The translations under genes and the position numbers were made by a program. This document shows, in pieces, positions 1 to 64,000 of a stretch of DNA of 64,000 nucleotides (position 1 is the stretch's first letter; each line of letters starts with the position of its first letter). The notes beneath the pieces are model-generated. The model was not told the DNA's origin and searched no databases. It saw nothing but the letters and a program-made list of their open reading frames with translations. This DNA comes from Terriglobia bacterium (GTDB lineage: Bacteria; Acidobacteriota; Terriglobia; Terriglobales; Acidobacteriaceae). The stretch lies in NCBI GenBank assembly GCA_020073395.1, contig JAIQFF010000009.1, positions 1 through 64,000 of the forward strand, written 5' to 3'.

Positions 1-696
1 GGCGCCCAGGTGTTCTATCCCGACGAAATCAACGGCGCCTGGGCCGCTTGTCCCGACCCGATCAACTTTCAGGCGTACGGTACCGTCAACATCTATGAAG
101 ATAAGAACGCATTATTCCGCCAAGGGCCTTTTCTGAAGATCCCGCTGCCGGAGAAACGCCGGACGAACGGGATTCTGGACTCCACCATGGAACAGGTAAA
201 CCGTTACGAGCTTGTGCTCGGAACTCATTCCCGTTCCGGCGAACAATGGGACATCTGGCAGGCCGTCTTCAGCCCCATGGGCGACGATGGCTACCCCAAG
301 CCTATCTGGGACGAACACACCGGCCAAATTGACAGATCAGTGGCTGAATACTGGCGCGAACACTATGACCTCGCTTATATAATGAAGCGCGACTGGGCCA
401 CGCTTGGCCCCAAACTGGTGGGCAAACTTCACTTCGCCGTCGGCGACATGGACACGTGGTACCTCAACAACGCCGTTCACCTTACCGAAGCCGTGCTCAC
501 CGATCCCAAGCTGTATCCCCCAGCCAACGCAACTTTCGATTACGCTCCTCTGCAGCCCCATTGTTATCGTGGCGTTCGTCTCGACGCGCCCCAGATCGAA
601 CGCATGAACGAGATCCCCGCCTTGATCCGGCGCATGGTGACACATATCGAAAAAACTGCGCCCGCCGGCGCCGACCTGAACAGTTGGAAATATTGA
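1..696 (+). CDS. C-terminal part of an esterase-like (alpha/beta hydrolase) protein, 5' end outside window
   Basis: The frame is open from base 1 (Gly-Ala-Gln-Val-Phe-Tyr-Pro-Asp), so the beginning lies outside the window; the GTG at 10 is not taken as a start. About 231 residues remain, ending at TGA 694-696. The segment GKLHFAVGDMDTWYLN followed about 45 residues later by QPHCYRG resembles the Asp and His region at the C-terminal end of esterase/enterochelin-esterase-like alpha/beta hydrolases, but the nucleophile region is missing. No signal peptide can be judged. The next gene is convergent. The family assignment is an inference from motif layout; the substrate is unknown. Confidence 0.5.
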   Translation, partial: GAQVFYPDEINGAWAACPDPINFQAYGTVNIYEDKNALFRQGPFLKIPLPEKRRTNGILDSTMEQVNRYELVLGTHSRSGEQWDIWQAVFSPMGDDGYPKPIWDEHTGQIDRSVAEYWREHYDLAYIMKRDWATLGPKLVGKLHFAVGDMDTWYLNNAVHLTEAVLTDPKLYPPANATFDYAPLQPHCYRGVRLDAPQIERMNEIPALIRRMVTHIEKTAPAGADLNSWKY

Positions 697-739
697 CCTG
701 CCCCGGTGGCGCAAGGGTTTGAAAGGATGGGGCAAGGAC

Positions 740-1570
740 CTAGAAGCCCGAGCTCTCCCAGGTTCGGTTCGCTAGAATTTGTCGGACGCGCAACTCGTAC
801 GGCTGGCCCGGCGACCAGTCACCCGAGAAGTGGGCGCCGATGCAGGTCCAGAAAACCGTGTCCCATCCGCTCTGTGAGGCGATCTGATCGACAGTCTGGC
901 GGTGGTAGAGCCAATCCCCGCCATCATAGAAATCACCGTCATAGCAGGAGCGGATGTGGGCCCCGTACCAGTCGACATTCAACGCGGTCGACTGCGTCGT
1001 ATGCGGGTAACCACCATGAATGACACTGCCCGAGCAGTCCTCGTTCTTGATCTGGAGAAGGCCGTAGGAGCCCTCGCCTTCTGGCCCGCACACGTCTCCT
1101 ATCGTGCTCATCTGCCAATACGATTCCAGCACGGCAGCCGCTCGGATCGTGTCTTCGTCGATGCCCCACTTACAGGCAGCCCACTGGATGATCTCGGTCG
1201 TTGTGCCGGTAAAATTGCCAGTGACCTTTGCCCGCTTATCACGCCAGCGCGTCCAGTAGTTCTCGATCGACCAGCCGTGCTGTGCAGACACAACGGTGTG
1301 GTTAGCCTGATCATTATCCGGTCTCGGCTCCCATGGATTAGAAGTGACGGCCGATGCGCAATAGGAATCCGAGCGCGGCAGGTAGGTGGCGTGGGAGGGC
1401 TCGGTCCCAAAATAGCCCTTTTTCGCTGGCGGCGGAGACTGTGTTGCTGGTTGACCGCCACATCCGAGCAGCCCCGCCAAAAGTGCCAGCGCGCACCAGA
1501 TTGCGAGCCCTCGCCTCAGGCGACTGATCGGTCGGAGCGGTTTCCAAATGGCAAACTGTATCAGGAGCAT
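740..1570 (-). CDS. Lipoprotein with lytic transglycosylase/lysozyme-like domain
   Basis: 276 residues from the ATG at 1570, chosen because it puts an Arg-rich n-region and a hydrophobic stretch before a lipobox (LAGLLGC, Cys 37); an in-frame ATG at 1702 would add 44 residues that do not look like a leader. After a Pro-rich linker, about residues 125-270 form a lysozyme-like domain: Glu149-Ser150 (VLESYW) and SYGLLQI (168-174) match the catalytic Glu-Ser and Gly-Leu-x-Gln layout of SLT-type lytic transglycosylases. Several paired Cys suggest disulfides outside the cytoplasm. Probably a lipid-anchored murein-cleaving enzyme; it could be a non-catalytic relative. Convergent with the preceding gene. 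Confidence 0.6.
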   Translation of the reverse strand: MLLIQFAIWKPLRPISRLRRGLAIWCALALLAGLLGCGGQPATQSPPPAKKGYFGTEPSHATYLPRSDSYCASAVTSNPWEPRPDNDQANHTVVSAQHGWSIENYWTRWRDKRAKVTGNFTGTTTEIIQWAACKWGIDEDTIRAAAVLESYWQMSTIGDVCGPEGEGSYGLLQIKNEDCSGSVIHGGYPHTTQSTALNVDWYGAHIRSCYDGDFYDGGDWLYHRQTVDQIASQSGWDTVFWTCIGAHFSGDWSPGQPYELRVRQILANRTWESSGF

Positions 1571-1860
1571 GGCCCCACTCTTGCGCCGGCAAGCAACCGG
1601 CAGTTCAGGGAATAGCGTATGGCAACTCGGAGCGGAGACAAAGTTCCGGAAGGACAGTCCCGGTGAGACTACTTGGCGTCGTGGCCATTGGACGATCTCC
1701 AAAATGCACCGCCTCAGATAAGGCTTACATGGGCGATGACGTTAAGGATTCAAGGCTGGACGGACGTATGCCCGTTTTGCATGGTTCTGGATGGGGCTCT
1801 CTGGTGTCATTGCCAGCGGCTTCCCTGCTGTGTTAGCTTCTTGAAACAGCAGAGGTTAGC
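1571..1860. other. Intergenic region between divergent genes
   Basis: About 290 bases separate the lipoprotein start (minus strand) from uppS. No ORF here looks coding and no repeat of the families seen elsewhere is present. Promoters for both genes must lie here, but I found no convincing -35/-10 pair; the clear element is an AGAGG ribosome binding site at 1851-1855 before the uppS TTG. Confidence 0.6.
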
Positions 1861-2694
1861 TTGCAAGCTACGATTCCTGCCGGGCTGGATCGCAAGGAAG
1901 CGGACGTTTACAGACAGTTGCATCCGGAACGGCTCCCGAAACACATCGCCATCATCATGGACGGCAACGGTCGCTGGGCACGCCGCCGCCATTTGCCGCG
2001 CATGGCCGGACACCGCGCCGGAGTTACATCTGTGCGCTCGACCGTCGAGACGGCTGCGCGCATCGGAATTCCCTGGCTTACGCTGTATGCGTTTTCTGAA
2101 GAGAACTGGAAGAAGCGTCCGCGCAGCGAAGTGGATTTCCTGATGGGCCTGCTATGCCGCTATCTGAAAGCGGAAGTCCCCACCCTCAACAAGAACAACA
2201 TTCGTCTGGAGTACATCGGACGCCAGCATGAGCTTCCGCCCTCGGTGCAGGAAAAGATGGCATGGGCACGGGATGCGACTGCAGGCAACACCGGGATGGT
2301 GCTGACCCTGGCCCTCAATTACAGCGCGCGTACCGAACTGGTGGACGCGTTCCGCTCGATCGTGGACCTGGCCGCGCGCAATGGCGGTCTGGACCATCTG
2401 GAGATCGATGAGGATACCGTGTCGCAGAACCTGTACACACGGCTCTTGCCCGATCCCGACCTGGTAGTCCGTACCAGCGGCGAGATGCGGCTGAGCAACT
2501 TCCTGCTATGGCAGCTGGCCTACGCTGAAATCTATGTCACTCCGACCTTGTGGCCGGAGTTTCGCGGTGTGCACCTGCTGGAAGGCATCGCGGAGTATCA
2601 AAAACGCGAGCGGCGTTACGGCGGGCTGGCCGACAACGCGGCCCACCACACTCACGGCTCTCATCCCTACCCATCCAAGACGGGCCGGAGCTAA
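1861..2694 (+). CDS. uppS: Isoprenyl transferase (undecaprenyl diphosphate synthase)
   Basis: 277 residues. Cis-prenyltransferase that adds isopentenyl units to farnesyl diphosphate to make the C55 carrier for peptidoglycan and other polymers. Signatures: MDGNGRWA with the Mg/diphosphate-binding Asp34 (33-40), LTLYAFSEENWKR (74-86), NYSAR, and the C-terminal RTSGE-RLSNFLLWQ-AYAE block. The start is a TTG at 1861 behind AGAGG at 1851-1855; the ~25-residue N-terminal extension is slightly long for the family, so a later start is possible. It is followed after six bases by cdsA, which also starts with TTG, so the two are almost certainly cotranscribed. Confidence 0.95.
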   Translation: MQATIPAGLDRKEADVYRQLHPERLPKHIAIIMDGNGRWARRRHLPRMAGHRAGVTSVRSTVETAARIGIPWLTLYAFSEENWKKRPRSEVDFLMGLLCRYLKAEVPTLNKNNIRLEYIGRQHELPPSVQEKMAWARDATAGNTGMVLTLALNYSARTELVDAFRSIVDLAARNGGLDHLEIDEDTVSQNLYTRLLPDPDLVVRTSGEMRLSNFLLWQLAYAEIYVTPTLWPEFRGVHLLEGIAEYQKRERRYGGLADNAAHHTHGSHPYPSKTGRS

Positions 2695-2700
2695 CACGGC

Positions 2701-3603
2701 TTGCAGCTACTAAAACGAATTCTCACCGCGGTGCTGCTCATCCCGATCGTCCTCCTGCTGGTACTGCGGGCGCCGGTGCCGGTTCTGGCGCTGATTGCAG
2801 CCCTGGTTGCATTGCTGGCGATCCAGGAACTGCTGAAGATTTCGCAGGCCTACAAGGTCAGCCCGTTGCACTGGCCAACTTACATTTTTGTCGGCCTCTT
2901 CTTCCTGTTTCTGGCGGTGCATCTCGGACAAGACACGCCCTTGCTGTCCACTTCCCTGTTTGCCGGCAGTGCGGCGTTCGTGGCCGCCATCGCGCCATTT
3001 GTCTTTCTAGTAATCGGGATGAGACGCGCTGATCTCAGCACTGGATTTCCAGCCGCCATGACTTCGGCATTTGCGTTCGCTTATATTGCCCTGCCGCTGG
3101 GATGCCTAGTGCAGATTCGGGAACAGGTATCGGGTGCCTTCCTGTTGCTATACCTGCTATTGCTGGTATGGGCGGGAGACATCTTCGCGTATTTTGTCGG
3201 ACGCTCGCTGGGACGCCATCTGATGTCACCGCGCATCAGTCCCAGGAAGACTTGGGAAGGAGCGTTGGCTTCGATGATCGCCAGCGTCGGAGTGGGCATG
3301 TTGCTTTACAACTACGCGCTGCCCATCAGTACGGCGCTGCTGAATGCGCGCCTTATTGAAAAAAAGGACGGCTTGTTCGCCCTGGAGAAAGCGCCGCTGT
3401 GGCCTATCATCCTACTGTCCGCGGCGATCAATATTGCTGCGCAGCTGGGCGATCTGGTGGAATCGCTGATCAAGCGGGGCGCCGGGATTAAAGATTCCGG
3501 GACGCTACTTCCCGGCCACGGCGGCATGCTTGACAGAATTGATGCCCTGCTCTTTGCCGCCCCCCTGCTGTGGTACTATGCGGCTTGGCGCGTGATGCAG
3601 TAA
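2701..3603 (+). CDS. cdsA: Phosphatidate cytidylyltransferase (CDP-diacylglycerol synthase)
   Basis: 300 residues, integral inner-membrane enzyme with about eight hydrophobic segments. It makes CDP-diacylglycerol from phosphatidate and CTP, the precursor used by PssA encoded at 54761. The C-terminal family signature is complete: SLIKRGAGIKDSG followed by LLPGHGGMLDRID with the conserved KD, HGG and DR-D residues. TTG start at 2701, six bases after the uppS stop. The uppS-cdsA-dxr-rseP order is a widespread bacterial envelope operon, and this copy keeps it. Confidence 0.95.
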   Translation: MQLLKRILTAVLLIPIVLLLVLRAPVPVLALIAALVALLAIQELLKISQAYKVSPLHWPTYIFVGLFFLFLAVHLGQDTPLLSTSLFAGSAAFVAAIAPFVFLVIGMRRADLSTGFPAAMTSAFAFAYIALPLGCLVQIREQVSGAFLLLYLLLLVWAGDIFAYFVGRSLGRHLMSPRISPRKTWEGALASMIASVGVGMLLYNYALPISTALLNARLIEKKDGLFALEKAPLWPIILLSAAINIAAQLGDLVESLIKRGAGIKDSGTLLPGHGGMLDRIDALLFAAPLLWYYAAWRVMQ

Positions 3604-3642
3604 GCCGTCCCCCCGGGCTGCGCCCCACCCGAATTTCTGGTC

Positions 3643-4854
3643 ATGAAACGCATTGCCATCCTGGGATCTACGGGCTCGATTGGACGCAGCACGCTGAGCG
3701 TCGTAGAAGCGTACCCCGAACGCTTCCAGGTGATCGCCCTGGCGGCTGGCCGCAATGTGGAGGCTGCTTTCGAGCAGGCCCGGCGTTGGAAACCCAAGCT
3801 CATATCGATTTCGACTGCCGTCGATGCGGAAATTCTGCGCTCTCGTCTGCAGACTTCAGGGATAAAGAGCATTGAAGTTGTGCATGGCCCGGCTGGAACT
3901 GTCGGTGTCGCCACTCATCCGGATGTAGATTTTGTGGTCAGCGCGATCGTCGGAGTGGCCGGGCTCAAAGCCACCTACGAGGCGGTAAGAGCGGGAAAAA
4001 CCGTCGGGCTGGCCAACAAGGAATGCCTGGTTGCAGCCGGAGAATTGATTACCGCCGAGGCGCGCCGGCAGGGCAAGGCGCTTCTGCCCATCGACAGCGA
4101 GCACAATGCGGTCCACCAGTGCCTGCGCGGGGGCCGCATGGAAGAGGTCGAGCGCATCTGGCTGACCGCCTCCGGAGGACCATTTCTTTACACACCGAAG
4201 TCGCAATTTTCTTCGATCACCGTGGCCCAGGCCCTGAACCATCCCACGTGGAAAATGGGGCAGCGCATTACCATCGACTCCGCCACCCTGATGAACAAGG
4301 GATTCGAAGTGATCGAGGCTTGCCGTTTGTTCAACTTGCCGCCCAGCCGGGTGCAAGTGATGGTGCATCCGCAATCCACAATTCACTCTATGGTCGAGTT
4401 CGTGGATGGCAGCATACTTGCTCAGTTTTCCGTAACCGATATGCGGTTGCCCATCCTGTATGCGTTGACTTATCCGGATCGCATTCCGTCGGCTATGCGT
4501 TTCCCGGTCATGGACTTACGACATCTCGAATTCCTGCCGCCGGATGTGGAAAAATTCCCTTGTCTGGGCCTGGCCTATGAAGCAGCGGAGGCCGGGGGGG
4601 CAAAAACGGTTGCACTCAACGCGGCGGATGAGGTAGCAGTGGACGCTTTTCTGCAGGGCCGCATCGGCTTCAACCACATTCCTGAAGTGATACGAGACGT
4701 TCTCTCTGCAACGGAAGCGGGCAAATTAGAATCTATAGAGCAGGTGTTGGAGGCAGACTCGGTAGCGCGTGAGCTGGCGCGCGAAAGAGTCGAGCGGGTG
4801 GGGGGAGGACCGGAGGACTCACGACCGGTTTCCACCGCAATGCGAGTAGAGTAG
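3643..4854 (+). CDS. dxr: 1-deoxy-D-xylulose 5-phosphate reductoisomerase
   Basis: 403 residues, usual length. Second step of the MEP isoprenoid pathway (DXP to MEP, NADPH-dependent). The N-terminal GSTGSIG loop binds NADPH; NKECLVAAG, DSEHNAVHQC, LTASGGPF and HPTWKMGQRITIDSATLMNKG carry the metal- and substrate-binding residues. It lies 39 bases after cdsA and 14 before rseP in the same operon. ispG, a later step of the same pathway, follows at 6468. The last ~20 residues (RVGGGPEDSRPVSTAMRVE) are a variable tail. Confidence 0.96.
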   Translation: MKRIAILGSTGSIGRSTLSVVEAYPERFQVIALAAGRNVEAAFEQARRWKPKLISISTAVDAEILRSRLQTSGIKSIEVVHGPAGTVGVATHPDVDFVVSAIVGVAGLKATYEAVRAGKTVGLANKECLVAAGELITAEARRQGKALLPIDSEHNAVHQCLRGGRMEEVERIWLTASGGPFLYTPKSQFSSITVAQALNHPTWKMGQRITIDSATLMNKGFEVIEACRLFNLPPSRVQVMVHPQSTIHSMVEFVDGSILAQFSVTDMRLPILYALTYPDRIPSAMRFPVMDLRHLEFLPPDVEKFPCLGLAYEAAEAGGAKTVALNAADEVAVDAFLQGRIGFNHIPEVIRDVLSATEAGKLESIEQVLEADSVARELARERVERVGGGPEDSRPVSTAMRVE

Positions 4855-4868
4855 GACAAATTCATAAT

Positions 4869-6209
4869 ATGTCTGGATTCTTGACAGCGGTACTCTCTGT
4901 CGGCGTGATTTTGGGATTCATGATCCTGATTCACGAGTTCGGCCATTACGCCGTGGCCAAACTGTTGGGTGTTCGGGTGGAGCAGTTTGCCATTGGCTTC
5001 GGCAAACGCCTGTTCGGCTTCCGTAAAGGCGACACCGACTATCGCATTAACGCCTTGCCATTGGGCGGTTACGTCAAGATGAGCGGCGAAAACCCGATGG
5101 ATGAGCGCAGTGGCGACCCTGGGGAATTCATGTCCCATCCGCGCTGGCATCGCTTCCTGATCGCCGTTGCCGGGCCAGCCATGAATATTCTGTTTGCGGT
5201 GGGCCTGCTCACCTGCGTTTACATGGTTCGTTACGAATATCCCGCGGTGCTGGATGAGCCTGCGATCATTGGATGGGTGGCGCCAGACACACCCGCAGCC
5301 AAAGCCGGAATCCAGATCGGCGACCGCATCGTTCGCATTGACGGCATCCAGAATCCGACCTGGGAGCAGGTGATTCCCCGCGAGGCTTTGAATCCCAACC
5401 AGTCCCTTGATGTCGCCATCGAAAGAGGCGGCCAGATCCTGACCAAGACCATCGTGCCGGAGGCATACGGCCCCAACCAGATGGGTTCTGCAGGATGGGA
5501 GCCGAAGGAGCCGAGTTTCCCCATTACCGACCTGGAGCCTGAGATGCCGGCCGAAAAGGCCGGAATGCGGCTGGGCGACGAGATTATTGACGTGGACGGA
5601 AAGCCGATCGCCGGCCTCGCAGCCATGATCGAAAGCCTGAAGCGCACCCAGGACAAGCCGATCCAGATCACGGTCAAGCGCAATGGCCAGTTGCTCAACT
5701 TCACAGTGCAGCCGGTGTTGTCCGAGATCCGAGGCGATCAACGCTACCGTGTGGGTATCGGAAGCGCGCCCATGAAGGTGTCGTCATTGCCGTTTGCGGC
5801 GGCCTTTCGTCGCTCGGTGGAACAGAACAAGCAGGGCTCGCTCCTGATCCTTGAGCTGGTCCAGAAAATGATTCAGCGCAAGATTTCGATTCGATCCATC
5901 GAGGGCCCTATCGGCATCGGACGCGCGGCCGGGCAGGCCGCCAGCAAGAAGGGCTGGACACCCCTTTTGGAACTGACTGCGGGAATCAGCTTGAATCTGG
6001 GCATCTTTAACCTGCTGCCCATTCCCATTATGGATGGCGGAGTCATTCTGCTGCTGTTCGTGGAAAGCCTGATCCGCCGGGACATCAGCCTAAGAATCAA
6101 AGAACGCATCTACCAGGCGGCTTTTGTGTTCCTGGTCCTGTTTGCCGTAATGGTCATCTACAACGACGTGGCCAAGATGCTGCCTAGCGTGATGGGGAGA
6201 ATGCCTTAA
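4869..6209 (+). CDS. rseP: Site-2 membrane metalloprotease RseP
   Basis: 446 residues. Intramembrane zinc protease that cleaves membrane-anchored regulators such as anti-sigma factors and clears signal-peptide remnants. HEFGH (residues 22-26) in the first membrane helix supplies zinc ligands and the catalytic Glu; NLLPIPIMDGG in the third helix supplies the third ligand. Two periplasmic PDZ domains lie between (about 130-200 and 215-290; GDRIVRIDG and GDEIIDVDG). A C-terminal membrane helix completes the family topology. Last gene of the uppS operon. Its TAA stop is immediately followed by an intergenic repeat. Confidence 0.95.
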   Translation: MSGFLTAVLSVGVILGFMILIHEFGHYAVAKLLGVRVEQFAIGFGKRLFGFRKGDTDYRINALPLGGYVKMSGENPMDERSGDPGEFMSHPRWHRFLIAVAGPAMNILFAVGLLTCVYMVRYEYPAVLDEPAIIGWVAPDTPAAKAGIQIGDRIVRIDGIQNPTWEQVIPREALNPNQSLDVAIERGGQILTKTIVPEAYGPNQMGSAGWEPKEPSFPITDLEPEMPAEKAGMRLGDEIIDVDGKPIAGLAAMIESLKRTQDKPIQITVKRNGQLLNFTVQPVLSEIRGDQRYRVGIGSAPMKVSSLPFAAAFRRSVEQNKQGSLLILELVQKMIQRKISIRSIEGPIGIGRAAGQAASKKGWTPLLELTAGISLNLGIFNLLPIPIMDGGVILLLFVESLIRRDISLRIKERIYQAAFVFLVLFAVMVIYNDVAKMLPSVMGRMP

Positions 6210-6445
6210 AGCAGTCGTCAGCTCTCAGCTCCTGGCTTCTGGCTACTAGCTCCTGGCTTCCAACAGAAACCCTGTCATCCCGAGCGGAGAAGCGAAGCGA
6301 GCCTAGTGGATGGACCTGCTGTTTGGCTGCGCGCCCCGGGCTACGGCCAGGTAACCGAACAAGTAAAGCCTCTGCCGTAATCCACTCATTCTGCATCTCT
6401 TAAGCACTAACAACTGAGAGCTGACCGCTGAGAACTAACTTTCCC
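6210..6445. repeat. Composite intergenic repeat (families D and E)
   Basis: Begins directly after the rseP stop. The left part (6213-6264) and right part (6402-6440) are AGCTCTCAGCTCCTGGCTTC-type and CTGAGAGCTGACCGCTGAGA-type sequences in opposite orientation, as in the other family D copies at 13288, 26641 and 50549. Between them, 6271-6310 carries a family E segment (GTCATCCCGAGCGGAG), also seen at 11647. Together they look like one palindromic repeat with another placed in its middle. There is no ORF. Confidence 0.6.
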
Positions 6446-6467
6446 CGTGCTAAAATAAAAACTCCCA

Positions 6468-7706
6468 ATGGCAGACATTCAGCGCAGAAAATCCGTTACC
6501 GGCTCAATCGGTGGGGTGAAAATCGGCAGCGATGCACCAGTTGTGGTGCAATCGATGACCAATACCGACACGGCTGATATTCCTTCCACCGTCCAGCAGG
6601 TTGCCGCGCTGGCCCGGGCTGGGTCCGAGCTGGTGCGGGTCACGGTCAACAACGAAGAGGCTGCCGCCGCCGTCGCGCTCATCGTCGAACAACTCGATAA
6701 GCAGGGCGTGCAGGTTCCGATCATCGGTGACTTCCATTACAACGGGCACATCCTGCTTAAGAAGTATCCCGCATGCGCGCGGGCGCTGGCCAAGTACCGC
6801 ATCAACCCGGGTAACGTGGGCATTGGACGCAAAGACGACAACAACTTCCGCACTATGATCGAAGTCGCGGTCGAGAACCAGAAGCCGGTGCGGATCGGAG
6901 TGAACTGGGGCTCGCTCGACCAGGCGCTCCTTACCCGCATGATGGACGAAAACTCGCTCCTGCCTGAGCCTAAAGACGCGCGCGAAGTGACTATGGAAGC
7001 CATGGTCGTGAGCGCGTTGAATTCCGCCAGCCTGGCCGAGAAGTACGGATTGCGTCCCGACCAGATTGTCCTCAGCGCCAAGGTCAGTGGGGTCCAGGAC
7101 CTGATCGACGTCTACCGCTCGCTGGCTGCACGCTGCAACTATCCGCTACATCTCGGACTCACCGAGGCTGGCATGGGAGCCAAAGGCATCGTGGCTTCGA
7201 GCGCCGCTCTGGGCGTGCTGTTGCAGGAAGGTATTGGCGACACCATCCGCGTCTCGCTTACCCCCGCCCCCGGTGGCGATCGCACCGAAGAAGTCAGGGT
7301 AGGACAGCAGATTCTGCAATCCCTCGGCATTCGCAGCTTTACGCCCCAGGTGACCGCGTGTCCCGGATGCGGCCGCACGACCAGCACCTTCTTCCAGGAA
7401 ATGGCGCAGCAGATTCAATCCTACCTGCGCGACCAGATGCCGGTATGGAAGGGACGTTACACCGGCGTCGAAGAGATGAAGGTCGCAGTCATGGGTTGCG
7501 TCGTGAACGGCCCGGGCGAATCGAAACACGCCAGCCTCGGCATCTCACTACCCGGAACGTTCGAGGAACCAAAGGCTCCGGTTTATGTGGACGGCCGCCT
7601 GTTCACCACGCTGAAGGGCGACAAGATCGTCGCCGAGTTCATCCAGATTCTGGATAACTACGTAGAATCACACTACGCCGCCAAAGAAGAACTCGCCGCT
7701 AAATAA
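6468..7706 (+). CDS. ispG: 4-hydroxy-3-methylbut-2-enyl diphosphate synthase (IspG/GcpE)
   Basis: 412 residues. Penultimate MEP-pathway step, reductive conversion of MEcPP to HMBPP by a [4Fe-4S] enzyme. The iron-sulfur ligands are visible: [10 protein letters not shown] (CxxC, near residue 297) and [13 protein letters not shown] (near 341). The N-terminal TIM-barrel half begins [12 protein letters not shown] and contains GDFHYNGH and NPGN. Start ATG at 6468; a TAAAAT at 6451-6456 could be a -10 box but lacks a convincing -35. The TAA stop (7704-7706) abuts the REP that begins at 7707. Confidence 0.96.
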
Positions 7707-7735
7707 ATGTAGGCGCGAGCGTCCCCGCTCGTGCG
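7707..7735. repeat. REP family B, left end of the transposase unit
   Basis: TGTAGGCGCGAGCGTCCCCG followed by CTCGTGC. GCGAGCG pairs imperfectly with CGCTCGT to give a short hairpin. It is in inverted orientation to the copy at 8188-8216, so the two bracket the transposase remnant. It starts one base after the ispG stop codon. Solo copies occur at 16078 and 58411. Confidence 0.8.
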
Positions 7736-8164
7736 TCAGCGCCACTACCTGACATTCTCAACTCACCATCGCTGGATTTTGCCTCCGGGTGCTCGCACCT
7801 TAGTTCTCGAATGTTGCATTGGGGAGATGGAACCCGCCTCACTCTGCACGGAGTTGTCGTGATGCCGGACCACGTTCATCTGGTGTTAACGGCAGCGTAC
7901 GACGGCAACATCTTCTTCAGTGTGGCGGAGATCATGCAAGGCATCAAGGGCACTTCTGCACACAAGATCAATCGTTTGCTAAATCGTAGCGGCCAGGTGT
8001 GGCAGTGTGAATCATTTGATCGAGTGCTCCGACGCAAGGAGAGCATTCAGGCGAAAGTTGAATATATGGTCCGGAATCCAGCACGGGCAGGACTGGTGCA
8101 AAACGCTTTGGAACATCGCTGGTTGTGGGTTCCGAATCTGCCAAAAGTGAGTAAAGCCAGTTAA
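7731..8164 (+). pseudogene. REP-associated tyrosine transposase (RAYT, Y1_Tnp), frameshifted
   Basis: The 117-residue frame from 7811 has the single-strand transposase core: the HUH motif in MPDHVHLVL and a downstream tyrosine in KVEYMVRNPARAG. The usual N-terminal part of this subgroup, QRHYLTFSTHHRWILPPGA, is present just upstream but in another frame, running from a GTG at 7731 to about 7817. Joining the two needs one extra base near 7814-7817, so the copy is broken by a single-base deletion (or a sequencing error). It lies between inverted REPs, the normal arrangement for a RAYT and its substrates. Without the repair, the ATG at 7811 would give a protein lacking its first strand and helix. 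Confidence 0.75.
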
Positions 8165-8187
8165 AACTGTCTCGCCTGCCTCACCGC

Positions 8188-8216
8188 CGCACGAGCGAGG
8201 ACGCTCGCGCCTACAT
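8188..8216. repeat. REP family B, right end of the transposase unit
   Basis: GCACGAGCGAGGACGCTCGC followed by GCCTACA, the reverse complement of the left-end REP at 7707 with few mismatches. It lies between the RAYT remnant and the convergent DUF72 gene, whose stop is a few bases away at 8223. Confidence 0.8.
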
Positions 8217-8222
8217 TCAAAC

Positions 8223-9167
8223 TCAGGCCAGCAACGGTAGGTCAGGATTCGCCGTGTCGTCGTAAATCGGGTCGGCTATCTTGTTCAGCTCAGGATAGTG
8301 TTTCAGCAGCGGCTCCGGCGCCTTTACCCGCTGTCCTGTCAGCATGTTTTTGAGTTGCAGCGCGTTGACTCCGGCTTTGCCCTCGAAATGATTGTTGGTC
8401 ACGACGTACGTCACTTCGGCCTTGCCCGCGATGCGAACGATTTTGTCTTTCCATCCTGCCAGCTCGGCTTCGCTGTAGAGATAGTTGTAGCGGTCAGCCC
8501 CGGTATCGGCGTCAAACCACTGATCGTAGTTTCTTCCGTGCAGACGCACGTAGCCGACGGGTGAAGTCACGTGCTCGGTGGGCACGAGTGAGCGGCCGAT
8601 CAACGGCTGGTCGATGTTGCAAAAAGCGACGTTCTTCTGCATGAAGTCGTTGATGGTGTCGGGATTCTCCCAGCTGTCGTGGCGGACCTCGACCACGCGG
8701 GGATATTCGATGAACTGGCGCAGCAGCTTCTCCAGATATTCGCGGTTCAGCGATGTGTTCTTGAATGAAACCGGAAATTGAATGAGGAGCGCGCCCAACT
8801 TCCCTTCTCCGGCGAGCGCCTCCAGTCCTTCGCGCGCCAAGGCTTCGTCTTCATCGTTGGGTCTGATGGAGGCAGCTGAAGTAGGCTCCATGACGGCCAT
8901 GGGATTATGCGTGAAAGAGCGATGCAGCTTGGCGGTGAACATGAAATTCGGATTCACCGCCTCCGCTTTCCGCACCCAGAGCTTGGCCAGATGGGGCTTG
9001 ATGTGTCCGTAAAACGATGTATTGATCTCCACCATGTCAAAGCAGCGCCCCAGAATATCCAGCGGATGCTGTTTGCGGTGCTGCATTCCTGGAGGATAGA
9101 AAATCCCCTCCCAGTCCTTGTAGGACCAGCCGGCAGTGCCGACGCGGATTTGCGAGGATGAGGTCAC
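8223..9167 (-). CDS. DUF72 family protein (YecE-like)
   Basis: 314 residues. TIM-barrel-like DUF72 family, biochemical role not established. N-terminal VGTAGWSYKDWEGIFYP, then EINTSFYGHIKPHLAKLW and FTAKLHRSFTH are the typical blocks; VEVRHDSW, YVRLHGRNYDQWF and YVVTNNHFEGKAGVNAL follow in the expected order. No signal peptide, so presumably cytoplasmic. Family proteins are usually 240-300 residues; this one has a short C-terminal tail rich in Pro and Asp. It stands alone between a transposase unit and a divergent gap. Confidence 0.85.
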   Translation of the reverse strand: MTSSSQIRVGTAGWSYKDWEGIFYPPGMQHRKQHPLDILGRCFDMVEINTSFYGHIKPHLAKLWVRKAEAVNPNFMFTAKLHRSFTHNPMAVMEPTSAASIRPNDEDEALAREGLEALAGEGKLGALLIQFPVSFKNTSLNREYLEKLLRQFIEYPRVVEVRHDSWENPDTINDFMQKNVAFCNIDQPLIGRSLVPTEHVTSPVGYVRLHGRNYDQWFDADTGADRYNYLYSEAELAGWKDKIVRIAGKAEVTYVVTNNHFEGKAGVNALQLKNMLTGQRVKAPEPLLKHYPELNKIADPIYDDTANPDLPLLA

Positions 9168-9299
9168 AAAAACTCTTACTCTTGATGCCAGCAGACTAGC
9201 ACACGCGGCGGCCTGGTTTTTGGATGGCCCCAGGGTCTAGCGAAGTCTGGGAAGGGCACGAGGTCAGAGGCAGCGGCAAAGCTCGGGCTCTGCGCGGAT

Positions 9300-9330
9300 T
9301 GGGCATGGGCACGACTTCAGTCGAGCCATC
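9300..9330. repeat. Short palindromic intergenic repeat
   Basis: GGGCACGACTTCAGTCGAGCC at about 9306-9326 is an imperfect palindrome (CGACT/AGTCG core). It lies in the 190-base gap between the CAP-domain gene and the DUF72 gene. Nothing else is recognised in this gap. Confidence 0.45.
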
Positions 9331-9358
9331 AAGCCATTGAAATTGGGTAAGAACTGGC

Positions 9359-10204
9359 CTAGTCGAAGAGCAGAGTGACCCAGTACGTCCCGGTGGGATA
9401 GCTGGGCGTGCGGGCGTAGCACGACCCGACGGCAAAGCCGTGGACGGAACGGTCTTTGATGGCTCGGGATGCGTCCTCGGGAATGGCCTCAGGCCGCGCA
9501 GTCGTGTAACGCAAAACCACACGGCCGTGGAGGGCTGGCGTGTGCAGCGAGTCCGCTTTGGCCATGGCGCAAGCCGCGGAGGCAGCTTCCCTGCTGTCTA
9601 AGACTCGCAGAGCGGACAGGCGGGCCTGGGCCCGCATGCGGTCCACCGTCCCCGCCACCAGGTCCTCGGCTTCGCGGGACGAATGGTTGGGCAGACTGTG
9701 TCCGAAATCCTCGGTCACGTACAGCAGCGATCCGCTGCGCACCACGCTGAATCCGGCCACGTTGTAGGTGGCATTCAACAGATTGGCGCGGTGAGGCGGA
9801 GAACGCATCAGGCTGTCCTGCGCCTGGTCCACGCTGTCGGCGAACGCGACATTTTCTCCGGACCGGTCGAGATGGGTTTTGGTGTTGGCTGCCAACCTGT
9901 GCACCAGATTGGGTTCGCCGGAAAGCTGGTGCGAAAGCTTTTGCTGCTCTGCCATGGCCGCGGCATGGGCCCGCGCTGCCTTGGTCAATCCGTCATCCAC
10001 TTGCAACGGCGGAAGTCCGGCCCGGGCCCGCTCGCGGTTGGCCATTTCGAGGAGCTGGCGTCCGGCCTCGGCGTCGTAATAGGGGGAGGGCTGCGCTTCC
10101 GCCGCCGTGGCCGTTGGTTCCGCTGCGTACATGGGCCGGCCCTCGACCATCGCGACGCCAGCCGCAAGAACAATCGCGAGAGATGCTATCAGGGCCCGGC
10201 TCAT
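9359..10204 (-). CDS. Secreted CAP (SCP/PR-1) domain protein
   Basis: 281 residues from the ATG at 10204, preferred to the ATG at 10243 because it starts a clean signal peptide (MSRALIASLAIVLAAGVAM). The CAP domain runs from about residue 45 to 165: LLEMANRERARAGLPPL, AARAHAAAMAEQ, SGENVA and SPPHRANLLNATYNVAGFSVV carry the conserved His/Glu and hinge motifs. The remaining ~100 residues, with two Cys and a hydrophobic end, are not recognised. Bacterial CAP proteins are exported and often bind lipids or cell-wall material; the role here is unknown. Divergent from rmuC. Confidence 0.8.
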   Translation of the reverse strand: MSRALIASLAIVLAAGVAMVEGRPMYAAEPTATAAEAQPSPYYDAEAGRQLLEMANRERARAGLPPLQVDDGLTKAARAHAAAMAEQQKLSHQLSGEPNLVHRLAANTKTHLDRSGENVAFADSVDQAQDSLMRSPPHRANLLNATYNVAGFSVVRSGSLLYVTEDFGHSLPNHSSREAEDLVAGTVDRMRAQARLSALRVLDSREAASAACAMAKADSLHTPALHGRVVLRYTTARPEAIPEDASRAIKDRSVHGFAVGSCYARTPSYPTGTYWVTLLFD

Positions 10205-10252
10205 ATGAGTCGTGATCTCGTAGCGGAATGGATGCGAGATCAAACTTCCGCT

Positions 10253-10280
10253 TTGCTTCCCTCACGCTAGACCCTAAAAT
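10253..10280 (+). promoter_or_regulatory. Candidate sigma70 promoter of rmuC
   Basis: TTGCTT (10253-10258) and TAAAAT (10275-10280) are separated by 16 bases and lie 18 bases before the rmuC ATG at 10299. Good -10, fair -35. Confidence 0.5.
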
Positions 10281-10298
10281 CAATCTGAGCACCTTACG

Positions 10299-11639
10299 AT
10301 GGGGACATTACTGATAGGCATACTTCTCGTGGTCAACGTTGTACTTCTGGTACTGCTTGCGGCCATTTTTCGCCGGACAACGGGCTCTTCGCAAACCGCT
10401 GAAATAACGGACCTTGCCCGGCAAACGGCGCTGCTGCATGAGTCTCTCAGCCAGAAGTTCAACGATGCCACGGTGGACATGGCCACCCGCCTGGAAAGCA
10501 CCAAGGGAGATCTACGCCAGGGTGTGACCGACCGTCTTACCCAGGGATTCAACGAAATCCGCAATTCTGTGGAGGCCCAGTTGACCGGCGGACGGAGAGA
10601 ACAGACTCAGGATTTGCGTGAAGCGCGAACTGAACTAACCACGTCGCTGGCGTTGACCACATCCCAGCTCAAAGTCGAATTCGAAAACCTCAACCAGAAA
10701 ACGGCGCAGAGCCTCGACTCCATTCGCGACCGGGTGGACGCCAAGCTGCTCGCCATCACCGACCAGGTGCAACTAAAACTCGACCAGAACATCAAGGAAG
10801 GCTTTGCCCAGTTCGAAAAAGTGCAGCAGCACCTGAAGGCGGCGGAAGAGCAGTTGCGCGAAGTAGGAGCGCTGGGACACTCCATCAACGACCTCAACAA
10901 CATGCTCAAACTGCCGCATCTGCGCGGCCAGTTTGGCGAAGCCAGCCTGGAACGACTGCTGTCGGATTTTCTGCCCGCCCACATGTTCGAAATGCAGTCC
11001 TCCGCCGGTGACGGCAACGGACGCGCCGACGCCGTCATCCAGTTTCCCGATCGCCGCCTGCCTATCGACGCCAAGTTTCCCCGCGAACAGGTGTTGGCCC
11101 TCTTTGAAAGCAACGTCGAATCCGAAATTGAAGAAGCCCGGCACGAGTTCGTGCGCGTAATGAAGACTGAAGCCAGGCGGATCAAGGCTTACATCCAGCC
11201 CGAACATGGCACCACCGACATTGCCCTGATGTACTTGCCCAGCGAAACGCTCTACATGGAAGCTATCCGCAACCGCGAGCTCGCGGATTGGCTCAATGTG
11301 CAGCACGTGTTTCCGGTTTCGCCCAATACTTTGCTGATGACCTTGCAGACGATTGCCTTGGTGCACAAATGGTACGAAGTCGCCAGCCGCTTTGAGAAGA
11401 GCCGCCTCGAACTGGCCAAAGCGCAAAAGTCGTTCGATCATTTCCAGAACCAGTTCGAAACGGTGGGCAAGAATTTGAACAAGGCGCAGGAAGCCTTTGA
11501 TACCGCGCAACGCCATCTGAAAACGTATCGCGGCCGGGTGACCGCCCTCAGCGGGCAGGAACAGCTGGAACTGGATGCGGCAACCGCGAAGAGCGACGAA
11601 GAGCCCACCCTGCCGCTGACCGACAAGGCCAGCGCTTAA
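10299..11639 (+). CDS. rmuC: DNA recombination protein RmuC homologue
   Basis: 446 residues. The RmuC family limits inversions at short inverted repeats and is related to PD-(D/E)XK nucleases. A membrane anchor (residues 1-22, LLIGILLVVNVVLLVLLAAI) precedes a long coiled coil (about 30-200). The nuclease-like domain includes RGQFGEASLERLL, DGNGRADAVIQFPD and LPIDAKFPREQ, the last giving the D-x-K element. A helical C-terminal region follows. The proposed role is of some interest here because this chromosome is full of inverted repeats, but no direct link is shown. The stop is followed eight bases later by a family E repeat. Confidence 0.92.
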   Translation: MGTLLIGILLVVNVVLLVLLAAIFRRTTGSSQTAEITDLARQTALLHESLSQKFNDATVDMATRLESTKGDLRQGVTDRLTQGFNEIRNSVEAQLTGGRREQTQDLREARTELTTSLALTTSQLKVEFENLNQKTAQSLDSIRDRVDAKLLAITDQVQLKLDQNIKEGFAQFEKVQQHLKAAEEQLREVGALGHSINDLNNMLKLPHLRGQFGEASLERLLSDFLPAHMFEMQSSAGDGNGRADAVIQFPDRRLPIDAKFPREQVLALFESNVESEIEEARHEFVRVMKTEARRIKAYIQPEHGTTDIALMYLPSETLYMEAIRNRELADWLNVQHVFPVSPNTLLMTLQTIALVHKWYEVASRFEKSRLELAKAQKSFDHFQNQFETVGKNLNKAQEAFDTAQRHLKTYRGRVTALSGQEQLELDAATAKSDEEPTLPLTDKASA

Positions 11640-11646
11640 CCCTGCT

Positions 11647-11706
11647 ATGTCATCCTGAGCGGAGCATCTGCTTCGCCTCGCGAAGCAGATGGGGAGTCGA
11701 AGGACC
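11647..11706. repeat. Family E repeat with a 12-bp hairpin
   Basis: GTCATCCTGAGCGGAG and AGTCGAAGGACCCC flank a perfect stem, CATCTGCTTCGC (11665-11676) and GCGAAGCAGATG (11680-11691), with a three-base loop. It may serve as the rmuC terminator, though no U-tract follows. Related sequence is at 6271-6310 and, as a 25-base piece, at 47075-47099. Confidence 0.65.
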
Positions 11707-11730
11707 CCTACCACCGCTCGGGTATATATC

Positions 11731-11759
11731 TTGATATAGTCCACTTTGGTTGATATCAT
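11731..11759 (+). promoter_or_regulatory. Sigma70 promoter of vapBC
   Basis: TTGATA (11731-11736), a 17-base spacer, then TATCAT (11754-11759), 25 bases before the antitoxin ATG. TTGATAT occurs twice, 19 bases apart (11731 and 11750), and the surrounding AT-rich half-palindromes (GATATC, GGTATATGCC) make an operator for the VapB/VapBC autorepressor likely. The composition contrasts sharply with the GC-rich surroundings. Confidence 0.65.
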
Positions 11760-11783
11760 GGTATATGCCAAGGGGAAATCCTT

Positions 11784-12026
11784 ATGCCTCGCACCGCAAA
11801 ACTATTCCATAATGGGCGCAGCCAAGCCGTGCGCCTGCCCTCGGAATACCGATTCCAGGGCTCAGAAGTCTTTATCCGCCGCGATCCAGCTACGGGCGAC
11901 GTCGTATTGTCGCGCAGGCCCGAATCCTGGGAAGATTTTTTCGAGCTCGCAGACAAGATCAAAGTGCCTGAAGACTTCATGGCTGACCGGGACGACCGAC
12001 CACCGCAGAAGCGAAAGCTGTTCTGA
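11784..12026 (+). CDS. vapB: VapB-type antitoxin (AbrB/SpoVT fold)
   Basis: 80 residues. The N-terminal swapped-hairpin DNA-binding domain is recognisable ([20 protein letters not shown], then VFIRR and GDVVLSRRP), the VagC/VapB pattern. The acidic and basic tail ([17 protein letters not shown]) would wrap and inhibit the toxin. Ribosome binding site AAGGGG at 11769-11774. Its TGA stop shares its last base with the toxin ATG at 12026, giving coupled translation. Expected to repress its own promoter together with VapC. Confidence 0.88.
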
Positions 12027-12430
12027 TGGTGCGTTACCTGCTGGACACCAACACCGCCAGCTATGCCATCAAGGGCAACGTGGCCAGCGTACGCGCGCGT
12101 CTGCTGAATACGCCGATGGCTGAGATCGGGATTTCCGTCATCACGGAAGCTGAATTACGCTTCGGAGTGGCCCGACTGCCCGGAGCGGTACGCCTGAAAG
12201 GCCTGGTCGAGGAGTTCCTGCTGCGGGTTGAAGTGCTGCCTTGGGACTCGGCAGCAGCCCATCAGTACGCAGAGATCCGCGCTGTTCTGGAGCGATCTGG
12301 CAAGCCGATGGGCAACATGGACATGCTGATCGCCGCCCATGCGCTGGCTGTAGAGGCGGTGTTGGTGACCCATGACCGTGTGTTCCGTCGAGTGAAGGGG
12401 TTGACAATCGAGGACTGGAGCAAAGCATAA
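12026..12430 (+). CDS. vapC: VapC-type PIN-domain ribonuclease toxin
   Basis: 134 residues. PIN-domain endoribonuclease, the toxic partner of the preceding antitoxin; family members cut tRNA or rRNA. The acidic site is complete: Asp7 in YLLDTNTASY, Glu in TEAELRFG, Asp in GNMDMLIAAHAL, and Asp in VTHDRVFRRVKGL. The sequence is most like the VapC group with the YLLDTN start. One-base overlap with the antitoxin. The stop is followed 30 bases later by a 139-bp family A repeat element. The system looks intact. Confidence 0.92.
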   Translation: MVRYLLDTNTASYAIKGNVASVRARLLNTPMAEIGISVITEAELRFGVARLPGAVRLKGLVEEFLLRVEVLPWDSAAAHQYAEIRAVLERSGKPMGNMDMLIAAHALAVEAVLVTHDRVFRRVKGLTIEDWSKA

Positions 12431-12459
12431 TCTTTCAGAGTCGAGGCAAATCCGAAACC

Positions 12460-12598
12460 GTGTGGGGCGGACACTCCTGTCCGCCGCTTTTGACTTTGAC
12501 TTAAGTATTCAGCCGGTTCGTTTTCGCAGGCAAAGGAGCAAAAGGACCAAAGCAAAAACCAACTGGAAAAGCGGCGGACAGGAGTGTCCACCCCACAC
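12460..12598. repeat. Family A element 1 (139 bp, inverted hairpin ends)
   Basis: The outer ~32 bases are inverted copies of each other: GTGTGGGGCGGACACTCCTG continuing TCCGCCGCTTTT at the left (12460-12490) and its complement at the right (12567-12598), one mismatch. Each end is itself a hairpin, GGCGGACA-CTCC-TGTCCGCC, with a T-rich stretch on the inner side. The middle ~75 bases are unlike other copies. It lies between the convergent vapC and pspA and ends six bases from the pspA stop, so it could act as a two-way terminator. Confidence 0.85.
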
Positions 12599-12604
12599 GG
12601 ACAG

Positions 12605-13264
12605 CTACGCTCCCCGCTTCGTCTTCAAGTCGGCCAGCAATTGCTCGATGCGGTCTTCTTTTTCGAGCGCCGCCAGGCGCTCTTCAACATCGTCAGCGGC
12701 AATTTCGGATTTGGCCTGGCTGTGAGCTTCGGCGTGGGCCACCTTGCGCTTCATGCGCTCGAAGGCGTTGGCGCTGGAACCGTTACCCGAAGCCATTTTC
12801 GCGTCGCTGGCTTTGCCGACCGCGCGGGCCCGGCGATGCTGGGCGATCAGCAGATCGGCCTTGGCTTGCGCTTCCGTCAGCTTCCGCTCCAGCTGGCGTA
12901 GCGCGGTTTTCAGGTTCTCTACTTGTGCCTTCTGGTCAATCACCTGCTCCGAGAAGCCCTGGCTCAGGTCACGATAACTTTCTACCCGTTGCAGGGCAGC
13001 GCGGGCTAAGTCATCCTGTTTCTTGTCCACCGACAACTCCGCTTTGCGCATCCACTCCGCCACTTTGTCTTCATTTTCCTTTTGTCTTTTTTCCAGCAGG
13101 TGCTGGTCGGCGATGGCTATCGCCACCTGGGTTTTGACCTGCAGAAGCTGGTTCTGCATGTCGAGGATTACCTGTTTGATCATCTTTTCCGGGTGCTCAG
13201 CCTTGTCAACCAGGTCGTTGAGATTGGCCCGGACCAGTGTGGAAACTCGCTCTAGTAATGCCAT
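12605..13264 (-). CDS. pspA: PspA/IM30/Vipp1 family membrane-stress protein
   Basis: 219 residues, almost wholly helical coiled coil (about 25-145), ending in a charged C-terminal helix. ESCRT-III-like protein that polymerises on the inner face of damaged membranes. The N-terminal block MALLERVSTLVRANLNDLVD with DKAEHPEKMIKQVILDMQ is typical and can form the amphipathic membrane-binding helix. Ribosome binding site AAGGAG eight bases before the ATG. It is the last gene of the run that begins at 17263, together with flotillin and an NfeD-like protein, partners often found near PspA in stress operons. Confidence 0.93.
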   Translation of the reverse strand: MALLERVSTLVRANLNDLVDKAEHPEKMIKQVILDMQNQLLQVKTQVAIAIADQHLLEKRQKENEDKVAEWMRKAELSVDKKQDDLARAALQRVESYRDLSQGFSEQVIDQKAQVENLKTALRQLERKLTEAQAKADLLIAQHRRARAVGKASDAKMASGNGSSANAFERMKRKVAHAEAHSQAKSEIAADDVEERLAALEKEDRIEQLLADLKTKRGA

Positions 13265-13284
13265 GATAAAACTCCTTTTTTGAA

Positions 13285-13506
13285 TCAGCTTCTAGCTGCT
13301 GGCTGCTGGCTTCTGGCTTGGTGCTTTTCGTGGACTTCGGCGCACTCAGCGCAGTTCGTGCCGCGAAAATTGCTTCCGATTACGACTCCAATGGCGATTC
13401 CCACAGCCAGCCAGATCGCAACGTGGCCAGCGGCGACGCCCATCGCGGTGCCGATGCCGGCGCCGAGAGTAATGCCAAGGACGATTTGCATCGACGGTCT
13501 TTTCAT
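13285..13506 (-). CDS. Small glycine-rich membrane protein
   Basis: 73 residues from the ATG at 13506. Two hydrophobic helices with Gly-zipper spacing (LGITLGAGIGTAMGVAAGHV and AIWLAVGIAIGVVIG) are followed by a soluble tail with Cys-Ala-Glu-Cys. The last ~10 residues (ARSQQPAARS) are encoded by a family D intergenic repeat, so the original C-terminus probably lay before them. It lies between flotillin and pspA on the same strand, 20 bases from pspA, and is presumably part of that operon. No family recognised. Confidence 0.65.
   Translation of the reverse strand: MKRPSMQIVLGITLGAGIGTAMGVAAGHVAIWLAVGIAIGVVIGSNFRGTNCAECAEVHEKHQARSQQPAARS
13288..13322. repeat. Family D repeat (solo)
   Basis: CAGCTTCTAGCTGCTGGCTG followed by CTGGCTTCTGGCTTGG. 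It lies inside the 3' end of the small membrane-protein gene and supplies its last codons and stop. Relatives at 6213, 26641 and 50549. Confidence 0.6.
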
Positions 13507-13533
13507 AGCTCTTTGCCTCAAGACGATTTCAAC

Positions 13534-13568
13534 AATGGACGGGACGGGCGGGACGCCCGTCCTCCATT
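13534..13568. repeat. Family I hairpin repeat between flotillin and the small membrane protein
   Basis: Outer AATGGA/TCCATT and inner GACGGGCG/CGCCCGTC pair as a bulged hairpin. A close relative (GGACGGGCG/CGCCCGTCC) is at 58442-58463. Confidence 0.6.
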
Positions 13569-13578
13569 GAGCCTTTCA

Positions 13579-15033
13579 TCACTTACCCGCTCCACCGTTC
13601 GGCGGTAGCACGTCTGGCCTGGGCGTTTTGTCGCCTATCTGGCGGACTTTTCCCAGTAGCTCCGACATCGGCATTCCGGACAGCGTTTCGAACAAGGCTG
13701 GCACTTGCGCCGCCATTTTGGCGATGTCGCCAGTGATCTTGTTCATCCCCGACGCGTCGCCGTTGCCCGTGGACACGATGGTGATCTTGTCCACATTGGC
13801 CAGCGGACTGGCCAGCGCCCGCACAATTTCAGGCATGCCGGCAAACAATTTGTCGATGACTGCCGCCTGGTTGTACTCCTGGTAAGCCTCGGCTTTAACG
13901 TTCATGGCTTTGGCCTCAGCTTCGCCTTTCTTGAAAATAATCTCGGCTTCAGCCTCGCCCTGGGCGCGAATCGCCGACGCATGACCATCCGCTTCCGACA
14001 TCAGTCGCTGCTTTTCGGCCAAGGCCAGGGTTTCGATTCTCTGCCGCTCGATTTCCGCCTGCTTCAGCACGGTTGCGATCAGCTCCTTCTCGCGGCGGTT
14101 GATTTCGGCTTCCTGCACTTTGACCTGTTGTTCTTTCTCGATCTGCTGCACCTTCACCTGCTCGGCGATGACCTGCTGCTGCATGATGTTGGTCTGTATG
14201 TCGTACGCCTTGTCGGCCTGCGCCTGCTGCCGCTTGGTGACTTCGACGTATTGCGCCTTCTTGACTTCGAGGTCACGCTGGGCTTCTGCCTGCTTGGCGA
14301 GGGAAAGCGTTTCCGCAAGAACTCGCTCCTGATCCGCTTGGGCTCTGGCAACCGCGGATTCGCGCTGCGCCAGTGCACGCTTGATGGCCGTGTCGCGATC
14401 GGCTTCCGCCGTGGCTACGTCGGCATCGCGCTTGATGCGGGCAACGTCGGGCTTGCCCATGTTGGTGATGTACTCGTTCTTGTCGCGGACTTCCTTGATG
14501 GTGAAAGAAATGACTTCCAGACCCATCTTGTTCATGTCCTCCGCACATGTAGAACGCATGCGGTCGGAGACCATCTCCGGCTGCTTGACGATTTCTTCCA
14601 CCGTGAGTTGTCCGATGATGCCGCGCAGGTGGCCTTCCATCACCAGGCGGATCAGGCCTTCGCGCTCCTGGTCGGTCTTGGTGAGGAATTGTTCTGACGC
14701 GGTCAGGATGGACTCCATGTCCGACTTGACCTTGATCTGGGCCACGGCCTCGACCGTAACCGCCACACCCTGCTTGGTGTAGAGGTCTTGCTGTGGGGCC
14801 ACGTCGAACGACATCAACTCGAGTGAAAGCTCGCGGCAGATCTGGACCATGGGAAATACCAGCGTGCCGTGGCCCTTCACCACCCGCGTGCCGCCCAGTC
14901 CGTAAACGATCAGGGCTTCATGGGGGCCGGCCTTACGATAAAGCCTAGCCATGCCGCTCATGAGGAACAGAATGACCATGACTCCCAGGCCAACGAAGAT
15001 CCAAATTTCAAAAATGTGTGAAATCCCGAACAT
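13579..15033 (-). CDS. Flotillin-like SPFH-domain protein
   Basis: 484 residues from the ATG at 15033, chosen for its strong AGAGGAGG site; the ATG at 15081 would add 16 unlikely residues. One N-terminal membrane helix (IWIFVGLGVMVILFLMSGM), an SPFH domain (about 30-200, with FVAP-like FDVAPQQDLYTKQGVAVTVEAVAQIKV), then a long Ala/Glu-rich coiled coil with EAEA-type repeats (about 200-400) and a conserved C-terminal piece. This is full-length flotillin of the YuaG/YqiK class, an organiser of membrane microdomains. An NfeD-like protein is encoded two genes upstream, matching the usual NfeD-flotillin pairing. Alternative: another SPFH scaffold. Confidence 0.92.
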   Translation of the reverse strand: MFGISHIFEIWIFVGLGVMVILFLMSGMARLYRKAGPHEALIVYGLGGTRVVKGHGTLVFPMVQICRELSLELMSFDVAPQQDLYTKQGVAVTVEAVAQIKVKSDMESILTASEQFLTKTDQEREGLIRLVMEGHLRGIIGQLTVEEIVKQPEMVSDRMRSTCAEDMNKMGLEVISFTIKEVRDKNEYITNMGKPDVARIKRDADVATAEADRDTAIKRALAQRESAVARAQADQERVLAETLSLAKQAEAQRDLEVKKAQYVEVTKRQQAQADKAYDIQTNIMQQQVIAEQVKVQQIEKEQQVKVQEAEINRREKELIATVLKQAEIERQRIETLALAEKQRLMSEADGHASAIRAQGEAEAEIIFKKGEAEAKAMNVKAEAYQEYNQAAVIDKLFAGMPEIVRALASPLANVDKITIVSTGNGDASGMNKITGDIAKMAAQVPALFETLSGMPMSELLGKVRQIGDKTPRPDVLPPNGGAGK

Positions 15034-15068
15034 ATCGCCTCCTCTTTCGAGTGCCCGAAGAGCCTCAA

Positions 15069-15097
15069 CCACAAAGGGCACGAAGGTACACGAAGGA
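15069..15097. repeat. Family G intergenic repeat
   Basis: ACCACAAAGGGCACGAAGG followed by TACACGAAGG, a near-tandem of CACGAAGG units in the 81-base gap between the DUF1648 gene and flotillin. Only one copy was seen in the window. Confidence 0.45.
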
Positions 15098-15114
15098 ATT
15101 CAAAGAGATTCGCT

Positions 15115-16017
15115 TCATGTATTTTCGCGAGCTTTCTGGTTCTGTCTGATCAAGTTCAAGTCCTGCATGATTCTTTTCGGCTCACGATGACCGAGAAACA
15201 CTTCTCCGTCGGATAACATGATGCGGACGCCAGTGTTTCCCCAAACGTAGGCGCGGCTTTCTCCGATGCCGCGGATGCCGTAGCCACTCATGGGATTCCA
15301 GGGCGCAACCGCGTAGGCCTTGATGTTTTGCAGCGGGATGGAACGCAGCCGAAAGCCAAGCGTGCTGATTTCAACTCCATGGCCGGTGAAGCGATAGCGA
15401 AAGCCGCTCCAGGCCAGCGCAGCCGCTCCTAGCAGAAGCAAGGCGGGCAAGGTCATGACCCAGCGCAGGCCGCCTAGCGGGATGACAGCGATCACGCCCA
15501 GTTCAACCGCGGTAAGAACGGTGAAGACCGACGCCCACAGCGGCGAGCCGTGAACTTCCTCGGTCTCGACGACATCAGAATGACGAGGCAATTCGACGCC
15601 ACGCTTGGTTAGCAGAGCAACCGCCGTCAGCGCAATGGCCGCGATGAAGACAACGGCCAAGGCGGGGACAACGTTGAGCGGGCGGCCATAGAGGTTGTAG
15701 TTCAAGACCGCCAGGTTGATGCTGAACAGGACACCCACTACCACGTACAACATGCCCAGCAGGGACCAGGCGAGGACATCCGGCTTACGTACCCGGCTGA
15801 GCGCCCAGGTAAACGCGACCAGGATGACCGCCGTCACAACCATGGCAAAGATGAGCGAGGTGTCACGCATCATCCAACCATTGGGTTGGCCGGAGACTCC
15901 GAAATGGGTCGCCATTCTGGTTGGAAGCTGGTCCCAGACCGACCAATACTGCAATGCCGTCAGCGGCAGGGCCAGCCACAGCATCGCTGTCAGTGCGCGA
16001 TAGAGTTTGCTGTCCAT
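15115..16017 (-). CDS. DUF1648-domain membrane protein with C-terminal PH-like region
   Basis: 300 residues. Near the N-terminus LPTRMATHFGVSGQPNGWM is the DUF1648 signature (P-x-H-x-x-x-x-G-x-P-x-x-W) after one membrane helix; about six more hydrophobic segments follow to residue ~215. The last ~80 residues (GVEISTLGFRLRSIPLQNIKAY, then a Gly/Tyr-rich stretch and VRIMLSDGEVFLGHREP) look like a small PH-like beta domain on the cytoplasmic side. DUF1648 proteins occur in Firmicutes stress loci, but the function is not known. Same strand and probable operon with the NfeD-like and flotillin genes. Confidence 0.75.
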   Translation of the reverse strand: MDSKLYRALTAMLWLALPLTALQYWSVWDQLPTRMATHFGVSGQPNGWMMRDTSLIFAMVVTAVILVAFTWALSRVRKPDVLAWSLLGMLYVVVGVLFSINLAVLNYNLYGRPLNVVPALAVVFIAAIALTAVALLTKRGVELPRHSDVVETEEVHGSPLWASVFTVLTAVELGVIAVIPLGGLRWVMTLPALLLLGAAALAWSGFRYRFTGHGVEISTLGFRLRSIPLQNIKAYAVAPWNPMSGYGIRGIGESRAYVWGNTGVRIMLSDGEVFLGHREPKRIMQDLNLIRQNQKARENT

Positions 16018-16077
16018 TTAGCCTCCCGGCATTACAACCCGCCGCCAAACAATTGCCGCAACATTCTTATCCGACTG

Positions 16078-16106
16078 AGCACGAGCGGGCACGCTCGCGC
16101 CTACAT
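16078..16106. repeat. REP family B, solo copy
   Basis: GAGCACGAGCGGGCACGCTC followed by GCGCCTACATT, in the same orientation as the right-end REP of the RAYT unit. It supplies the last Met codon and TAG stop of the NfeD-like gene (read ATGTAG on the minus strand). Confidence 0.75.
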
Positions 16107-16754
16107 TGACTCTCCCTCGCCTGATATCTCCGACCATGGGCGTACGTAGGCAATTCCTTTTTCGTAGCGTGTGACCATCACTTCGGTTCCCTTCGCCACA
16201 GGGCTCCCATCGACTCCGCGGGCGCCACAGGTGCGCCGTGTGCCTGCCTGCGAGTAGATGATTTCTCCCGTACCACCCTCTCGGATCGAAACCGAGACTC
16301 TGCCCAGCACGCCATTCATTTCGTAGTCGGCGGGATCCATGCTTTCTTCCTGCGAAATCAGCACTCGGCCGAGAAAAAGAAACACAACGGCTCCGCCCAC
16401 CAGGCCGCTGCCAACCGCCAAGCCAAGTCCGGTGACGAACCACACGCCGGAGAAGCGTGTCAGCAGATACCCGGTCCCACCGAACCAGGCCAGGAACGCC
16501 GTCGCGGTGATGAAGTTGAACGGCGAAATGTGAGCGGCCTCGCCCGTGATTACTTTCTGACCCGGGTTCGCGGGATGGGCCGGTGCATGCCCAGCGGGCG
16601 CACCGTGTCCGCCGCCAACATGAGGCGTTGCCACATGCCCATGCGAAAAGTGGGGCGGGTGCAGATGCCAGCGCATGCCTCCCGCCAGAAACGAGAGCAG
16701 GCTGAACAAGAATCCCACCGCAAAACAAATCAGATAGAAATCCGCCCAGGTCAT
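16101..16754 (-). CDS. NfeD-like membrane protein (flotillin partner)
   Basis: 217 residues. An N-terminal membrane helix, a His/Gly/Pro-rich linker (HPPHFSHGHVATPHVGGGHG), two more hydrophobic helices (about 85-135), then a C-terminal beta domain: NGVLGRVSVSIREGGTGEI, then ARGVDGSPVAKGTEVMVTRY, the OB-fold pattern of NfeD/YuaF/YqiJ proteins. These work with flotillin in the same operon. The ATG overlaps the stop of the upstream regulator (ATGA, 16751-16754), so translation is coupled. The last codons come from a REP. The His-rich linker might bind metal; that is speculation. Confidence 0.78.
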   Translation of the reverse strand: MTWADFYLICFAVGFLFSLLSFLAGGMRWHLHPPHFSHGHVATPHVGGGHGAPAGHAPAHPANPGQKVITGEAAHISPFNFITATAFLAWFGGTGYLLTRFSGVWFVTGLGLAVGSGLVGGAVVFLFLGRVLISQEESMDPADYEMNGVLGRVSVSIREGGTGEIIYSQAGTRRTCGARGVDGSPVAKGTEVMVTRYEKGIAYVRPWSEISGEGESM

Positions 16755-17263
16755 GGCCGTGGCCTCCTTGCCTGGTTGTGGCTCCGGCCTGCGCCGCGTT
16801 CGGGCTGTAACGCCTCGAGCAAGCGCTCGGCCAACCCCGGGGTGTCGAGAATCGCTCCCAAAAGCAGGAAACAGCGCCGCGTATCTTTCTCGCGTGCCGC
16901 CTTGATCAAGACTTCGCTCAATTGCGGATCGCTGGCGAAACGCTCCGAGCCTTGCAGCAACCAGACGTCGAGTTTGCCTTCCGTTGTGCGCAAGTCCGAT
17001 ACCAGCTCGGTGTGATAACCCTCGGGGTCGTCCACCAGAAATCCGGGATGAACCTTAAAGAAGCTGGCCAGCAAAGTGCGGGTCGATTGCGTCATGTGGG
17101 GGCGCACGCCGCTTTCGATTTGCGAAACGTAGGATTGGCTGATGCTTTTTCCCTGTTCCTTGCGGATGGCCCGCACCAGCTCCTGCTGGGTCATGGGACG
17201 AGCCAGACCGCGCAGCGAGCCTTCCACTTCGCGCAAGTAACGTAATTTCTCCGCCAAAGTCAT
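16751..17263 (-). CDS. XRE-family transcriptional regulator, probable operon repressor
   Basis: 170 residues from the ATG at 17263. A Cro/C1-type helix-turn-helix spans about residues 20-75: MTQQELVRAIRKEQGKSISQ then SYVSQIESGVRPHMTQSTR. The C-terminal ~90 residues are helical and resemble those of PadR/XRE regulators linked to membrane-stress genes, but are not assigned. The start is fixed by the promoter: the -10 box covers 17281-17286, so the ATG at 17278 could not be used. The leader would be only about 11 bases. The two palindromes at the promoter suggest autoregulation, with the whole downstream run under its control. Confidence 0.82.
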   Translation of the reverse strand: MTLAEKLRYLREVEGSLRGLARPMTQQELVRAIRKEQGKSISQSYVSQIESGVRPHMTQSTRTLLASFFKVHPGFLVDDPEGYHTELVSDLRTTEGKLDVWLLQGSERFASDPQLSEVLIKAAREKDTRRCFLLLGAILDTPGLAERLLEALQPERGAGRSHNQARRPRP

Positions 17264-17274
17264 AATCCCAAATC

Positions 17275-17323
17275 GCAATATTTATATTGCAATAAGTTAT
17301 ATATGTCAAGATAGCAATATTGC
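17275..17323 (-). promoter_or_regulatory. Sigma70 promoter flanked by two palindromic operators
   Basis: On the minus strand: TTGACA (plus-strand 17304-17309), a 17-base spacer, TATAAA (17281-17286). The palindrome GCAATATTTATATTGC (17275-17290, arms GCAATAT/ATATTGC) covers the -10 box. A second, GCAATATTGC (17314-17323), lies just upstream of the -35. Their centres are 36 bases apart. This is a typical layout for a dimeric HTH repressor acting on its own promoter. Confidence 0.75.
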
Positions 17324-17353
17324 CTGTTTTCAACTACTTATAGCTGAGTGGAC

Positions 17354-17665
17354 TCAGTGAAGCGGGGAGCTTAACACTTCGTAGTGAGTGACATGCGGGT
17401 CCAGATGCAACAGGAAGCGCTCGTCTTCAGGATAGTAAACCGCCTTTTCGTAGTCGGCGCCGGCGAAGGCCTTGATAGCGTCCCAGGATTCCCAAAGCGA
17501 GATCAGAGTGAACTCGGCCTCGCCGCCACTCACCCGCTGCAAGACCCACACGCCTTGATTGCCGGGAACGGCGGCATATTCCTTCAAACCGGTCTGCTTC
17601 AGATATTTGAAGTAGGAGTCTTTATCGGATTCGCGAGTTACGCCTCGCCAGATGCGCGCAATCAT
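17354..17665 (-). CDS. Antibiotic biosynthesis monooxygenase (ABM)-like protein
   Basis: 103 residues, a single ferredoxin-like ABM-type domain: MIARIWRGVTRESDKDSYFKY, then GVWVLQRVSGGEAEFTLISLW-ESWDAIKAFAG. Such proteins are cofactor-free monooxygenases, heme-degrading enzymes or simple dimeric hydrolases; nothing here tells which. A conserved His is near the end (HVTHYEVL). No signal peptide. It stands alone just upstream of the XRE promoter but is transcribed away from it. Confidence 0.7.
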   Translation of the reverse strand: MIARIWRGVTRESDKDSYFKYLKQTGLKEYAAVPGNQGVWVLQRVSGGEAEFTLISLWESWDAIKAFAGADYEKAVYYPEDERFLLHLDPHVTHYEVLSSPLH

Positions 17666-17791
17666 GCTTTTGGCTCCTCAGGCTGACCTCGACCAGTAGA
17701 AAGAATTCTGGCAGGAAGTTGAGATAACCGCCAGCCCGGGGTGCTCTAGAGCATGCTTGCCGGGCGGGTCGCACGCACCGACATAAACAAA

Positions 17792-17813
17792 ACGCCTCCG
17801 TTTCCGGAGGCGT
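17792..17813 (-). terminator. Intrinsic terminator of the small secreted-protein gene
   Basis: Perfect nine-base stem ACGCCTCCG/CGGAGGCGT with a four-base loop, followed on the minus strand by TTTTGTTTATG. It lies 21 bases beyond the stop of the gene at 17834. Confidence 0.85.
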
Positions 17814-17833
17814 CTCACTGCGCTGAATGAAAC

Positions 17834-18187
17834 TTACTGTACCCGGTCATTGTGCTTCTTGCGATAGATAGCGCGCGAGGTGCGGTTCTGCTGGCGGTTG
17901 ACCTGTCGCCGTTCGGCTGGAGTCAACTTGCCGCCGTTGGCGACGCGCTCGTTGTGGACCTCCTTGTTGATCCTGGCTTCACGTTTTTCCAGGTGGGCGG
18001 TTTCGCCCGCGGTCAACTGTCCGCTCTTGACCCCCTGGGCGATGCGGGCCTGCTGATTCTCCTTGCGCCGGTGGATGGTGCCCGGCGGGGGCGCCACAGC
18101 GGTGGTGGCGCTGGTCTGCGCCGCTGCCGGCAGCATCAGACCTGCAACTACAGCGGCCAACATAAAAGCTTTGGCGTGCATATTCAT
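17834..18187 (-). CDS. Small secreted basic protein of unknown function
   Basis: 117 residues. Clear signal peptide (MNMHAKAFMLAAVVAGLMLPAAAQ) with Ala-x-Ala cleavage. The mature part is highly charged and helical with two related units, IAQGVKSGQLTAGETAHLEK and NGGKLTPAERRQVNRQQNR, each with the pattern G-x-L-T-x-x-E. Similar small periplasmic proteins with this repeat are common in Acidobacteria and some Proteobacteria, without assigned function. It has its own terminator at 17792 and therefore forms a single-gene unit. Confidence 0.75.
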   Translation of the reverse strand: MNMHAKAFMLAAVVAGLMLPAAAQTSATTAVAPPPGTIHRRKENQQARIAQGVKSGQLTAGETAHLEKREARINKEVHNERVANGGKLTPAERRQVNRQQNRTSRAIYRKKHNDRVQ

Positions 18188-18395
18188 ATCGTCTCCCCTT
18201 GCTCCCTTGGTCTACGGTTTGCCCTTCGTTCGGGCCACTTCTTTGAACCCTGGACTCCAGAGAATGTTGCGCGAAATAGGCCGGAATCACAAGACTCGGC
18301 GTGCTGTCTTGAATTACTAAAGTCAGTGAACCACGGTCGAAATCTCTTAACGGAGAGAGCCGGTTCTGGCAACCGACGTGCCCGGATCGATGTCC

Positions 18396-19274
18396 TTACA
18401 GTCCAACCTGGATGCGCGAGCGGGGATCGAGGAAATCGCGCAGAGCATCACCGATGAAATTGAATGAGAGCACCGCCAGCATGACGGCGAGGGCGGGGAA
18501 AAGCACAAGATGGGGAGCGTCGAACAGGTGAGCTCGGCCGTCGTTCAGCATCGCGCCCCAACTGGCGGTGGGTGGGGCCACACCCAAACCGAGGAAGCTC
18601 ATCGTAGCTTCGGCGAGGATGGCGCCCGCCATGCCGATCGCAGCCTGCACCACCACCGGCTGAATAATGTTGGGAAGAATGTGGCGGACAATCACGCGCA
18701 AATCGCTCGCGCCCAGCGCCCGTGCGGCTTCCACGAACTCGCGTTCGCGCGCCGCCAGTACCTGTCCGCGGACCAGGCGAGCGTAGCCCACCCATCCTCC
18801 CAGAGAGAGCGCCAGCACCAGATTGAAAATTCCCGGGCCGCGGAAAGCCACAAAGGCGATGGCCAGCAGAATTCCAGGAAAAGAGAGAAATGCATTCATC
18901 ACCACGACATTAAAGAAGCGATCGATATTGCCGCCGTAGTAGCCGGCGATCGATCCTACAATCAGGCCGAGGGCGAGCGACAACGCAACCACGGAACTGC
19001 CCACCAGCATGGAAATGCGCGAGCCGAAGATGAGGCGGGAAAAAATATCGCGTCCGAGCTCATCGGTGCCGCACCAGTGCGCCGAAGATGGAGGCGAGAG
19101 ACGCGTGGGCAAGTCAATGTAAGCGGGATCCTGGGGCGCAATCCAGGGGGCGAATAGAGCGAAGATAACGAAGATGACGACCAACACCACGCCTGTGGCC
19201 GCCAGTGGGTTATGGCGCACCGCGCGCGGCAGCGAGATGGAGAGCGTGGACACCTTGGGGAAAATGAACTGCAT
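18396..19274 (-). CDS. Peptide/nickel-type ABC transporter permease (DppC/OppC family)
   Basis: 292 residues from the ATG at 19274; the longer frame to 19349 overlaps the upstream gene and lacks sense. N-terminal OppC-type leader segment plus six membrane helices. HWCGTDELGRDIFSRLIFGS and the EAA loop EAARALGASDLRVIVRHILPN, then LSFLGLGVAPPTASWG, are diagnostic. It would pair with the DppB-type permease at 19802, from which it is separated by an NTF2-like gene. No substrate-binding protein or ATPase is in the window, so the substrate (oligopeptide, nickel, other) is unknown. Confidence 0.92.
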   Translation of the reverse strand: MQFIFPKVSTLSISLPRAVRHNPLAATGVVLVVIFVIFALFAPWIAPQDPAYIDLPTRLSPPSSAHWCGTDELGRDIFSRLIFGSRISMLVGSSVVALSLALGLIVGSIAGYYGGNIDRFFNVVVMNAFLSFPGILLAIAFVAFRGPGIFNLVLALSLGGWVGYARLVRGQVLAAREREFVEAARALGASDLRVIVRHILPNIIQPVVVQAAIGMAGAILAEATMSFLGLGVAPPTASWGAMLNDGRAHLFDAPHLVLFPALAVMLAVLSFNFIGDALRDFLDPRSRIQVGL

Positions 19275-19279
19275 CAGCC

Positions 19280-19717
19280 CTAGGGCGCATCGTTCATCTT
19301 CGAGTAATGCATATGCGCTGCCCGCCAGGTATCTCCATGCCGAACCCAAAGGATGGTAGTTTGAAAATCAGCTTTTCCTTCAGCGTCAGTCGCATGATCA
19401 ACCTCCGTCAGGAGCGCGACATCGCCGTAGAATCGAAATTGGTTGTCAATCTTACGAGAGACAATCTGTGGTTTCTCTCGACGGCGGACCTGATCCAGAT
19501 GCTGCTGCTTGGTCACCTGCCCAAAGTCTCCAGCCATGGTGAAGTTGTAGTCCTCGATCTCGGAAAGAGTCTTCACGTCTCCTGCGTCGTATGCTTTCAA
19601 CAATGCATCCCGCAGTTGGATGATGGCCCGTTCATCACGTGCGCTTGCAGGAGTAGCCGTTTGTCCGATGGTCAACGTCGAAGCTGTCATTACGATTGAG
19701 ATCACTACCCATCGCAT
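19280..19717 (-). CDS. Secreted NTF2-like (DUF4440/SnoaL-type) protein
   Basis: 145 residues from the ATG at 19717, which follows GAAGGA by eight bases; the ATG at 19726 overlaps that site. Signal peptide MRWVVISIVMTASTLTIGQ. The body matches the small cone-shaped NTF2 fold: IIQLRDALLKAYDAGDVKTL, then VSRKIDNQFRFYGDVALLTEV and ILWVRHGDTWRAAHMHYS. Such proteins bind small molecules or are simple enzymes. It sits between two permease genes that normally touch, five bases before the DppC-type gene, so it is cotranscribed but probably not part of the transporter. Confidence 0.75.
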   Translation of the reverse strand: MRWVVISIVMTASTLTIGQTATPASARDERAIIQLRDALLKAYDAGDVKTLSEIEDYNFTMAGDFGQVTKQQHLDQVRRREKPQIVSRKIDNQFRFYGDVALLTEVDHATDAEGKADFQTTILWVRHGDTWRAAHMHYSKMNDAP

Positions 19718-19801
19718 GGTCCACATCCTTCAGTTAGTTCTTTGCTGCGTTCCACACAGGTAGAATAGGAACTTTATCCACAACTAGGTTGTGAGCCCGA
19801 C

Positions 19802-20719
19802 TCATTGTCTGATCCGCGGGTTCGCCACCGAATACAGCAAATCGGTCAGAAAATTCACCGCCACATATGTTAATCCAATCGCCAAAATGCAGCCCTGCAC
19901 CAGGTAGTAATCACGATTGGAAATCGCCTGGATGGTCAACCTTCCAATTCCGGGCCAGGAGAAAATTGTTTCGGTCACTATCGCGCCGGCCAGCAGCGCG
20001 CCAAACTGCAGGCCCAGTACGGTAATCACCGGAATCATGGCGTTGCGCAACGCGTGCCCATAGACCACCTTGCGTTCCGACAATCCTTTGGCGCGGGCGG
20101 TGCGGATGTAATCCTGGCCCAGCTCTTCCAACATGGAGGTGCGCACCATGCGAGTCAGGATCGCGGCCAGGGCGCCACCCATGGTGATTGCGGGAAGCAC
20201 CATGTGCGCCAAACTGCCCGAACCTGAGACCGGAAGCCATCCCAGCTTGATGGCAAAGAGCAAGATGAGAATGGGGCCCAGCGCGAAGTTGGGGAAAGAC
20301 AAGCCGAACAGACTGACCACGCTGAGCAGGCGATCATCCCATTGGTTACGCCGTTGTGCCGAGCGCACTCCCGCCGGGACCGAGAGCAGAATGGCCACCA
20401 ACAGCGCCGCCAGGGTCAACTCCAGAGTGTAAGGATAGCGCTGGGCAATCAAGCGGGTGACGCTCTGGTTGAAACGCAACGACGGTCCCAGATCGCCGCG
20501 CAGCACTCCTTCCCAATAGTTCAGGTATTGCCGGCCCAGGGGAAGATCGAGGCCATAGGCGTGGCGGGCTGCCTGCACATCCGTCACGGGAGCGCCCTCT
20601 CCCAGCATTTGAAGAATGGGATCGCCGGGTACCAGGTGAATCAGAAGGAAGACCAGCGAGACCACCAGCCATATCACGGGCAGGGTGTACAACACGCGAA
20701 GAGAGAAGTATCGGGGCAT
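19802..20719 (-). CDS. Peptide/nickel-type ABC transporter permease (DppB/OppB family)
   Basis: 305 residues, six membrane helices. Typical blocks: FLLIHLVPGDPI near the N-terminus, YPYTLELTLAALLVAI, the EAA loop RTARAKGLSERKVVYGHALRN, and the end VAVNFLTDLLYSVANPRIR. Partner of the DppC-type permease at 18396. The pair lacks neighbouring ATPase and binding-protein genes; these may lie elsewhere, as is common when one ATPase pair serves several permeases. Confidence 0.93.
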   Translation of the reverse strand: MPRYFSLRVLYTLPVIWLVVSLVFLLIHLVPGDPILQMLGEGAPVTDVQAARHAYGLDLPLGRQYLNYWEGVLRGDLGPSLRFNQSVTRLIAQRYPYTLELTLAALLVAILLSVPAGVRSAQRRNQWDDRLLSVVSLFGLSFPNFALGPILILLFAIKLGWLPVSGSGSLAHMVLPAITMGGALAAILTRMVRTSMLEELGQDYIRTARAKGLSERKVVYGHALRNAMIPVITVLGLQFGALLAGAIVTETIFSWPGIGRLTIQAISNRDYYLVQGCILAIGLTYVAVNFLTDLLYSVANPRIRQ

Positions 20720-20821
20720 TCTGCTGTTGGTCGTGGGGCGATGACAGCCAGTTATTTACTTGAACGGCTTCAGATTAATTTATTTTCAACCACCAGTTTC
20801 TGGTTTTTAGTTCCCGGGTTC

Positions 20822-22192
20822 TCAGTCTCCTGCGTAGGGGACGACCCGGGGCTCGAGTTTTTCAATCTTGACCTTGGCTATGCGGTGGCCTTCGATTTCC
20901 TGGACGGTGTAGCGGTGGCCTTCGTATTCGAAGCTTTCGTTCTGCCTCGGAATCCGCTGCAGGCGGGCGAGAATGAAGCCAGCCAGAGTCTCGAAGCCAG
21001 AGTCGCGGGGAAGCGAAAGCTGATATTGCGATTCCAGGTCGCGGATGCTCACCGCCCCTTCGAGTACAACCGCCAGGTCCCCTTCAACCAGGCCCTGCTG
21101 GGGAGGCGCGATATCAAATTCATCTTCGATTTCGCCCACGATCTGCTCCAGTACGTCTTCGACAGTGATTACGCCGGCGGTCGAGCCGAACTCGTCCACG
21201 ACTACCGCGAGGTGCCGTTTACGCTCTTTGAATTCTTCCAGCAGTTCGGTCAGGACCTTGGTTTCAGGCACGACCAGCACATCGTGCATGATCTGGCTGA
21301 TTTTCATGGCCGAGACCCGGGCCGCGACCGGCTGGTCGGGCGTGGAGGTGAGCCGAAGGCGGGTCCAGCGCATCAGGTCTTTGGCGTAGAGCACGCCAAC
21401 GATGTGCTCCGGGCCGCGCTGCGGGTCGTACACCGGGACCCGCGAGTGCTGTTCTTCGACCACGCGGGCCAGGGCGTCAGAGACTGTAAGGTCCCCGGGC
21501 AGCGAAAAAATGGCTGGGCGTGGCACCATCACTTCACGCACCGTGATGTTGTCCAGTTCCAGTGCATGGTGGATCATTTCTTCCTGGAATGGCGGGATCT
21601 CTCCGAATTGGCGGCTGGCGGTCACGATGAGTTTCAGTTCGTCGGGCGAATGCACGGGGCCCTCCCGGATCCGGCGCGAGCCCAACGCGCGCAGCACCCA
21701 GCCGGCCGCCCGGCTCATGACGAAGAGCAAGGGCCGGGTCAGGGTGAGGAAGACATCCATGGGCCCGGCGACCGCCAGCGCAACCTGCTCTGAACGTTGC
21801 AGTGCCAGGGATTTGGGGACCAGTTCGCCCAGAATGACGTGCAGGCAGGTGATCAGCGCAAAAGCGATGAAAATCGCAATCCCGTGAGCATAAACCGAGG
21901 CGTGAGGAAGGTCCTGAACCGGACCGAGCATCATTTGGGCCAGCAACGGCTCACCCACCCAGCCCAGGGTCAGGCTGACGATGGTGACTCCCAATTGGAC
22001 GCCGTTGACCACTTCGTCCAGATTGCGGTGCAACCTCTGCACGATGCGGGCCCCAATGCGCCGGGCCGCGACCAATTGCTGAATGCGGGTATCACGCACA
22101 CTCACCAGGGAGAATTCCGCGGCAGCAAAGAATGCGTTGGCCGCCACCAGGAGCAGGATGAGAAACACCCGCAGCAGCACATAGGCAATCAT
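20822..22192 (-). CDS. CNNM-domain/CBS-pair protein (HlyC/CorC family)
   Basis: 456 residues. N-terminal DUF21/CNNM transmembrane domain (about 1-190; FFAAAEFSLVSVRDTRIQQL, GVTIVSLTLGWVGEP, HVILGELVPKSLALQ), a CBS pair (about 215-345; VREVMVPRPAIFSLP, HLAVVVDEFGSTAGVITVED) and a C-terminal CorC_HlyC domain. Family members are linked to Mg/Co efflux or membrane ion balance; the name hemolysin is historical. The complete CNNM motifs make a transport role credible. A second, shorter member is at 42169. Single-gene unit, divergent from the membrane-fusion gene. Confidence 0.9.
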   Translation of the reverse strand: MIAYVLLRVFLILLLVAANAFFAAAEFSLVSVRDTRIQQLVAARRIGARIVQRLHRNLDEVVNGVQLGVTIVSLTLGWVGEPLLAQMMLGPVQDLPHASVYAHGIAIFIAFALITCLHVILGELVPKSLALQRSEQVALAVAGPMDVFLTLTRPLLFVMSRAAGWVLRALGSRRIREGPVHSPDELKLIVTASRQFGEIPPFQEEMIHHALELDNITVREVMVPRPAIFSLPGDLTVSDALARVVEEQHSRVPVYDPQRGPEHIVGVLYAKDLMRWTRLRLTSTPDQPVAARVSAMKISQIMHDVLVVPETKVLTELLEEFKERKRHLAVVVDEFGSTAGVITVEDVLEQIVGEIEDEFDIAPPQQGLVEGDLAVVLEGAVSIRDLESQYQLSLPRDSGFETLAGFILARLQRIPRQNESFEYEGHRYTVQEIEGHRIAKVKIEKLEPRVVPYAGD

Positions 22193-22458
22193 GAAGGGCT
22201 AATTCTAACATTCCAAAGAGCTACGGTATGACTTCGAACGCTAAGGCCTTGTAGAATCAGAGTCATCCGCTTCGCGGTCCTCCAAGTTCTGGAGGTTGTC
22301 TGCTTCCATTTCAAGGTTTCGCAGGTCTAATCTGTAGGATCGTGTTTTGTTGACCCGAGTGATGAGCTGGTTCAGGGTCGCGACAATCCAGGGAACAAAC
22401 AACATATTTCGTTCGTAATCATTAGAGACGTGAGCACTATCTGGTTCAGGAGGCGAAC
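22193..22458. other. Intergenic region, divergent
   Basis: 266 bases between the CNNM/CBS gene and the membrane-fusion protein gene. Two short imperfect palindromes (GCTTCGCGGT; CCTCCAAGTTCTGGAGG at about 22280-22296) are visible. No gene and no repeat of the other families. The ribosome binding site AGGAGG for the GTG start lies at 22448-22453. Confidence 0.6.
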
Positions 22459-23667
22459 GTGAACGGCAACGGCAGCAAAAAGCGGCGAAAGCGGCTCATT
22501 TATGGCGGCATCGGACTTCTGCTTGTCCTCCTGATCGCCGGAGGGTTGATTGCAGCCACCCGCGGCGGCACCAAGATTGACCCTTCGAAACTGCAGAAGG
22601 TGGAAAAGGGTGATCTGGCCAAAAGCGTGGTGGCCACCGGCAAAGTCACTCCCATCACCAAGGTTGAGGTGAAGTCCAAGGCCAGCGGCATCGTCAAGAA
22701 GCTGCTGGTGGATGCCGGCGATAAAGTGAGAAAGGGCCAATTGTTGGCCCAGTTAGATAAAGAAGAGATTGAAGCCCAGGTGGAACAGTCCCGGGCTGCG
22801 GTCGAGGCTGCCGAAGCCAATGTGCAGAGCACCGAAGCAGACTATGCGCGTGCCAAGGTAGATGCCGAAGGGCCGGATGTTCCCCTGCTCAAACGTGCCT
22901 ACGAACGCGCCATCGGGATGGCGAAGGAAGGTGTAGTCTCTACTTCCGCCCTGGAAGATGCCCAAAAGAACTACGAGCTGGCGTTGAACAAGCAAAATGT
23001 GTCCAAGGCGCAGGTCACCGTTTTGAAGGCGAAAATGGCCCAGGCCCAGGGCCAGCTCGGTCAGGACCGCGCCAACCTGAAACAGCTCGAAGAGCAGCTG
23101 AGCTATACCGACATCGAGTCACCCATCGACGGAGTTGTTCTCTCGCGTGACGTAGAAATGGGAGACGCGGTGAGTTCTATTCTGGTCCTGGGCTCCTCCG
23201 CTACCCTGGTCATGACCCTGGGAGATACCAGCTCGGTTTATGTGAAAGGGAAAGTGGACGAGAGCGACATCGGCAAGGTGTACCTGGGCCAGCCGGCACG
23301 AATTAAGGTGGAGTCGTTCAAGGACAAGACCTTCAATGGCGTGGTGACCAAGATCTCGCCCATGGGCGTGGAAAAGGACAACGTGACCACCTTCGAAGTA
23401 CGCGTGTCCATCAACAACCCCGGCGGTGAATTGAAAGCTGAGATGACCGCCAACGCGGAAATCATTCTGGAAGAACACAAGAACGTGCTCCAGATTCCAG
23501 AAGGCTCAATTATTTACGACAAGGACAAGAAGGCGTCGGTTGAGATTCCCGACACCAGTGCCAAAGACGGCAAGAAGAAGATTGCGGTCAATATCGGCAT
23601 CTCCAACGGCGCCAAGACCGAGCTCCTCAGCGGGCTGAAGGAAGGCGACCAGGTAGTGCTGCAGTAA
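22459..23667 (+). CDS. Membrane-fusion (HlyD/MacA-type) efflux adaptor
   Basis: 402 residues, GTG start behind a strong AGGAGG. A basic N-terminus and one membrane helix (LIYGGIGLLLVLLIAGGLIA), then a barrel-sandwich/lipoyl half motif (VEVKSKASGIVKKLLVDAGD), a long helical hairpin (about 95-210), the second half motif (IESPIDGVVLSRDVEMGD), and beta-barrel domains. It would bridge an inner-membrane ABC or RND pump to an outer-membrane channel. The usual MacB-like ABC gene does not follow, so the adaptor is an orphan here. MacA-type is preferred over RND-type from the hairpin spacing. Confidence 0.88.
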   Translation: MNGNGSKKRRKRLIYGGIGLLLVLLIAGGLIAATRGGTKIDPSKLQKVEKGDLAKSVVATGKVTPITKVEVKSKASGIVKKLLVDAGDKVRKGQLLAQLDKEEIEAQVEQSRAAVEAAEANVQSTEADYARAKVDAEGPDVPLLKRAYERAIGMAKEGVVSTSALEDAQKNYELALNKQNVSKAQVTVLKAKMAQAQGQLGQDRANLKQLEEQLSYTDIESPIDGVVLSRDVEMGDAVSSILVLGSSATLVMTLGDTSSVYVKGKVDESDIGKVYLGQPARIKVESFKDKTFNGVVTKISPMGVEKDNVTTFEVRVSINNPGGELKAEMTANAEIILEEHKNVLQIPEGSIIYDKDKKASVEIPDTSAKDGKKKIAVNIGISNGAKTELLSGLKEGDQVVLQ

Positions 23668-23880
23668 GGGCCAGGTTCACGCGGGTGCGCAAACGGTTGG
23701 CGCGCAGTTTCCATTGAGTCGCTGGGCATTTCTTAGCGCCCTTTGCGAATCCTTCGCGGTTAAGCCCCTTACTGCAAGGTTGGCAAAAAGCCGCCGCCAA
23801 GAACGCAAAGGGTAATCTTCCCGGCCCCCGAAACTGCACCACGGCTCGCAACTTGAATATCTGAATTCTCGGGAGAAAAC
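23668..23880. repeat. Intergenic region with family F repeat
   Basis: CTTCGCGGTTAAGCCCC (about 23751-23767) and CCAAGAACGCAAAGGG (about 23797-23812) form an inverted pair of the type seen at 43968-44000 (CTTTGCGGTTAAGG). No gene. The sequence GGGAGA before 23881 is the ribosome binding site of the next gene. Confidence 0.5.
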
Positions 23881-24897
23881 ATGAAACGCCGAAACGTTGT
23901 CCCCAACATGCTCTCTGCCCGATCCATGACAAGCTGGTTCATCCCCAGCCTCACCATTGCAATTCTGATTTGTCTCTCGGCTCTGCCGGCAGCAGCCGCG
24001 GCGGAAGGCTCGTTTCAGCGGTCTTTGCAGGTGACCGGGCCGGTGCACATGGACTTGAGCACGGGCTCGGGCAGCGTCGAGGTGCGCAGCGGGACGTCGG
24101 GTCAGGTGCAGGTAACCGGACGGATCCGGGCCGGCGAATGGTTTGGAGGTAATGCCGAGGAAAAAATCAAACGGATCGAGGCGAACCCGCCTATCCAGCA
24201 AAACGGCAATGACATTCGCATCGGCCGCATCGATGACCCCGAATTGCGGCGCAACATTTCCATCAGCTACGAGGTGGTGGTGCCGGCGGAAACCGATCTG
24301 CGAGTCCAGAGCGGCTCCGGGGATCAGAAAGTGGATGGAATTCGAGGTCCGCTCGAGGTCAGCTCCGGCTCCGGTGGTCTCAAGATTTCTGCGATCGGTG
24401 ACCGGGTACAAGCCGAAACCGGTTCGGGTGATATCGATATCGACCGTGTAAAAGGCAACGTGCACGCCAAAACTGGCAGCGGATCGATTGATGCCAACGA
24501 TATCGCCGGCGCTTTTGAAGCCGACACTGGCAGCGGACACATCTCTCTGCAACAGACCGCGCCGGGATCGGTGCGGGTGGACACTGGCTCCGGAGGCATG
24601 GAACTGCACGGAGTTCGGGGCTCACTGGAAGCCAAGGCGGGCAGCGGAGACATTCGAGCTGACGGCAGCCCCACCGGGGCGTGGAACGTGCACACCGGTT
24701 CCGGCGGAGTACAACTGAAGCTTCCTTCTGACGCAGCTTTTGATCTGGACGCACATACCAGCTCCGGCTCCATTTCGGTGAATCACCCGCTTACGGTGCA
24801 AGGTTCCATCGGGCGCAAGGAGGTACGCGGCCGAGTTGGCGGCGGAGGCGTGCCCGTGGAAGTGGAAACCGGATCGGGAGACATCGAAATCCATTAA
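23881..24897 (+). CDS. Secreted DUF4097-type beta-repeat protein
   Basis: 338 residues. Signal peptide near residues 15-42 (IAILICLSALPAAAAAE). From about residue 55 to the end, motifs of the form TGSG-x-I/V recur roughly every 18-20 residues (STGSGSVEV, SGSGDQKV, SSGSGGLKI, ETGSGDIDI, KTGSGSIDA, DTGSGHISL, DTGSGGMEL, KAGSGDIRA, HTGSGGVQL, HTSSGSISV, ETGSGDIEI), so the protein is probably a right-handed beta-solenoid. DUF4097 proteins are often encoded with envelope-stress regulators; the function is unsettled. The TAA stop runs directly into a family C repeat. Confidence 0.85.
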   Translation: MKRRNVVPNMLSARSMTSWFIPSLTIAILICLSALPAAAAAEGSFQRSLQVTGPVHMDLSTGSGSVEVRSGTSGQVQVTGRIRAGEWFGGNAEEKIKRIEANPPIQQNGNDIRIGRIDDPELRRNISISYEVVVPAETDLRVQSGSGDQKVDGIRGPLEVSSGSGGLKISAIGDRVQAETGSGDIDIDRVKGNVHAKTGSGSIDANDIAGAFEADTGSGHISLQQTAPGSVRVDTGSGGMELHGVRGSLEAKAGSGDIRADGSPTGAWNVHTGSGGVQLKLPSDAAFDLDAHTSSGSISVNHPLTVQGSIGRKEVRGRVGGGGVPVEVETGSGDIEIH

Positions 24898-25002
24898 GCA
24901 GTCGTCAGTCGTCGGTCTTGAGTCGTCAAAATTGTCCGCCGAAACATCGGCTGAACTCCCGGGCGTGGCCGACGACTGATGACTGACGACCGACGACTGC
25001 TC
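24896..25002. repeat. Family C inverted repeat (copy 1)
   Basis: GCAGTCGTCAGTCGTCGGTC (from 24898) and GACTGACGACCGACGACTGC (24981-25000) are near-perfect inverted arms around a ~60-base centre. It starts at the stop codon of the DUF4097 gene. Other copies at 26201 and 29829. Confidence 0.75.
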
Positions 25003-25089
25003 TCCGTTACCTCCGTTCCTTGACTCTGCCCCTCTGACAGGTTACTTTCGGCATTTCCGGGGAAAATTCTGTCTGCAAGCGAGGGGATA

Positions 25090-25920
25090 TTGGCGCACCG
25101 TCCGATCATCACACTGACTACCGACTTTGGGCTCAACGATCATTTTGTGGGGACGATCAAGGGCGTCATTCTCTCCATTGCACCGGAGGCTCAGATTGTG
25201 GACATCAGCCATTCCGTGCAGGCCTTTGACGTGTTGGATGGGGCGCTCATGATTGCGCAATCGTATTCCTACTTTCCCTCCGGCACGGTGCACCTGGTAG
25301 TGGTTGATCCGGGAGTGGGAACGGCGCGGCGCCCGATCCTGGTGAGCAGCGAACGGCACCACTTTGTCGCCCCCGACAACGGCGTGCTCTCTATGGTCTA
25401 TGCGCGGGAAGAGCGCCTGCACATCCGCCACGTCACCGCCGAGCACTATTCCCTGCAGCCGGTGAGCAACACCTTCCATGCCCGTGACATTTTTGCACCG
25501 ATCGCAGCCTGGCTTGCCAAGGGGGTTGATTCGGAAAAATTCGGCGATGAGATTTCCGATTTCGTCCGCTTCAATCCGCCCAAACCGAAGTCGGTAAACG
25601 GCAACACCCTGCGCGGCGTAATCCTGAAAGCGGACCGCTTCGGCAACCTCGTAACCAACATCACGCCCCAGGACGCTCCCATGCTCTTTGCCTCCGAACC
25701 AGCCCCCTTCAAACTGGTTGTGGGTAAGCACGAAATCACGGAGATCCTGCCGAATTATTCCGAAGGCGCACCCGGCCAGGTATTCGGCATCCTGGGCAGC
25801 ATGGGCTACCTAGAGATCGCGTCCAATCGTGGTTCCGCGGCTAAGATTGTCGGATCCGGCAAGGGCAGCGAGGTGATGATCTCGCTCGGAGGCGCTGCCG
25901 CCGCCGGCAACGGAAACTAG
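25090..25920 (+). CDS. SAM hydroxide adenosyltransferase (DUF62, chlorinase/fluorinase-like)
   Basis: 276 residues, TTG start with GAGGGG seven bases upstream. The family cleaves S-adenosylmethionine to adenosine and methionine using hydroxide, or halide in rare members. Motifs: ITLTTDFGLNDHFVGTIKG at the N-terminus with the conserved Asp, IVDISHSVQAFDV, VVVDPGVGTARRPI and FVAPDNGVLS, then GVILKADRFGNLVTNI. No evidence for the fluorinase-specific loop. The physiological role of the hydrolase is unknown. Stands alone between repeats. Confidence 0.9.
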   Translation: MAHRPIITLTTDFGLNDHFVGTIKGVILSIAPEAQIVDISHSVQAFDVLDGALMIAQSYSYFPSGTVHLVVVDPGVGTARRPILVSSERHHFVAPDNGVLSMVYAREERLHIRHVTAEHYSLQPVSNTFHARDIFAPIAAWLAKGVDSEKFGDEISDFVRFNPPKPKSVNGNTLRGVILKADRFGNLVTNITPQDAPMLFASEPAPFKLVVGKHEITEILPNYSEGAPGQVFGILGSMGYLEIASNRGSAAKIVGSGKGSEVMISLGGAAAAGNGN

Positions 25921-25943
25921 GCTGTCGAGGGTGGACTCAAACA

Positions 25944-26177
25944 TTACGCGCGCTTCGGCTTGGGATGCACGTAGCGTTCGATTTCACCTGTCCACTTCAG
26001 AAATCGCCACAGATTGCTGCGCTCCCGCCACATGAACTCCCAGAATTCGAGGAAGCCGATCTGCTGCATCTTGACTCCACAATAGGTCTCGACGCGCCAC
26101 AGCAGGTAGGGGCTCCGCCACGGCGTGAGCCGATGTCCGCGGGTTGCGTTCCAGATAAATCGAAGCATGTAGCGCAT
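25944..26177 (-). CDS. Small conserved protein of unknown function
   Basis: 77 residues, rich in Trp and Arg: MLRFIWNATRGHRLTPWRSPYLLWRVETY, then FLEFWEFMWRERSNLWRFLKW. No signal peptide or clear membrane helix; nine Trp suggest membrane-surface or nucleic-acid contact. The start could be the ATG at 26177 or that at 26168. Not recognised as a named family; I believe similar short proteins are encoded in other Acidobacteria, but cannot verify this here. Convergent with the SAM hydrolase gene. Confidence 0.6.
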   Translation of the reverse strand: MRYMLRFIWNATRGHRLTPWRSPYLLWRVETYCGVKMQQIGFLEFWEFMWRERSNLWRFLKWTGEIERYVHPKPKRA

Positions 26178-26200
26178 CGTGCTCCCGAGTATAGCGTGAG

Positions 26201-26271
26201 GCAGTCGTCTGTCGTCAGTCCTCGGTCAGCGAGTCCTTTGCTGAAGACTGACGACCGACGACTGAAGACTA
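26201..26271. repeat. Family C inverted repeat (copy 2)
   Basis: GCAGTCGTCTGTCGTCAGTC at the left and GACTGACGACCGACGACTGA at the right, with a short centre. It lies between the divergent small-protein gene and the TPR gene. Confidence 0.7.
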
Positions 26272-26292
26272 CTCTGTTAAAATTTCTGCTGC

Positions 26293-26640
26293 ATGGCCGA
26301 CGACGCCCGCCAGAAGGCCGAAGACCACTACTACGCCGCCCTCGATCTGGTGGCCGAAGGTGAACCGGAGCGCGCCCTGGCCGAATACCAGCATTCCCTG
26401 GACGCCGATCCGGTCTTTACCGAAGCCATGCACGGCATGGCCCGCACGCTCCAGGACCTTAACCGCCTGGATGAAGCCATCGCGGTGGCCAAGCGGATCG
26501 CCGAACTCGATCCCGATGACGTGTTGGCCTATACCAGCCTGTCTGTCCTATACCAGAAAAAAGGCATGATTCCGGAGGCTGAAGCCGAGGCCAACAAGGC
26601 CAGGATTCTGGGATGGAAGCAGCAACTGAAGAAAACCTAG
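26293..26640 (+). CDS. Short tetratricopeptide-repeat protein
   Basis: 115 residues, no signal peptide. About two and a half TPR units: AEDHYYAALDLVAEGEPERA with LAEYQHSLDADPVF, then AMHGMARTLQDLNRLDEAIA with VAKRIAELDPDD, then VLAYTSLSVLYQKKGMIPEA. Such short TPR proteins are protein-protein adaptors. The stop TAG is the first codon of a family D repeat. The partner is not evident; the pil genes follow on the opposite strand. Confidence 0.82.
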   Translation: MADDARQKAEDHYYAALDLVAEGEPERALAEYQHSLDADPVFTEAMHGMARTLQDLNRLDEAIAVAKRIAELDPDDVLAYTSLSVLYQKKGMIPEAEAEANKARILGWKQQLKKT

Positions 26641-26725
26641 CTTTCAGCTTTCAGTTAGAGCCCTCGAAATTGGCACCATCGATTGGTTCAAGCTGAGAGC
26701 TGACGGCTAAGAGCTCACAGCTCAT
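26638..26725. repeat. Family D inverted repeat between convergent genes
   Basis: TAGCTTTCAGCTTTCAGTTA at the left and AGCTGAGAGCTGACGGCTAA with GAGCTCACAGCTCAT at the right. The TPR stop (26638-26640) and the pilR stop (26715-26717) both lie inside it, so the last codons of pilR (Tyr-Glu-Leu-stop) are repeat sequence. Confidence 0.7.
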
Positions 26726-28103
26726 ACTTCTTCGCTAGATGCCGGAACGAACGATAAGAGATCTTCAACACTTCCGCCGCCCGGGTCTGTACGCCGTTCG
26801 ATTGAGCCAGGGCCGCCAGCAATAGCGAGCGCTCGATGTCTGCGACGTACTTCTCCATGTCCACGCCCTCAGGCAGGACCGAGCCCGAGGCTGTCGAAAC
26901 TGGTCCGCCCACCCCGGCTGCCGCCGCTCTTGCCTTCGAGCGCTCGGCGGGGAGTTCGACGTTGAGCTCTTCTCCCCTTTCCAGCGCGACTGCCCGTTCA
27001 ATGGTGTTTTCCAGCTGGCGTACGTTGCCCGGCCAGTCATATCCGGAGAGGGCGCTCAGCGATAGCGCATTCACCCGCAAGATGCTCTTGCCGGCTGCCG
27101 GAGCATATTTCTTCAGGAAATGATTGACCAGCACCGGGATGTCCTCGCGACGCTCCCTCAGCGGTGGCACTGAGACCGGGATCACGCTCAAGCGGTAGTA
27201 CAAGTCTTCGCGAAAGGTATTTTCGGCCACTTGCCTGTCCAGATCGCGGTTGGTGGCCGCGATCACACGCACGTCGATGGGTATCTCGGTGGTGCCCCCC
27301 ACCGGCCGCACGCTACGCTCCTGCAGTACACGCAGCAGCTTGACCTGCATGGTCAGCGTCATTTCGCTGATTTCATCAAGAAAGATGGTTCCCTGGTCAG
27401 CAACCTCAAATAAGCCACGCTTGTTCTGGTTGGCGCCGGTAAAGGCACCTTTCACGTAGCCGAACAATTCGCTTTCCAGCAAAGTTTCGGGGAAGGCCCC
27501 GCAGTTGATGGAGACGAAGGGCTCGCTGGCCCGCGGAGAACATACGTGTACGGCCCGGGCCACCAGCTCTTTACCGGTGCCGCTCTCGCCGTAGATCAAA
27601 ATCGTACTTTGCGTGGAGGCCACGGTCCGAATGGTCTGTTTCAGCTTTTCCATGGCGGGGCTGGCACCCACGATGTTGTCGAGCGAGTTGCGGGTAGCGG
27701 CATCCCGTTTGAAAGCAAAGTTCTGCCGGCTCAAGGTCATCTTCTCCAGAGCGCGGTTGATGGCGAGCTTGATTTCGTTCACCAGGCCGGGGGACTTGCG
27801 GATGTAGTCGGCGGCCCCGCCCGCTTTTACCGCTTCCACCGCGGCCTCATAGTCGTCCACTGCGGTGATCAGAATCACCGCGGAATCGGGCGAGACCTGG
27901 TGAGCATAGCGCAGCACCTCGATACCGTCGGTGTTCGGCATCTTGATGTCGGTCACCACAACGTCATAGAGCGCGCTCTCGAGCTTCTTCTTGGCATCTT
28001 CTCCGGACTTTACGGTTTCGACCTTGTGGCCCTCGCGGCGCAGGGCAATATCCAGCATCTCGCAGATGGAGCGCTCGTCGTCACAAACCAGGATGTTACC
28101 CAT
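26715..28103 (-). CDS. pilR: Sigma54-dependent response regulator PilR
   Basis: 462 residues from the ATG at 28103. Receiver domain (about 1-120) with phospho-acceptor Asp in VVTDIKMPNTDGIEV; AAA+ domain (about 145-375) with Walker A GESGTGKE, an intact GAFTGA loop for sigma54 contact (YVKGAFTGANQNK) and Walker B TIFLDEISEM; Fis-type HTH at the end (RAAEVLKISYRSFRHLAKKY). It overlaps pilS by eight bases and neighbours pilC-pilT-pilB, so it most likely controls pilin or pilus genes. No pilA is in the window. Confidence 0.88.
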   Translation of the reverse strand: MGNILVCDDERSICEMLDIALRREGHKVETVKSGEDAKKKLESALYDVVVTDIKMPNTDGIEVLRYAHQVSPDSAVILITAVDDYEAAVEAVKAGGAADYIRKSPGLVNEIKLAINRALEKMTLSRQNFAFKRDAATRNSLDNIVGASPAMEKLKQTIRTVASTQSTILIYGESGTGKELVARAVHVCSPRASEPFVSINCGAFPETLLESELFGYVKGAFTGANQNKRGLFEVADQGTIFLDEISEMTLTMQVKLLRVLQERSVRPVGGTTEIPIDVRVIAATNRDLDRQVAENTFREDLYYRLSVIPVSVPPLRERREDIPVLVNHFLKKYAPAAGKSILRVNALSLSALSGYDWPGNVRQLENTIERAVALERGEELNVELPAERSKARAAAAGVGGPVSTASGSVLPEGVDMEKYVADIERSLLLAALAQSNGVQTRAAEVLKISYRSFRHLAKKYEL

Positions 28104-29805
28104 GCGCTCGACCTCCGGTCCCCGCCGCAGCCGCAACCGTTTCCCGGGCCTCGGACAGGAGTTGTGGTTTCGCGACCGGCAGCTTCGCGGACAGATCCTC
28201 TGCTGCCGCGACGCGACGCAAGCGGAGAACGAAGACGCTGCCTTCTCCGACTTTGGAACGCGCCCACACCTTGCCTTCGTGCGCATGCACGATCTGATAC
28301 ACGATGGCCAGGCCCAACCCGGTGCCACCTTCGAACTGCGACTGGAAAGGCTCGAAGATCTTCTCCACCAGCTGACGGCTCATGCCGGGACCGGTATCGG
28401 CAAAGTTGATTTGCCAGTCTTCGCCAACCTGCTCCAGGGAGACCCTGAGCACTCCCCCTGAACTCATGGCGCGGACCGCGTTTTCGCAAAAATTCCAGAA
28501 CACCTGCTTGATTTTGTTCCCGTCGGCCATGGTGAAGGCCTGCTTGAAGTTATATTGCCGCTCGATGCGAATGCCCGTGTTCTCGGTCACCAACCGGTTC
28601 TCCAGCAGAGTGAGCGTGTCTTCGAGCAGGGGCAGCAGGTCAACCGCTGTGAATTGATACTGCTTGCCGCGGGAGTAAGCCAGGAAATCCGTAATGATGC
28701 CGTTCAGCCGCTCCGACTCCCGGGTCACAATCTGCAGCAGCTGGCGATGCTCCTCGCTCAGGTCGGCAATACCAGAGAGCATGCTCACGGAGCCGGCAAT
28801 CGAGGTCAAGGGATTGCGGATCTCATGCGCGATGGCAGCCGCCAGTCGTCCCACGGCCGCCAGCCGGTCCTGAATGCGCAGATCCCGCTCCAGACGCCGG
28901 ATCTCGGTCAAGTCATCAAAGGTGTACACATAGCCAATCGTCTTCCGGCCGGGGACGGCGAGGGCAGTCGCCATTACTCGCAGGGTCTTGCAGAAGCCGT
29001 TGGAGGCCACAAAGCGCACTTCGCCATGGGCGCGTTCCGAATCGGCCGCGGGCAACGGGTCAAGGAAGAGTTGGCCCACTGGCTGATCCAGGAAATCGCG
29101 TTCCGAGCGCTCAAACAACTTTTGCGCGGCGGTGTTGGCCAGGGTGATATAGCCGTCGAGCCCGGTGGTGATCAGACCACCGCTGATGGACTGAATGATA
29201 TTTTCGTGCAGCGCCTGAAGATCTTCCAGCGCTCCACTGGTGTATTTCAGCTTGACGTCGACCTGACGCAGCTTCGCCGCCAGCAATCCCGCGAGATATG
29301 CGACCGCCAGGTAGCCGAACAGATTGACGAAAATGATGGCCTGGAGAGCACCCATCCCGGGATGCGTGGTGGAATACGAAGGAATGATTTCGAAATAGGT
29401 CAGTTCGAGACATGCGACATACAAAATGAACGCCAGCGCCCCGGTCAGGTAGGCCCAGATCCGAGGCAACAAGATACAGGCCACAATAATAACCAGGGGA
29501 TAAAAGAAGTTCAGGGAACTGTCCACGCCGCCGGTCGCATAAACCACCAGCGTCACCATCATCAGGTCGGTGATGACCTGCAGAAGCGACTGGATGCGGC
29601 GTTCTTCCCAGAAGGAAAGCAGCAGCAGGTAGAAGACTGAAATCGCGTACCACAGCAAAATGACGTTGATGAAGAACCGCAAGGGAAAGGGATTCGGAGC
29701 GAGCCGGGCAATGGCCAGCTCGATTCCCAACAAGAGGGTGAGGATAATGATGCGAACCTTGACCAGCCAGGCCAGCCAAAGCCGCTCATCGAAAATGGAT
29801 TGCAT
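28096..29805 (-). CDS. pilS: Sensor histidine kinase PilS
   Basis: 569 residues. Six N-terminal membrane helices (about 10-180), a PAS domain (about 200-320; IIQSISGGLITTGLDGYITL), HisKA with the phospho-acceptor His in AAAIAHEIRNPLTSIAGSV, and HATPase_c with N-box FWNFCENAVRAM, DTGPGM and FEGGTGLGLAIVYQIV. The multi-helix input domain without a periplasmic sensor region is the PilS design, which in Pseudomonas senses pilin in the membrane. It overlaps the pilR start. A C-terminal extension of ~45 residues rich in Ala has no recognised role. Confidence 0.88.
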   Translation of the reverse strand: MQSIFDERLWLAWLVKVRIIILTLLLGIELAIARLAPNPFPLRFFINVILLWYAISVFYLLLLSFWEERRIQSLLQVITDLMMVTLVVYATGGVDSSLNFFYPLVIIVACILLPRIWAYLTGALAFILYVACLELTYFEIIPSYSTTHPGMGALQAIIFVNLFGYLAVAYLAGLLAAKLRQVDVKLKYTSGALEDLQALHENIIQSISGGLITTGLDGYITLANTAAQKLFERSERDFLDQPVGQLFLDPLPAADSERAHGEVRFVASNGFCKTLRVMATALAVPGRKTIGYVYTFDDLTEIRRLERDLRIQDRLAAVGRLAAAIAHEIRNPLTSIAGSVSMLSGIADLSEEHRQLLQIVTRESERLNGIITDFLAYSRGKQYQFTAVDLLPLLEDTLTLLENRLVTENTGIRIERQYNFKQAFTMADGNKIKQVFWNFCENAVRAMSSGGVLRVSLEQVGEDWQINFADTGPGMSRQLVEKIFEPFQSQFEGGTGLGLAIVYQIVHAHEGKVWARSKVGEGSVFVLRLRRVAAAEDLSAKLPVAKPQLLSEARETVAAAAGTGGRAHG

Positions 29806-29828
29806 GCGAGATCCAAATCCCTAAGTAC

Positions 29829-29882
29829 TAGTCGTCAGTCATCAGTCGTCAGAAAGAGCTGAACACTGACGACTGACGACTG
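29829..29882. repeat. Family C inverted repeat (copy 3)
   Basis: AGTCGTCAGTCATCAGTCGT and CTGACGACTGACGACTGC flank a short centre of ~12 bases. It lies between pilC and pilS on the same strand and may limit read-through between them. Confidence 0.7.
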
Positions 29883-29891
29883 CCTTTGTAC

Positions 29892-31100
29892 CTAGCCCGC
29901 CAGTTTGGCGATCATCGAGAACAACGGCATGTAGAGCGAAATGACGATGCCGCCGATCATGACGCCCAACAGACCGATGATGACCGGTTCCAGCATGGCC
30001 AGCATGTCCTTGGTAGCGGAATCGACTTCGTCTTCGTAGAAGTCGGCAATCTTCTGCAACATGGCATCCATGGCGCCGGTGGCTTCGCCAACGCCGATCA
30101 TCTGCGTCACCATGTTGGGGAATACACCCGATTCTCGCAAAGGATCTACGATGGTGCGGCCTTCTTCGATGGCCTTGCGCACCTTCATCAGCGCTTCTTC
30201 CAGCACGGCGTTGCCTGAGGTCCGGGCGGTAATGCTCAGACCTTCCAGGATGGGCACGCCCGAGGTAATCAAAGTTCCCAGGGTCCGGGTAAAGCGCGCC
30301 ACTGCGATCTTGCGCAGCAACACACCCAGAATGGGTAGCTTAAGCAGGCAATAGTCGAAGTAGTAGCGGCCCTTGGGATTTTTGCGAATCTGCTTCATGC
30401 CGACAACCAGGCCGACAATCCCGACGATAAAGAACCACCAGAACTGTCCGACAAATGCGCTCAGCCCCATCACGATCCGGGTGGGCAGCGGCAGGGCCAC
30501 GCCCAAACCGATAAACAAGTTGGAGAAGATCGGGACCACCCACTTCAGCAGCGCGCCCACGATCAGGAACGCCAGGCTGACGACCGACACCGGGTAGATC
30601 AAGGCCGACTTGACCGCCGCCCGCAACTTGACCGCTTTCTCGATGTAAATGGCCAGGCGCTGCAGGATGATGTCCAGAATACCGCCAGTCTCGCCGGCTT
30701 CAATCATGTTGGTGGTCAGATCGTCGAAGATCTTGGGATACAACTTCATAGCGTTGGCCAGAGTAGCGCCGCCTTCCACCGTGGTACGCACGCCGGTCAG
30801 GGTCTTCTGGAAGACCGGGTTCTCCTGGTTGGCCGCCAGAATTTCCAGACACTGCACCAGCGGCAGGCCGGCGTCGATCATGACCGAGAACTGCCGGAAG
30901 AAAATGGCAATGTCTTTGGTCTTGACCTTGTTCATGCCCAGGCTCGGCATGACAAATTCTTTGCCCTTTTCCCGGATGGGTCCTGGCGTGATGCGTTCGC
31001 GCCGCAACTGGCTGGTCAGCGCTTGCTTGTTGGCCGCGGTCCGTTCGCCGCTAATCTTTTGACCGGACTCATTCTTTCCTGAAAATGTGAAAACTGGCAT
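29892..31100 (-). CDS. pilC: Type IV pilus inner-membrane platform protein PilC
   Basis: 402 residues. Two T2SSF domains (about 70-190 and 270-395) with the paired motifs FFRQFSVMIDAGLPLVQCLEIL and FTRTLGTLITSGVPILEGL, GETGGILDIILQRLA and GEATGAMDAMLQKIA; three membrane helices. It couples the PilB/PilT motors to pilin movement in the inner membrane. Same strand as pilT and pilB, 130 bases after pilT. Confidence 0.94.
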   Translation of the reverse strand: MPVFTFSGKNESGQKISGERTAANKQALTSQLRRERITPGPIREKGKEFVMPSLGMNKVKTKDIAIFFRQFSVMIDAGLPLVQCLEILAANQENPVFQKTLTGVRTTVEGGATLANAMKLYPKIFDDLTTNMIEAGETGGILDIILQRLAIYIEKAVKLRAAVKSALIYPVSVVSLAFLIVGALLKWVVPIFSNLFIGLGVALPLPTRIVMGLSAFVGQFWWFFIVGIVGLVVGMKQIRKNPKGRYYFDYCLLKLPILGVLLRKIAVARFTRTLGTLITSGVPILEGLSITARTSGNAVLEEALMKVRKAIEEGRTIVDPLRESGVFPNMVTQMIGVGEATGAMDAMLQKIADFYEDEVDSATKDMLAMLEPVIIGLLGVMIGGIVISLYMPLFSMIAKLAG

Positions 31101-31232
31101 GGTAAACGTCTCCTCACTGCAATTCGCTCTTCACCCGCCGTTGTTCCGGCGTCCAGAACCACTGTCTCTCTGCGTTCGTTTCTACTGCCATCGGCGGTAG
31201 CAACGACCATTCTCCATCCCTGCTAGTGCCGC

Positions 31233-32360
31233 CTAACGCTTGCCGGGTGCGGCACCTTTCGCCAGGGCGGCCGGCTGGTTACGATTCAAACCCGCGCCCC
31301 GGTTGATCATTTCCTGCAACTCGTCGGTGTTACTGGAGCGCGCCATCGCCACTTCCAGCGTGATCTGTTTCTGGAAATACGCTGTGGCCAGCGCCTGATT
31401 GAAGGTCTGCATTCCGAACTTGTCCTGACCGGATTGCATGGACGAATAAATCTGGTGAATCTTGTCTTCGCGAATCAGGTTTCTGATGGCCGCGTTCGGA
31501 ACCATGATTTCCATGCACATGGCGCGGCCCTTGTTGTCAGACTTGGGCAGCAGGCTTTGGCACATGATGCCTTCCAGCACCAGCGACAGCTGGGCCCGAA
31601 TCTGGGGCTGCTGGTGGGCCGGAAACACGTCGATGATTCGGTTGATGGTCGAAGAGGCCGAGTTGGTGTGCAGCGTACCGAACGTAAGGTGACCGGTTTC
31701 AGCGATGCGCAGCGCGGATTCAATGGTTTCCAGGTCACGCATTTCGCCGATCAGCACCACGTCCGGGTCTTCACGGAGGGCGGCGCGCAAGGCGTCGGCA
31801 AAACTCTTGGTGTCAGCATGCAACTCGCGCTGGTTGACCACGCAATTCTTGTTCATGTGCACGAATTCGATGGGGTCCTCGATGGTGAGGATGTGGTCGT
31901 GGCGCTCGGTGTTGATCTTGTCGATCATGGCCGCCAGAGTGGTCGACTTGCCCGAGCCGGTCGGACCGGTCACCAGCACCAGACCGCGAGGCTTGTCGCA
32001 CAGCTTGCTCACGATGGCGGGCAATCCCAACTGGTTGAAGGACTTGATCTCAAACGGAATCAGACGGAAGACGGCCGAAGTGGCGCCACGCTGGTTGAAA
32101 GTATTGGCACGGAAACGGGCCAGGCCCTTCAGACCGAAAGAGAAGTCCAGCTCGAGGTTTTCTTCGAAACGATGCTTCTGCGAGTCGGTCATGACGCTAT
32201 AGGCCAGCTGCTTGGTTTCCGCCGGCGTCATCTGCGGCAGGTCGAGCGGCACCAGATGTCCATGCACCCGAATCTGCGGCGGTGAGTTGGTGGTGATGTG
32301 GAGGTCGCTTCCCCCCATCTCGAGCAGCCTCTTCAACAGATCACTTAACGAAAGCGACAT
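31233..32360 (-). CDS. pilT: Type IV pilus retraction ATPase PilT
   Basis: 375 residues from the ATG at 32360 behind AAGGGAAA; the frame runs on to 32477 inside the pilB end, which is not needed. Walker A GPTGSGKST, Asp box TIEDPIEFVH, Walker B EMRDLET and His box GTLHTNSAS. The PilT-specific C-terminal motif is present in NAAIRNLIREDKIHQIYSSM. PAS-like N-terminal domain with SDLHITTNSPPQIRVHG. It depolymerises pili for twitching. It lies 23 bases after pilB. Confidence 0.95.
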   Translation of the reverse strand: MSLSLSDLLKRLLEMGGSDLHITTNSPPQIRVHGHLVPLDLPQMTPAETKQLAYSVMTDSQKHRFEENLELDFSFGLKGLARFRANTFNQRGATSAVFRLIPFEIKSFNQLGLPAIVSKLCDKPRGLVLVTGPTGSGKSTTLAAMIDKINTERHDHILTIEDPIEFVHMNKNCVVNQRELHADTKSFADALRAALREDPDVVLIGEMRDLETIESALRIAETGHLTFGTLHTNSASSTINRIIDVFPAHQQPQIRAQLSLVLEGIMCQSLLPKSDNKGRAMCMEIMVPNAAIRNLIREDKIHQIYSSMQSGQDKFGMQTFNQALATAYFQKQITLEVAMARSSNTDELQEMINRGAGLNRNQPAALAKGAAPGKR

Positions 32361-32383
32361 AGTTTTCCCTTTCCTTCCGAACT

Positions 32384-34099
32384 CTAGTGAATGGTTTCGC
32401 GTGCCACTTCTTCCAGCGTGGTCCAGCCGGCGGCAACCTTGATCAATCCGCTGCGGCGCAGCGTGATCATGCCGCACTCAATTGCTTTCTTCTTGAGTTC
32501 CAGCGCCGAGGCGCCCACCAGGACCAGTTCCTTGATCTCGTCGTCCACTTCCATCACTTCGTACAAACCCGTCCGGCCTTTGTAACCGGTGTTGTTGCAA
32601 GTGCCGCAGCCTTTGCCTTTTTGGATCTTGACCGTCTTGGCCTCTTCCGGCGTGTAGCCTTCTTCGATCAGCGCCTGCACCGGCATGTCGATGACTTCGG
32701 CGCAGTCACGGCAAATGCGGCGCACCAAGCGCTGCGCGCAAATCAGGTGGACCGAAGTCGCGACCAGGAAGGGTTCGATACCCATGTTCATCAAGCGCGT
32801 AATCGTCTCCGGCGCGCCGTTGGTGTGAAGCGTGGACAGCACCAGGTGGCCGGTAAGGGCCGCTTTGATGGCAATTTCCGCAGTTTCAAAGTCGCGGATT
32901 TCGCCCACCAGGATGATGTTCGGATCCTGCCGCAGGAAGGCGCGCAGCGCCGCCGCGAAGTTCAATCCGATCTGTTCCTTCATCTGCACCTGGTTGACTC
33001 CGGCCAACTGAAACTCGACCGGGTCTTCGGCGGTCATGATGTTGGTGTCGGGCGTGTTCAGGCGCGCAATGGACGAATACAACGTGTTGGTCTTGCCCGA
33101 TCCCGTGGGCCCGGTGACCAGCACCATGCCATAGGGCTTCAGAATTGCTTTCTCGAACTTGGTCAGCGACTCCTGCTCGAAACCGAGCTTGGTCATGTCC
33201 AGTCGCAGGTTTTCCTTGTCCAGCAACCGCATGACGATTTTTTCGCCCCACAACGTGGGCAGCGTGCTGACCCGGAAATCGAGCTGCTTCTTGCGTCCGC
33301 CCAGGCTCATCTTCAGCATGATGCGGCCATCCTGCGGCAGGCGCTTTTCGCTGATGTCCAGCTTGGCCATGATCTTCACGCGCGACGTAATGGCGTCTTT
33401 CAGTTTCAGCGGCGGCGACATGATGCTCTGCAACACGCCGTCAATGCGGAAGCGCACACGGAATTCCTTTTCGTACGGCTCCATGTGGATGTCGCTGGCC
33501 CCCCGCTTCACCGCGTCGGTCAACACCAGGTTGACCAGTTTCACGATGGGAGCTTCGTCAGCCGCCCGCTCCAGGTCGGCTGCCTCCATCTCGGTTTCTT
33601 CCGCCTGCAGTTCGACGTCAGCGTCGCCAATCTCGGTCATGGACTGCATGACCTGTTCGAGATCTTCCTGCTGCGTGGTGCCGTAGGCCTTCTCGATGCC
33701 TTCGAGGATCGAGCTTTCGGATGCCACCACCGGCTCGATGTTGAAGCCGGTCATGAACTTGATATCGTCCATGGCGAAGACGTTGGTCGGGTCCACCATG
33801 GCGATGGTCAACGACGCGCCCACGCGGCTCAGGGGCAGAATCTGGTAGCGCTTGGCAGTCTCGAACGGGATCAGCTTTACCACCGAGGGATCAATTTCAA
33901 AATAGGAGAGATTGATGGCCGGAACGCCGTACTGGCGGGAGAGAAAGTTGGTAACGTCCTCATCGGTGAGGAAGCCCAGCTTGACCAAAGCCGAGCCCAG
34001 ACGAACGTTGGTCTCTTTCTGGACCTTGGTCGCCTGCTCCAACTGCTCCTTGGTGATGACCTTCTCTTTAACCAGAAGATCACCCAGCCGTTGAGACAT
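32384..34099 (-). CDS. pilB: Type IV pilus extension ATPase PilB
   Basis: 571 residues. N-terminal MshEN/GspE-N domain (about 1-150; RLGDLLVKEKVITKEQLEQA), linker, then the GspE-type ATPase: SDIHMEPYE, Walker A GPTGSGKT, AEDPVEF, GEIRDFETAEIAIKAALTGH and TLHTNGAPETI. A tetracysteine zinc element is complete (CRDC and CGTC). First gene of the pilB-pilT-pilC run. The upstream region carries two palindromes at 34193-34225. A 580-residue open frame on the opposite strand is a composition artefact. Confidence 0.95.
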   Translation of the reverse strand: MSQRLGDLLVKEKVITKEQLEQATKVQKETNVRLGSALVKLGFLTDEDVTNFLSRQYGVPAINLSYFEIDPSVVKLIPFETAKRYQILPLSRVGASLTIAMVDPTNVFAMDDIKFMTGFNIEPVVASESSILEGIEKAYGTTQQEDLEQVMQSMTEIGDADVELQAEETEMEAADLERAADEAPIVKLVNLVLTDAVKRGASDIHMEPYEKEFRVRFRIDGVLQSIMSPPLKLKDAITSRVKIMAKLDISEKRLPQDGRIMLKMSLGGRKKQLDFRVSTLPTLWGEKIVMRLLDKENLRLDMTKLGFEQESLTKFEKAILKPYGMVLVTGPTGSGKTNTLYSSIARLNTPDTNIMTAEDPVEFQLAGVNQVQMKEQIGLNFAAALRAFLRQDPNIILVGEIRDFETAEIAIKAALTGHLVLSTLHTNGAPETITRLMNMGIEPFLVATSVHLICAQRLVRRICRDCAEVIDMPVQALIEEGYTPEEAKTVKIQKGKGCGTCNNTGYKGRTGLYEVMEVDDEIKELVLVGASALELKKKAIECGMITLRRSGLIKVAAGWTTLEEVARETIH

Positions 34100-34576
34100 A
34101 CCTCGATCTCCTATCTGTGCGTCAGATAAATTCGGTGTACGAATGCGGCGCGAGTTCCGCTGCTTTTCGAGGGGAGAAGTTGCAGCCTATCGCGTTGACA
34201 CAAATTGTCAACGTAACTGGGTTACGGCACCAGTAACTTTAGTGCGTAGGACTAGTGGGTATTTGTGCGCAAGTCAGAGATTCAAGGGCCGCAGAAACCG
34301 CGCGGTTACAGGGGAAGGGCCGCGATGCCGGGAAAAAATAGGGAGAAACGAGGCGGTGCAGATGGAATGACTTCGGTAATGGGTGTGGGTTCAGAAACCG
34401 GATGGACGATCTGGCGAGGAGAGCCCGAGGGGTCTCTGCGTCCGAATCGCTATGGTTCATGGGTTGAATTGAGTCACGTGCCCCACATTTGGCGCCCAGT
34501 ATATGGCAGGAGGGGTGGGATGTCCGGCGAGAGCAAGCGAGTCGTTGGGCATGGGACGTATATCTACAACATGTAG
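34100..34576. other. Long intergenic region upstream of pilB
   Basis: About 475 bases. The part next to pilB holds the palindromes described separately. The remainder (34260-34576) has a 103-codon open frame with no recognisable features and no good ribosome binding site; I treat it as non-coding or as decayed 5' sequence of the VWFA remnant. Confidence 0.5.
34193..34225. promoter_or_regulatory. Two adjoining palindromes upstream of pilB
   Basis: CGTTGACA-CAAAT-TGTCAACG (34193-34213, perfect eight-base arms) is immediately followed by GTAAC-TGG-GTTAC (34213-34225). The first contains TTGACA on both strands, so it could hold a -35 box for pilB (minus strand) and/or be an operator. A matching -10 for pilB is weak. 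Confidence 0.5.
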
Positions 34577-35422
34577 AATAAGCTCGATGTTTTCTACGTC
34601 TCGACTCCCATGGGTGGCCAGTTCCCAGAGGACAGCGAGGCGAAACTCACTGCAGGATTTGCCTCTCGATATTTCGCCGTTCGTGCAGCGCGAAAGTTCT
34701 TGCAGTCGAGCAATCTACGAGACTACCGGGTTGCCATCTTGGAACCTCGCGGCTTGGTTCAGAATTTCACTCAAGATCGAACTCAGTTGCTGTGGGCATT
34801 GGATCATATCTCAGAGAGCCTACCCAATCCGCCCGCCCCGCGCTTGATGAGTGCCGGCTACGAACTGCTGCAGCAGCTGAAGAAGGTGCCGGGAAGAAAA
34901 TCGATGGTCATATTCACGGATTTCCATGCCAACGGGCAGGACGCGGGTTCCTTGCTCTTTCCCGGTTCGGGTGACTCGCTTCCCGGAGAGGCTTTTGACG
35001 CGCCCGACCGATTCGTCGCGGCGGCGATTGATGCCAATGTCGCACTATACCCGGTCGACGCTCGTGGCGTGGTCGCGGTGATTCCGTTTGGAGACGCCAC
35101 GACGACCACAGGCGAGATGAACCCGGGTGGGTCCCCCGAGGCGTCACAATCAGTGACAAGCCAGATTTCGGCGCAGAATAGTGGATTGGCTTCGACGAAC
35201 GGGTTGCTCGAGTCAGTAGCTCTCCAGACCGGCGGTCGAGCGATCGCCCACTCCAATGCTCCGGAGCAGGTATTCAAGCTTCTCGTCGAAGACTCGGAAT
35301 CTTACTATGTTCTCAGCTACTACAATCGTCAATTGGTAGCAGATGGCCGATTCCATCGAGTCAGTGTGCGCGCCAACTGCACATGCACCGTGCAAGCCAA
35401 GTCGGGATACTTTGCACGATAG
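34577..35422 (+). pseudogene. Remnant of an Acidobacteria-type VWFA protein, N-terminus missing
   Basis: The open frame begins right after a TAG at 34574 and its first ATG is at 34610 without a ribosome binding site. The coding sense starts in the middle of a VWFA fold (LDVFYVSTPMGG, then RKFLQSSNLRDYRVAIL and LVQNFTQDRTQLLWALD), continues through GYELLQQLKKVPGRKSMVIFTD and ends with SYYVLSYYN and FHRVSVRANCTC-KSGYFAR, the order of the VWFA-related proteins common in Acidobacteria. Their signal peptide and first ~100-150 residues are absent. It is either a truncated pseudogene or starts from an unseen upstream exon-like fragment; I favour a remnant. Confidence 0.65.
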
Positions 35423-35610
35423 GTCGCGGTCGCCTTGCTGTCATCTGTGCCCTTTGCAAACATTCCTGCCGCCAGGTAATGCCGTCTGAATTTCAATAAA
35501 CACCTTCCGCTTTGCGCTCTCGCCGGGTGCCCCTTTCATTCGCGCTCTTTGCGAATGAGTGAGGTGACAGACCCGCTCTCGTCTTCAGATTGAATCCTGT
35601 CGCCATCGGA

Positions 35611-36528
35611 TCAGGGTCCAGAGTCCGAGGTACCCGGCGGTTCCGCATAAACGCTTTTGACGAAGCCGGAGGCGTTGGTATTGGGCCATTCGGGATGCTG
35701 CGTCTTCAGTTCTGCGCTGATTTGCTTCCCGGCCTCATCGGCGGACACACCCTGGCCCTTGAGGGCCAGCGCTCGCGTGCGGATTTCAGAGATCAGGCTG
35801 CTTTCCGCCGCCACCAGCGAACCATCGCCGGGAGCGCTATGGTCGGGCAAGACATGTGCGGGATTGAGGGCGGCTACCTTCGCCAGCACGGCCAGCCAGC
35901 TCGCGGGTGTGCCGCCGTCGCCGAAGATGTTCGGCATGGTCTGGTTCTGCACCACGTCGCCTGAAATCAGGGTGCGGTCCGGCTCGACAAAGGTCAGCTC
36001 ATCGCCCTTGGTGTGGGCCCCGCCGAACCACAGCAGGCGGGCCGTGACCCCGCCCAGGTCGATCTTCGCTTCCTCGTCGAAAATCACGTCCGGCGATCGC
36101 AATACAACCCCCGCCAGCAGCTCTTTATTCAGCGGCGAGCGCTGGCTGAACATGTCGATCATCTCCTGGCCGTGCTTCTCCATTTCCTGTTGCTGCACCG
36201 CGTTGCGGATCAGAATGGTGCCGCGAGGAAAGCCGGGCTCGCCGCCCGCGTGCTCAGGATGGAAGTGCGTGGTGGTGAGGAAGAGCTTCTGATTGTTGGG
36301 CCCAAATTTCGCCGCTACCCGCGCCGCCGTGGCTCCATTCTTCGGGCCCAGGCCGGTATCGACAACCAGCGTCGCGCGGCTGCCCACCACGATGGCGATG
36401 TTAGGAAAACCCATGATCGCCCAGATGTGGTCAGAAACCTTGATCGGGTTGTCACTGACCATCGGCTGGCTCATCTGCGCCGATGCAGCTAGTACGGCCA
36501 TAAGCAGAAATGCGAAGAGTGACTTCAT
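35611..36528 (-). CDS. Secreted metallo-beta-lactamase-fold hydrolase
   Basis: 305 residues. Signal peptide MKSLFAFLLMAVLAASAQ. MBL-fold blocks in order: NIAIVVGSRATLVVDTGLG, TTTHFHPEHAGG (HxHxEH instead of the usual HxHxDH), FGGAHTKGDELTFVEPDRTLISGDVV (third His and bridging Asp), and VLPDHSAPGDG near the end. An uncharacterised subgroup, perhaps beta-lactamase-like, quorum-quenching or aryl-hydrolase. A C-terminal helical extension of ~45 residues follows. Flanked by non-coding stretches on both sides. Confidence 0.82.
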   Translation of the reverse strand: MKSLFAFLLMAVLAASAQMSQPMVSDNPIKVSDHIWAIMGFPNIAIVVGSRATLVVDTGLGPKNGATAARVAAKFGPNNQKLFLTTTHFHPEHAGGEPGFPRGTILIRNAVQQQEMEKHGQEMIDMFSQRSPLNKELLAGVVLRSPDVIFDEEAKIDLGGVTARLLWFGGAHTKGDELTFVEPDRTLISGDVVQNQTMPNIFGDGGTPASWLAVLAKVAALNPAHVLPDHSAPGDGSLVAAESSLISEIRTRALALKGQGVSADEAGKQISAELKTQHPEWPNTNASGFVKSVYAEPPGTSDSGP

Positions 36529-36875
36529 AAGTAGTTCCGTGGCGGGCTGGGGCCGCCCTTTCCCGCTGGTACTCTTGCGGCACGGCTCCTAGGCTGCCCC
36601 ACCGTTGCGTTTTTTGCAAGGGTGAGAATCACAGATGTTGGCACCAATCCATTCTGCACACTTGTACGCCATGACTGAATCCGTCGTCACCGGATCAGAA
36701 TGGATAGTTCGGATTCGACCTCGATTGTTGATCTTGAAACATGCTGGTCATAGCAAACCCCACTCGTCCGCAAAAGCGCGAATGGGCGGCCACCATGCCT
36801 CATGGCGGAGGAGCACACTCTGCCACGGCCTAACCACGCATGCGAGGCTTATAATAAGGCATTTGGGCCTGTGGA
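36529..36875. other. Intergenic region upstream of the NtrY-like kinase
   Basis: About 345 bases between divergent genes. TATAAT at 36850-36855 is a good -10 box for the kinase gene but has no clear -35 at 16-18 bases. A 31-codon frame near 36740 has no convincing ribosome binding site. No repeat family member is seen. Confidence 0.5.
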
Positions 36876-39159
36876 TTGTTGGAGCATTCGCGCTCCGCCC
36901 GGCCGGTTCCTTACGTGGCTGCTCCCACTCCAACCCGCAACAAGGAAACTAGCCGCAAGAAAGTCATCATCTTGCTGGCTATCGGAATCGCCGTGTCTTT
37001 CGGGATTCTTCTTTCCCAGTCGTCTTTTGATCTGGATGTTTTTAACGCCGACATTCAGCAGCGCTTTCCACTTTTGTTCTTTGCCGCGCTTACCATCCTG
37101 ATTTTTCTGTTGTTCGTGGCTTTGACGTTCGTTCTGGCCCGCAACCTCCTGAAACTTTTTGCAGAACGGCGGCTGGGCGTTCTGGGTTCAAAGTTCCGCA
37201 CCCGTCTGGTGGTGGGAGGACTGCTGCTCTCCTTCCTGCCGGTCATAATGATGTTCTGGTTCGCCTATGGGCTGATGAACAATTCTCTCGAACGGTGGTT
37301 TTCGCGTCCCGTCGAAGAAGTGCGGGAGGACACGGCAGCTGTGGCCTCACTGGTAAAGAAGTACGCGGCGCAGAACGCGCGCGCCGAGGCCGAGGCCATC
37401 GCAGCGTCGCCGGATACGCAACGGGCCTTTGCTGGTCATAGCTTTTCCAGCGTGATGAATGAATTCCGGCGGCACGAGACCACCCTGCAGGGTGGCTTCG
37501 CCGTGGCGCTCGAAGCCGGCAACGCCGAAGCCAGCATCAATGCTCCCGCCTCGTGGCCGCTGCTGAAAGCAAAGATCCCACTGGACCGTCTGACCTCCGA
37601 CGCCATTGTTCCTTTCAAGTGGGAGAATACCGACTACATTTTGAGCGGCGCCGCCGTAGGCGATAGCGGCCTGATCGTTGTTGCCATGCCCCTGCCCCAG
37701 AAGTTTTCCGAGACGGTCAGGCAACTTGATGCCAGCCAGCACCGCTATTCCGAGCTCAGAAGTCAACGCAGGCTGGTGCGCAGCACCTACATGGAACTGC
37801 TGCTTCTGCTCACGGTGCTGGTGCTATTTTCCACCACCTGGCTGGCGTTGTATCTGGCCAAGCTGGTGACCCGCCCGGTGGTGGCGTTGGCCGAAGCCAC
37901 CCAGGAAATTTCGCGCGGACGTCTAGACTATCGCGTGGAGGTCAGCGCGGCCGACGAAATCGGAGATCTGGTGCGGTCTTTCAACCGCATGGCGGAGGAA
38001 TTGGAAACCAGCCGCCGCCAGATCGAAGCGTCCAGCCACGACCTGGGCGCCGCTAACATCGCGCTGGAACAGCGTCGCCAGCACATCGAGACCATTCTGG
38101 AGAGCATTCCCACCGGAGTGCTTTCGCTCGATGCCAACCGCCGCATTACTCACGTCAACCAGGCATTGATTCGTATGTTCAATCCTTCGGGAGCGGAGTC
38201 CGCGGACTTGATCGTGATCGGCGCCGCCCTGCGCGAAGTATTTCCCCAGGAGATTCTGGAGGACCTGGAGCCCCTGTTGCGGCGCGCTGACCGCATGGGC
38301 ACGACCACCACGCAACTGGAAGTAGCTTTGCATCGCTCCCGGTTCAATGCTGCCGTCACCGTGGCTACGCTGCAACATGGAGGGCAGGGACTGGGCTATG
38401 TTCTGGTCTTCGAAGATCTGTCCGACCTGCTCAAGGCCCAGAAACAGACTGCCTGGCGGGAAGTGGCACGCCGGGTCGCACATGAAATCAAAAACCCATT
38501 GACTCCCATCGCGCTTTCTGCGGAGCGGATTCGCCGCCATCTGGAGCGCGGCTCTAAGCCCGATGCGGCTTCGCTCGAGGTTCTGCGCGGCTGCTCAGAA
38601 ACTATCGGCGGAGCGGTCGAAACCTTGCGCACCCTGGTGGACGAATTCTCCACCCTGGCCCGTTTCCCTACGGCGCAGCCTGCGCCCGCGAACATCAATT
38701 CCATCGTGGAAAATACTCTGGCCCTGTTCAACGGGCGGCTGGATGGGATCCATGTGCAGACCTTCCTGGCTCCCGATCTTCCCAAGGTGATGGCGGATGC
38801 GGAAGCGATCAAACGCGCTCTGGCCAATCTGGTGGACAACGCTGCCGAGGCCATGCATGGCGCGCTGGTACGGGAGATTCAGATCTCCACCTTACTGGTG
38901 GACAGCCGCGACGCGGTTGAAATCACCGTCGCCGACACCGGCCACGGCGTTACCCAGGAACTGAAAGAGAGACTCTTCCTGCCCTACTTCTCCACCAAGA
39001 AGCGAGGGACCGGACTGGGGCTGGCCATCGTCAGTCGCATCATTGAAGACCACCGCGGTTCCATTCGGGTCGAGGAGAACCGACCGGTCGGCACCCGGTT
39101 CGTGGTGGAGTTGCCGCTTGCCGCCGAAATCATTACCGCGCCTGCCCCCGCCCGCCAGC

Positions 39160-39167
<8 letters not shown>
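36876..39167 (+). CDS. NtrY-like sensor histidine kinase
   Basis: 763 residues if the TTG at 36876 is used; GTG at 36915 is an alternative and neither has a good ribosome binding site. Two N-terminal helices (about 28-95), a third helix, an extracytoplasmic region (about 150-295), another helix, HAMP (about 330-380; KLVTRPVVALAEATQEISRG), PAS (about 405-500), HisKA with VARRVAHEIKNPLTPIALSA, and HATPase_c (LVDNAAEAMHG, DTGHGV, RGTGLGLAIVSRII). The HisKA block is the NtrY type. It ends eight bases into the start of the response-regulator gene. Nitrogen-related or redox sensing is possible; the signal is unknown. Confidence 0.87.
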
Positions 39168-40515
<1,348 letters not shown>

Positions 40516-40592
40516 AGCTCGTAGCGTCGGCTTGCCGACGGTGGTGGGTTTATCGCTGCTTTCACTTTTGCGTGGGCGGGACGGCGGCGCTA
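40516..40592. repeat. Family J repeat between convergent genes (copy 1)
   Basis: GTAGCGTCGGCTTGCCGACGG at the left (internal hairpin CGTCGGC/GCCGACG) and GGGCGGGACGGCGGCGCTAC at the right share inverted GTAGCG/CGCTAC ends. The right end contains the TAG stop of the RsbW-like gene. A relative is at 42084-42160. Confidence 0.6.
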
Positions 40593-41027
40593 CTTTTTGA
40601 TCATGTGGATTTCGGTGCCGTTCTTGAGGAACTTCACTTCATCCATGAGCTGATTGATCAGGAAGATTCCGCGGCCGTGATCGGAATAGACGCTTTCGCC
40701 CCCGAGAGGATTAGGAATCTGGCCCGGGTCAAATCCATCGCCGGGATCGCGCACCACGATCAGTATGCTCTTGTCTTCGTTAGACACCACATCGCACTCA
40801 ACGATCTTTGACGGGTCGGCTTTGGCCCCATGAACCACCGCGTTGGCCAACGCCTCAGTCAGGGCCAGTTCGATGGCATCGTATTTCTCCGCGTCGCAAT
40901 GCACCTCTCTCACCAGTTCCATAACGCTTTGGACCACCGGATCCACCGCGTTGCGGTCCGCTGCCAGCGTGATTTTCAACTTCAACTTGCCGGTTTCGAA
41001 CTTGTGCATCTCCGGATTCTCGGTCAT
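40590..41027 (-). CDS. RsbW/SpoIIAB-like serine kinase (HATPase_c_2)
   Basis: 145 residues, single GHKL ATPase domain of the anti-sigma-factor type. N-box ELALTEALANAVVHGAKAD, G1 box VRDPGDGFDPGQIPNPLG and G2 box SDHGRGIFLINQLMDEV are intact. Such proteins phosphorylate STAS-domain antagonists and bind sigma factors in partner-switching systems. No STAS, PP2C or sigma gene lies nearby, so its partners are unknown. The stop codon belongs to a family J repeat. Confidence 0.85.
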   Translation of the reverse strand: MTENPEMHKFETGKLKLKITLAADRNAVDPVVQSVMELVREVHCDAEKYDAIELALTEALANAVVHGAKADPSKIVECDVVSNEDKSILIVVRDPGDGFDPGQIPNPLGGESVYSDHGRGIFLINQLMDEVKFLKNGTEIHMIKK

Positions 41028-41133
41028 GGCCCTGCTTTCGTTTTTCGGGTGACAGGGTAGCTATTTTGTTGGATGCGCCCCCGCGTTCGGGGATTCTACA
41101 GGGATCACTGCATTTGCGCCAAGTGACGCCCGC

Positions 41134-42075
41134 TCATGGCTTCACGCCACCTGCCAACCGCTCCACCTGGCGACGCCAATCGAGTTCCTCAACGAACTCG
41201 TGGGACTCCCGCCAGTTTTCCCGGACCTTCACGAAGAGTTCGAGAAACACCCGCTTCCCCAACATCTTTTCGATCTGCAAACGCGCCGCGGTGCCAATCT
41301 TCTTGAGCATCTGGCCGCCTCTGCCCACCAGGATTCCCTTCTGTCCGCTCCGTTCGCAGTAGATCATGGCCGCAATGCGGGTCACTTTCGTTCCTTCCTC
41401 GAATTGCTCTATCACCACAGTGGTCGCATACGGGACCTCTTCCTCGGTCTCCACCAGGACCTGCTCCCGGACGATTTCCGCCACCATGAAGCGGACGGGC
41501 TGGTCGGTGATCTGGTCCTCCGGAAAATAGCGTGGACCTTCGGGCAGGAACCGGAGCACCTTGTCCAGCAGCACTTCGAGACCTTCGTGTTTCCGGGCGG
41601 AGAGAGGAATAACTTCCCGGAACTCGTGCAGCTTTCGGTACTCATCGATGATGGGCAGCAATTTTTCTTTTGTCCCGCGCAGGAGGTCGATCTTGTTCAG
41701 TAGCAGGAACACGGGCGTTCCCGATTTCTTCGCCATCTCGAGTACGAAGTGGTCTTCGCGGGTGAAGCGGCGCGTGACGTCCACGATCAGCAGGACGAGC
41801 TCGCAGCCCACCATCGCTTCCCGCACCTCAGCCATCATCTTGCGGCCCAAAGAGGTGTCGGGCCGGTGAACTCCCGGAGTATCGATGAGAACGACCTGGC
41901 CGCCGAGTCTACCCTTCTGTTTGGGAACGTGGATGATCCCCAGAATGCGGTTGCGCGTGGTCTGGGGCTTGGGGCTGATAATGGCCAGCTTTTCGCCGAC
42001 CAGGGCGTTGAGCAGGGTGGATTTGCCGGCGTTGGGACGGCCCAGAATGCAGACGAATCCGGAGTGAAAGGCCAT
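41134..42075 (-). CDS. era: GTPase Era
   Basis: 313 residues from the ATG at 42075. GTPase domain with G1 GRPNAGKST, G2 region KPQTTRN, G3 DTPG and G4 NKID, followed by a KH domain (GQKGILVGRGGQMLKKIGT). Essential factor for 16S rRNA 3'-end maturation and 30S assembly. Clustered with ybeY and phoH, as in many bacteria. The two last genes of the cluster are separated by a family J repeat. A longer frame to 42120 runs into that repeat and is not used. Confidence 0.95.
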   Translation of the reverse strand: MAFHSGFVCILGRPNAGKSTLLNALVGEKLAIISPKPQTTRNRILGIIHVPKQKGRLGGQVVLIDTPGVHRPDTSLGRKMMAEVREAMVGCELVLLIVDVTRRFTREDHFVLEMAKKSGTPVFLLLNKIDLLRGTKEKLLPIIDEYRKLHEFREVIPLSARKHEGLEVLLDKVLRFLPEGPRYFPEDQITDQPVRFMVAEIVREQVLVETEEEVPYATTVVIEQFEEGTKVTRIAAMIYCERSGQKGILVGRGGQMLKKIGTAARLQIEKMLGKRVFLELFVKVRENWRESHEFVEELDWRRQVERLAGGVKP

Positions 42076-42083
42076 AGGTGATT

Positions 42084-42160
42084 CCGTAGCGCGGCCGTCT
42101 CGCCAGCTGTCCGGAGACAAGATGGCTCCCGGACCGCCGCGGGGAAGGCGGCGCTACGAG
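42084..42160. repeat. Family J repeat (copy 2)
   Basis: CGTAGCGCGGCCGTCTCGCC at the left and CCGCGGGGAAGGCGGCGCTA at the right, with a CAGCTGTCCGGAGAC/CTCCCGGAC-type centre. Between the CNNM/CBS gene and era on the same strand. Confidence 0.55.
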
Positions 42161-42168
42161 AGACCCGA

Positions 42169-43434
42169 CTATATCAGCTTCATCTGCGTCGGTTTGGCGA
42201 CCGAGATGCGCACCCGCTCAACCCGTCGCTCGGTTGAGTCCAGCACTTCGAAGCGGAGACCGTCTTCCTCGATCACTTCACCCCGGTGAGGGATGCGGCC
42301 CGCCAACTCGCTTACCAGTCCCGCCACAGTGGCTGACTCTTTGCCTTCGGGGCGAATTCCGAACATCTCGGTGAGCCGATCCACATCCATGTTGCCGGGC
42401 ACGATGTAGGAGGTTTCGTTTTCACGAATCACTTCCATCTTTTCGTGCTCGTCCCGGATCTCTCCCACGATTTCTTCCACCAGGTCTTCGATGGTCACCA
42501 GACCTGCTACGCCGCCGTATTCGTCCACGACAATGGCCATGCGAATATTGTTCTGCTGCATTTCGCGCAGCAGATCGCTGACCAGTTTGCTCTCCGGCAC
42601 AAAATAGACATCGCGGCGCATGATGGTGTCCACCGTGCGCATGTGGGCCTCGGTGTCCGGGACTTGCAACACGTCCTGGGCGAAGACAATCCCGACAATG
42701 TTATGGATGGTGCCTTCGAAAACCGGCACCCGGGAAAACGGCTTGGTGCGTAGCAGTTCGATAAACTGCTCGACTGTGGTGTTGGTAGGGACAGCCACAA
42801 TTTCCGGCCGCGGTTTCATCGCCTCACGGACAGTTTTCTCGCTGAACTCCACCACCGACTGGATCAGGTCCCGATTGCTTTCATCCAGGATGCCTTCTTC
42901 CTGGCCCGCCTCGATGAGGGCGTCCACTGCCTCCGCCTGGGTCTCAGGCGTCTCATCCGCATGCTCCTTGGTAAGGGCCGTGACCGATTGCAAGAACCCC
43001 AGCACGAGGGTGACCGGCAGCACGATATAAATCAGTATTCGCAACAGCACGGCGCAGCGGGCCAGCCATTCGCCGCGAGTCCTCGAAAAGAAAACAAAGG
43101 GCAGAAAGCGGTTAAAGAGGATGATGATGAGTACCAGGCTGAGCGTGGCCTGAAGAATCTCATAGAGTCCCCAACCCCGTTCGCGAAACACTGCGAAACC
43201 CACCAGCAGGGCGATGGCGGCAGTAATAAGTTGGGTCAACACAGCCATGGAGAGCGCGGCGCGCGCCCGGCTCACTCCCAGCCTGGGCTCGACTCTCTGC
43301 TCGAAGGTGGCAATGTTGTCCTGGAACTCGCGAGAGAGAAATCTCCCAATCTCGGTGTACACGCGCTCCGCATAGGACACCAGGGTCAGCAGGCAAAGCA
43401 ACAAGAGCAACGCAGCTGCGATGGCATAGTTCAT
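42169..43434 (-). CDS. CNNM/CBS-pair protein (CorC/HlyC family), second copy
   Basis: 421 residues. N-terminal region with four helices (about 1-145) that is CNNM-like but lacks the PG-rich motifs seen in the copy at 20822, a CBS pair (about 200-330; [35 protein letters not shown]) and a C-terminal CorC_HlyC domain ([19 protein letters not shown]). Its ATG overlaps the ybeY stop (ATGA at 43431-43434). Membership of the phoH-ybeY-CorC-era cluster is common in bacteria, although the role of this protein there is not clear. Confidence 0.88.
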
Positions 43435-43943
43435 CGAGATCGTCTGCCCTGTGTGACGCGGGCGCTCGCGCCCGCGGCCTTTGCCTGTGGTTTTTTAGCG
43501 GGCATCGCCGTCTTTCCACTTCTCTCAATCAACCCCGAGGGCAGACCCAACGAGCGTCGCAAGTCCGCTTCCTTGCCCGCCATCGCGCCCTGATCGCGTT
43601 CATGATCGTAGCCCACCAGATGCAGCACACCGTGCAGCGCCAGTATCTTGACTTCCTGGGCCGCGGAATGACCCAAGCGGCGGGCATTCTCCCTGGCTAT
43701 GTCTGCCGAAATGGCGATATCGCCAGCCAGTCCGTTCACGAAGCAAGGTCCGGGCGGAAAGGAGAGCACGTCCGTGGGCTGGTCTTTGGCGCGAAAACGC
43801 CGGTTCAGCGAGCGCAGTTCGGAACTGCCGGTCACCAGCACGTTGACCGTACCCTTAAGTTTGATCGCACGACTGGCCCGCTCGACGAACTTCGCCAAAG
43901 CGGTATCGCTCAATCCGGCCACGGGTTTGCGAAGGATCACCAA
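43431..43943 (-). CDS. ybeY: Endoribonuclease YbeY (rRNA maturation)
   Basis: 170 residues. The zinc-binding motif HGVLHLVGYDHE is complete (three His). LNRRFRAKDQPTDVLSFP and GDIAIS are the other conserved blocks. YbeY processes 16S rRNA 3' ends and works with Era, encoded two genes downstream. The last ~30 residues (PAKKPQAKAAGASARVTQGR) are a basic extension not usual for the family. Four-base overlap with the next gene. Confidence 0.94.
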   Translation of the reverse strand: MVILRKPVAGLSDTALAKFVERASRAIKLKGTVNVLVTGSSELRSLNRRFRAKDQPTDVLSFPPGPCFVNGLAGDIAISADIARENARRLGHSAAQEVKILALHGVLHLVGYDHERDQGAMAGKEADLRRSLGLPSGLIERSGKTAMPAKKPQAKAAGASARVTQGRRSR

Positions 43944-43967
43944 GTTCTTCTTCTTTTCGCACTTTGC

Positions 43968-44005
43968 GGGTTCTTTGCGTCCTTTGCGGTTAAGGGTTTT
44001 CTTTC
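43968..44005. repeat. Family F intergenic repeat
   Basis: TTTGCGGGTTCTTTGCGTCC continuing TTTGCGGTTAAGGG, a near-tandem of CTTTGCGG units. Relative at 23751. Confidence 0.5.
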
Positions 44006-44025
44006 CTCGGCTCGTACCAAAAGCA

Positions 44026-44058
44026 AACAGGAGGGCCTCATTGGGGCGCCCTCCTGTT
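44026..44058 (-). terminator. Terminator-like hairpin after phoH
   Basis: Eleven-base perfect arms AACAGGAGGGC (44026-44036) and GCCCTCCTGTT (44048-44058); on the minus strand the stem is followed by TGCTTTTGG. It lies 15 bases beyond the phoH stop, so ybeY and the genes after it may need a separate promoter or partial read-through. Confidence 0.75.
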
Positions 44059-44072
44059 CAATCTTACCTGCT

Positions 44073-45131
44073 CTACTCGTTGGTTTCTACTTCCGAGGAG
44101 GACAGGCTGCTGTTCTGCCCGGGCGCCATTTCGGTCCCATTGGCCTTGCCGTTCGTCCTGGAGTCCAGCAGCGGCAGCGGTTCTGCCGCCTTGGCCTTGT
44201 GTTCATCGTAGGCGCGAATGATGCGCTGCACCAGTTGGTGACGCACCACATCGGTGTCGTCGAAGTAGGCGAAGGTCAAGCCTTCCACGTTCTTCAACAC
44301 TTCCGCCGCCTCCAGCAGACCGCTGCGCCGCGCGTTGGGCAAATCAATCTGCGTAACGTCACCGGTGATCACCGCCTTGGAGTTGAATCCCAGGCGGGTG
44401 ACGAACATCTTCATCTGCTCCGAAGTCGTGTTCTGCGCCTCGTCCAGGATCACGAACGAATCGTTCAATGTGCGCCCGCGCATGAAGGCGATGGGCGCGA
44501 TCTCGATCACGTTCTTTTCTAGGTAGCGATCGACCTTTTCCGGCTCAAGCAAATCGTACAGGGCGTCGTACAAGGGACGCAGATACGGATCGATCTTGTC
44601 CTGCAAGGTCCCGGGCAGAAATCCCAGGCGCTCGCCCGCTTCCACCGCGGGACGCGCCAGAATGATCCGGTTCACACGTTTCGCCAGCAAGGCAGAAATT
44701 GCCATGGCGACGGCCAGGTAAGTCTTGCCTGTTCCCGCCGGCCCGATGCCGAACACCATGTCGTGGTTCTCAATGGCTTCGAGATAGCGCCGCTGGTTCA
44801 CGCTCTTAGGCTGCACCGTGCGGCGTCCGAATGAGCGTTGCCGTCCCGCCTCGGCCAGGCCGCGCAGGGTAGTTTTTGGGTCTGCCAGCACCACCCGCAA
44901 CATGCTGCCCAGGTCGCCATTGTTGAAGGTGAATCCGGAGCGCTGCAGGTGGTCGTAATCGGCAAAGACCTGCTCGGCCCGGGCAACATCACGTGGCGAT
45001 CCTTCCAGGTCGATCGAATCCGAGCGCAGGTCGATATTGATATTCAGGCCATCTTCCAGCAGGCGCACATTCTCGTCGCGCGTGCCGAACAGGGTCTCGA
45101 TGTTGGGACTGATTTCAATGCTCTTCTTCAT
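44073..45131 (-). CDS. phoH: PhoH-like ATPase (PhoL/YbeZ)
   Basis: 352 residues. An N-terminal KH-like region ([20 protein letters not shown], about 25-75), then the PhoH P-loop domain: Walker [24 protein letters not shown], Walker [12 protein letters not shown] and [14 protein letters not shown] helicase-like ATPase that acts with YbeY. The C-terminal ~40 residues are low-complexity (Ser, Asn, Lys). A strong terminator-like hairpin follows. First gene of the phoH-ybeY-CNNM-era run. Confidence 0.93.
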
Positions 45132-45319
45132 TCAGTTGTTTGTCGCTTCCTCCGGCGCGTTAGATGCTGGGTTATCCATGCCCGGAGGCGGAAACACTGC
45201 CGCCCAGGCACAAACAAACGATTCTCATGTCTGGAGGTGGAACCAGCCGAGGATGCTCGCCCCGAAGTGCAAGCAACTACCATTGAGATAAAGGGTACCC
45301 CTGCCCGCCGAGAGGAGTC

Positions 45320-45412
45320 AATGGCGACAAAACGGAACTTGTTACTGTTGGGGAACCAGGCAGAATCCGGGAGAGGAAGGTGTGGGTCGGACACTCTTGT
45401 CCGACGCCTTTG
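45320..45412 (+). pseudogene. Start of a gene truncated by a family A repeat
   Basis: AGAGGAG lies six bases before an ATG at 45320. The frame reads MATKRNLLLLGNQAESGRG and then runs into the repeat at 45380, which adds CGSDTLVRRL and a stop. The beta-strand-like beginning (RNLLLLGN) suggests a genuine gene start, perhaps PepE-like, but this is too short to assign. No continuation is found beyond 47121. Confidence 0.35.
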
Positions 45413-45451
45413 ACTTTGATTTTGGGGTCGAAATTCTCCAGAAACGCCTAA
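45380..45451. repeat. Family A element 2, left half (interrupted copy)
   Basis: GTGTGGGTCGGACACTCTTG with TCCGACGCCTTTGACTTT is the left hairpin end of a family A element. The right half is at 47028-47120. Removing the 1573-bp element between them, one TAA, and a 25-base insert in the right end leaves 140 bp, the length of the other copies. Confidence 0.75.
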
Positions 45452-45601
45452 GAGCCTCTAACAAAACCTCCCCACTTACTCCAACCCGTGTGCGTAGTCA
45501 CACTGACCAGTGACGCTTGTCACTGCAAAGATTAGTCAAAGTCCTATGCTCAACTAGGCTTGGCCTCCCCGAAGAGCAGTCCCCACCATTGGGATGCAAC
45601 A

Positions 45602-45611
45602 CCCCCCCCCC
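45602..45611. repeat. Homopolymer of ten C residues
   Basis: A C10 tract lies 37 bases before the ATG at 45649 of the orphan membrane-protein gene, inside the putative element. Such tracts slip easily; if translation began upstream (ATG-like start at 45517), the tract would be within the coding frame and could switch it. Confidence 0.6.
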
Positions 45612-45648
45612 GAGGCGAAGAGCCAACTCTAAACGAGGCACAGGTCCG

Positions 45649-46878
45649 ATGGGTGCGCATTTTGAATTGCACACACACGAATCGCTGAAAACCCCGGCAG
45701 GAACTAGGTTGCGGCAGGGTCTGGCCGCAGGACTGGTTCTGTTCTTTGCTGGTCTTGGAGTTTTTGTTTTTGCCAGACAAAGACAGCGCTATGGCCATGA
45801 ATGGACGGGCAGCATCTTGGTGGAAATCCTTATCGTTCTTGGCTGCACGTTCCTCCCAGCCGCATGGTATGGGTTCGGCTATTTCCGCCGCATACCAGAC
45901 GCTTTAGGTGGTAAGACAATCGCGCTACCTATCAGGCAGCGATGGTCAGACTATGCGCGCCTTGCCGCAGCCATCGCAGTGCTGGCAACGTGTTTAGCCT
46001 GGACCCCGATTGCAATGGGACGAGAAGAACCGACCTGGGTTTTCCTCTGCGTTCCAATATTCACTTCTATTATGGTTGCACTCGTCGCAGCCAGTGAAGG
46101 CTACCTCGTCCACACAACGCTTCAGGTCTCATCGGAAAGGGAAGAATCGGCACGGAAGTTTGTCCAGCAATGTGTCGGACGATGGGGCGGGGTCGTAGCT
46201 CGAATCCTCGGCGCCAAGCGTTCGTTGTTTTCCGGAGCAGTCCTGGTTCTGATGACGTTGTTTCTAGCCACGACGACCGACTCTTGCTTGGATAAGCCGC
46301 ACAGTGGCTACGAGGTCCTTTCTGGGAAGTCTTTCTGGATCACGGCAGAGGTGACACTCGACAAAGGCAGGCTCCAAAACGTCGTCGCTCGGGTCGGTAG
46401 GGTGGGTTACATCGTTGGCCTCGCCATCGCGATCCTCGCGCTCGCTGCTGCTGCAGCTGGACGAGCCGGCAATTCTCTCCGACGAAGCCATATTCTCGCG
46501 GTGGCCTCCGGAACCTTAGCCGTCTTCGCAGTGACCGATAATGTGTTCGGGTGGATTCGCTCGATCCATATCATGCCCCATTGGCTCAACGTCATCCTCT
46601 GGACCCTTGCCTGGATCCTGCCCGTCATGCTTTGGCGGAAGAGAGCCCACGGCCCTCATAAAGAGTGGGAGCATACGCGGATGGCTGTAATGATCTTCTA
46701 CGTCCCGTTCTTTTTTTGGTTCCTCGCCCTGCTTCCGTACACCACCGATTCGGCCACGGGCTACAGCTTCTTCCTCATTGGAACGCTCCTTCTTTGGTGG
46801 GGATTCGTTCAGAGCGCGTGGGAAGTGACACAACGAATAACAGAAGGTGTAGGAAGCGTTCTCAAGCCACAAGCCTGA
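45649..46878 (+). CDS. Orphan polytopic membrane protein, cargo of the putative element
   Basis: 409 residues from the ATG at 45649; an alternative start at 45517 would add 44 Pro/Arg-rich residues. About eight to nine hydrophobic segments (for example LAAGLVLFFAGLGVFVFA, ILVEILIVLGCTFLPAAWYG, VGLAIAILALAAAAAGRAG, AVMIFYVPFFFWFLALLP). Between the third and fifth lies a stretch with paired Cys/Asp (TTDSCLDKPHSGYEVLSGKS) probably outside the membrane. No family recognised, no catalytic motif. It is the only gene between the imperfect inverted repeats at 45452 and 47024. Confidence 0.6.
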   Translation: MGAHFELHTHESLKTPAGTRLRQGLAAGLVLFFAGLGVFVFARQRQRYGHEWTGSILVEILIVLGCTFLPAAWYGFGYFRRIPDALGGKTIALPIRQRWSDYARLAAAIAVLATCLAWTPIAMGREEPTWVFLCVPIFTSIMVALVAASEGYLVHTTLQVSSEREESARKFVQQCVGRWGGVVARILGAKRSLFSGAVLVLMTLFLATTTDSCLDKPHSGYEVLSGKSFWITAEVTLDKGRLQNVVARVGRVGYIVGLAIAILALAAAAAGRAGNSLRRSHILAVASGTLAVFAVTDNVFGWIRSIHIMPHWLNVILWTLAWILPVMLWRKRAHGPHKEWEHTRMAVMIFYVPFFFWFLALLPYTTDSATGYSFFLIGTLLLWWGFVQSAWEVTQRITEGVGSVLKPQA

Positions 46879-47027
46879 TGTGCGCTGCAAGTCTTGGTTT
46901 GCGGTCTCTCAGAACGTGACGTGAGCTCATCACCAGCCATCCAAGACCTTTTACGGGTTGCCCGTAATCTGTGCTTAAGTTGCTTCGGCAATTTCGGTTT
47001 GGAACAGGGTTTTGTTAGGTGCTCTAA

Positions 47028-47120
47028 GGCCATCGGGGAAAATCCAAGTCAAACTCTAAAGTCAAAAGCGACGGACAGAGCCTGCCCTGAGCGAAGTCGA
47101 AGGGAGTGTCCGACCCACAC
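47028..47120. repeat. Family A element 2, right half with a family E insert
   Basis: GTCAAAAGCGACGGACA (47061-47077 area) and GGAGTGTCCGACCCACAC (47103-47120) are the two sides of a family A hairpin. Their loop is expanded by about 25 bases including CTGAGCGAAGTCGAAG, a family E sequence. The arm no longer matches its partner at 45380 exactly, as expected for a long-split element. Confidence 0.7.
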
Positions 47121-47162
47121 GATTGCGGGCTGTCCCTCACACCGGATATCATGCGGGCCACA

Positions 47163-48455
47163 ATGAAACTGACATACGCTCTTTCACTTGTAGTGTTGAC
47201 CGCCATCGCCTGGGGCCAAACTTCGGCCCCTGACGCCGAGGTACAAGCCGTCTATCCCGAGGCCCACGCGCTGTATCTTGATCTCCACCAGAACCCCGAG
47301 CTCTCTTCGCATGAAACCCAAACCGCGGAAAAGCTGGCCAGGCACCTGCGAGATCTCGGCTCTACCGTCACAGAACACGTGGGTGGCACCGGGGTGGTGG
47401 CCATCCTGAAGAACGGCGCTGGGCCGACGGTAATGCTTCGCACTGAACTGGATGCGCTTCCCGTAGAGGAAAAGACCGGCTTGCCTTACGCCAGCAAGGT
47501 CCATACCAAGGACGATTCAGGACGCGACGTTGGCGTCATGCACGCCTGCGGGCATGACGTGCACATGGCGTCGCTGGTCGGGACCGCCGCCGTCATGGCC
47601 CACAGCAAAAACACCTGGCACGGAACTCTCATCCTGATCGGCCAACCGGCCGAGGAAACTATCTCCGGCGCAAAACGAATGATCGATGACGGCCTGATGA
47701 CCCGGTTTCCCAAGCCCGACGTCGCCGTGGCTTTACACGTGGGCAACCAGCTTCCCTCCGGCCAGGTCGGGGTCGGGCCCGGCTACCGCTTTTCCAATGC
47801 CGATTCCCTCCGCATTACGATCTACGGCAAGGGCGGACACGGTTCCATGCCCAACAGCACGATTGATCCCATCGTGATTGCCGCCCGCCTCGTAGTCACC
47901 TTGCAGACCATCGTGGCGCGGGAAGTAAAGCCCGGAGAAGTCGCCGTCGTCACCGTGGGATACATTCAGGCAGGTACCAAGAACAACATCATCCCTGACC
48001 ACGCGGAGCTCGGGTTGACCATTCGCAGCTACAAACCTGAGGTTCGCAAGCAGGTGCTGGCCGCCATCGATCGCATCACCAAGGCCGAGGCCGAGGCCGC
48101 CGGTGCAACCCAGGAGCCCAAGATCGAGCAGTACGAGGCCACCGACGCCGTGTACAACGACCCCGCCCTGGACCAGCGCCTGCAAACCGTTCTGGAATCG
48201 ACGCTGGGTAAAGCCAACGTGGTGGTCGAGGACCCCGGAATGGCGTCGGAAGATTTTTCTTACTTCACTGCGCAGGGAGTGCCGTCGTTCTACTTCAGCC
48301 TGGGTGGAGCGGATCCGGCAAAGTATGCGGAGGCGAAAGCGGCGGGAACCCATTTGCCTTCCAATCATTCGCCATTATTTGCTCCTGACGTAGATCCCGC
48401 GTTGCACACGGGAATCGAGGCAGAAGTCGCCGTGTTGCGGAATTTGCTGAAGTGA
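47163..48455 (+). CDS. Secreted M20D amidohydrolase (hippurate/IAA-amino-acid hydrolase-like)
   Basis: 430 residues from the ATG at 47163, which starts a signal peptide (MKLTYALSLVVLTAIAWGQ). M20D zinc hydrolase: HQNPELSSHETQTA, RTELDALPVEEKTGLPYAS, the metal-binding VMHACGHDVHMASLVG, GQPAEE, LHVGNQLPSG, a dimerisation domain (about 190-300) and PGMASEDFSYF with the distal Glu/Asp. It releases amino acids from N-acyl conjugates; the substrate is unknown. The family A element begins four bases after its stop. Confidence 0.9.
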   Translation: MKLTYALSLVVLTAIAWGQTSAPDAEVQAVYPEAHALYLDLHQNPELSSHETQTAEKLARHLRDLGSTVTEHVGGTGVVAILKNGAGPTVMLRTELDALPVEEKTGLPYASKVHTKDDSGRDVGVMHACGHDVHMASLVGTAAVMAHSKNTWHGTLILIGQPAEETISGAKRMIDDGLMTRFPKPDVAVALHVGNQLPSGQVGVGPGYRFSNADSLRITIYGKGGHGSMPNSTIDPIVIAARLVVTLQTIVAREVKPGEVAVVTVGYIQAGTKNNIIPDHAELGLTIRSYKPEVRKQVLAAIDRITKAEAEAAGATQEPKIEQYEATDAVYNDPALDQRLQTVLESTLGKANVVVEDPGMASEDFSYFTAQGVPSFYFSLGGADPAKYAEAKAAGTHLPSNHSPLFAPDVDPALHTGIEAEVAVLRNLLK

Positions 48456-48459
48456 TTAT

Positions 48460-48599
48460 GTGTGGGTCGGACACTCCTGTCCGACGCTTTTGAAGTTGCT
48501 TTTGATTTGCAACCCCTGATTCGCGCTTGGATGATGTGGCATGTTTTAAAACGATAAAAACCGAGTCAAAAGCGTCGGACAAGAGTGTCCGACCCACAC
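48460..48599. repeat. Family A element 3 (140 bp) between convergent stops
   Basis: GTGTGGGTCGGACACTCCTG with TCCGACGCTTTTGA at the left and TCAAAAGCGTCGGACAAGAG with TGTCCGACCCACAC at the right, almost perfect inverted ends, each a TCGGACA/TGTCCGA hairpin. It fills the gap between the M20 and AAA stops exactly: four bases remain on the left and three on the right. Confidence 0.85.
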
Positions 48600-48602
48600 G
48601 GG

Positions 48603-50186
48603 CTAAGCTCCTTCTGCTTTTGCATCCGCCATGGATGCCGGCACCGCCCGCTGCCTGGCCCAGGCTCTCAGCTCCTGAATTTCCTCCGACCGGGTAATGG
48701 AAAGCGGCACCGTCGCCTTAAGCGCATCCAACAAGCCTTGCGTGCTCACCGTCTGTTTGCTGGAGAATGCTGCGTACAAGGCCGTCTGCACCGCGGCCTC
48801 AATCTCTGCCCCCGAATATCCCCGGGCGGCAGGCGCTACCTGGTCCAGATCATATTCTGCCGGGTCCCGCTTACGCCGCTTGAGGTGAATGGCAAATATT
48901 TGCTTGCGCTCGGCCTGGTTGGGCAGATCGACGAAGAACAGTTCGTCGAAGCGTCCCTTGCGAATCAGCTCCGGAGGCAGCGCACTCACGTTGTTGCAGG
49001 TTGCCGCCACGAATACGGGAGCTTTGCGGTCCTGCATCCAGGAAAGAAAGGCTGCCAGGATACGCGAAGAAACTCCGGCATCGACCGACGCCGAGTCCGG
49101 CCCGCTGCCCGCAAATATTTTTTCCAGTTCGTCAATCCAGAACACGCAGGGTGCCAGTCCTTCGGCCACGCGAAACACTTTCTGGATCCGCTTTTCAGTT
49201 TCGCCGATGTACTTGTCGAAGATGGCAGCAGTATCGAACTTGACCAGCGGAAGTTTCCATTCTCCGGCGATGGCGCGGGCGCACATACTTTTGCCGCAGC
49301 CCTGGACTCCAAGAATGATGGCCCCACGCGGCGGCTCCAGGCCAAAATCGCGGGCCGCGTCTTCCCAGGTACCACGCCGCTGGGCCAGCCAGCGCTTAAG
49401 ATTATCCAGGCCCCCTACGCTACCCAGATTTTCTGATGCGTCAATAAACTCCAGCATTCCGGAACGGCGCAGCTGTTCCTTTTTCGCCTGCAACACATCG
49501 GTAACAGTTTCTGCCGTGATTCCGTACCGGGTCACGATCGCCTGTGAAGCGGCCCGTTCCGCCTCTTCCTCAGTCAGGCCACGCAGGTTGTTCGCCATGG
49601 CGTCGAGGCCGGCAGGGTCCAGGGTGCGCTTCAAGGTGCGCGTCTTCCCTACCCTGACGGTCATTTCGTCGATGATCTGGCGCAGCCGCTGTTTGTCCGG
49701 CAGCGGGAGTTCCAGGAATTCAACCAGGCTGCCCAGTTCGGCTGGAATCGTGATCGAAGGCGCGGTAATGATAACGGTGCGACGGTTGGCCGAAAACTTC
49801 TGTCCGACGTCACGCAGGCGGCGCACCACGACCGGGTCATCCATGTGACGATGAAAGTCCTTGAGGACGAATGCTGCTTCGAGAGACATGGCCTCCAGGT
49901 TGCTGAGTGCCTGCGCGGGCTCCTTGCTGTTGTATAGCGCCTGGGCCCCTGACAGATCGTGGCCCGGGCCGCCGGCGGAAAAGCCGGTTTCCGGAACCAA
50001 CTCTCCGACCTCGCTGCCGCAACGAACCAGTCCGCTGGCGATGCTCCACTCGAAGGTGGCCAGGCTGAGCGACGAGCAAGCCGCCCGCACCAACCGCACC
50101 GCGCGCATCTCTTCCACCGTCTCCATTACGACAATTGGAGTAGAAGAGCTGAGCAGGATTTTCAGGCGTTCAAGGGGATCTGCCAT
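48603..50186 (-). CDS. Ycf46-like AAA+ ATPase
   Basis: 527 residues. The N-terminal ~250 residues are a degenerate helical/ATPase-like region (TPIVVMETVEEMRAVRLV, FVLKDFH, LPDKQRLRQIIDEM) as in Ycf46. The AAA+ core spans about 255-480: Walker A GVQGCGKS, the pore-loop-like DTAAIFDKYIGETEKRI, Walker B CVFWIDELEK and the sensor/Arg-finger part RKGRFDELFFVDLPNQAER. In cyanobacteria Ycf46 has been tied to CO2 uptake and photosynthesis; that cannot apply here, so the function is open. Divergent from rpsT. Confidence 0.82.
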   Translation of the reverse strand: MADPLERLKILLSSSTPIVVMETVEEMRAVRLVRAACSSLSLATFEWSIASGLVRCGSEVGELVPETGFSAGGPGHDLSGAQALYNSKEPAQALSNLEAMSLEAAFVLKDFHRHMDDPVVVRRLRDVGQKFSANRRTVIITAPSITIPAELGSLVEFLELPLPDKQRLRQIIDEMTVRVGKTRTLKRTLDPAGLDAMANNLRGLTEEEAERAASQAIVTRYGITAETVTDVLQAKKEQLRRSGMLEFIDASENLGSVGGLDNLKRWLAQRRGTWEDAARDFGLEPPRGAIILGVQGCGKSMCARAIAGEWKLPLVKFDTAAIFDKYIGETEKRIQKVFRVAEGLAPCVFWIDELEKIFAGSGPDSASVDAGVSSRILAAFLSWMQDRKAPVFVAATCNNVSALPPELIRKGRFDELFFVDLPNQAERKQIFAIHLKRRKRDPAEYDLDQVAPAARGYSGAEIEAAVQTALYAAFSSKQTVSTQGLLDALKATVPLSITRSEEIQELRAWARQRAVPASMADAKAEGA

Positions 50187-50191
50187 AAGGT

Positions 50192-50221
50192 TTGACCAGC
50201 AAGGACTTACTCCCGTAAAAT
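50192..50221 (+). promoter_or_regulatory. Sigma70 promoter of rpsT
   Basis: TTGACC (50192-50197), 18-base spacer, TAAAAT (50216-50221), 57 bases before the rpsT ATG. A strong match in an otherwise GC-rich region, as expected for a ribosomal protein gene. Confidence 0.7.
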
Positions 50222-50278
50222 AACTTATTCACGAGCAATCGGAACACCTCTCCAGAGAAACGAAGGTAACAAGTAGAC

Positions 50279-50542
50279 ATGGCAAATCATTTTTCGGCGC
50301 TGAAGCGCGCCCGTCAGACCGAGACCCGAACCGTGCGCAATCGCGCCAATACTTCCCGCCTGCGTGGCGCTTTGCGGGACCTGCGTGATGCACTGGCCAA
50401 GGGCGACAAGGCCGGCGCCGAGGTCGTTTTCAGACAGACTGTTTCGGCCCTGGATAAGGCCATCCAGAAGGGCGTGATCCACGAGAACACCGCGTCGCGC
50501 TATAAGTCCCGCCTGAACGCGAGGGTGAATGCGCTGAAGTAG
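50279..50542 (+). CDS. rpsT: 30S ribosomal protein S20
   Basis: 87 residues, the standard S20 length. The three-helix protein begins [20 protein letters not shown], with [19 protein letters not shown] and [20 protein letters not shown] as the typical rRNA-binding blocks. Binds 16S rRNA early in 30S assembly. Single-gene unit with its own promoter at 50192; family D repeat sequence follows the stop and extends into the convergent nat gene end. Confidence 0.95.
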
Positions 50543-50548
50543 GAAAGC

Positions 50549-50580
50549 GCTTCTAGCTTGTAGCTGCTGGCTTCAGCCTA
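50549..50580. repeat. Family D repeat (solo) between rpsT and nat
   Basis: CTTCTAGCTTGTAGCTGCTG followed by GCTTCAGCCTA. It contains the TGA stop (50573-50575) of the N-acetyltransferase gene. Confidence 0.6.
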
Positions 50581-51337
50581 GAATTACTCCGAAATATTCC
50601 GCTAAAGCGCTCTGCCACTCATCCTCTGAGTTGAGCAGGCGTTCTTTCCTTTCACCCTTGCGGGTGATGATCAGCCTTCGATCCGTGACCGTGATCCGCC
50701 CATCGGGAGTCGCCATGCTGCAAACCTTCTTGCGGGTGAAGGGCGATTCCGGCGAGGTCTGATGGTAGTGGCACATGGGCGCGAACTCATCTAGGCGCCT
50801 GGGGACGAGGGTGAAAGAATATTGCCGCTTCCAGTTGCCGTCCGGCTCCGTGCGGTCGAGCTGAAGCCGCCCGTCCTGTTCGACGATGCGGAACTTGCGC
50901 CCATCCTGTTCCTGCTCTCGGCCGGTCTCAAGTCGCAAGGGACCGTTGGACAGGTCTCCGAAGCCTACGTCTGCCAGCCATGGCTCTTCCAGATCGACTC
51001 GCAACGTCAGATGATCGAATTCCGGCGAGGGGCTTCCATCGTCGCGTGGCACGCGAGCCGACAGCAGCGTGACCTTGAATCCCAACTCGCGCAGCAAGGC
51101 CGCGAGCGCGCCATTCAGTTCGTAGCAGAAGCCGCCACGCCGCTGCTCCACGATCTTGCGGAGGAAGCCTTCTTCCTCGCAGACAATCTTCCGGCCCAGC
51201 GAAATATCGAGATTCTCGAACGGGACCGAGAGCATGTGGGCGCGATGCAGGTTGTGCAAGGTTTGCGCCGTGGGCCCGCGCGAACCGGTGTACCCGATGC
51301 GATGCAGATAATCAGAAATTGCAGCTGACGCAATCAC
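50573..51337 (-). CDS. nat: Arylamine N-acetyltransferase
   Basis: 254 residues, GTG start at 51337. The Cys-His-Asp triad is visible: Cys in EQRRGGFCYELNG, His in FDHLTLRV and Asp in WLADVGFGD. ENLDISLGRKI and NAT-typical C-terminal strands follow. Transfers acetyl from acetyl-CoA to arylamines and hydrazines. It lies six bases after the methyltransferase gene stop, probably in the same transcript. The final codon and stop are repeat sequence. Confidence 0.93.
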   Translation of the reverse strand: MIASAAISDYLHRIGYTGSRGPTAQTLHNLHRAHMLSVPFENLDISLGRKIVCEEEGFLRKIVEQRRGGFCYELNGALAALLRELGFKVTLLSARVPRDDGSPSPEFDHLTLRVDLEEPWLADVGFGDLSNGPLRLETGREQEQDGRKFRIVEQDGRLQLDRTEPDGNWKRQYSFTLVPRRLDEFAPMCHYHQTSPESPFTRKKVCSMATPDGRITVTDRRLIITRKGERKERLLNSEDEWQSALAEYFGVILG

Positions 51338-51343
51338 ATGTCC

Positions 51344-51922
51344 TCAGCGAAAGCGCGGGATCAGAAAGCCGGTGTGTTTCTGGTGTTCACGGAAAGCCTC
51401 GCCGAATTGCTGCCTTAGCATCGCTTCTTCCTTCCTTGCCTTCAGACAGTACCCCGTCAACACCAGGCAAACCCCGAAGACGCATCGCCACTCATCGATG
51501 ACCACGGCTGACCCGATGGTCGCCAGTATGAGGCCGGTGTAGATGGGGTGTCGCAGATGAGCATAGGGGCCGGTTCGGATGAGTTGATGGTCCTCCTTGA
51601 TCGTGACTCGCGCACTCCAGTACTCCGCCAGATGATAGCGGGCCCAGATGGCCAAGCCGATTCCGAGCCAGGTGAGGGCGGCGCCGACCGCCGCGCTTTC
51701 CCGGGTGCGATGCATGAATCGATTGCCCAGAAATCCGACTCTGGCCGAATGGCTGAAGATCAACCCGTAGCCGACGATCTCAAGCAACACGACCAGGTAT
51801 CGAGAGGCGAAAGACTCCTGTTGACGAGTAGCGCGAGTCTTGATCGCACCCAGTATCCAGTAGATGACAAATATGATCCAAGGGAACTCGACCAGGACGC
51901 GAAATACTTCTTTCTCCGACAT
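51344..51922 (-). CDS. Isoprenylcysteine methyltransferase-like membrane protein
   Basis: 192 residues from the ATG at 51922. Five membrane helices; the C-terminal ICMT/PEMT signature is intact: TGPYAHLRHPIYTGLIL and EEAMLRQQFGEAFREHQKHT, which hold the SAM-binding His-Pro and Glu residues. Bacterial members methylate lipids or small molecules of mostly unknown nature. Downstream of holA on the same strand. Confidence 0.8.
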   Translation of the reverse strand: MSEKEVFRVLVEFPWIIFVIYWILGAIKTRATRQQESFASRYLVVLLEIVGYGLIFSHSARVGFLGNRFMHRTRESAAVGAALTWLGIGLAIWARYHLAEYWSARVTIKEDHQLIRTGPYAHLRHPIYTGLILATIGSAVVIDEWRCVFGVCLVLTGYCLKARKEEAMLRQQFGEAFREHQKHTGFLIPRFR

Positions 51923-51930
51923 GCGATTGC

Positions 51931-53055
51931 CTAAACAGGTAGTTCTTCCTGTGACCATCCGGGAATTTCAGGCTTGACCTCGGCGGTGAGATCGAGGATT
52001 AATTTTTCCAATACGAAGCGCTTGGTGGGTGGATTGGAGCGCAAGGCCAGGTCAGTTTTTGCGACCAGGCGAATAGCGCGCGTGAGTTCGCGCTTGGATT
52101 TGTAACGGCGGGCTTGCCGGATGATGTCGTCGGCGGCGAAGGGAGGGACGCGAAAGCCCTGCCAGAGCGCGGCCCAAAGCATGCGCTGGTCGCGTACATT
52201 TCGTTCCAGGATCACCAGCATCTGACGAAAGGTCTTGGCCAGCATGTAGAGATGTCCGATGGCGGCTTCGTCGCCGTCGCCGGTGTTCAGGATGGCATTC
52301 AGCATTTGCAGCGCCCGCACCCGGTCTTTGGAAGAAATCGCGTCGGTGAGTTCGTACAATGACCGCTGCTTCGCCGCCAGCACCATGGTTTCCACATCGC
52401 CCAGAGTGATGCGCCTCTTCTCGCCGACGTAGAGAATCAGCTTCTCCAGTTCGTTGGAGACCATCATCATGTCGCCGCCGAGAGCGTCCACCAGTTCGCG
52501 GGCGGCATCGGCATCAATTTTGACGTTCCGGGTGCCGCCGTATTCGCCGATCCACCGAACGGCTTCACTCTCTTCCACCCGCGCCAGTTCGACGATGGCG
52601 CAATACTGTCCCAGCGTCTCCCGGATGCGCTCGTAACGCTCTTTGTCGGTCATGTCCATGCGCCGGGCGTCGGCCGGAATGCTGATATGGTCAGCCACAA
52701 AAATGAGCACCGCGTCCAGGTTGGGGTCTTTGCTGTAGGCCTCGATAGCGGCCAGTTTCTCTTCGTTCGATCCGCGCCCGAACAGGGTCTTCACGCCGCG
52801 GACGAAAAACACCTGAAAGGGAGCCATTAGCGAAGGCGTGCGGGCGCGATCGAGGACCTCCGCCAGGTCGGTCTCGGCGAGATCGAAATCAAACAGGCTG
52901 AAATCGCGCAGGTCGGCCGGCACCAGGTGTTTAAGCAGGGCTTCGCGGCAACGCTTGCGGAAGAAGGTTTCATCGCCCACGAAAACATATACAGGGCGCA
53001 GCTTCCGGGCTTCGACCTCGGAGACGAAGCGATCGGCTTGGGCGAAGGCCCGCAT
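51931..53055 (-). CDS. holA: DNA polymerase III subunit delta
   Basis: 374 residues. Clamp-loader subunit that opens the sliding clamp. N-terminal RPVYVFVGDETFFRKRCREAL, FFVRGVKTLFG, the DAARELVDALGGDMMMVSNELEKL collar-proximal block and C-terminal domain (KTFRQMLVILE, SKRELTRAIRLVAKTDLALRS) fit the family. No P-loop, as usual for delta. It lies 33 bases after lptE, a pairing seen in many bacteria. Confidence 0.93.
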   Translation of the reverse strand: MRAFAQADRFVSEVEARKLRPVYVFVGDETFFRKRCREALLKHLVPADLRDFSLFDFDLAETDLAEVLDRARTPSLMAPFQVFFVRGVKTLFGRGSNEEKLAAIEAYSKDPNLDAVLIFVADHISIPADARRMDMTDKERYERIRETLGQYCAIVELARVEESEAVRWIGEYGGTRNVKIDADAARELVDALGGDMMMVSNELEKLILYVGEKRRITLGDVETMVLAAKQRSLYELTDAISSKDRVRALQMLNAILNTGDGDEAAIGHLYMLAKTFRQMLVILERNVRDQRMLWAALWQGFRVPPFAADDIIRQARRYKSKRELTRAIRLVAKTDLALRSNPPTKRFVLEKLILDLTAEVKPEIPGWSQEELPV

Positions 53056-53088
53056 CAGAAACCCTCCATCGTCAGAACCCCTCCATGT

Positions 53089-53688
53089 TCAGAACCCCTC
53101 CAGCACATTGCTCACCAGCGTACGCGCGAATTGGCGCGACAGGCGTTCCAGAGCGGGCGAGTCTTCCTCAAAGAAACTGGAAAGCTCGCGCGAAACTTGA
53201 TACTCCTCGCGAAACAAGTAAGCAGGATTTTGGTATAGCACTTTGCCCTGGCGATCAGTCAGCGTCACTTTCGCGGTCACGACCACCAAAGCGCTCGAGG
53301 CCCGCCCGGTCTGCGAGTCATAGGTCAATGGCGAAGTTGAGGTGCTGATCACGACGCCGCGGAGAGTTGCATCGGCGGAATCGCTGGCTTCGTTCAGAAT
53401 GTGGTAATGGGTGCGCGTGACCATCTCCTGTACCACCGCAGAGGTCAACCTCTGCTCAATCTTATAAGTCTGCGTCCGATTGACGAATGCGGGGATGGCA
53501 ATGGTCTGGACGTTCGCCGGAAGAGTAACGGCGTGGCCGGCGGTGTGATATCCGCAGGCTGTGCCGAACAGCAACGTCAACATCAGAGCCTGCAGAATAG
53601 AAGGACACGACGAACCTCCGTGCCCTGAACGACGAACCTCGCTCTTCCCGCCCCTGGCGGGCGAGTGCATCAGCTCCACACGGCTCAT
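53089..53688 (-). CDS. lptE: LPS-assembly lipoprotein LptE
   Basis: 199 residues from the ATG at 53688, whose first bases overlap the preceding stop (ATGA at 53685-53688). The N-terminal ~30 residues before the hydrophobic part are unusually basic; the lipobox is LFGTACGYH. CGYHTAGHAVTLP, TIAIPAFVNRTQTYKIEQRL and the end RQFARTLVSNVLEGF match LptE. With LptD it inserts lipopolysaccharide in the outer membrane, so the organism is diderm with LPS-type lipid. Confidence 0.88.
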   Translation of the reverse strand: MSRVELMHSPARGGKSEVRRSGHGGSSCPSILQALMLTLLFGTACGYHTAGHAVTLPANVQTIAIPAFVNRTQTYKIEQRLTSAVVQEMVTRTHYHILNEASDSADATLRGVVISTSTSPLTYDSQTGRASSALVVVTAKVTLTDRQGKVLYQNPAYLFREEYQVSRELSSFFEEDSPALERLSRQFARTLVSNVLEGF

Positions 53689-54764
53689 TGGATCTTTCCT
53701 ATGGGGCGGGTGGCGGCCATGTTTTCTGCACATTCGACGGCGGTGGCGGCGGCGATTCGCAGGTTGTCCGAGGCCGCCCACAACCACAGACCATTGGCCA
53801 GGTCGATGTCCGGCTGGATCGAAACCAGGACATCGCCTTGTCCAGCCGCGTTCACGTTGCTGGGGGACTCCTCCGCCAAACTCGTGATCGTCACATGCTC
53901 CCCGGCCAGCGCTTTGGAGATGCTATCGATTTCGACCGGCTTTTCCATTTCGACGTGCAAGGTGAACGCGTGTCCGTGAAAGATCGGTGCCTGCACCAGC
54001 AGCAGCGAGAGCGGAGGTGCGTCCTTGCCGGCGATCCGCTTATAGTGCTTGAGCACACGGTGTTCTACCGTGTTCAGGGCTGGGACAGACTGCTCACCAT
54101 AACGCGTCACCATATTGAAGGCGACCTGGGTATCGAATACTTTTTTCGGCAGCTGCTGGAAGGAAAGCAGATTCACGGTTTGCTCATGGAGCTCGTCCAT
54201 GCCCTTCTGCCCATGCTCCGATGCCGGCTCGAAGACCGTAGCCACAACCCGTTTCACCGCCCCGGCCTTCTTTAAGCGCAACAACAGAAGCGCCAGCACC
54301 ACCGCAGCGGGATGGGCCACGACTGCCGGCCCGGGCTGCAACTCCGGTGCGAGCGTCTGGCCCAATTGACGCTGGATCCACGGCGACTTCACGTCGGCAT
54401 CCGGTTCATCGTCCAAAGCGTAGGAAAGATCGACGATGGCGCTGCCTGCGGCGTGGGCCTTTTTCCAGTTCTGGCGGGTACATTCCTGGTCGGACGCAAA
54501 AAAGGTGAAATCGATCTTTTCGAAGTGCTCCGACCGCACGCTCTGTATGAACGACACCTCGTCGCCCACTGACTCCAGTTGCCCCAGAGATTCGTTATCG
54601 TCAAGCAGCTTGATGTCCAGTGAAGGAAAATTTCGGTCGCCCAAGACCTCGGCGACCTCTTTCCCCTTGAGCGTGCCTGCGCCCACAATGGCCAGCCGGT
54701 ATAGGCCTGCGGCGCGCGCCGGGTCAGGGTGCGTAGCCGGCACGGGTTTGAAATTCGAGCTCAT
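53685..54764 (-). CDS. Aspartate-semialdehyde dehydrogenase-like protein lacking the catalytic Cys
   Basis: 359 residues from the ATG at 54764. Asd-type fold: Rossmann start YRLAIVGAGTLKGKEVAEVL, a Glu/Asp-rich NADP-binding half, and dimerisation half with LLSFQQLPKKVFDTQVAFNM. At the active site, where Asd has Asn-x-Asn-Cys-Thr, the sequence is AHPAAV (150-155) with Ala154 in place of Cys; later catalytic-site blocks are also changed. This resembles USG-1-type Asd relatives. So the dehydrogenase reaction is unlikely; the function is open. Overlaps pssA and lptE with ATGA junctions. Confidence 0.78.
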   Translation of the reverse strand: MSSNFKPVPATHPDPARAAGLYRLAIVGAGTLKGKEVAEVLGDRNFPSLDIKLLDDNESLGQLESVGDEVSFIQSVRSEHFEKIDFTFFASDQECTRQNWKKAHAAGSAIVDLSYALDDEPDADVKSPWIQRQLGQTLAPELQPGPAVVAHPAAVVLALLLLRLKKAGAVKRVVATVFEPASEHGQKGMDELHEQTVNLLSFQQLPKKVFDTQVAFNMVTRYGEQSVPALNTVEHRVLKHYKRIAGKDAPPLSLLLVQAPIFHGHAFTLHVEMEKPVEIDSISKALAGEHVTITSLAEESPSNVNAAGQGDVLVSIQPDIDLANGLWLWAASDNLRIAAATAVECAENMAATRPIGKIQ

Positions 54765-55636
54765 GAAATCTGCGGCGCCTCGGTGGGGGGCGGCGGCGGA
54801 TTTCCCTTCCGCCGGAAGATCCACTTCAAACGCCAGAACACGCCGGAAAACACGTAGAGCAATGCGATCAGGAACAGCACCCACTGCGAGTAGAAGCGGA
54901 TCGCGGCAAACAGCAATCCAAATAGAAGCACCAGACGAAAGGGCTGGCGTGAACGGAAATCAATGTCCTTGAAGCTGTAAAAGCGCCAGGTGCTGACCAT
55001 CAGGTAGCCCACCGCCACTACCATCAACATCCAGGTCAGCGCGGTCCACCAGGAAGCGATGGGATCGCCGCTGGAAAAATGCACGACCGCGGCGATCACA
55101 CCTGCGCCCGCCGGAATCGGCATTCCGACAAAGTACTTCTTTCCCGGACGACCAGGGTTCGAGGGTTGGGGGTTGCTGGAAATATTGAAGCGAGCCAGGC
55201 GGCTGGCGCCAGCCATCAGAAACAGAAAACTGGCTATCGCGCCGAACTGCACCAGTTTGGTGTATAGATCGCCCAAGCTTGTGGGCAACTGCCGAAATCC
55301 CCATGTCCAGGCGAGCAAAGCAGGTGCGACGCCGAAGGTAATCACATCCGCCAGAGAATCGAGCTCGCGGCCAAAATCGCTGCTGGTTCCGGTCATGCGC
55401 GCTATGCGACCATCCAAACCATCAAACAGCACGGCAAAACCGATGGCCTTGGCGGAGTTGTCGAAGTGCCAGGAATCGGCAACGGTGGCGTGCGTTATCT
55501 GCAGAATCGCGTAGTAACCGAAGGCAATATTGGCGGTGGTAAACAGCGAAGGCAGAATGTACATGCCCCTGCTCAGCCGCCGCCGAGGTTGCCTTTTATG
55601 CTGTCTGGAGATTTCCGGGACCTCAGGATCCATCAC
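54761..55636 (-). CDS. pssA: CDP-diacylglycerol-serine O-phosphatidyltransferase
   Basis: 291 residues, integral membrane enzyme with about eight helices. The CDP-alcohol phosphotransferase signature D-G-x2-A-R-x8-G-x3-D-x3-D is complete in [20 protein letters not shown] continuing ELDSLAD. Makes phosphatidylserine, the substrate of Psd encoded immediately upstream. The C-terminal [12 protein letters not shown] tail is disordered. Four-base overlaps on both sides tie it to psd and the Asd-like gene. Confidence 0.95.
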
Positions 55637-56295
55637 AGCGCTCCTTGGCGAGTCGCTCCGACCGTGGTCAGCGGCTCGGACACGCGATCCAGGTACGCCA
55701 ATACGCTGGATCCGCCCTTCACCCGGTCCCCCACTTTGATTTGCAGAGTGGCGGAGGCATCCAGCAAAACATCGACTCGAGAACCAAATTTGATCAGGCC
55801 CACGCGTTCTCCCCGTCTTACCGGATCGCCAACTTTCTTGTTGAACACAATCCTGCGTGCCAGCAATCCCGCGATCTGCTTGAAGATCACGCTCTGCCCG
55901 TCTCCCTCAACCGTGACCGCGTTCTGCTCGTTGTGTTCGGCCGACGCTGGGTTCATGGCGTTGAGAAATCTTCCCTTTTGATAGCGAACTTCCCGGATCA
56001 CGCCCGCCAGCGGCGAGCGATTGACATGCACATCGAACACGCTGAGAAAAATGCTGATCCGGGTGCGCGGCGCGCCATTCATCAGAATGGACGAAACGTC
56101 GGTCACCTTGCCGTCGGCGGGCGAGACCACGGCCCCGGCAGAGTCCGGGATTACTCTCTCCGGATCGCGGAAAAACCACAAGAAGAACAGCGCCAGCAGG
56201 CACGCCGGCAGCGCCCATAGGGGCCCAGCCAGCCAGCCCACGAGGACCGCCGCTCCAGCCAGCGCGAGCGCGTAATAGTAGCCGTCGGGAACCAT
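55633..56295 (-). CDS. psd: Phosphatidylserine decarboxylase, short type
   Basis: 220 residues from the ATG at 56295. Membrane helices at residues 10-50, then the catalytic domain: [45 protein letters not shown] and the self-cleavage site [13 protein letters not shown] (Gly-Ser, giving the pyruvoyl group). This is the short Psd class. Makes phosphatidylethanolamine. First gene of the psd-pssA-asd-lptE run. A TATAAT at 56311-56316 would give a leader of only ~8 bases; no -35 is evident. Confidence 0.93.
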
Positions 56296-56442
56296 CGGGA
56301 GATAGTCTAAATTATAGTTCAGGCAGGGCGGATCGGTCGCTCCGGAAGCCAAATGATAATAAAAAAGGCGCTTATCAGCGCCATGTTTGGAGCACATTAC
56401 ACCTGTGGGCGGCTATAGCCGCGATCAGCTGGAGGAAACGAG

Positions 56443-56673
56443 TTACGCGACCTGGCCTTGCTGCAGAACTAGCCGAAATTGCCGCTCGATCGATTCCATC
56501 TGGTCCTTGAGCCGCAGTTTCAGCTTTTTAAGCCGGACTTCTTCCAGCTTTTCGTCTTCCGTCAGGTAGCGCTTTTGGGTGAGTGATTCGAGACGTTCGG
56601 CGTACTGCGTGTGCTCCTGGGCCAGCTTGCGGAATTCATCGTTGCTGACCAGGAGCTGGTCCTTTGGAGTCAT
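56443..56673 (-). CDS. DUF465 (YdcH-like) small helical protein
   Basis: 76 residues, a helical hairpin: FRKLAQEHTQYAERLESLTQ, then LTEDEKLEEVRLKKLKLRLK, then DQMESIERQF. Matches the DUF465/YdcH pattern of short cytoplasmic proteins in which a KRYLTEDE-type loop joins two helices. Function unknown. Single-gene unit. Confidence 0.8.
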   Translation of the reverse strand: MTPKDQLLVSNDEFRKLAQEHTQYAERLESLTQKRYLTEDEKLEEVRLKKLKLRLKDQMESIERQFRLVLQQGQVA

Positions 56674-56815
56674 CCAGTAGACCCTCCTGAGCGTTTGTAC
56701 GGCCCTAACCTACCACACCGCCCTAACCGCTTCAATCCCATTTTCCACAGATGAATGGTTTTTCATAGTGAATAAGTTTGCACCGCTTGTGGTGCAAACT
56801 ACAATCAAATGCAAG

Positions 56816-57268
56816 CTAAGTGACGCCAAGGCGATACAGAATCGCATCTTCCTCCGGATCGCTGTAGTATCTTCCGCGGCGCCCGCACTCGAGGAATGCC
56901 CACTTCTCATAGAGCGCCCGGGCGGCGCGGTTGGATTCGCGGACTTCCAAAAATACTGCGTCAGCGCCTCGGGCTCGTGCTAAATCGAGGAGCTCTCCCA
57001 GCAGACGCGTGCCCAGTCCCCGTCGCCGGGCCGGCCCCGCGACGGCAATATTTTCGATCTCCCATTCTCGATCCACCGCTCGGGCAATTACGAATCCCTG
57101 AAAGCCGGACTCGTCCTCGATGACCTGGGCCACTCTGCCTGACTCGGACGCGCGAAACAATGCCTCATACTGCTCCGCAGACCAGTGCGCCGCCGTGACC
57201 GCGTGCTTCTCCAGCGCCATCATTGCGGGCAAGTCGGCGGAGGCGGCGGAACGGATGGAGAGCTTCAC
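56816..57268 (-). CDS. rimI: Ribosomal-protein-alanine N-acetyltransferase RimI
   Basis: 150 residues, GTG start at 57268 with GAGGAA seven bases upstream; the longer frame has no such support. GNAT fold: motif A GPARRRGLGTRLLGELLDLA and FLEVRESNRAARALYEKWAF, which includes the RimI-typical NRAARALYEKxGF block. Acetylates the N-terminus of ribosomal protein S18. It follows tsaB by 35 bases, a common pairing in bacteria. Confidence 0.92.
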   Translation of the reverse strand: MKLSIRSAASADLPAMMALEKHAVTAAHWSAEQYEALFRASESGRVAQVIEDESGFQGFVIARAVDREWEIENIAVAGPARRRGLGTRLLGELLDLARARGADAVFLEVRESNRAARALYEKWAFLECGRRGRYYSDPEEDAILYRLGVT

Positions 57269-57303
57269 GCTACATTCCTCAACCGAGGACTGAGAACCAC
57301 AAA

Positions 57304-57975
57304 CTAGGAACCGCTTTTGGAAAAGATCTCCTGGGAGCCACGGAGATAGTTCGCATCCAAGGCTTCGGGCGAGACCATTTCTCCGGCACGGATTTTTTGC
57401 CATCCCAGTCGGGCAATCACATCAGAGCGCGGAGGTTGAATCTGGTCCACCGGCAATCCCGCCATTCGCACCACCTCGGCCAGGTTTTGGTCCGCCACCA
57501 CGACCGTTGACCCGATCGCAGCCTCCAGTAACTCTGCGCGACTCAGCAACCGCTCCTGCAACCGGTGGGCGCCGTCATGGTGAACCGTGTACTCGCCTGC
57601 GTAAACCTCGCCCCGGCCCGCATCCAAGACCGCGGTCACTCTCGCTCGTGAACGACCTGAAACCGCGACCGCTTCCAGCAACGAGACGGCTGCGATCGGC
57701 TTTTCCAGAACCTCCGCCAGTGCCTTCATGGCCGCCAGTCCGACGCGCACGCCGGTAAATGAGCCCGGGCCTGCGACTACAGCGAAGCCGCCAATATCGT
57801 TCTTGTTGAAGCCATGCTTCGCGAGCAGAGCGGCAATTTGCGGTACCAATTGGGCGGAGAAGGTCCCGCCCTCAAGCGGCGCCACTTCGATCACGCAGCA
57901 GGAATCGCCGGGCCCGCACTGCGCCAGCGCGATGCTGCCGTGTTTGCCCGAAGTATCAGCGGCGAGCAGAAGCAT
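57304..57975 (-). CDS. tsaB: tRNA t6A biosynthesis protein TsaB
   Basis: 223 residues. ASKHA-fold protein needed for threonylcarbamoyladenosine at tRNA position 37. N-terminal LLLAADTSGKHGSIAL, GFAVVAGPGSFTGVRVGLAAM and VLDAGRGEVYAG are the signature blocks. Followed by rimI. In Acidobacteria, as elsewhere, tsaB and rimI are often adjacent. Confidence 0.94.
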   Translation of the reverse strand: MLLLAADTSGKHGSIALAQCGPGDSCCVIEVAPLEGGTFSAQLVPQIAALLAKHGFNKNDIGGFAVVAGPGSFTGVRVGLAAMKALAEVLEKPIAAVSLLEAVAVSGRSRARVTAVLDAGRGEVYAGEYTVHHDGAHRLQERLLSRAELLEAAIGSTVVVADQNLAEVVRMAGLPVDQIQPPRSDVIARLGWQKIRAGEMVSPEALDANYLRGSQEIFSKSGS

Positions 57976-57996
57976 CTTGAAAGTCTACCGGTGAAA

Positions 57997-58395
57997 TCAG
58001 GTTACCGCTTCCACCAACTCCAGCAACACGCCGCCCGCGCTCGAAGGATGCACAAACACATAACGATGGCCGCCTGCGCCTACCTTGATCTCATCGGAAA
58101 CCAGCCGCACACCGTCCTGCTTCAGCCGCTCGACCGCAGCCATCAGATCGGGCACACGCAGCGAGACGTGATGCAATCCTTCGCCCCGCTTGGCGATAAA
58201 TTTCGCGATGACTGAATCCTGCGAGGTGGGCTCGAGCAGCTCCATGCGGCTTTCACCCAGCGGCACCATCACCACACGCACCTGCTCGGCCTCAACTGTC
58301 TCCTCGGGTGCGAGATCCAGTCCCAGCTTCTCGTAGATGCTCTTCGCCGCCGCCAACGACTTCACCGCAACGCCGATATGGTCAATACTGAACAT
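57997..58395 (-). CDS. mce: Methylmalonyl-CoA epimerase
   Basis: 132 residues from the ATG at 58395. VOC-fold: FSIDHIGVAV (first metal His), ESRMELLEP (Glu), GEGLHHVSLRV (second His) and GGVLLELVE (terminal Glu) give the full metal site. Interconverts (R)- and (S)-methylmalonyl-CoA. Upstream of tsaB by 21 bases; meaB follows the next gap in the reverse direction, so propionate/methylmalonyl-CoA metabolism is likely, although the mutase is not in the window. Confidence 0.92.
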   Translation of the reverse strand: MFSIDHIGVAVKSLAAAKSIYEKLGLDLAPEETVEAEQVRVVMVPLGESRMELLEPTSQDSVIAKFIAKRGEGLHHVSLRVPDLMAAVERLKQDGVRLVSDEIKVGAGGHRYVFVHPSSAGGVLLELVEAVT

Positions 58396-58410
58396 CAAAG
58401 AATCTCCATC

Positions 58411-58468
58411 TCAATGTGGGCGCGAGCGTCCCGCTGGTGCTGGACGGGCGCGGACGCCCGTCCTCCAG
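58411..58468. repeat. REP family B remnant joined to family I hairpin
   Basis: AATGTGGGCGCGAGCGTCCC is a degenerate family B REP; it is directly followed by a hairpin GGACGGGCG-CGGA-CGCCCGTCC (58442-58463) within TGCTGGA/TCCAGCA, close to the family I hairpin at 13534. Between meaB and mce on the same strand. Confidence 0.55.
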
Positions 58469-58480
58469 CAAAGACTCTTT

Positions 58481-59461
58481 TCACTTCCCCAGCGTATTCA
58501 CAATCTCTTCCACCAGCGAATAGGGATCGCGTTTATGTTCCGCCACTTCTGCGGCGTAACGGGCCACGGCCCCATTTGCCAGTTGTTCCTGAGCACGCTC
58601 CAGGAGCGCATCCCGCAACATCTCGAGCAGGCGATTCTGCCAGCTATCAACGCTGTGCTTCAGGACCAGATTTTCTTTCTGTAAATATGCTTCGTAGTCG
58701 CGAATCGCCGCCGCCAGTTCAGTAATGCCAGCGCCTTGGCTGGCCACGGTCTTCACGATCGGCGGAGTCCACTTGTCGGTGCGCACAGCCAGGGACTGCA
58801 GAGCGCGGATTTCTCGCTCCACCCGCTCGGCGCCTTCGCGATCGCACTTGTTGATGACGAAAATATCCGCAATCTCCATGATGCCGGCTTTGATGGTTTG
58901 CACATCGTCGCCCATGCCCGGCACCAGAATGACGATGGTGATGTCGGCCAGGCGCACGATGTCCACTTCATCCTGCCCTACTCCGACTGTCTCGATCATG
59001 ACCAGGTCGCGCCCCGAGGCATCGAGCACAGTTGCAACATCCGCAGTCGTGCGCGCCAGCCCGCCCAGCGAGCCGCGCGTGGCCATACTGCGAATATAGA
59101 TGCCAGGATCGGAGAAATGCTCCTGCATGCGGATGCGGTCGCCCAGAATCGCCCCACCCGTGTAAGGACTCGTGGGATCGACCGCGATGATGCCCACCGT
59201 GCGATTTTCCTTGCGATAGTGGCGGGCAAGCTGGTCCACCAGCGTGCTCTTGCCGGCGCCTGGCGGACCGGTGAGACCAAGTATGCGCGCATGTCCGCTG
59301 TGGGGAAAGAGGGCCTTGAGTAGTTCGGACCAGCCGGGCCCGCGGTTCTCAACCGTGCTGATGACGCGGGCGAGGGCGCGAGGATCGCCGGCGCGGAGCT
59401 GCTCAATCAGAGGTTGGAAATTGTTTGTCAGGCCTCTCAGTGTAAAGCAGAGGTCGGACAA
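58481..59461 (-). CDS. meaB: MeaB/ArgK-type G-protein chaperone of methylmalonyl-CoA mutase
   Basis: 326 residues. P-loop GTPase: Walker A GPPGAGKS, VDPTSPYTGGAILGDRIRM, IETVGVGQDEVDI and NKCD. A helical N-terminal arm and C-terminal dimerisation helices are present. Guards the B12-dependent methylmalonyl-CoA mutase from inactivation. Neighbour to methylmalonyl-CoA epimerase, which fits a shared pathway. LAO/AO transporter annotation of this family is obsolete. Confidence 0.92.
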   Translation of the reverse strand: MSDLCFTLRGLTNNFQPLIEQLRAGDPRALARVISTVENRGPGWSELLKALFPHSGHARILGLTGPPGAGKSTLVDQLARHYRKENRTVGIIAVDPTSPYTGGAILGDRIRMQEHFSDPGIYIRSMATRGSLGGLARTTADVATVLDASGRDLVMIETVGVGQDEVDIVRLADITIVILVPGMGDDVQTIKAGIMEIADIFVINKCDREGAERVEREIRALQSLAVRTDKWTPPIVKTVASQGAGITELAAAIRDYEAYLQKENLVLKHSVDSWQNRLLEMLRDALLERAQEQLANGAVARYAAEVAEHKRDPYSLVEEIVNTLGK

Positions 59462-59544
59462 ACTGAAACCGCAGTGCGCGCGGCGCCTGCTTGTTCATGC
59501 GGAGAACCTGGCGCCCGGACCAAGGGCGACGCTCGTGGGGCTGT

Positions 59545-59605
59545 GGAAGCGCAGGCCTTCCAGGCCTGCGTTACGGTTCACTCAGAGTAGGGGCCTTCAG
59601 GCCCT
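59545..59605. repeat. Family H palindromic repeat
   Basis: CGCAGGCCTTCCAGGCCTGCG (about 59551-59571) is a near-perfect palindrome, and GGGGCCTTCAGGCCCTG (about 59590-59606) a second one. In the 241-base gap between meaB and the acyl-CoA dehydrogenase gene; otherwise nothing is seen there. Confidence 0.6.
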
Positions 59606-59702
59606 GCGCCATCTGACGCGCCATGCTACAGCTGCTGGAAGCCCCATCGCTAACCAAGCCTGCCGCAGCGCTCGACGCGCCACGCTTCCACGGTCCTGGT
59701 GA

Positions 59703-60845
59703 CTAGTCTTTCAGCAACTGCCGCGCAATCACCAGCCGCTGAATTTCGCTGGTGCCCTCCCCGATGGTGCACAGCTTCACGTCGCGATAAAACTTCTCCG
59801 CGGGATAGTCCTTGATGAACCCGTAGCCGCCGTGAATCTGCACCCCTTCGTCGGCGCATCGGACTGCCACTTCACTGGCGTAGAGTTTGGCCATGGATGA
59901 TTCCAGCGTGGTTTTCATGCCTGCATCTTTCATGGCCGCCGCGCGCAAAGTCAGCAGCTTCGCCGCTTCAATTTCAGTGGCCATGTCGGCCAGCTTCCAT
60001 TGGATGGCCTGAAAATCGCTGATGGCCTTGCCGAACTGTTTGCGCTGCTTGGAATATTTCAGCGCCGCTTCGTATGCGCCTTCGGCCATGCCCAGCGACA
60101 ACGCCGCGATGGAAATGCGCCCGCCATCCAGCACCCGCATGGCATCGATAAAGCCGTCACCTTCCTTGCCGCAAAGGTTTTCGAAGGGAATGACGCAATC
60201 TTCAAAAATCAACTCGGCGGTGTCACTGGCCCGCAGGCCGAGTTTGTTCTCTTTCTTTCCGGGACGAAAACCCTTGGTTCCCTTCTCCACGATGAAAGCT
60301 GACAGCCCGTGAGTATGGGCGGCACGATCGGTCACTGCAATCACCACCAGAAAATCGGCGTAGTGTCCGTTGGTGCAAAAAGTTTTGGTGCCGTTCAGCA
60401 CCCAGTTGTTGCCTTTGCGGACCGCGGTCATGCGCGCGCTGCCCGCGTCTGATCCGGACGAAGGCTCGGTCAGGCCCCAGGCCCCGATGGCCTCGCCCGA
60501 GGCCAGGGGTGTGACGTACTTCTTTTTCTGCGCTTCGCTGCCGGCAAGAAAGACGTGATTCGAGCACAGCGACGTATGGGCCGCCACGATTATTCCGACC
60601 GAGCCGTCCACGCGCGACAACTCTTCGATTGCCGTGACGTATTCCACGTAGCCCATTCCGGCACCGCCGTACTCCGGCGGGAACACAATTCCCAGCAGAC
60701 CAAGTTTGCCGAGTTCCTTGACCGTCGCCAGAGGGAAATCGCCGGCCTCGTCCCACTCCATGACGTGGGGCGCGATTTCGCGCTCGGCGAATTCGCGCAC
60801 ACTTTTCTTCAGTTGCAGCTGTTCATCGTTCAGTTGAAAATCCAA
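59703..60845 (-). CDS. Acyl-CoA dehydrogenase (short-chain type)
   Basis: 380 residues. FAD enzyme of fatty-acid or branched-chain beta-oxidation. [13 protein letters not shown] and the [10 protein letters not shown] block bind FAD/substrate; [20 protein letters not shown] and [11 protein letters not shown] hold the C-terminal FAD site with the catalytic Glu. Closest in motif pattern to short/branched-chain ACADs; the exact substrate cannot be read. Single gene; its promoter region overlaps the family A element at 60945. Confidence 0.9.
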
Positions 60846-60944
60846 AGTGCTTCTCCGGTATCAGGTGGCGTTCGACGCGGAACACTTCGATTAGAACACA
60901 CGCACTTGAGCGCATAAAGTTACCGGTGGGAGGTAGCATGGTGT

Positions 60945-61084
60945 GTGTGGGGCGGACACTCCTGTCCGCCGCCTTTGACTTTATCTTTGCGTGGGTAACG
61001 CTCCGGCGCCCTGCAAACGCAATCACCAATCACTAACCCCAAAAACAACTTCAAAGGCGGCGGACAGGAGTGTCCGCCCCACAC
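60945..61084. repeat. Family A element 4 (140 bp) covering the hemW stop
   Basis: GTGTGGGGCGGACACTCCTG with TCCGCCGCCTTTGA at the left and TCAAAGGCGGCGGACAGGAG with TGTCCGCCCCACAC at the right are perfect inverted ends. Both arms carry GCCTTT/AAAGGC where other copies have GCTTTT/AAAAGC, so the two arms have changed together. The hemW frame ends inside (stop at 61051). Confidence 0.85.
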
Positions 61085-62247
61085 AGAATGAATCGTTCGA
61101 ATACCTCGTTGGACAGCAGCCTGCCGCGTCCGGTCAGCCGGATCACATCGCCCTCGCATTCCAGCAGCCCCAAATCCACGAATTCCGAAATCGTCTCTGT
61201 AAATCGGTGGACCTCCGACTGGCCGAAATCCGCCGCTACGTTTTTCAGGTCCACGCCAGCGGCCAAGCGGAGACCTAAAAAGAAAGTTTCCTCGAGCGCG
61301 GCTGTTTTCGAAACCGGAATTCTTTTGAGCGGCGCGCCGGCCACGTACTCCTCGAGTGAGTCCGGCGTAGAAAACCGCACGGGCTCTCCTTTCCCCGAGC
61401 CACGCAGCATGGAGTGTGCATCGACGCCAAAGCCCAAGTAAGGCTGGCGCGTCCAGTACTTTAGATTGTGTCGCGACTCCATTCCCGGCCGGGCAAAGTT
61501 TGAGATCTCGTACTGGCACACTCCCGCCGCATTCAGCCGCTGGCAAGCTGTTTCGTAGAAGTCGGCCGTCAGCTCGTCGTTTGGAACAAAGTGAGCGTGA
61601 TATTTTGAACCACCTGCCATGAGCTCGCGCCCCAGGCGGGAATCGTCGTCTACCTCCAGCATGTACACGCTGACGTGAGGCGCGCCAAGGGCAACGGCCT
61701 CGGCAACGGAAAACTCCCAGCTCTGGGGAGTCTGATGGGGCAGTCCGGCAATCAGATCGATATTGATGTTCTCAATGCCGGAAGCACGCAAGTGCGCGAC
61801 GTCCTCGAGCACGGCTGCCCGCTTATGCTGACGTCCCACCGCCGCGGCCTCCTTGTCCACGAATGACTGCACTCCCAGGCTCACACGATTCACTCCGCAG
61901 CGCTGGAAAGCCTCGATCATTGCCGGAGTCAGCGTGCCGGGAGCGCATTCGACCGTGATCTCGGCATCGCTCTCCACCACAAAAGTTTGCGAAATGGTGA
62001 CAAACAACCGCGCCAGTTGCGCTATATCGAGTATCGTAGGTGTGCCACCGCCGAGGAAGATGGAATCGACTGAGTTTTCGAACAGGCCGCCCATCTGTTC
62101 GGCGATTTCGCCGGCCTGGGTGATGTCCGCAGCCACGCGTTCCACGTAGCGCTCAAACACGGCGCGGGAGAAGACATCCGATGCGAAGTTGCAGTAGCTG
62201 CATTTGGTGCGGCAGAACGGCACCGAAACGTAGAGGCCAAGGGACAT
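61051..62247 (-). CDS. hemW: Radical SAM heme chaperone HemW
   Basis: 398 residues. Radical SAM cluster CRTKCSYCNF, GGGTPTILD, VSLGVQSF, NIDLIAGLPHQT and the HemW_C winged-helix region (AALEETFFLGLRLAAGVDL) are present. HemW delivers heme; it lacks the extra Cys of oxygen-independent coproporphyrinogen oxidase. The last ten residues (CGADTPVRRL) are encoded by the family A repeat at 60945, so the natural C-terminus has been replaced or extended. Divergent from the ketoacyl synthase gene. Confidence 0.93.
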   Translation of the reverse strand: MSLGLYVSVPFCRTKCSYCNFASDVFSRAVFERYVERVAADITQAGEIAEQMGGLFENSVDSIFLGGGTPTILDIAQLARLFVTISQTFVVESDAEITVECAPGTLTPAMIEAFQRCGVNRVSLGVQSFVDKEAAAVGRQHKRAAVLEDVAHLRASGIENINIDLIAGLPHQTPQSWEFSVAEAVALGAPHVSVYMLEVDDDSRLGRELMAGGSKYHAHFVPNDELTADFYETACQRLNAAGVCQYEISNFARPGMESRHNLKYWTRQPYLGFGVDAHSMLRGSGKGEPVRFSTPDSLEEYVAGAPLKRIPVSKTAALEETFFLGLRLAAGVDLKNVAADFGQSEVHRFTETISEFVDLGLLECEGDVIRLTGRGRLLSNEVFERFILCGADTPVRRL

Positions 62248-62350
62248 CGTGACTAATTATCCCACTTCGCGTAACGTGTACAGTCGGGAAGGCATCTGAA
62301 GCACAGTCGCTGGGCAAGAGGCAGAGCATCTAGGATTGTCTAGAAAACGC

Positions 62351-63601
62351 ATGGCTCCTCGGGTCGTCATCACTGGACTGGGCGTGATCAGCCCCAATGG
62401 CATCGGCAAAGAAGCCTTTTGCCTCGCCCTTCTCGCCGGAAAGTCGGGCGTGAAACGCATTTCCCGTTTTGATCCATCATCCCTGCCGGTCCAAATTGCG
62501 GGCGAGATTCCCGAGTTTGACGAACTGGCCTGGGTGGATGCGCGCGAACGCAAACACGTTTCCCGCGTGGTGCCGCTGGCGGTGGCTGCTTCTACGGAAG
62601 CGATCAAGGATGCGGGTCTCGATCCGGCCGCCATGTCGATGGAAGAGAAGCGGGAGATCGGCGTGATTCTGGGGACAGGCGGCGGCGCACAGGAATTTTC
62701 CGAAGAGCAATACCGGTTGTGGCACAGCGGACACGTAAAGCAGGTCAGCATCTTCTGCATCCCGAGCGGCACCATGGGAACGTTGCCCAGCGAAATCAGC
62801 ATGCGTTTTGGATTTCGTGGCTACAGCCACGTGGTGACCGCGGGCTGCACCTCTTCCACCGACGCCATCGGTTACGCCTCCCAGCATATTCAGGCTGGCG
62901 TGCTGCCCCTGTTTCTGGTGGGTGGTGTGGATTCGCCGATTACGCCGGGGATCATCAAGGGCTACTCGCTGCTGCGTGCGCTCACCCAGTCCTGGAACCA
63001 CGCTCCCGAAAGCGCCTCCCGCCCATTTTCCGCCGACCGCGACGGGTTCGTCATCGCCGAAGGCTCGTGGATGTTCATCCTCGAAGATTACGATCACGCC
63101 CGTGCTCGCGGGGCCCATATCTATGCTGAAATCGCCGGGTACGGTTCCACCTGCGAGGCTTTTCACCGGGTGCGCATGAGCGACTCACCGGAAGAACCCG
63201 CCCGCGCCATCACGCTGGCGCTCGAAGAGGCCAGCCTGGAGCCGGAAGACATCCATCACGTCAACCTGCACGGCAATTCCACCGAAATGAATGATCGGGT
63301 GGAAACCCTGGCGCTCAAACTGGCGCTCGGAGAGCACGCTAGAAAAATTCCCATGTCCGGGCTCAAATCACAGATTGGACACGCGCAAGGGGCGTGCGGC
63401 TCAGCCAGTCTCGCGGCTACACTGATTGCAATGGAGCATGGAAAGATTCCGCCCACCATCAATCTGGATGCACCCGATCCCGAGTGCGACCTGGACTATG
63501 TTCCAGACATCGGCCGCAAGGCCAGCATCGAGCACGCCATCTGCAACTGCGTTGGGTTCGGGTCGAAGAATTCGGCGCTAGTGCTGAAGAAAATCGCGTA
63601 G
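62351..63601 (+). CDS. Beta-ketoacyl-ACP synthase (FabF-like)
   Basis: 416 residues from the ATG at 62351; a TTG at 62336 in the same frame has an AGGA close by and cannot be excluded. Thiolase fold with catalytic triad Cys166 (TAGCTSST), His307 (NLHGNSTEMND) and His344 (LKSQIGHAQG). The first His motif reads HGNST where FabF has HGTST. RVVITGLGVISPNG and DRDGFVIAEG are typical. Could serve primary fatty-acid synthesis or a special lipid/polyketide; no ACP or partner gene is near. The TAG stop belongs to the repeat that follows. Confidence 0.88.
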   Translation: MAPRVVITGLGVISPNGIGKEAFCLALLAGKSGVKRISRFDPSSLPVQIAGEIPEFDELAWVDARERKHVSRVVPLAVAASTEAIKDAGLDPAAMSMEEKREIGVILGTGGGAQEFSEEQYRLWHSGHVKQVSIFCIPSGTMGTLPSEISMRFGFRGYSHVVTAGCTSSTDAIGYASQHIQAGVLPLFLVGGVDSPITPGIIKGYSLLRALTQSWNHAPESASRPFSADRDGFVIAEGSWMFILEDYDHARARGAHIYAEIAGYGSTCEAFHRVRMSDSPEEPARAITLALEEASLEPEDIHHVNLHGNSTEMNDRVETLALKLALGEHARKIPMSGLKSQIGHAQGACGSASLAATLIAMEHGKIPPTINLDAPDPECDLDYVPDIGRKASIEHAICNCVGFGSKNSALVLKKIA

Positions 63602-63727
63602 GGACAGGTGTCTCACCTGCCCGGCGGAGCAGGGCTCCGCGGGACCTGGCAACTGTATTTGGCCCGCGGAAGCAATCTCGGCGAGCTGCGCTCGCCCGCC
63701 CAGATGGGGACATCTGGGCCTACGCAA
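63597..63727. repeat. Family K inverted element with two inner hairpins
   Basis: Outer ends GCGTAGG and CCTACGC are inverted copies. Inside are ACAGGTGTCTCACCTG and CAGATGGGGACATCTG hairpins and other short palindromes (CTCCGC, GAGCTGCGCTC). The left end contains the TAG stop of the ketoacyl synthase gene. Confidence 0.65.
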
Positions 63728-63804
63728 GCCGCGACCGTCCCGAACCTTTTCCATCCCCGCTTCTTATTTTCCCATCTATTTAGGGTATCTTTGTGCTATA
63801 GCCG

Positions 63805-64000
63805 ATGGCCCAAGAAGAAGAGGTACTAGGTAAAGCGTATGACAGCCGGCTGATGAAGCGGCTGCTCCAGTATTTGCGCCCTTACAAATGGCCGGTCGGC
63901 ATTTCCCTGGTTTCCATTCTTATCAAGGCCGTAGCCGATGTTCTGGGGCCCTACCTGGTCGCCATCGAGATCGACCGCTACCTGGTGCCGGTGCCCAGGA
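63805..64000 (+). CDS. ABC transporter permease-ATPase, N-terminal part only
   Basis: ATG at 63805; 65 codons lie in the window, 3' end outside. MAQEEEVLGKAYDSRLMKRL is followed by LLQYLRPYKWPVGISLVSIL, the typical start of the first membrane helix of MsbA/LmrA-type exporters, then IKAVADVLGPYLVAIEIDRY. No ribosome binding site of strength is seen. Substrate cannot be judged from this part. Confidence 0.75.
   Translation, partial: MAQEEEVLGKAYDSRLMKRLLQYLRPYKWPVGISLVSILIKAVADVLGPYLVAIEIDRYLVPVPR

Follow-up and report, generated by a model that had tools for sequence, protein, structure and literature searches.

Mobile insertion cassettes (MICs) are defined by insertion sequence (IS)-type ends and a target duplication without a transposase; known examples are MIC231 of Bacillus cereus, which is moved by IS231A, and the qnrD and qnrS2 mic elements (PMC3913671). 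The element described here occupies 1.57 kb of the window, that is, of the whole 64,000-nucleotide stretch of DNA that was analysed. It resembles MICs in having IS-type inverted ends, a target-site duplication and passenger gene(s) but no transposase. Whereas MIC231 is associated with the IS231A transposase, the window element has DUF4096/IS427-like ends of the IS5 type, is flanked by TNA duplications and carries the gene for an unnamed membrane protein. The IS427 group of the IS5 family, for which two overlapping ORFs with a frameshift have been described (PMC3281130), is alike in its matching 17-bp ends and 3-bp TNA duplication. As in that group, relatives with window-type ends had a DUF4096 plus DDE_Tnp_1 transposase, often in two overlapping ORFs; however, the window element was without a transposase, and its relatives carried passengers and measured up to 15 kb, compared with ~0.85 kb. 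Passenger genes within IS ends are also found in transporter ISs (tIS; PMC9330008, PMC7986276), but these keep their transposase; six larger elements from relatives (L295, L300, L301, L303, L328 and L244) fitted this description, while the window element did not. No MIC or tIS work on the source lineage was found among the open-access papers searched.

The element spanned positions 45452–47024 (1573 bp) and had inverted 17-bp ends matching at 15 of 17 positions, with direct TAA repeats outside them, as the initial annotation had claimed. Its boundaries, in sequence order, were:

45449..45451, no strand: TAA target-site duplication, left copy (from sequence; TNA duplications flanked every sister element counted)
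45452..45468, + strand: left terminal inverted repeat GAGCCTCTAACAAAACC (from sequence; the end consensus recurs in IS5-family elements elsewhere)
47008..47024, - strand: right terminal inverted repeat GAGCACCTAACAAAACC, which reads GGTTTTGTTAGGTGCTC in sequence order (from sequence; 15/17 match to the left end)
47025..47027, no strand: TAA target-site duplication, right copy (from sequence)

When the window was searched with GAGCMYCTAACAAAACC at up to 3 mismatches, only these two ends matched, with 0.25 matches expected by chance; this pattern was derived from the window ends themselves, and the independent test was the application of TNAGAGCNNCTAACAAAACC across the family genomes. Between the ends there was a single ORF, with no transposase family, no tblastn match to a transposase and no transposase remnant seen within the 1573 bp, which agreed with the earlier reading of the element as transposase-less. 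That reading had also recommended a comparison with IS5-family transposases of the same genome and a search for further copies of the ends. No DUF4096 transposase was detected in the organism's own assembly (G000, a draft that is about 94% complete), and end matches elsewhere in this genome occurred at the 3-mismatch level only, not above the reversed control. A second copy of the 1573-bp element was not found in the same genome, in relatives or in the other collections searched, and Rfam searches of the element and of contig C13 returned nothing beyond chance.

The window element was regarded as neither an IS nor a tIS because it has no transposase: IS5 family members have their own DDE transposase, and the larger relatives combine transposase and passenger in the manner of tIS, whereas here there was a passenger only. 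It was not regarded as a MITE, these being short and non-coding, because it is 1573 bp long and contains an intact 409-aa gene. The features of a MIC were present in the form of IS-type ends, the absence of a transposase and the TAA duplication. Movement as a unit was seen in two sister elements, the window element itself being known from a single site, while a cognate transposase in the same genome, which was taken to support, not to define, a MIC, was absent from the assembly. The window element was interpreted with high confidence as a transposase-less passenger element, i.e., a MIC, with IS5-family (IS427-like) ends.

An exact search with TNAGAGCNNCTAACAAAACC returned more than 100 loci, chiefly from other phyla. 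Among these were insertion sequences of ~840–890 bp with TNA duplications, the ORFs of which matched DUF4096 (PF13340) and DDE_Tnp_1 (PF01609), usually as two frames that overlap, as well as MITEs of ~110 bp in Chitinimonas and Neisseriaceae relatives; loci L166, L096, L119 and L103 (the last from Massilia) are examples with IS5-family elements or MITEs. In the Massilia element an intact transposase was accompanied by a further ORF, which by reading resembled a methyltransferase. These loci supported the IS5-like ends and target proposed in the initial annotation, and the window ends are those of an IS5-family, IS427-like transposase (DUF4096 plus DDE_Tnp_1).

Across the bacterial family, TNAGAGCNNCTAACAAAACC with one mismatch gave 100 matches, spread over 51 of 398 genomes, whereas the reversed pattern gave 8; a search of related genomes for other copies of the ends had been recommended in the initial annotation. 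Matches with no more than one mismatch, most of which were retrieved with their surroundings from draft assemblies, served as survey seeds; the element counts are lower bounds because the seeds were limited in this way, and partner ends beyond four mismatches are missed. An inward-facing pair of ends with identical TNA on both sides was taken as a complete element. There were 16 such pairs, and 0 in reversed sequence; one of them, an 8-kb pair with one end at 4 mismatches (L306), was dropped as probable chance. Nine complete elements lacked a transposase (the window element included) and six had a transposase plus passengers, while a bare, transposase-only element was absent from the complete end pairs of the family. 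The eight transposase-less sisters, spanning 0.4–1.8 kb, were:

L211, 1811 bp: two glyoxalase-like genes
L212, 1759 bp: secreted repeat protein
L214, 1443 bp: YNCE-like beta-propeller
L213, 1014 bp: glycine-rich protein
L343, 886 bp: content not assigned
L234, 845 bp: weak DsrE-like match
L061 (1112–1517) and L310 (15686–16089), ~405 bp: a 99-aa HNH nuclease as the sole coding content; present twice in a single genome (G252)

The elements with a transposase and passengers were:

L300, 3634 bp: Ser/Thr kinase-TPR
L328, 3986 bp: kinase-like by reading
L244, 4581 bp: subtilase
L303, 5494 bp
L295, 8036 bp: winged-helix-TPR regulator and secreted proteins
L301, 14,976 bp

At 3.6–15 kb, these six transposase-bearing elements were unusually long for their IS group.

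The two-glyoxalase element (1811/1814 bp) occurred in genera g7 and g49 (L211 and L222) with 96.6% identity; similarity between the two loci stopped at the element borders, and the L222 copy was flanked by TTA/CTA. Similarly, the two copies of the HNH element were 95% identical and occupied separate sites, with TAA and TTA duplications respectively. Judged by these sequence comparisons, two transposase-less sister elements have demonstrably transposed, so that such elements are mobile, or once were, presumably with a transposase acting in trans. The trans-mobilisation suggested in the initial annotation was in this respect substantiated for sisters with such ends; for the window copy we infer it, with an IS5/IS427-type transposase as the probable agent. 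Genomes with a transposase of the end type (about 65% identity or more) were end-positive in 17 of 20 cases (Fisher p = 4e-14), a coincidence that is partly circular because the transposase elements themselves bear the ends. Passenger-only elements were also present in four genomes (G049, G195, G312 and G389) in which targeted or family-wide searches detected no transposase; therefore, such elements can reside where the enzyme is missing, although the draft state of these assemblies calls for caution.

The window copy might instead be the decayed remnant of a tIS-like element, which arrived whole with transposase and passenger and later lost the transposase, the copy itself never having moved without it. 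Larger elements with matching ends, transposase and passengers do exist in relatives, and most passenger-only elements seemed, tentatively, to pair a transposase-proximal-type with a distal-type subterminal sequence, an arrangement that may fit their descent from transposase-bearing elements. However, the 1573 bp held no trace of a transposase, both ends and the cargo were intact, and transposase-less sisters demonstrably move as such; a decayed remnant was judged rather unlikely. Interpretation as a MIC was retained, and its contents were:

45508..45525, no strand: CAGTGACGCTTGTCACTG, a palindromic CRP/FNR-like site ahead of the cargo gene
45649..46878, + strand: cargo gene for a 409-aa polytopic membrane protein, start MGAHFELH; intact ORF

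The best start for the cargo was the ATG at 45649, since its homologues open with M(G/S)(A/T)HTH..HH. The protein had ten hydrophobic segments and belonged to no Pfam family, as the initial annotation had described it; an NCBIfam match to YidC (E = 0.003, far below the cut-off) was taken as a hydrophobic chance match. G-C content at third codon positions was 0.60, against 0.73–0.78 in neighbouring genes. The designation 'orphan' was correct insofar as there was no Pfam family, but a paralogue with 36% identity was present on contig C303 of the same genome (L057), and homologues were found in a handful of relatives, none of them carrying window-type ends. The comparison with protein databases that had been recommended gave no relative in Pfam or PDB. 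The cargo belongs to a small unnamed protein family. Searches of plasmids, viral contigs, the genome_contigs collection and PDB returned no match and no solved relative, and the AlphaFold model (mean pLDDT 59) was too poor for a fold search.

The CAGTGACGCTTGTCACTG motif also occurred upstream of the cargo paralogue (on C303, as GTGACNCNTRTCACTG) and in two other places (C13 and C118). The C13 copy, also GTGACNCNTRTCACTG, adjoined a degraded IS110 transposase; a 44-bp match here (C13:10377–10420), likewise next to the degraded IS110-type transposase, was rejected as a second copy of the element, as it shared the upstream palindrome without the inverted ends. The palindrome at 45508–45525 can be guessed to be a CRP/FNR-type operator, and the cargo, with low confidence, to be a putative regulated inner-membrane protein. 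These contents bear on whether the element could be MITE-like, with a gene acquired by chance as a mere hitchhiker. Its ends are common to the ~110-bp MITEs of other phyla, but the cargo was intact, the palindrome upstream of it was conserved and it had homologues, and sister elements carried intact, recognisable genes as well, which makes a MITE-like origin improbable.

The MIC was inserted within a repeat designated 'family A', intact copies of which were present in the window at 12460, 48460 and 60945. The split of this repeat within its spacer, and the presence of 25 additional bases in its right half, were confirmed:

45380..45451, no strand: left half of the split 'family A' repeat (one REP-like arm and part of the spacer)
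47025..47120, no strand: right half of the split 'family A' repeat (inverted REP-like arm)
47078..47102, no strand: 25-bp insert (GAGCCTGCCCTGAGCGAAGTCGAAG) within the right REP-like arm (from comparison with other window copies)

The 25-bp insert contains CCCTGAGCGAAGTCGAAG, and we take it to resemble a short dispersed repeat. The 'family A' repeat consisted of two inverted arms of GTGTGGGtCGGACACTCnTGTCCG, each a GTGG-tagged hairpin; there were 274 arms genome-wide and 0 in the reversed control. Numerous contigs of the assembly terminated in such an arm. Fourteen head-to-head arm pairs, taken from the genome-wide list of arms, spanned 134–204 bp. The initial annotation had regarded the restored length of the split copy (140 bp, compared with 139, 140 and 140 bp for intact copies) as an independent check of the insertion; this argument is weak because of the range of the pairs, among which 140 or 165 bp would be equally normal. 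Eight Y1_Tnp (RAYT-type) matches were present in the genome, and the one inside the window (7826–8008) may be the partner of these REP-like repeats. The repeat was read as a probable REP pair (REPIN; compare PMC3116915) because of its GTGG-tagged hairpin arms and these eight matches.

The only same-genus genome compared, that of a sister species (G001), retained both the phoH and peptidase gene flanks with 82–85% identity, but the gap between them was 175 bp and contained neither the 'family A' repeat nor the element. The locus is insertion-variable, and the cargo no ancestral resident, because the flanks occur here without either. The exact empty site that had been sought, a repeat with one TAA, was not provided by this genome, since the flanking repeat was missing there too. 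It is very improbable that the inverted ends and TAA repeats arose by coincidence around a gene that simply resides between a pair of REP-like repeats: there is a single copy without an exact empty site, and juxtapositions are frequent with a repeat as numerous as this one (274 arms), but the two ends match a genuine IS5-type end near-perfectly and face inward with identical TNA, no such pairs occurred in reversed sequence, and the sister species has no gene at the site.

Taking the element as a MIC, its history may be reconstructed as follows. Its target would have been a TAA within the spacer of a REP pair between phoH and the peptidase gene. A DUF4096/DDE transposase supplied by a related element probably moved it in trans, recognising both 17-bp ends and generating a 3-bp (TNA) duplication. 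The insertion would have brought an intact inner-membrane-protein gene together with its own upstream region, including the CRP/FNR-like operator palindrome. The element probably originated either from a larger element with transposase and passengers that lost its transposase, or from the capture of a gene by two ends.

MICs are usually known as single cases tied to resistance or to a host enzyme. We consider it an evenly balanced proposition that a single IS5/IS427-type system serves the entire bacterial family as a platform for shuttling genes, with the window element as one satellite. This system would comprise a transposase-bearing class of 3.6–15 kb (with Ser/Thr kinase-TPR and winged-helix-TPR regulators, and secreted proteins) and single-gene satellites of 0.4–1.8 kb, which spread between genera and persist after a genome has lost the transposase. 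If true, a family-wide set with multiple cargoes and transposase-bearing kin would allow tests of gene capture by IS ends, of the survival of transposase-less elements beyond their transposase, and of the exchange of regulators and membrane proteins among uncultured lineages. It also serves as a warning that single-gene insertions in such genomes may be mobile without a nearby transposase.
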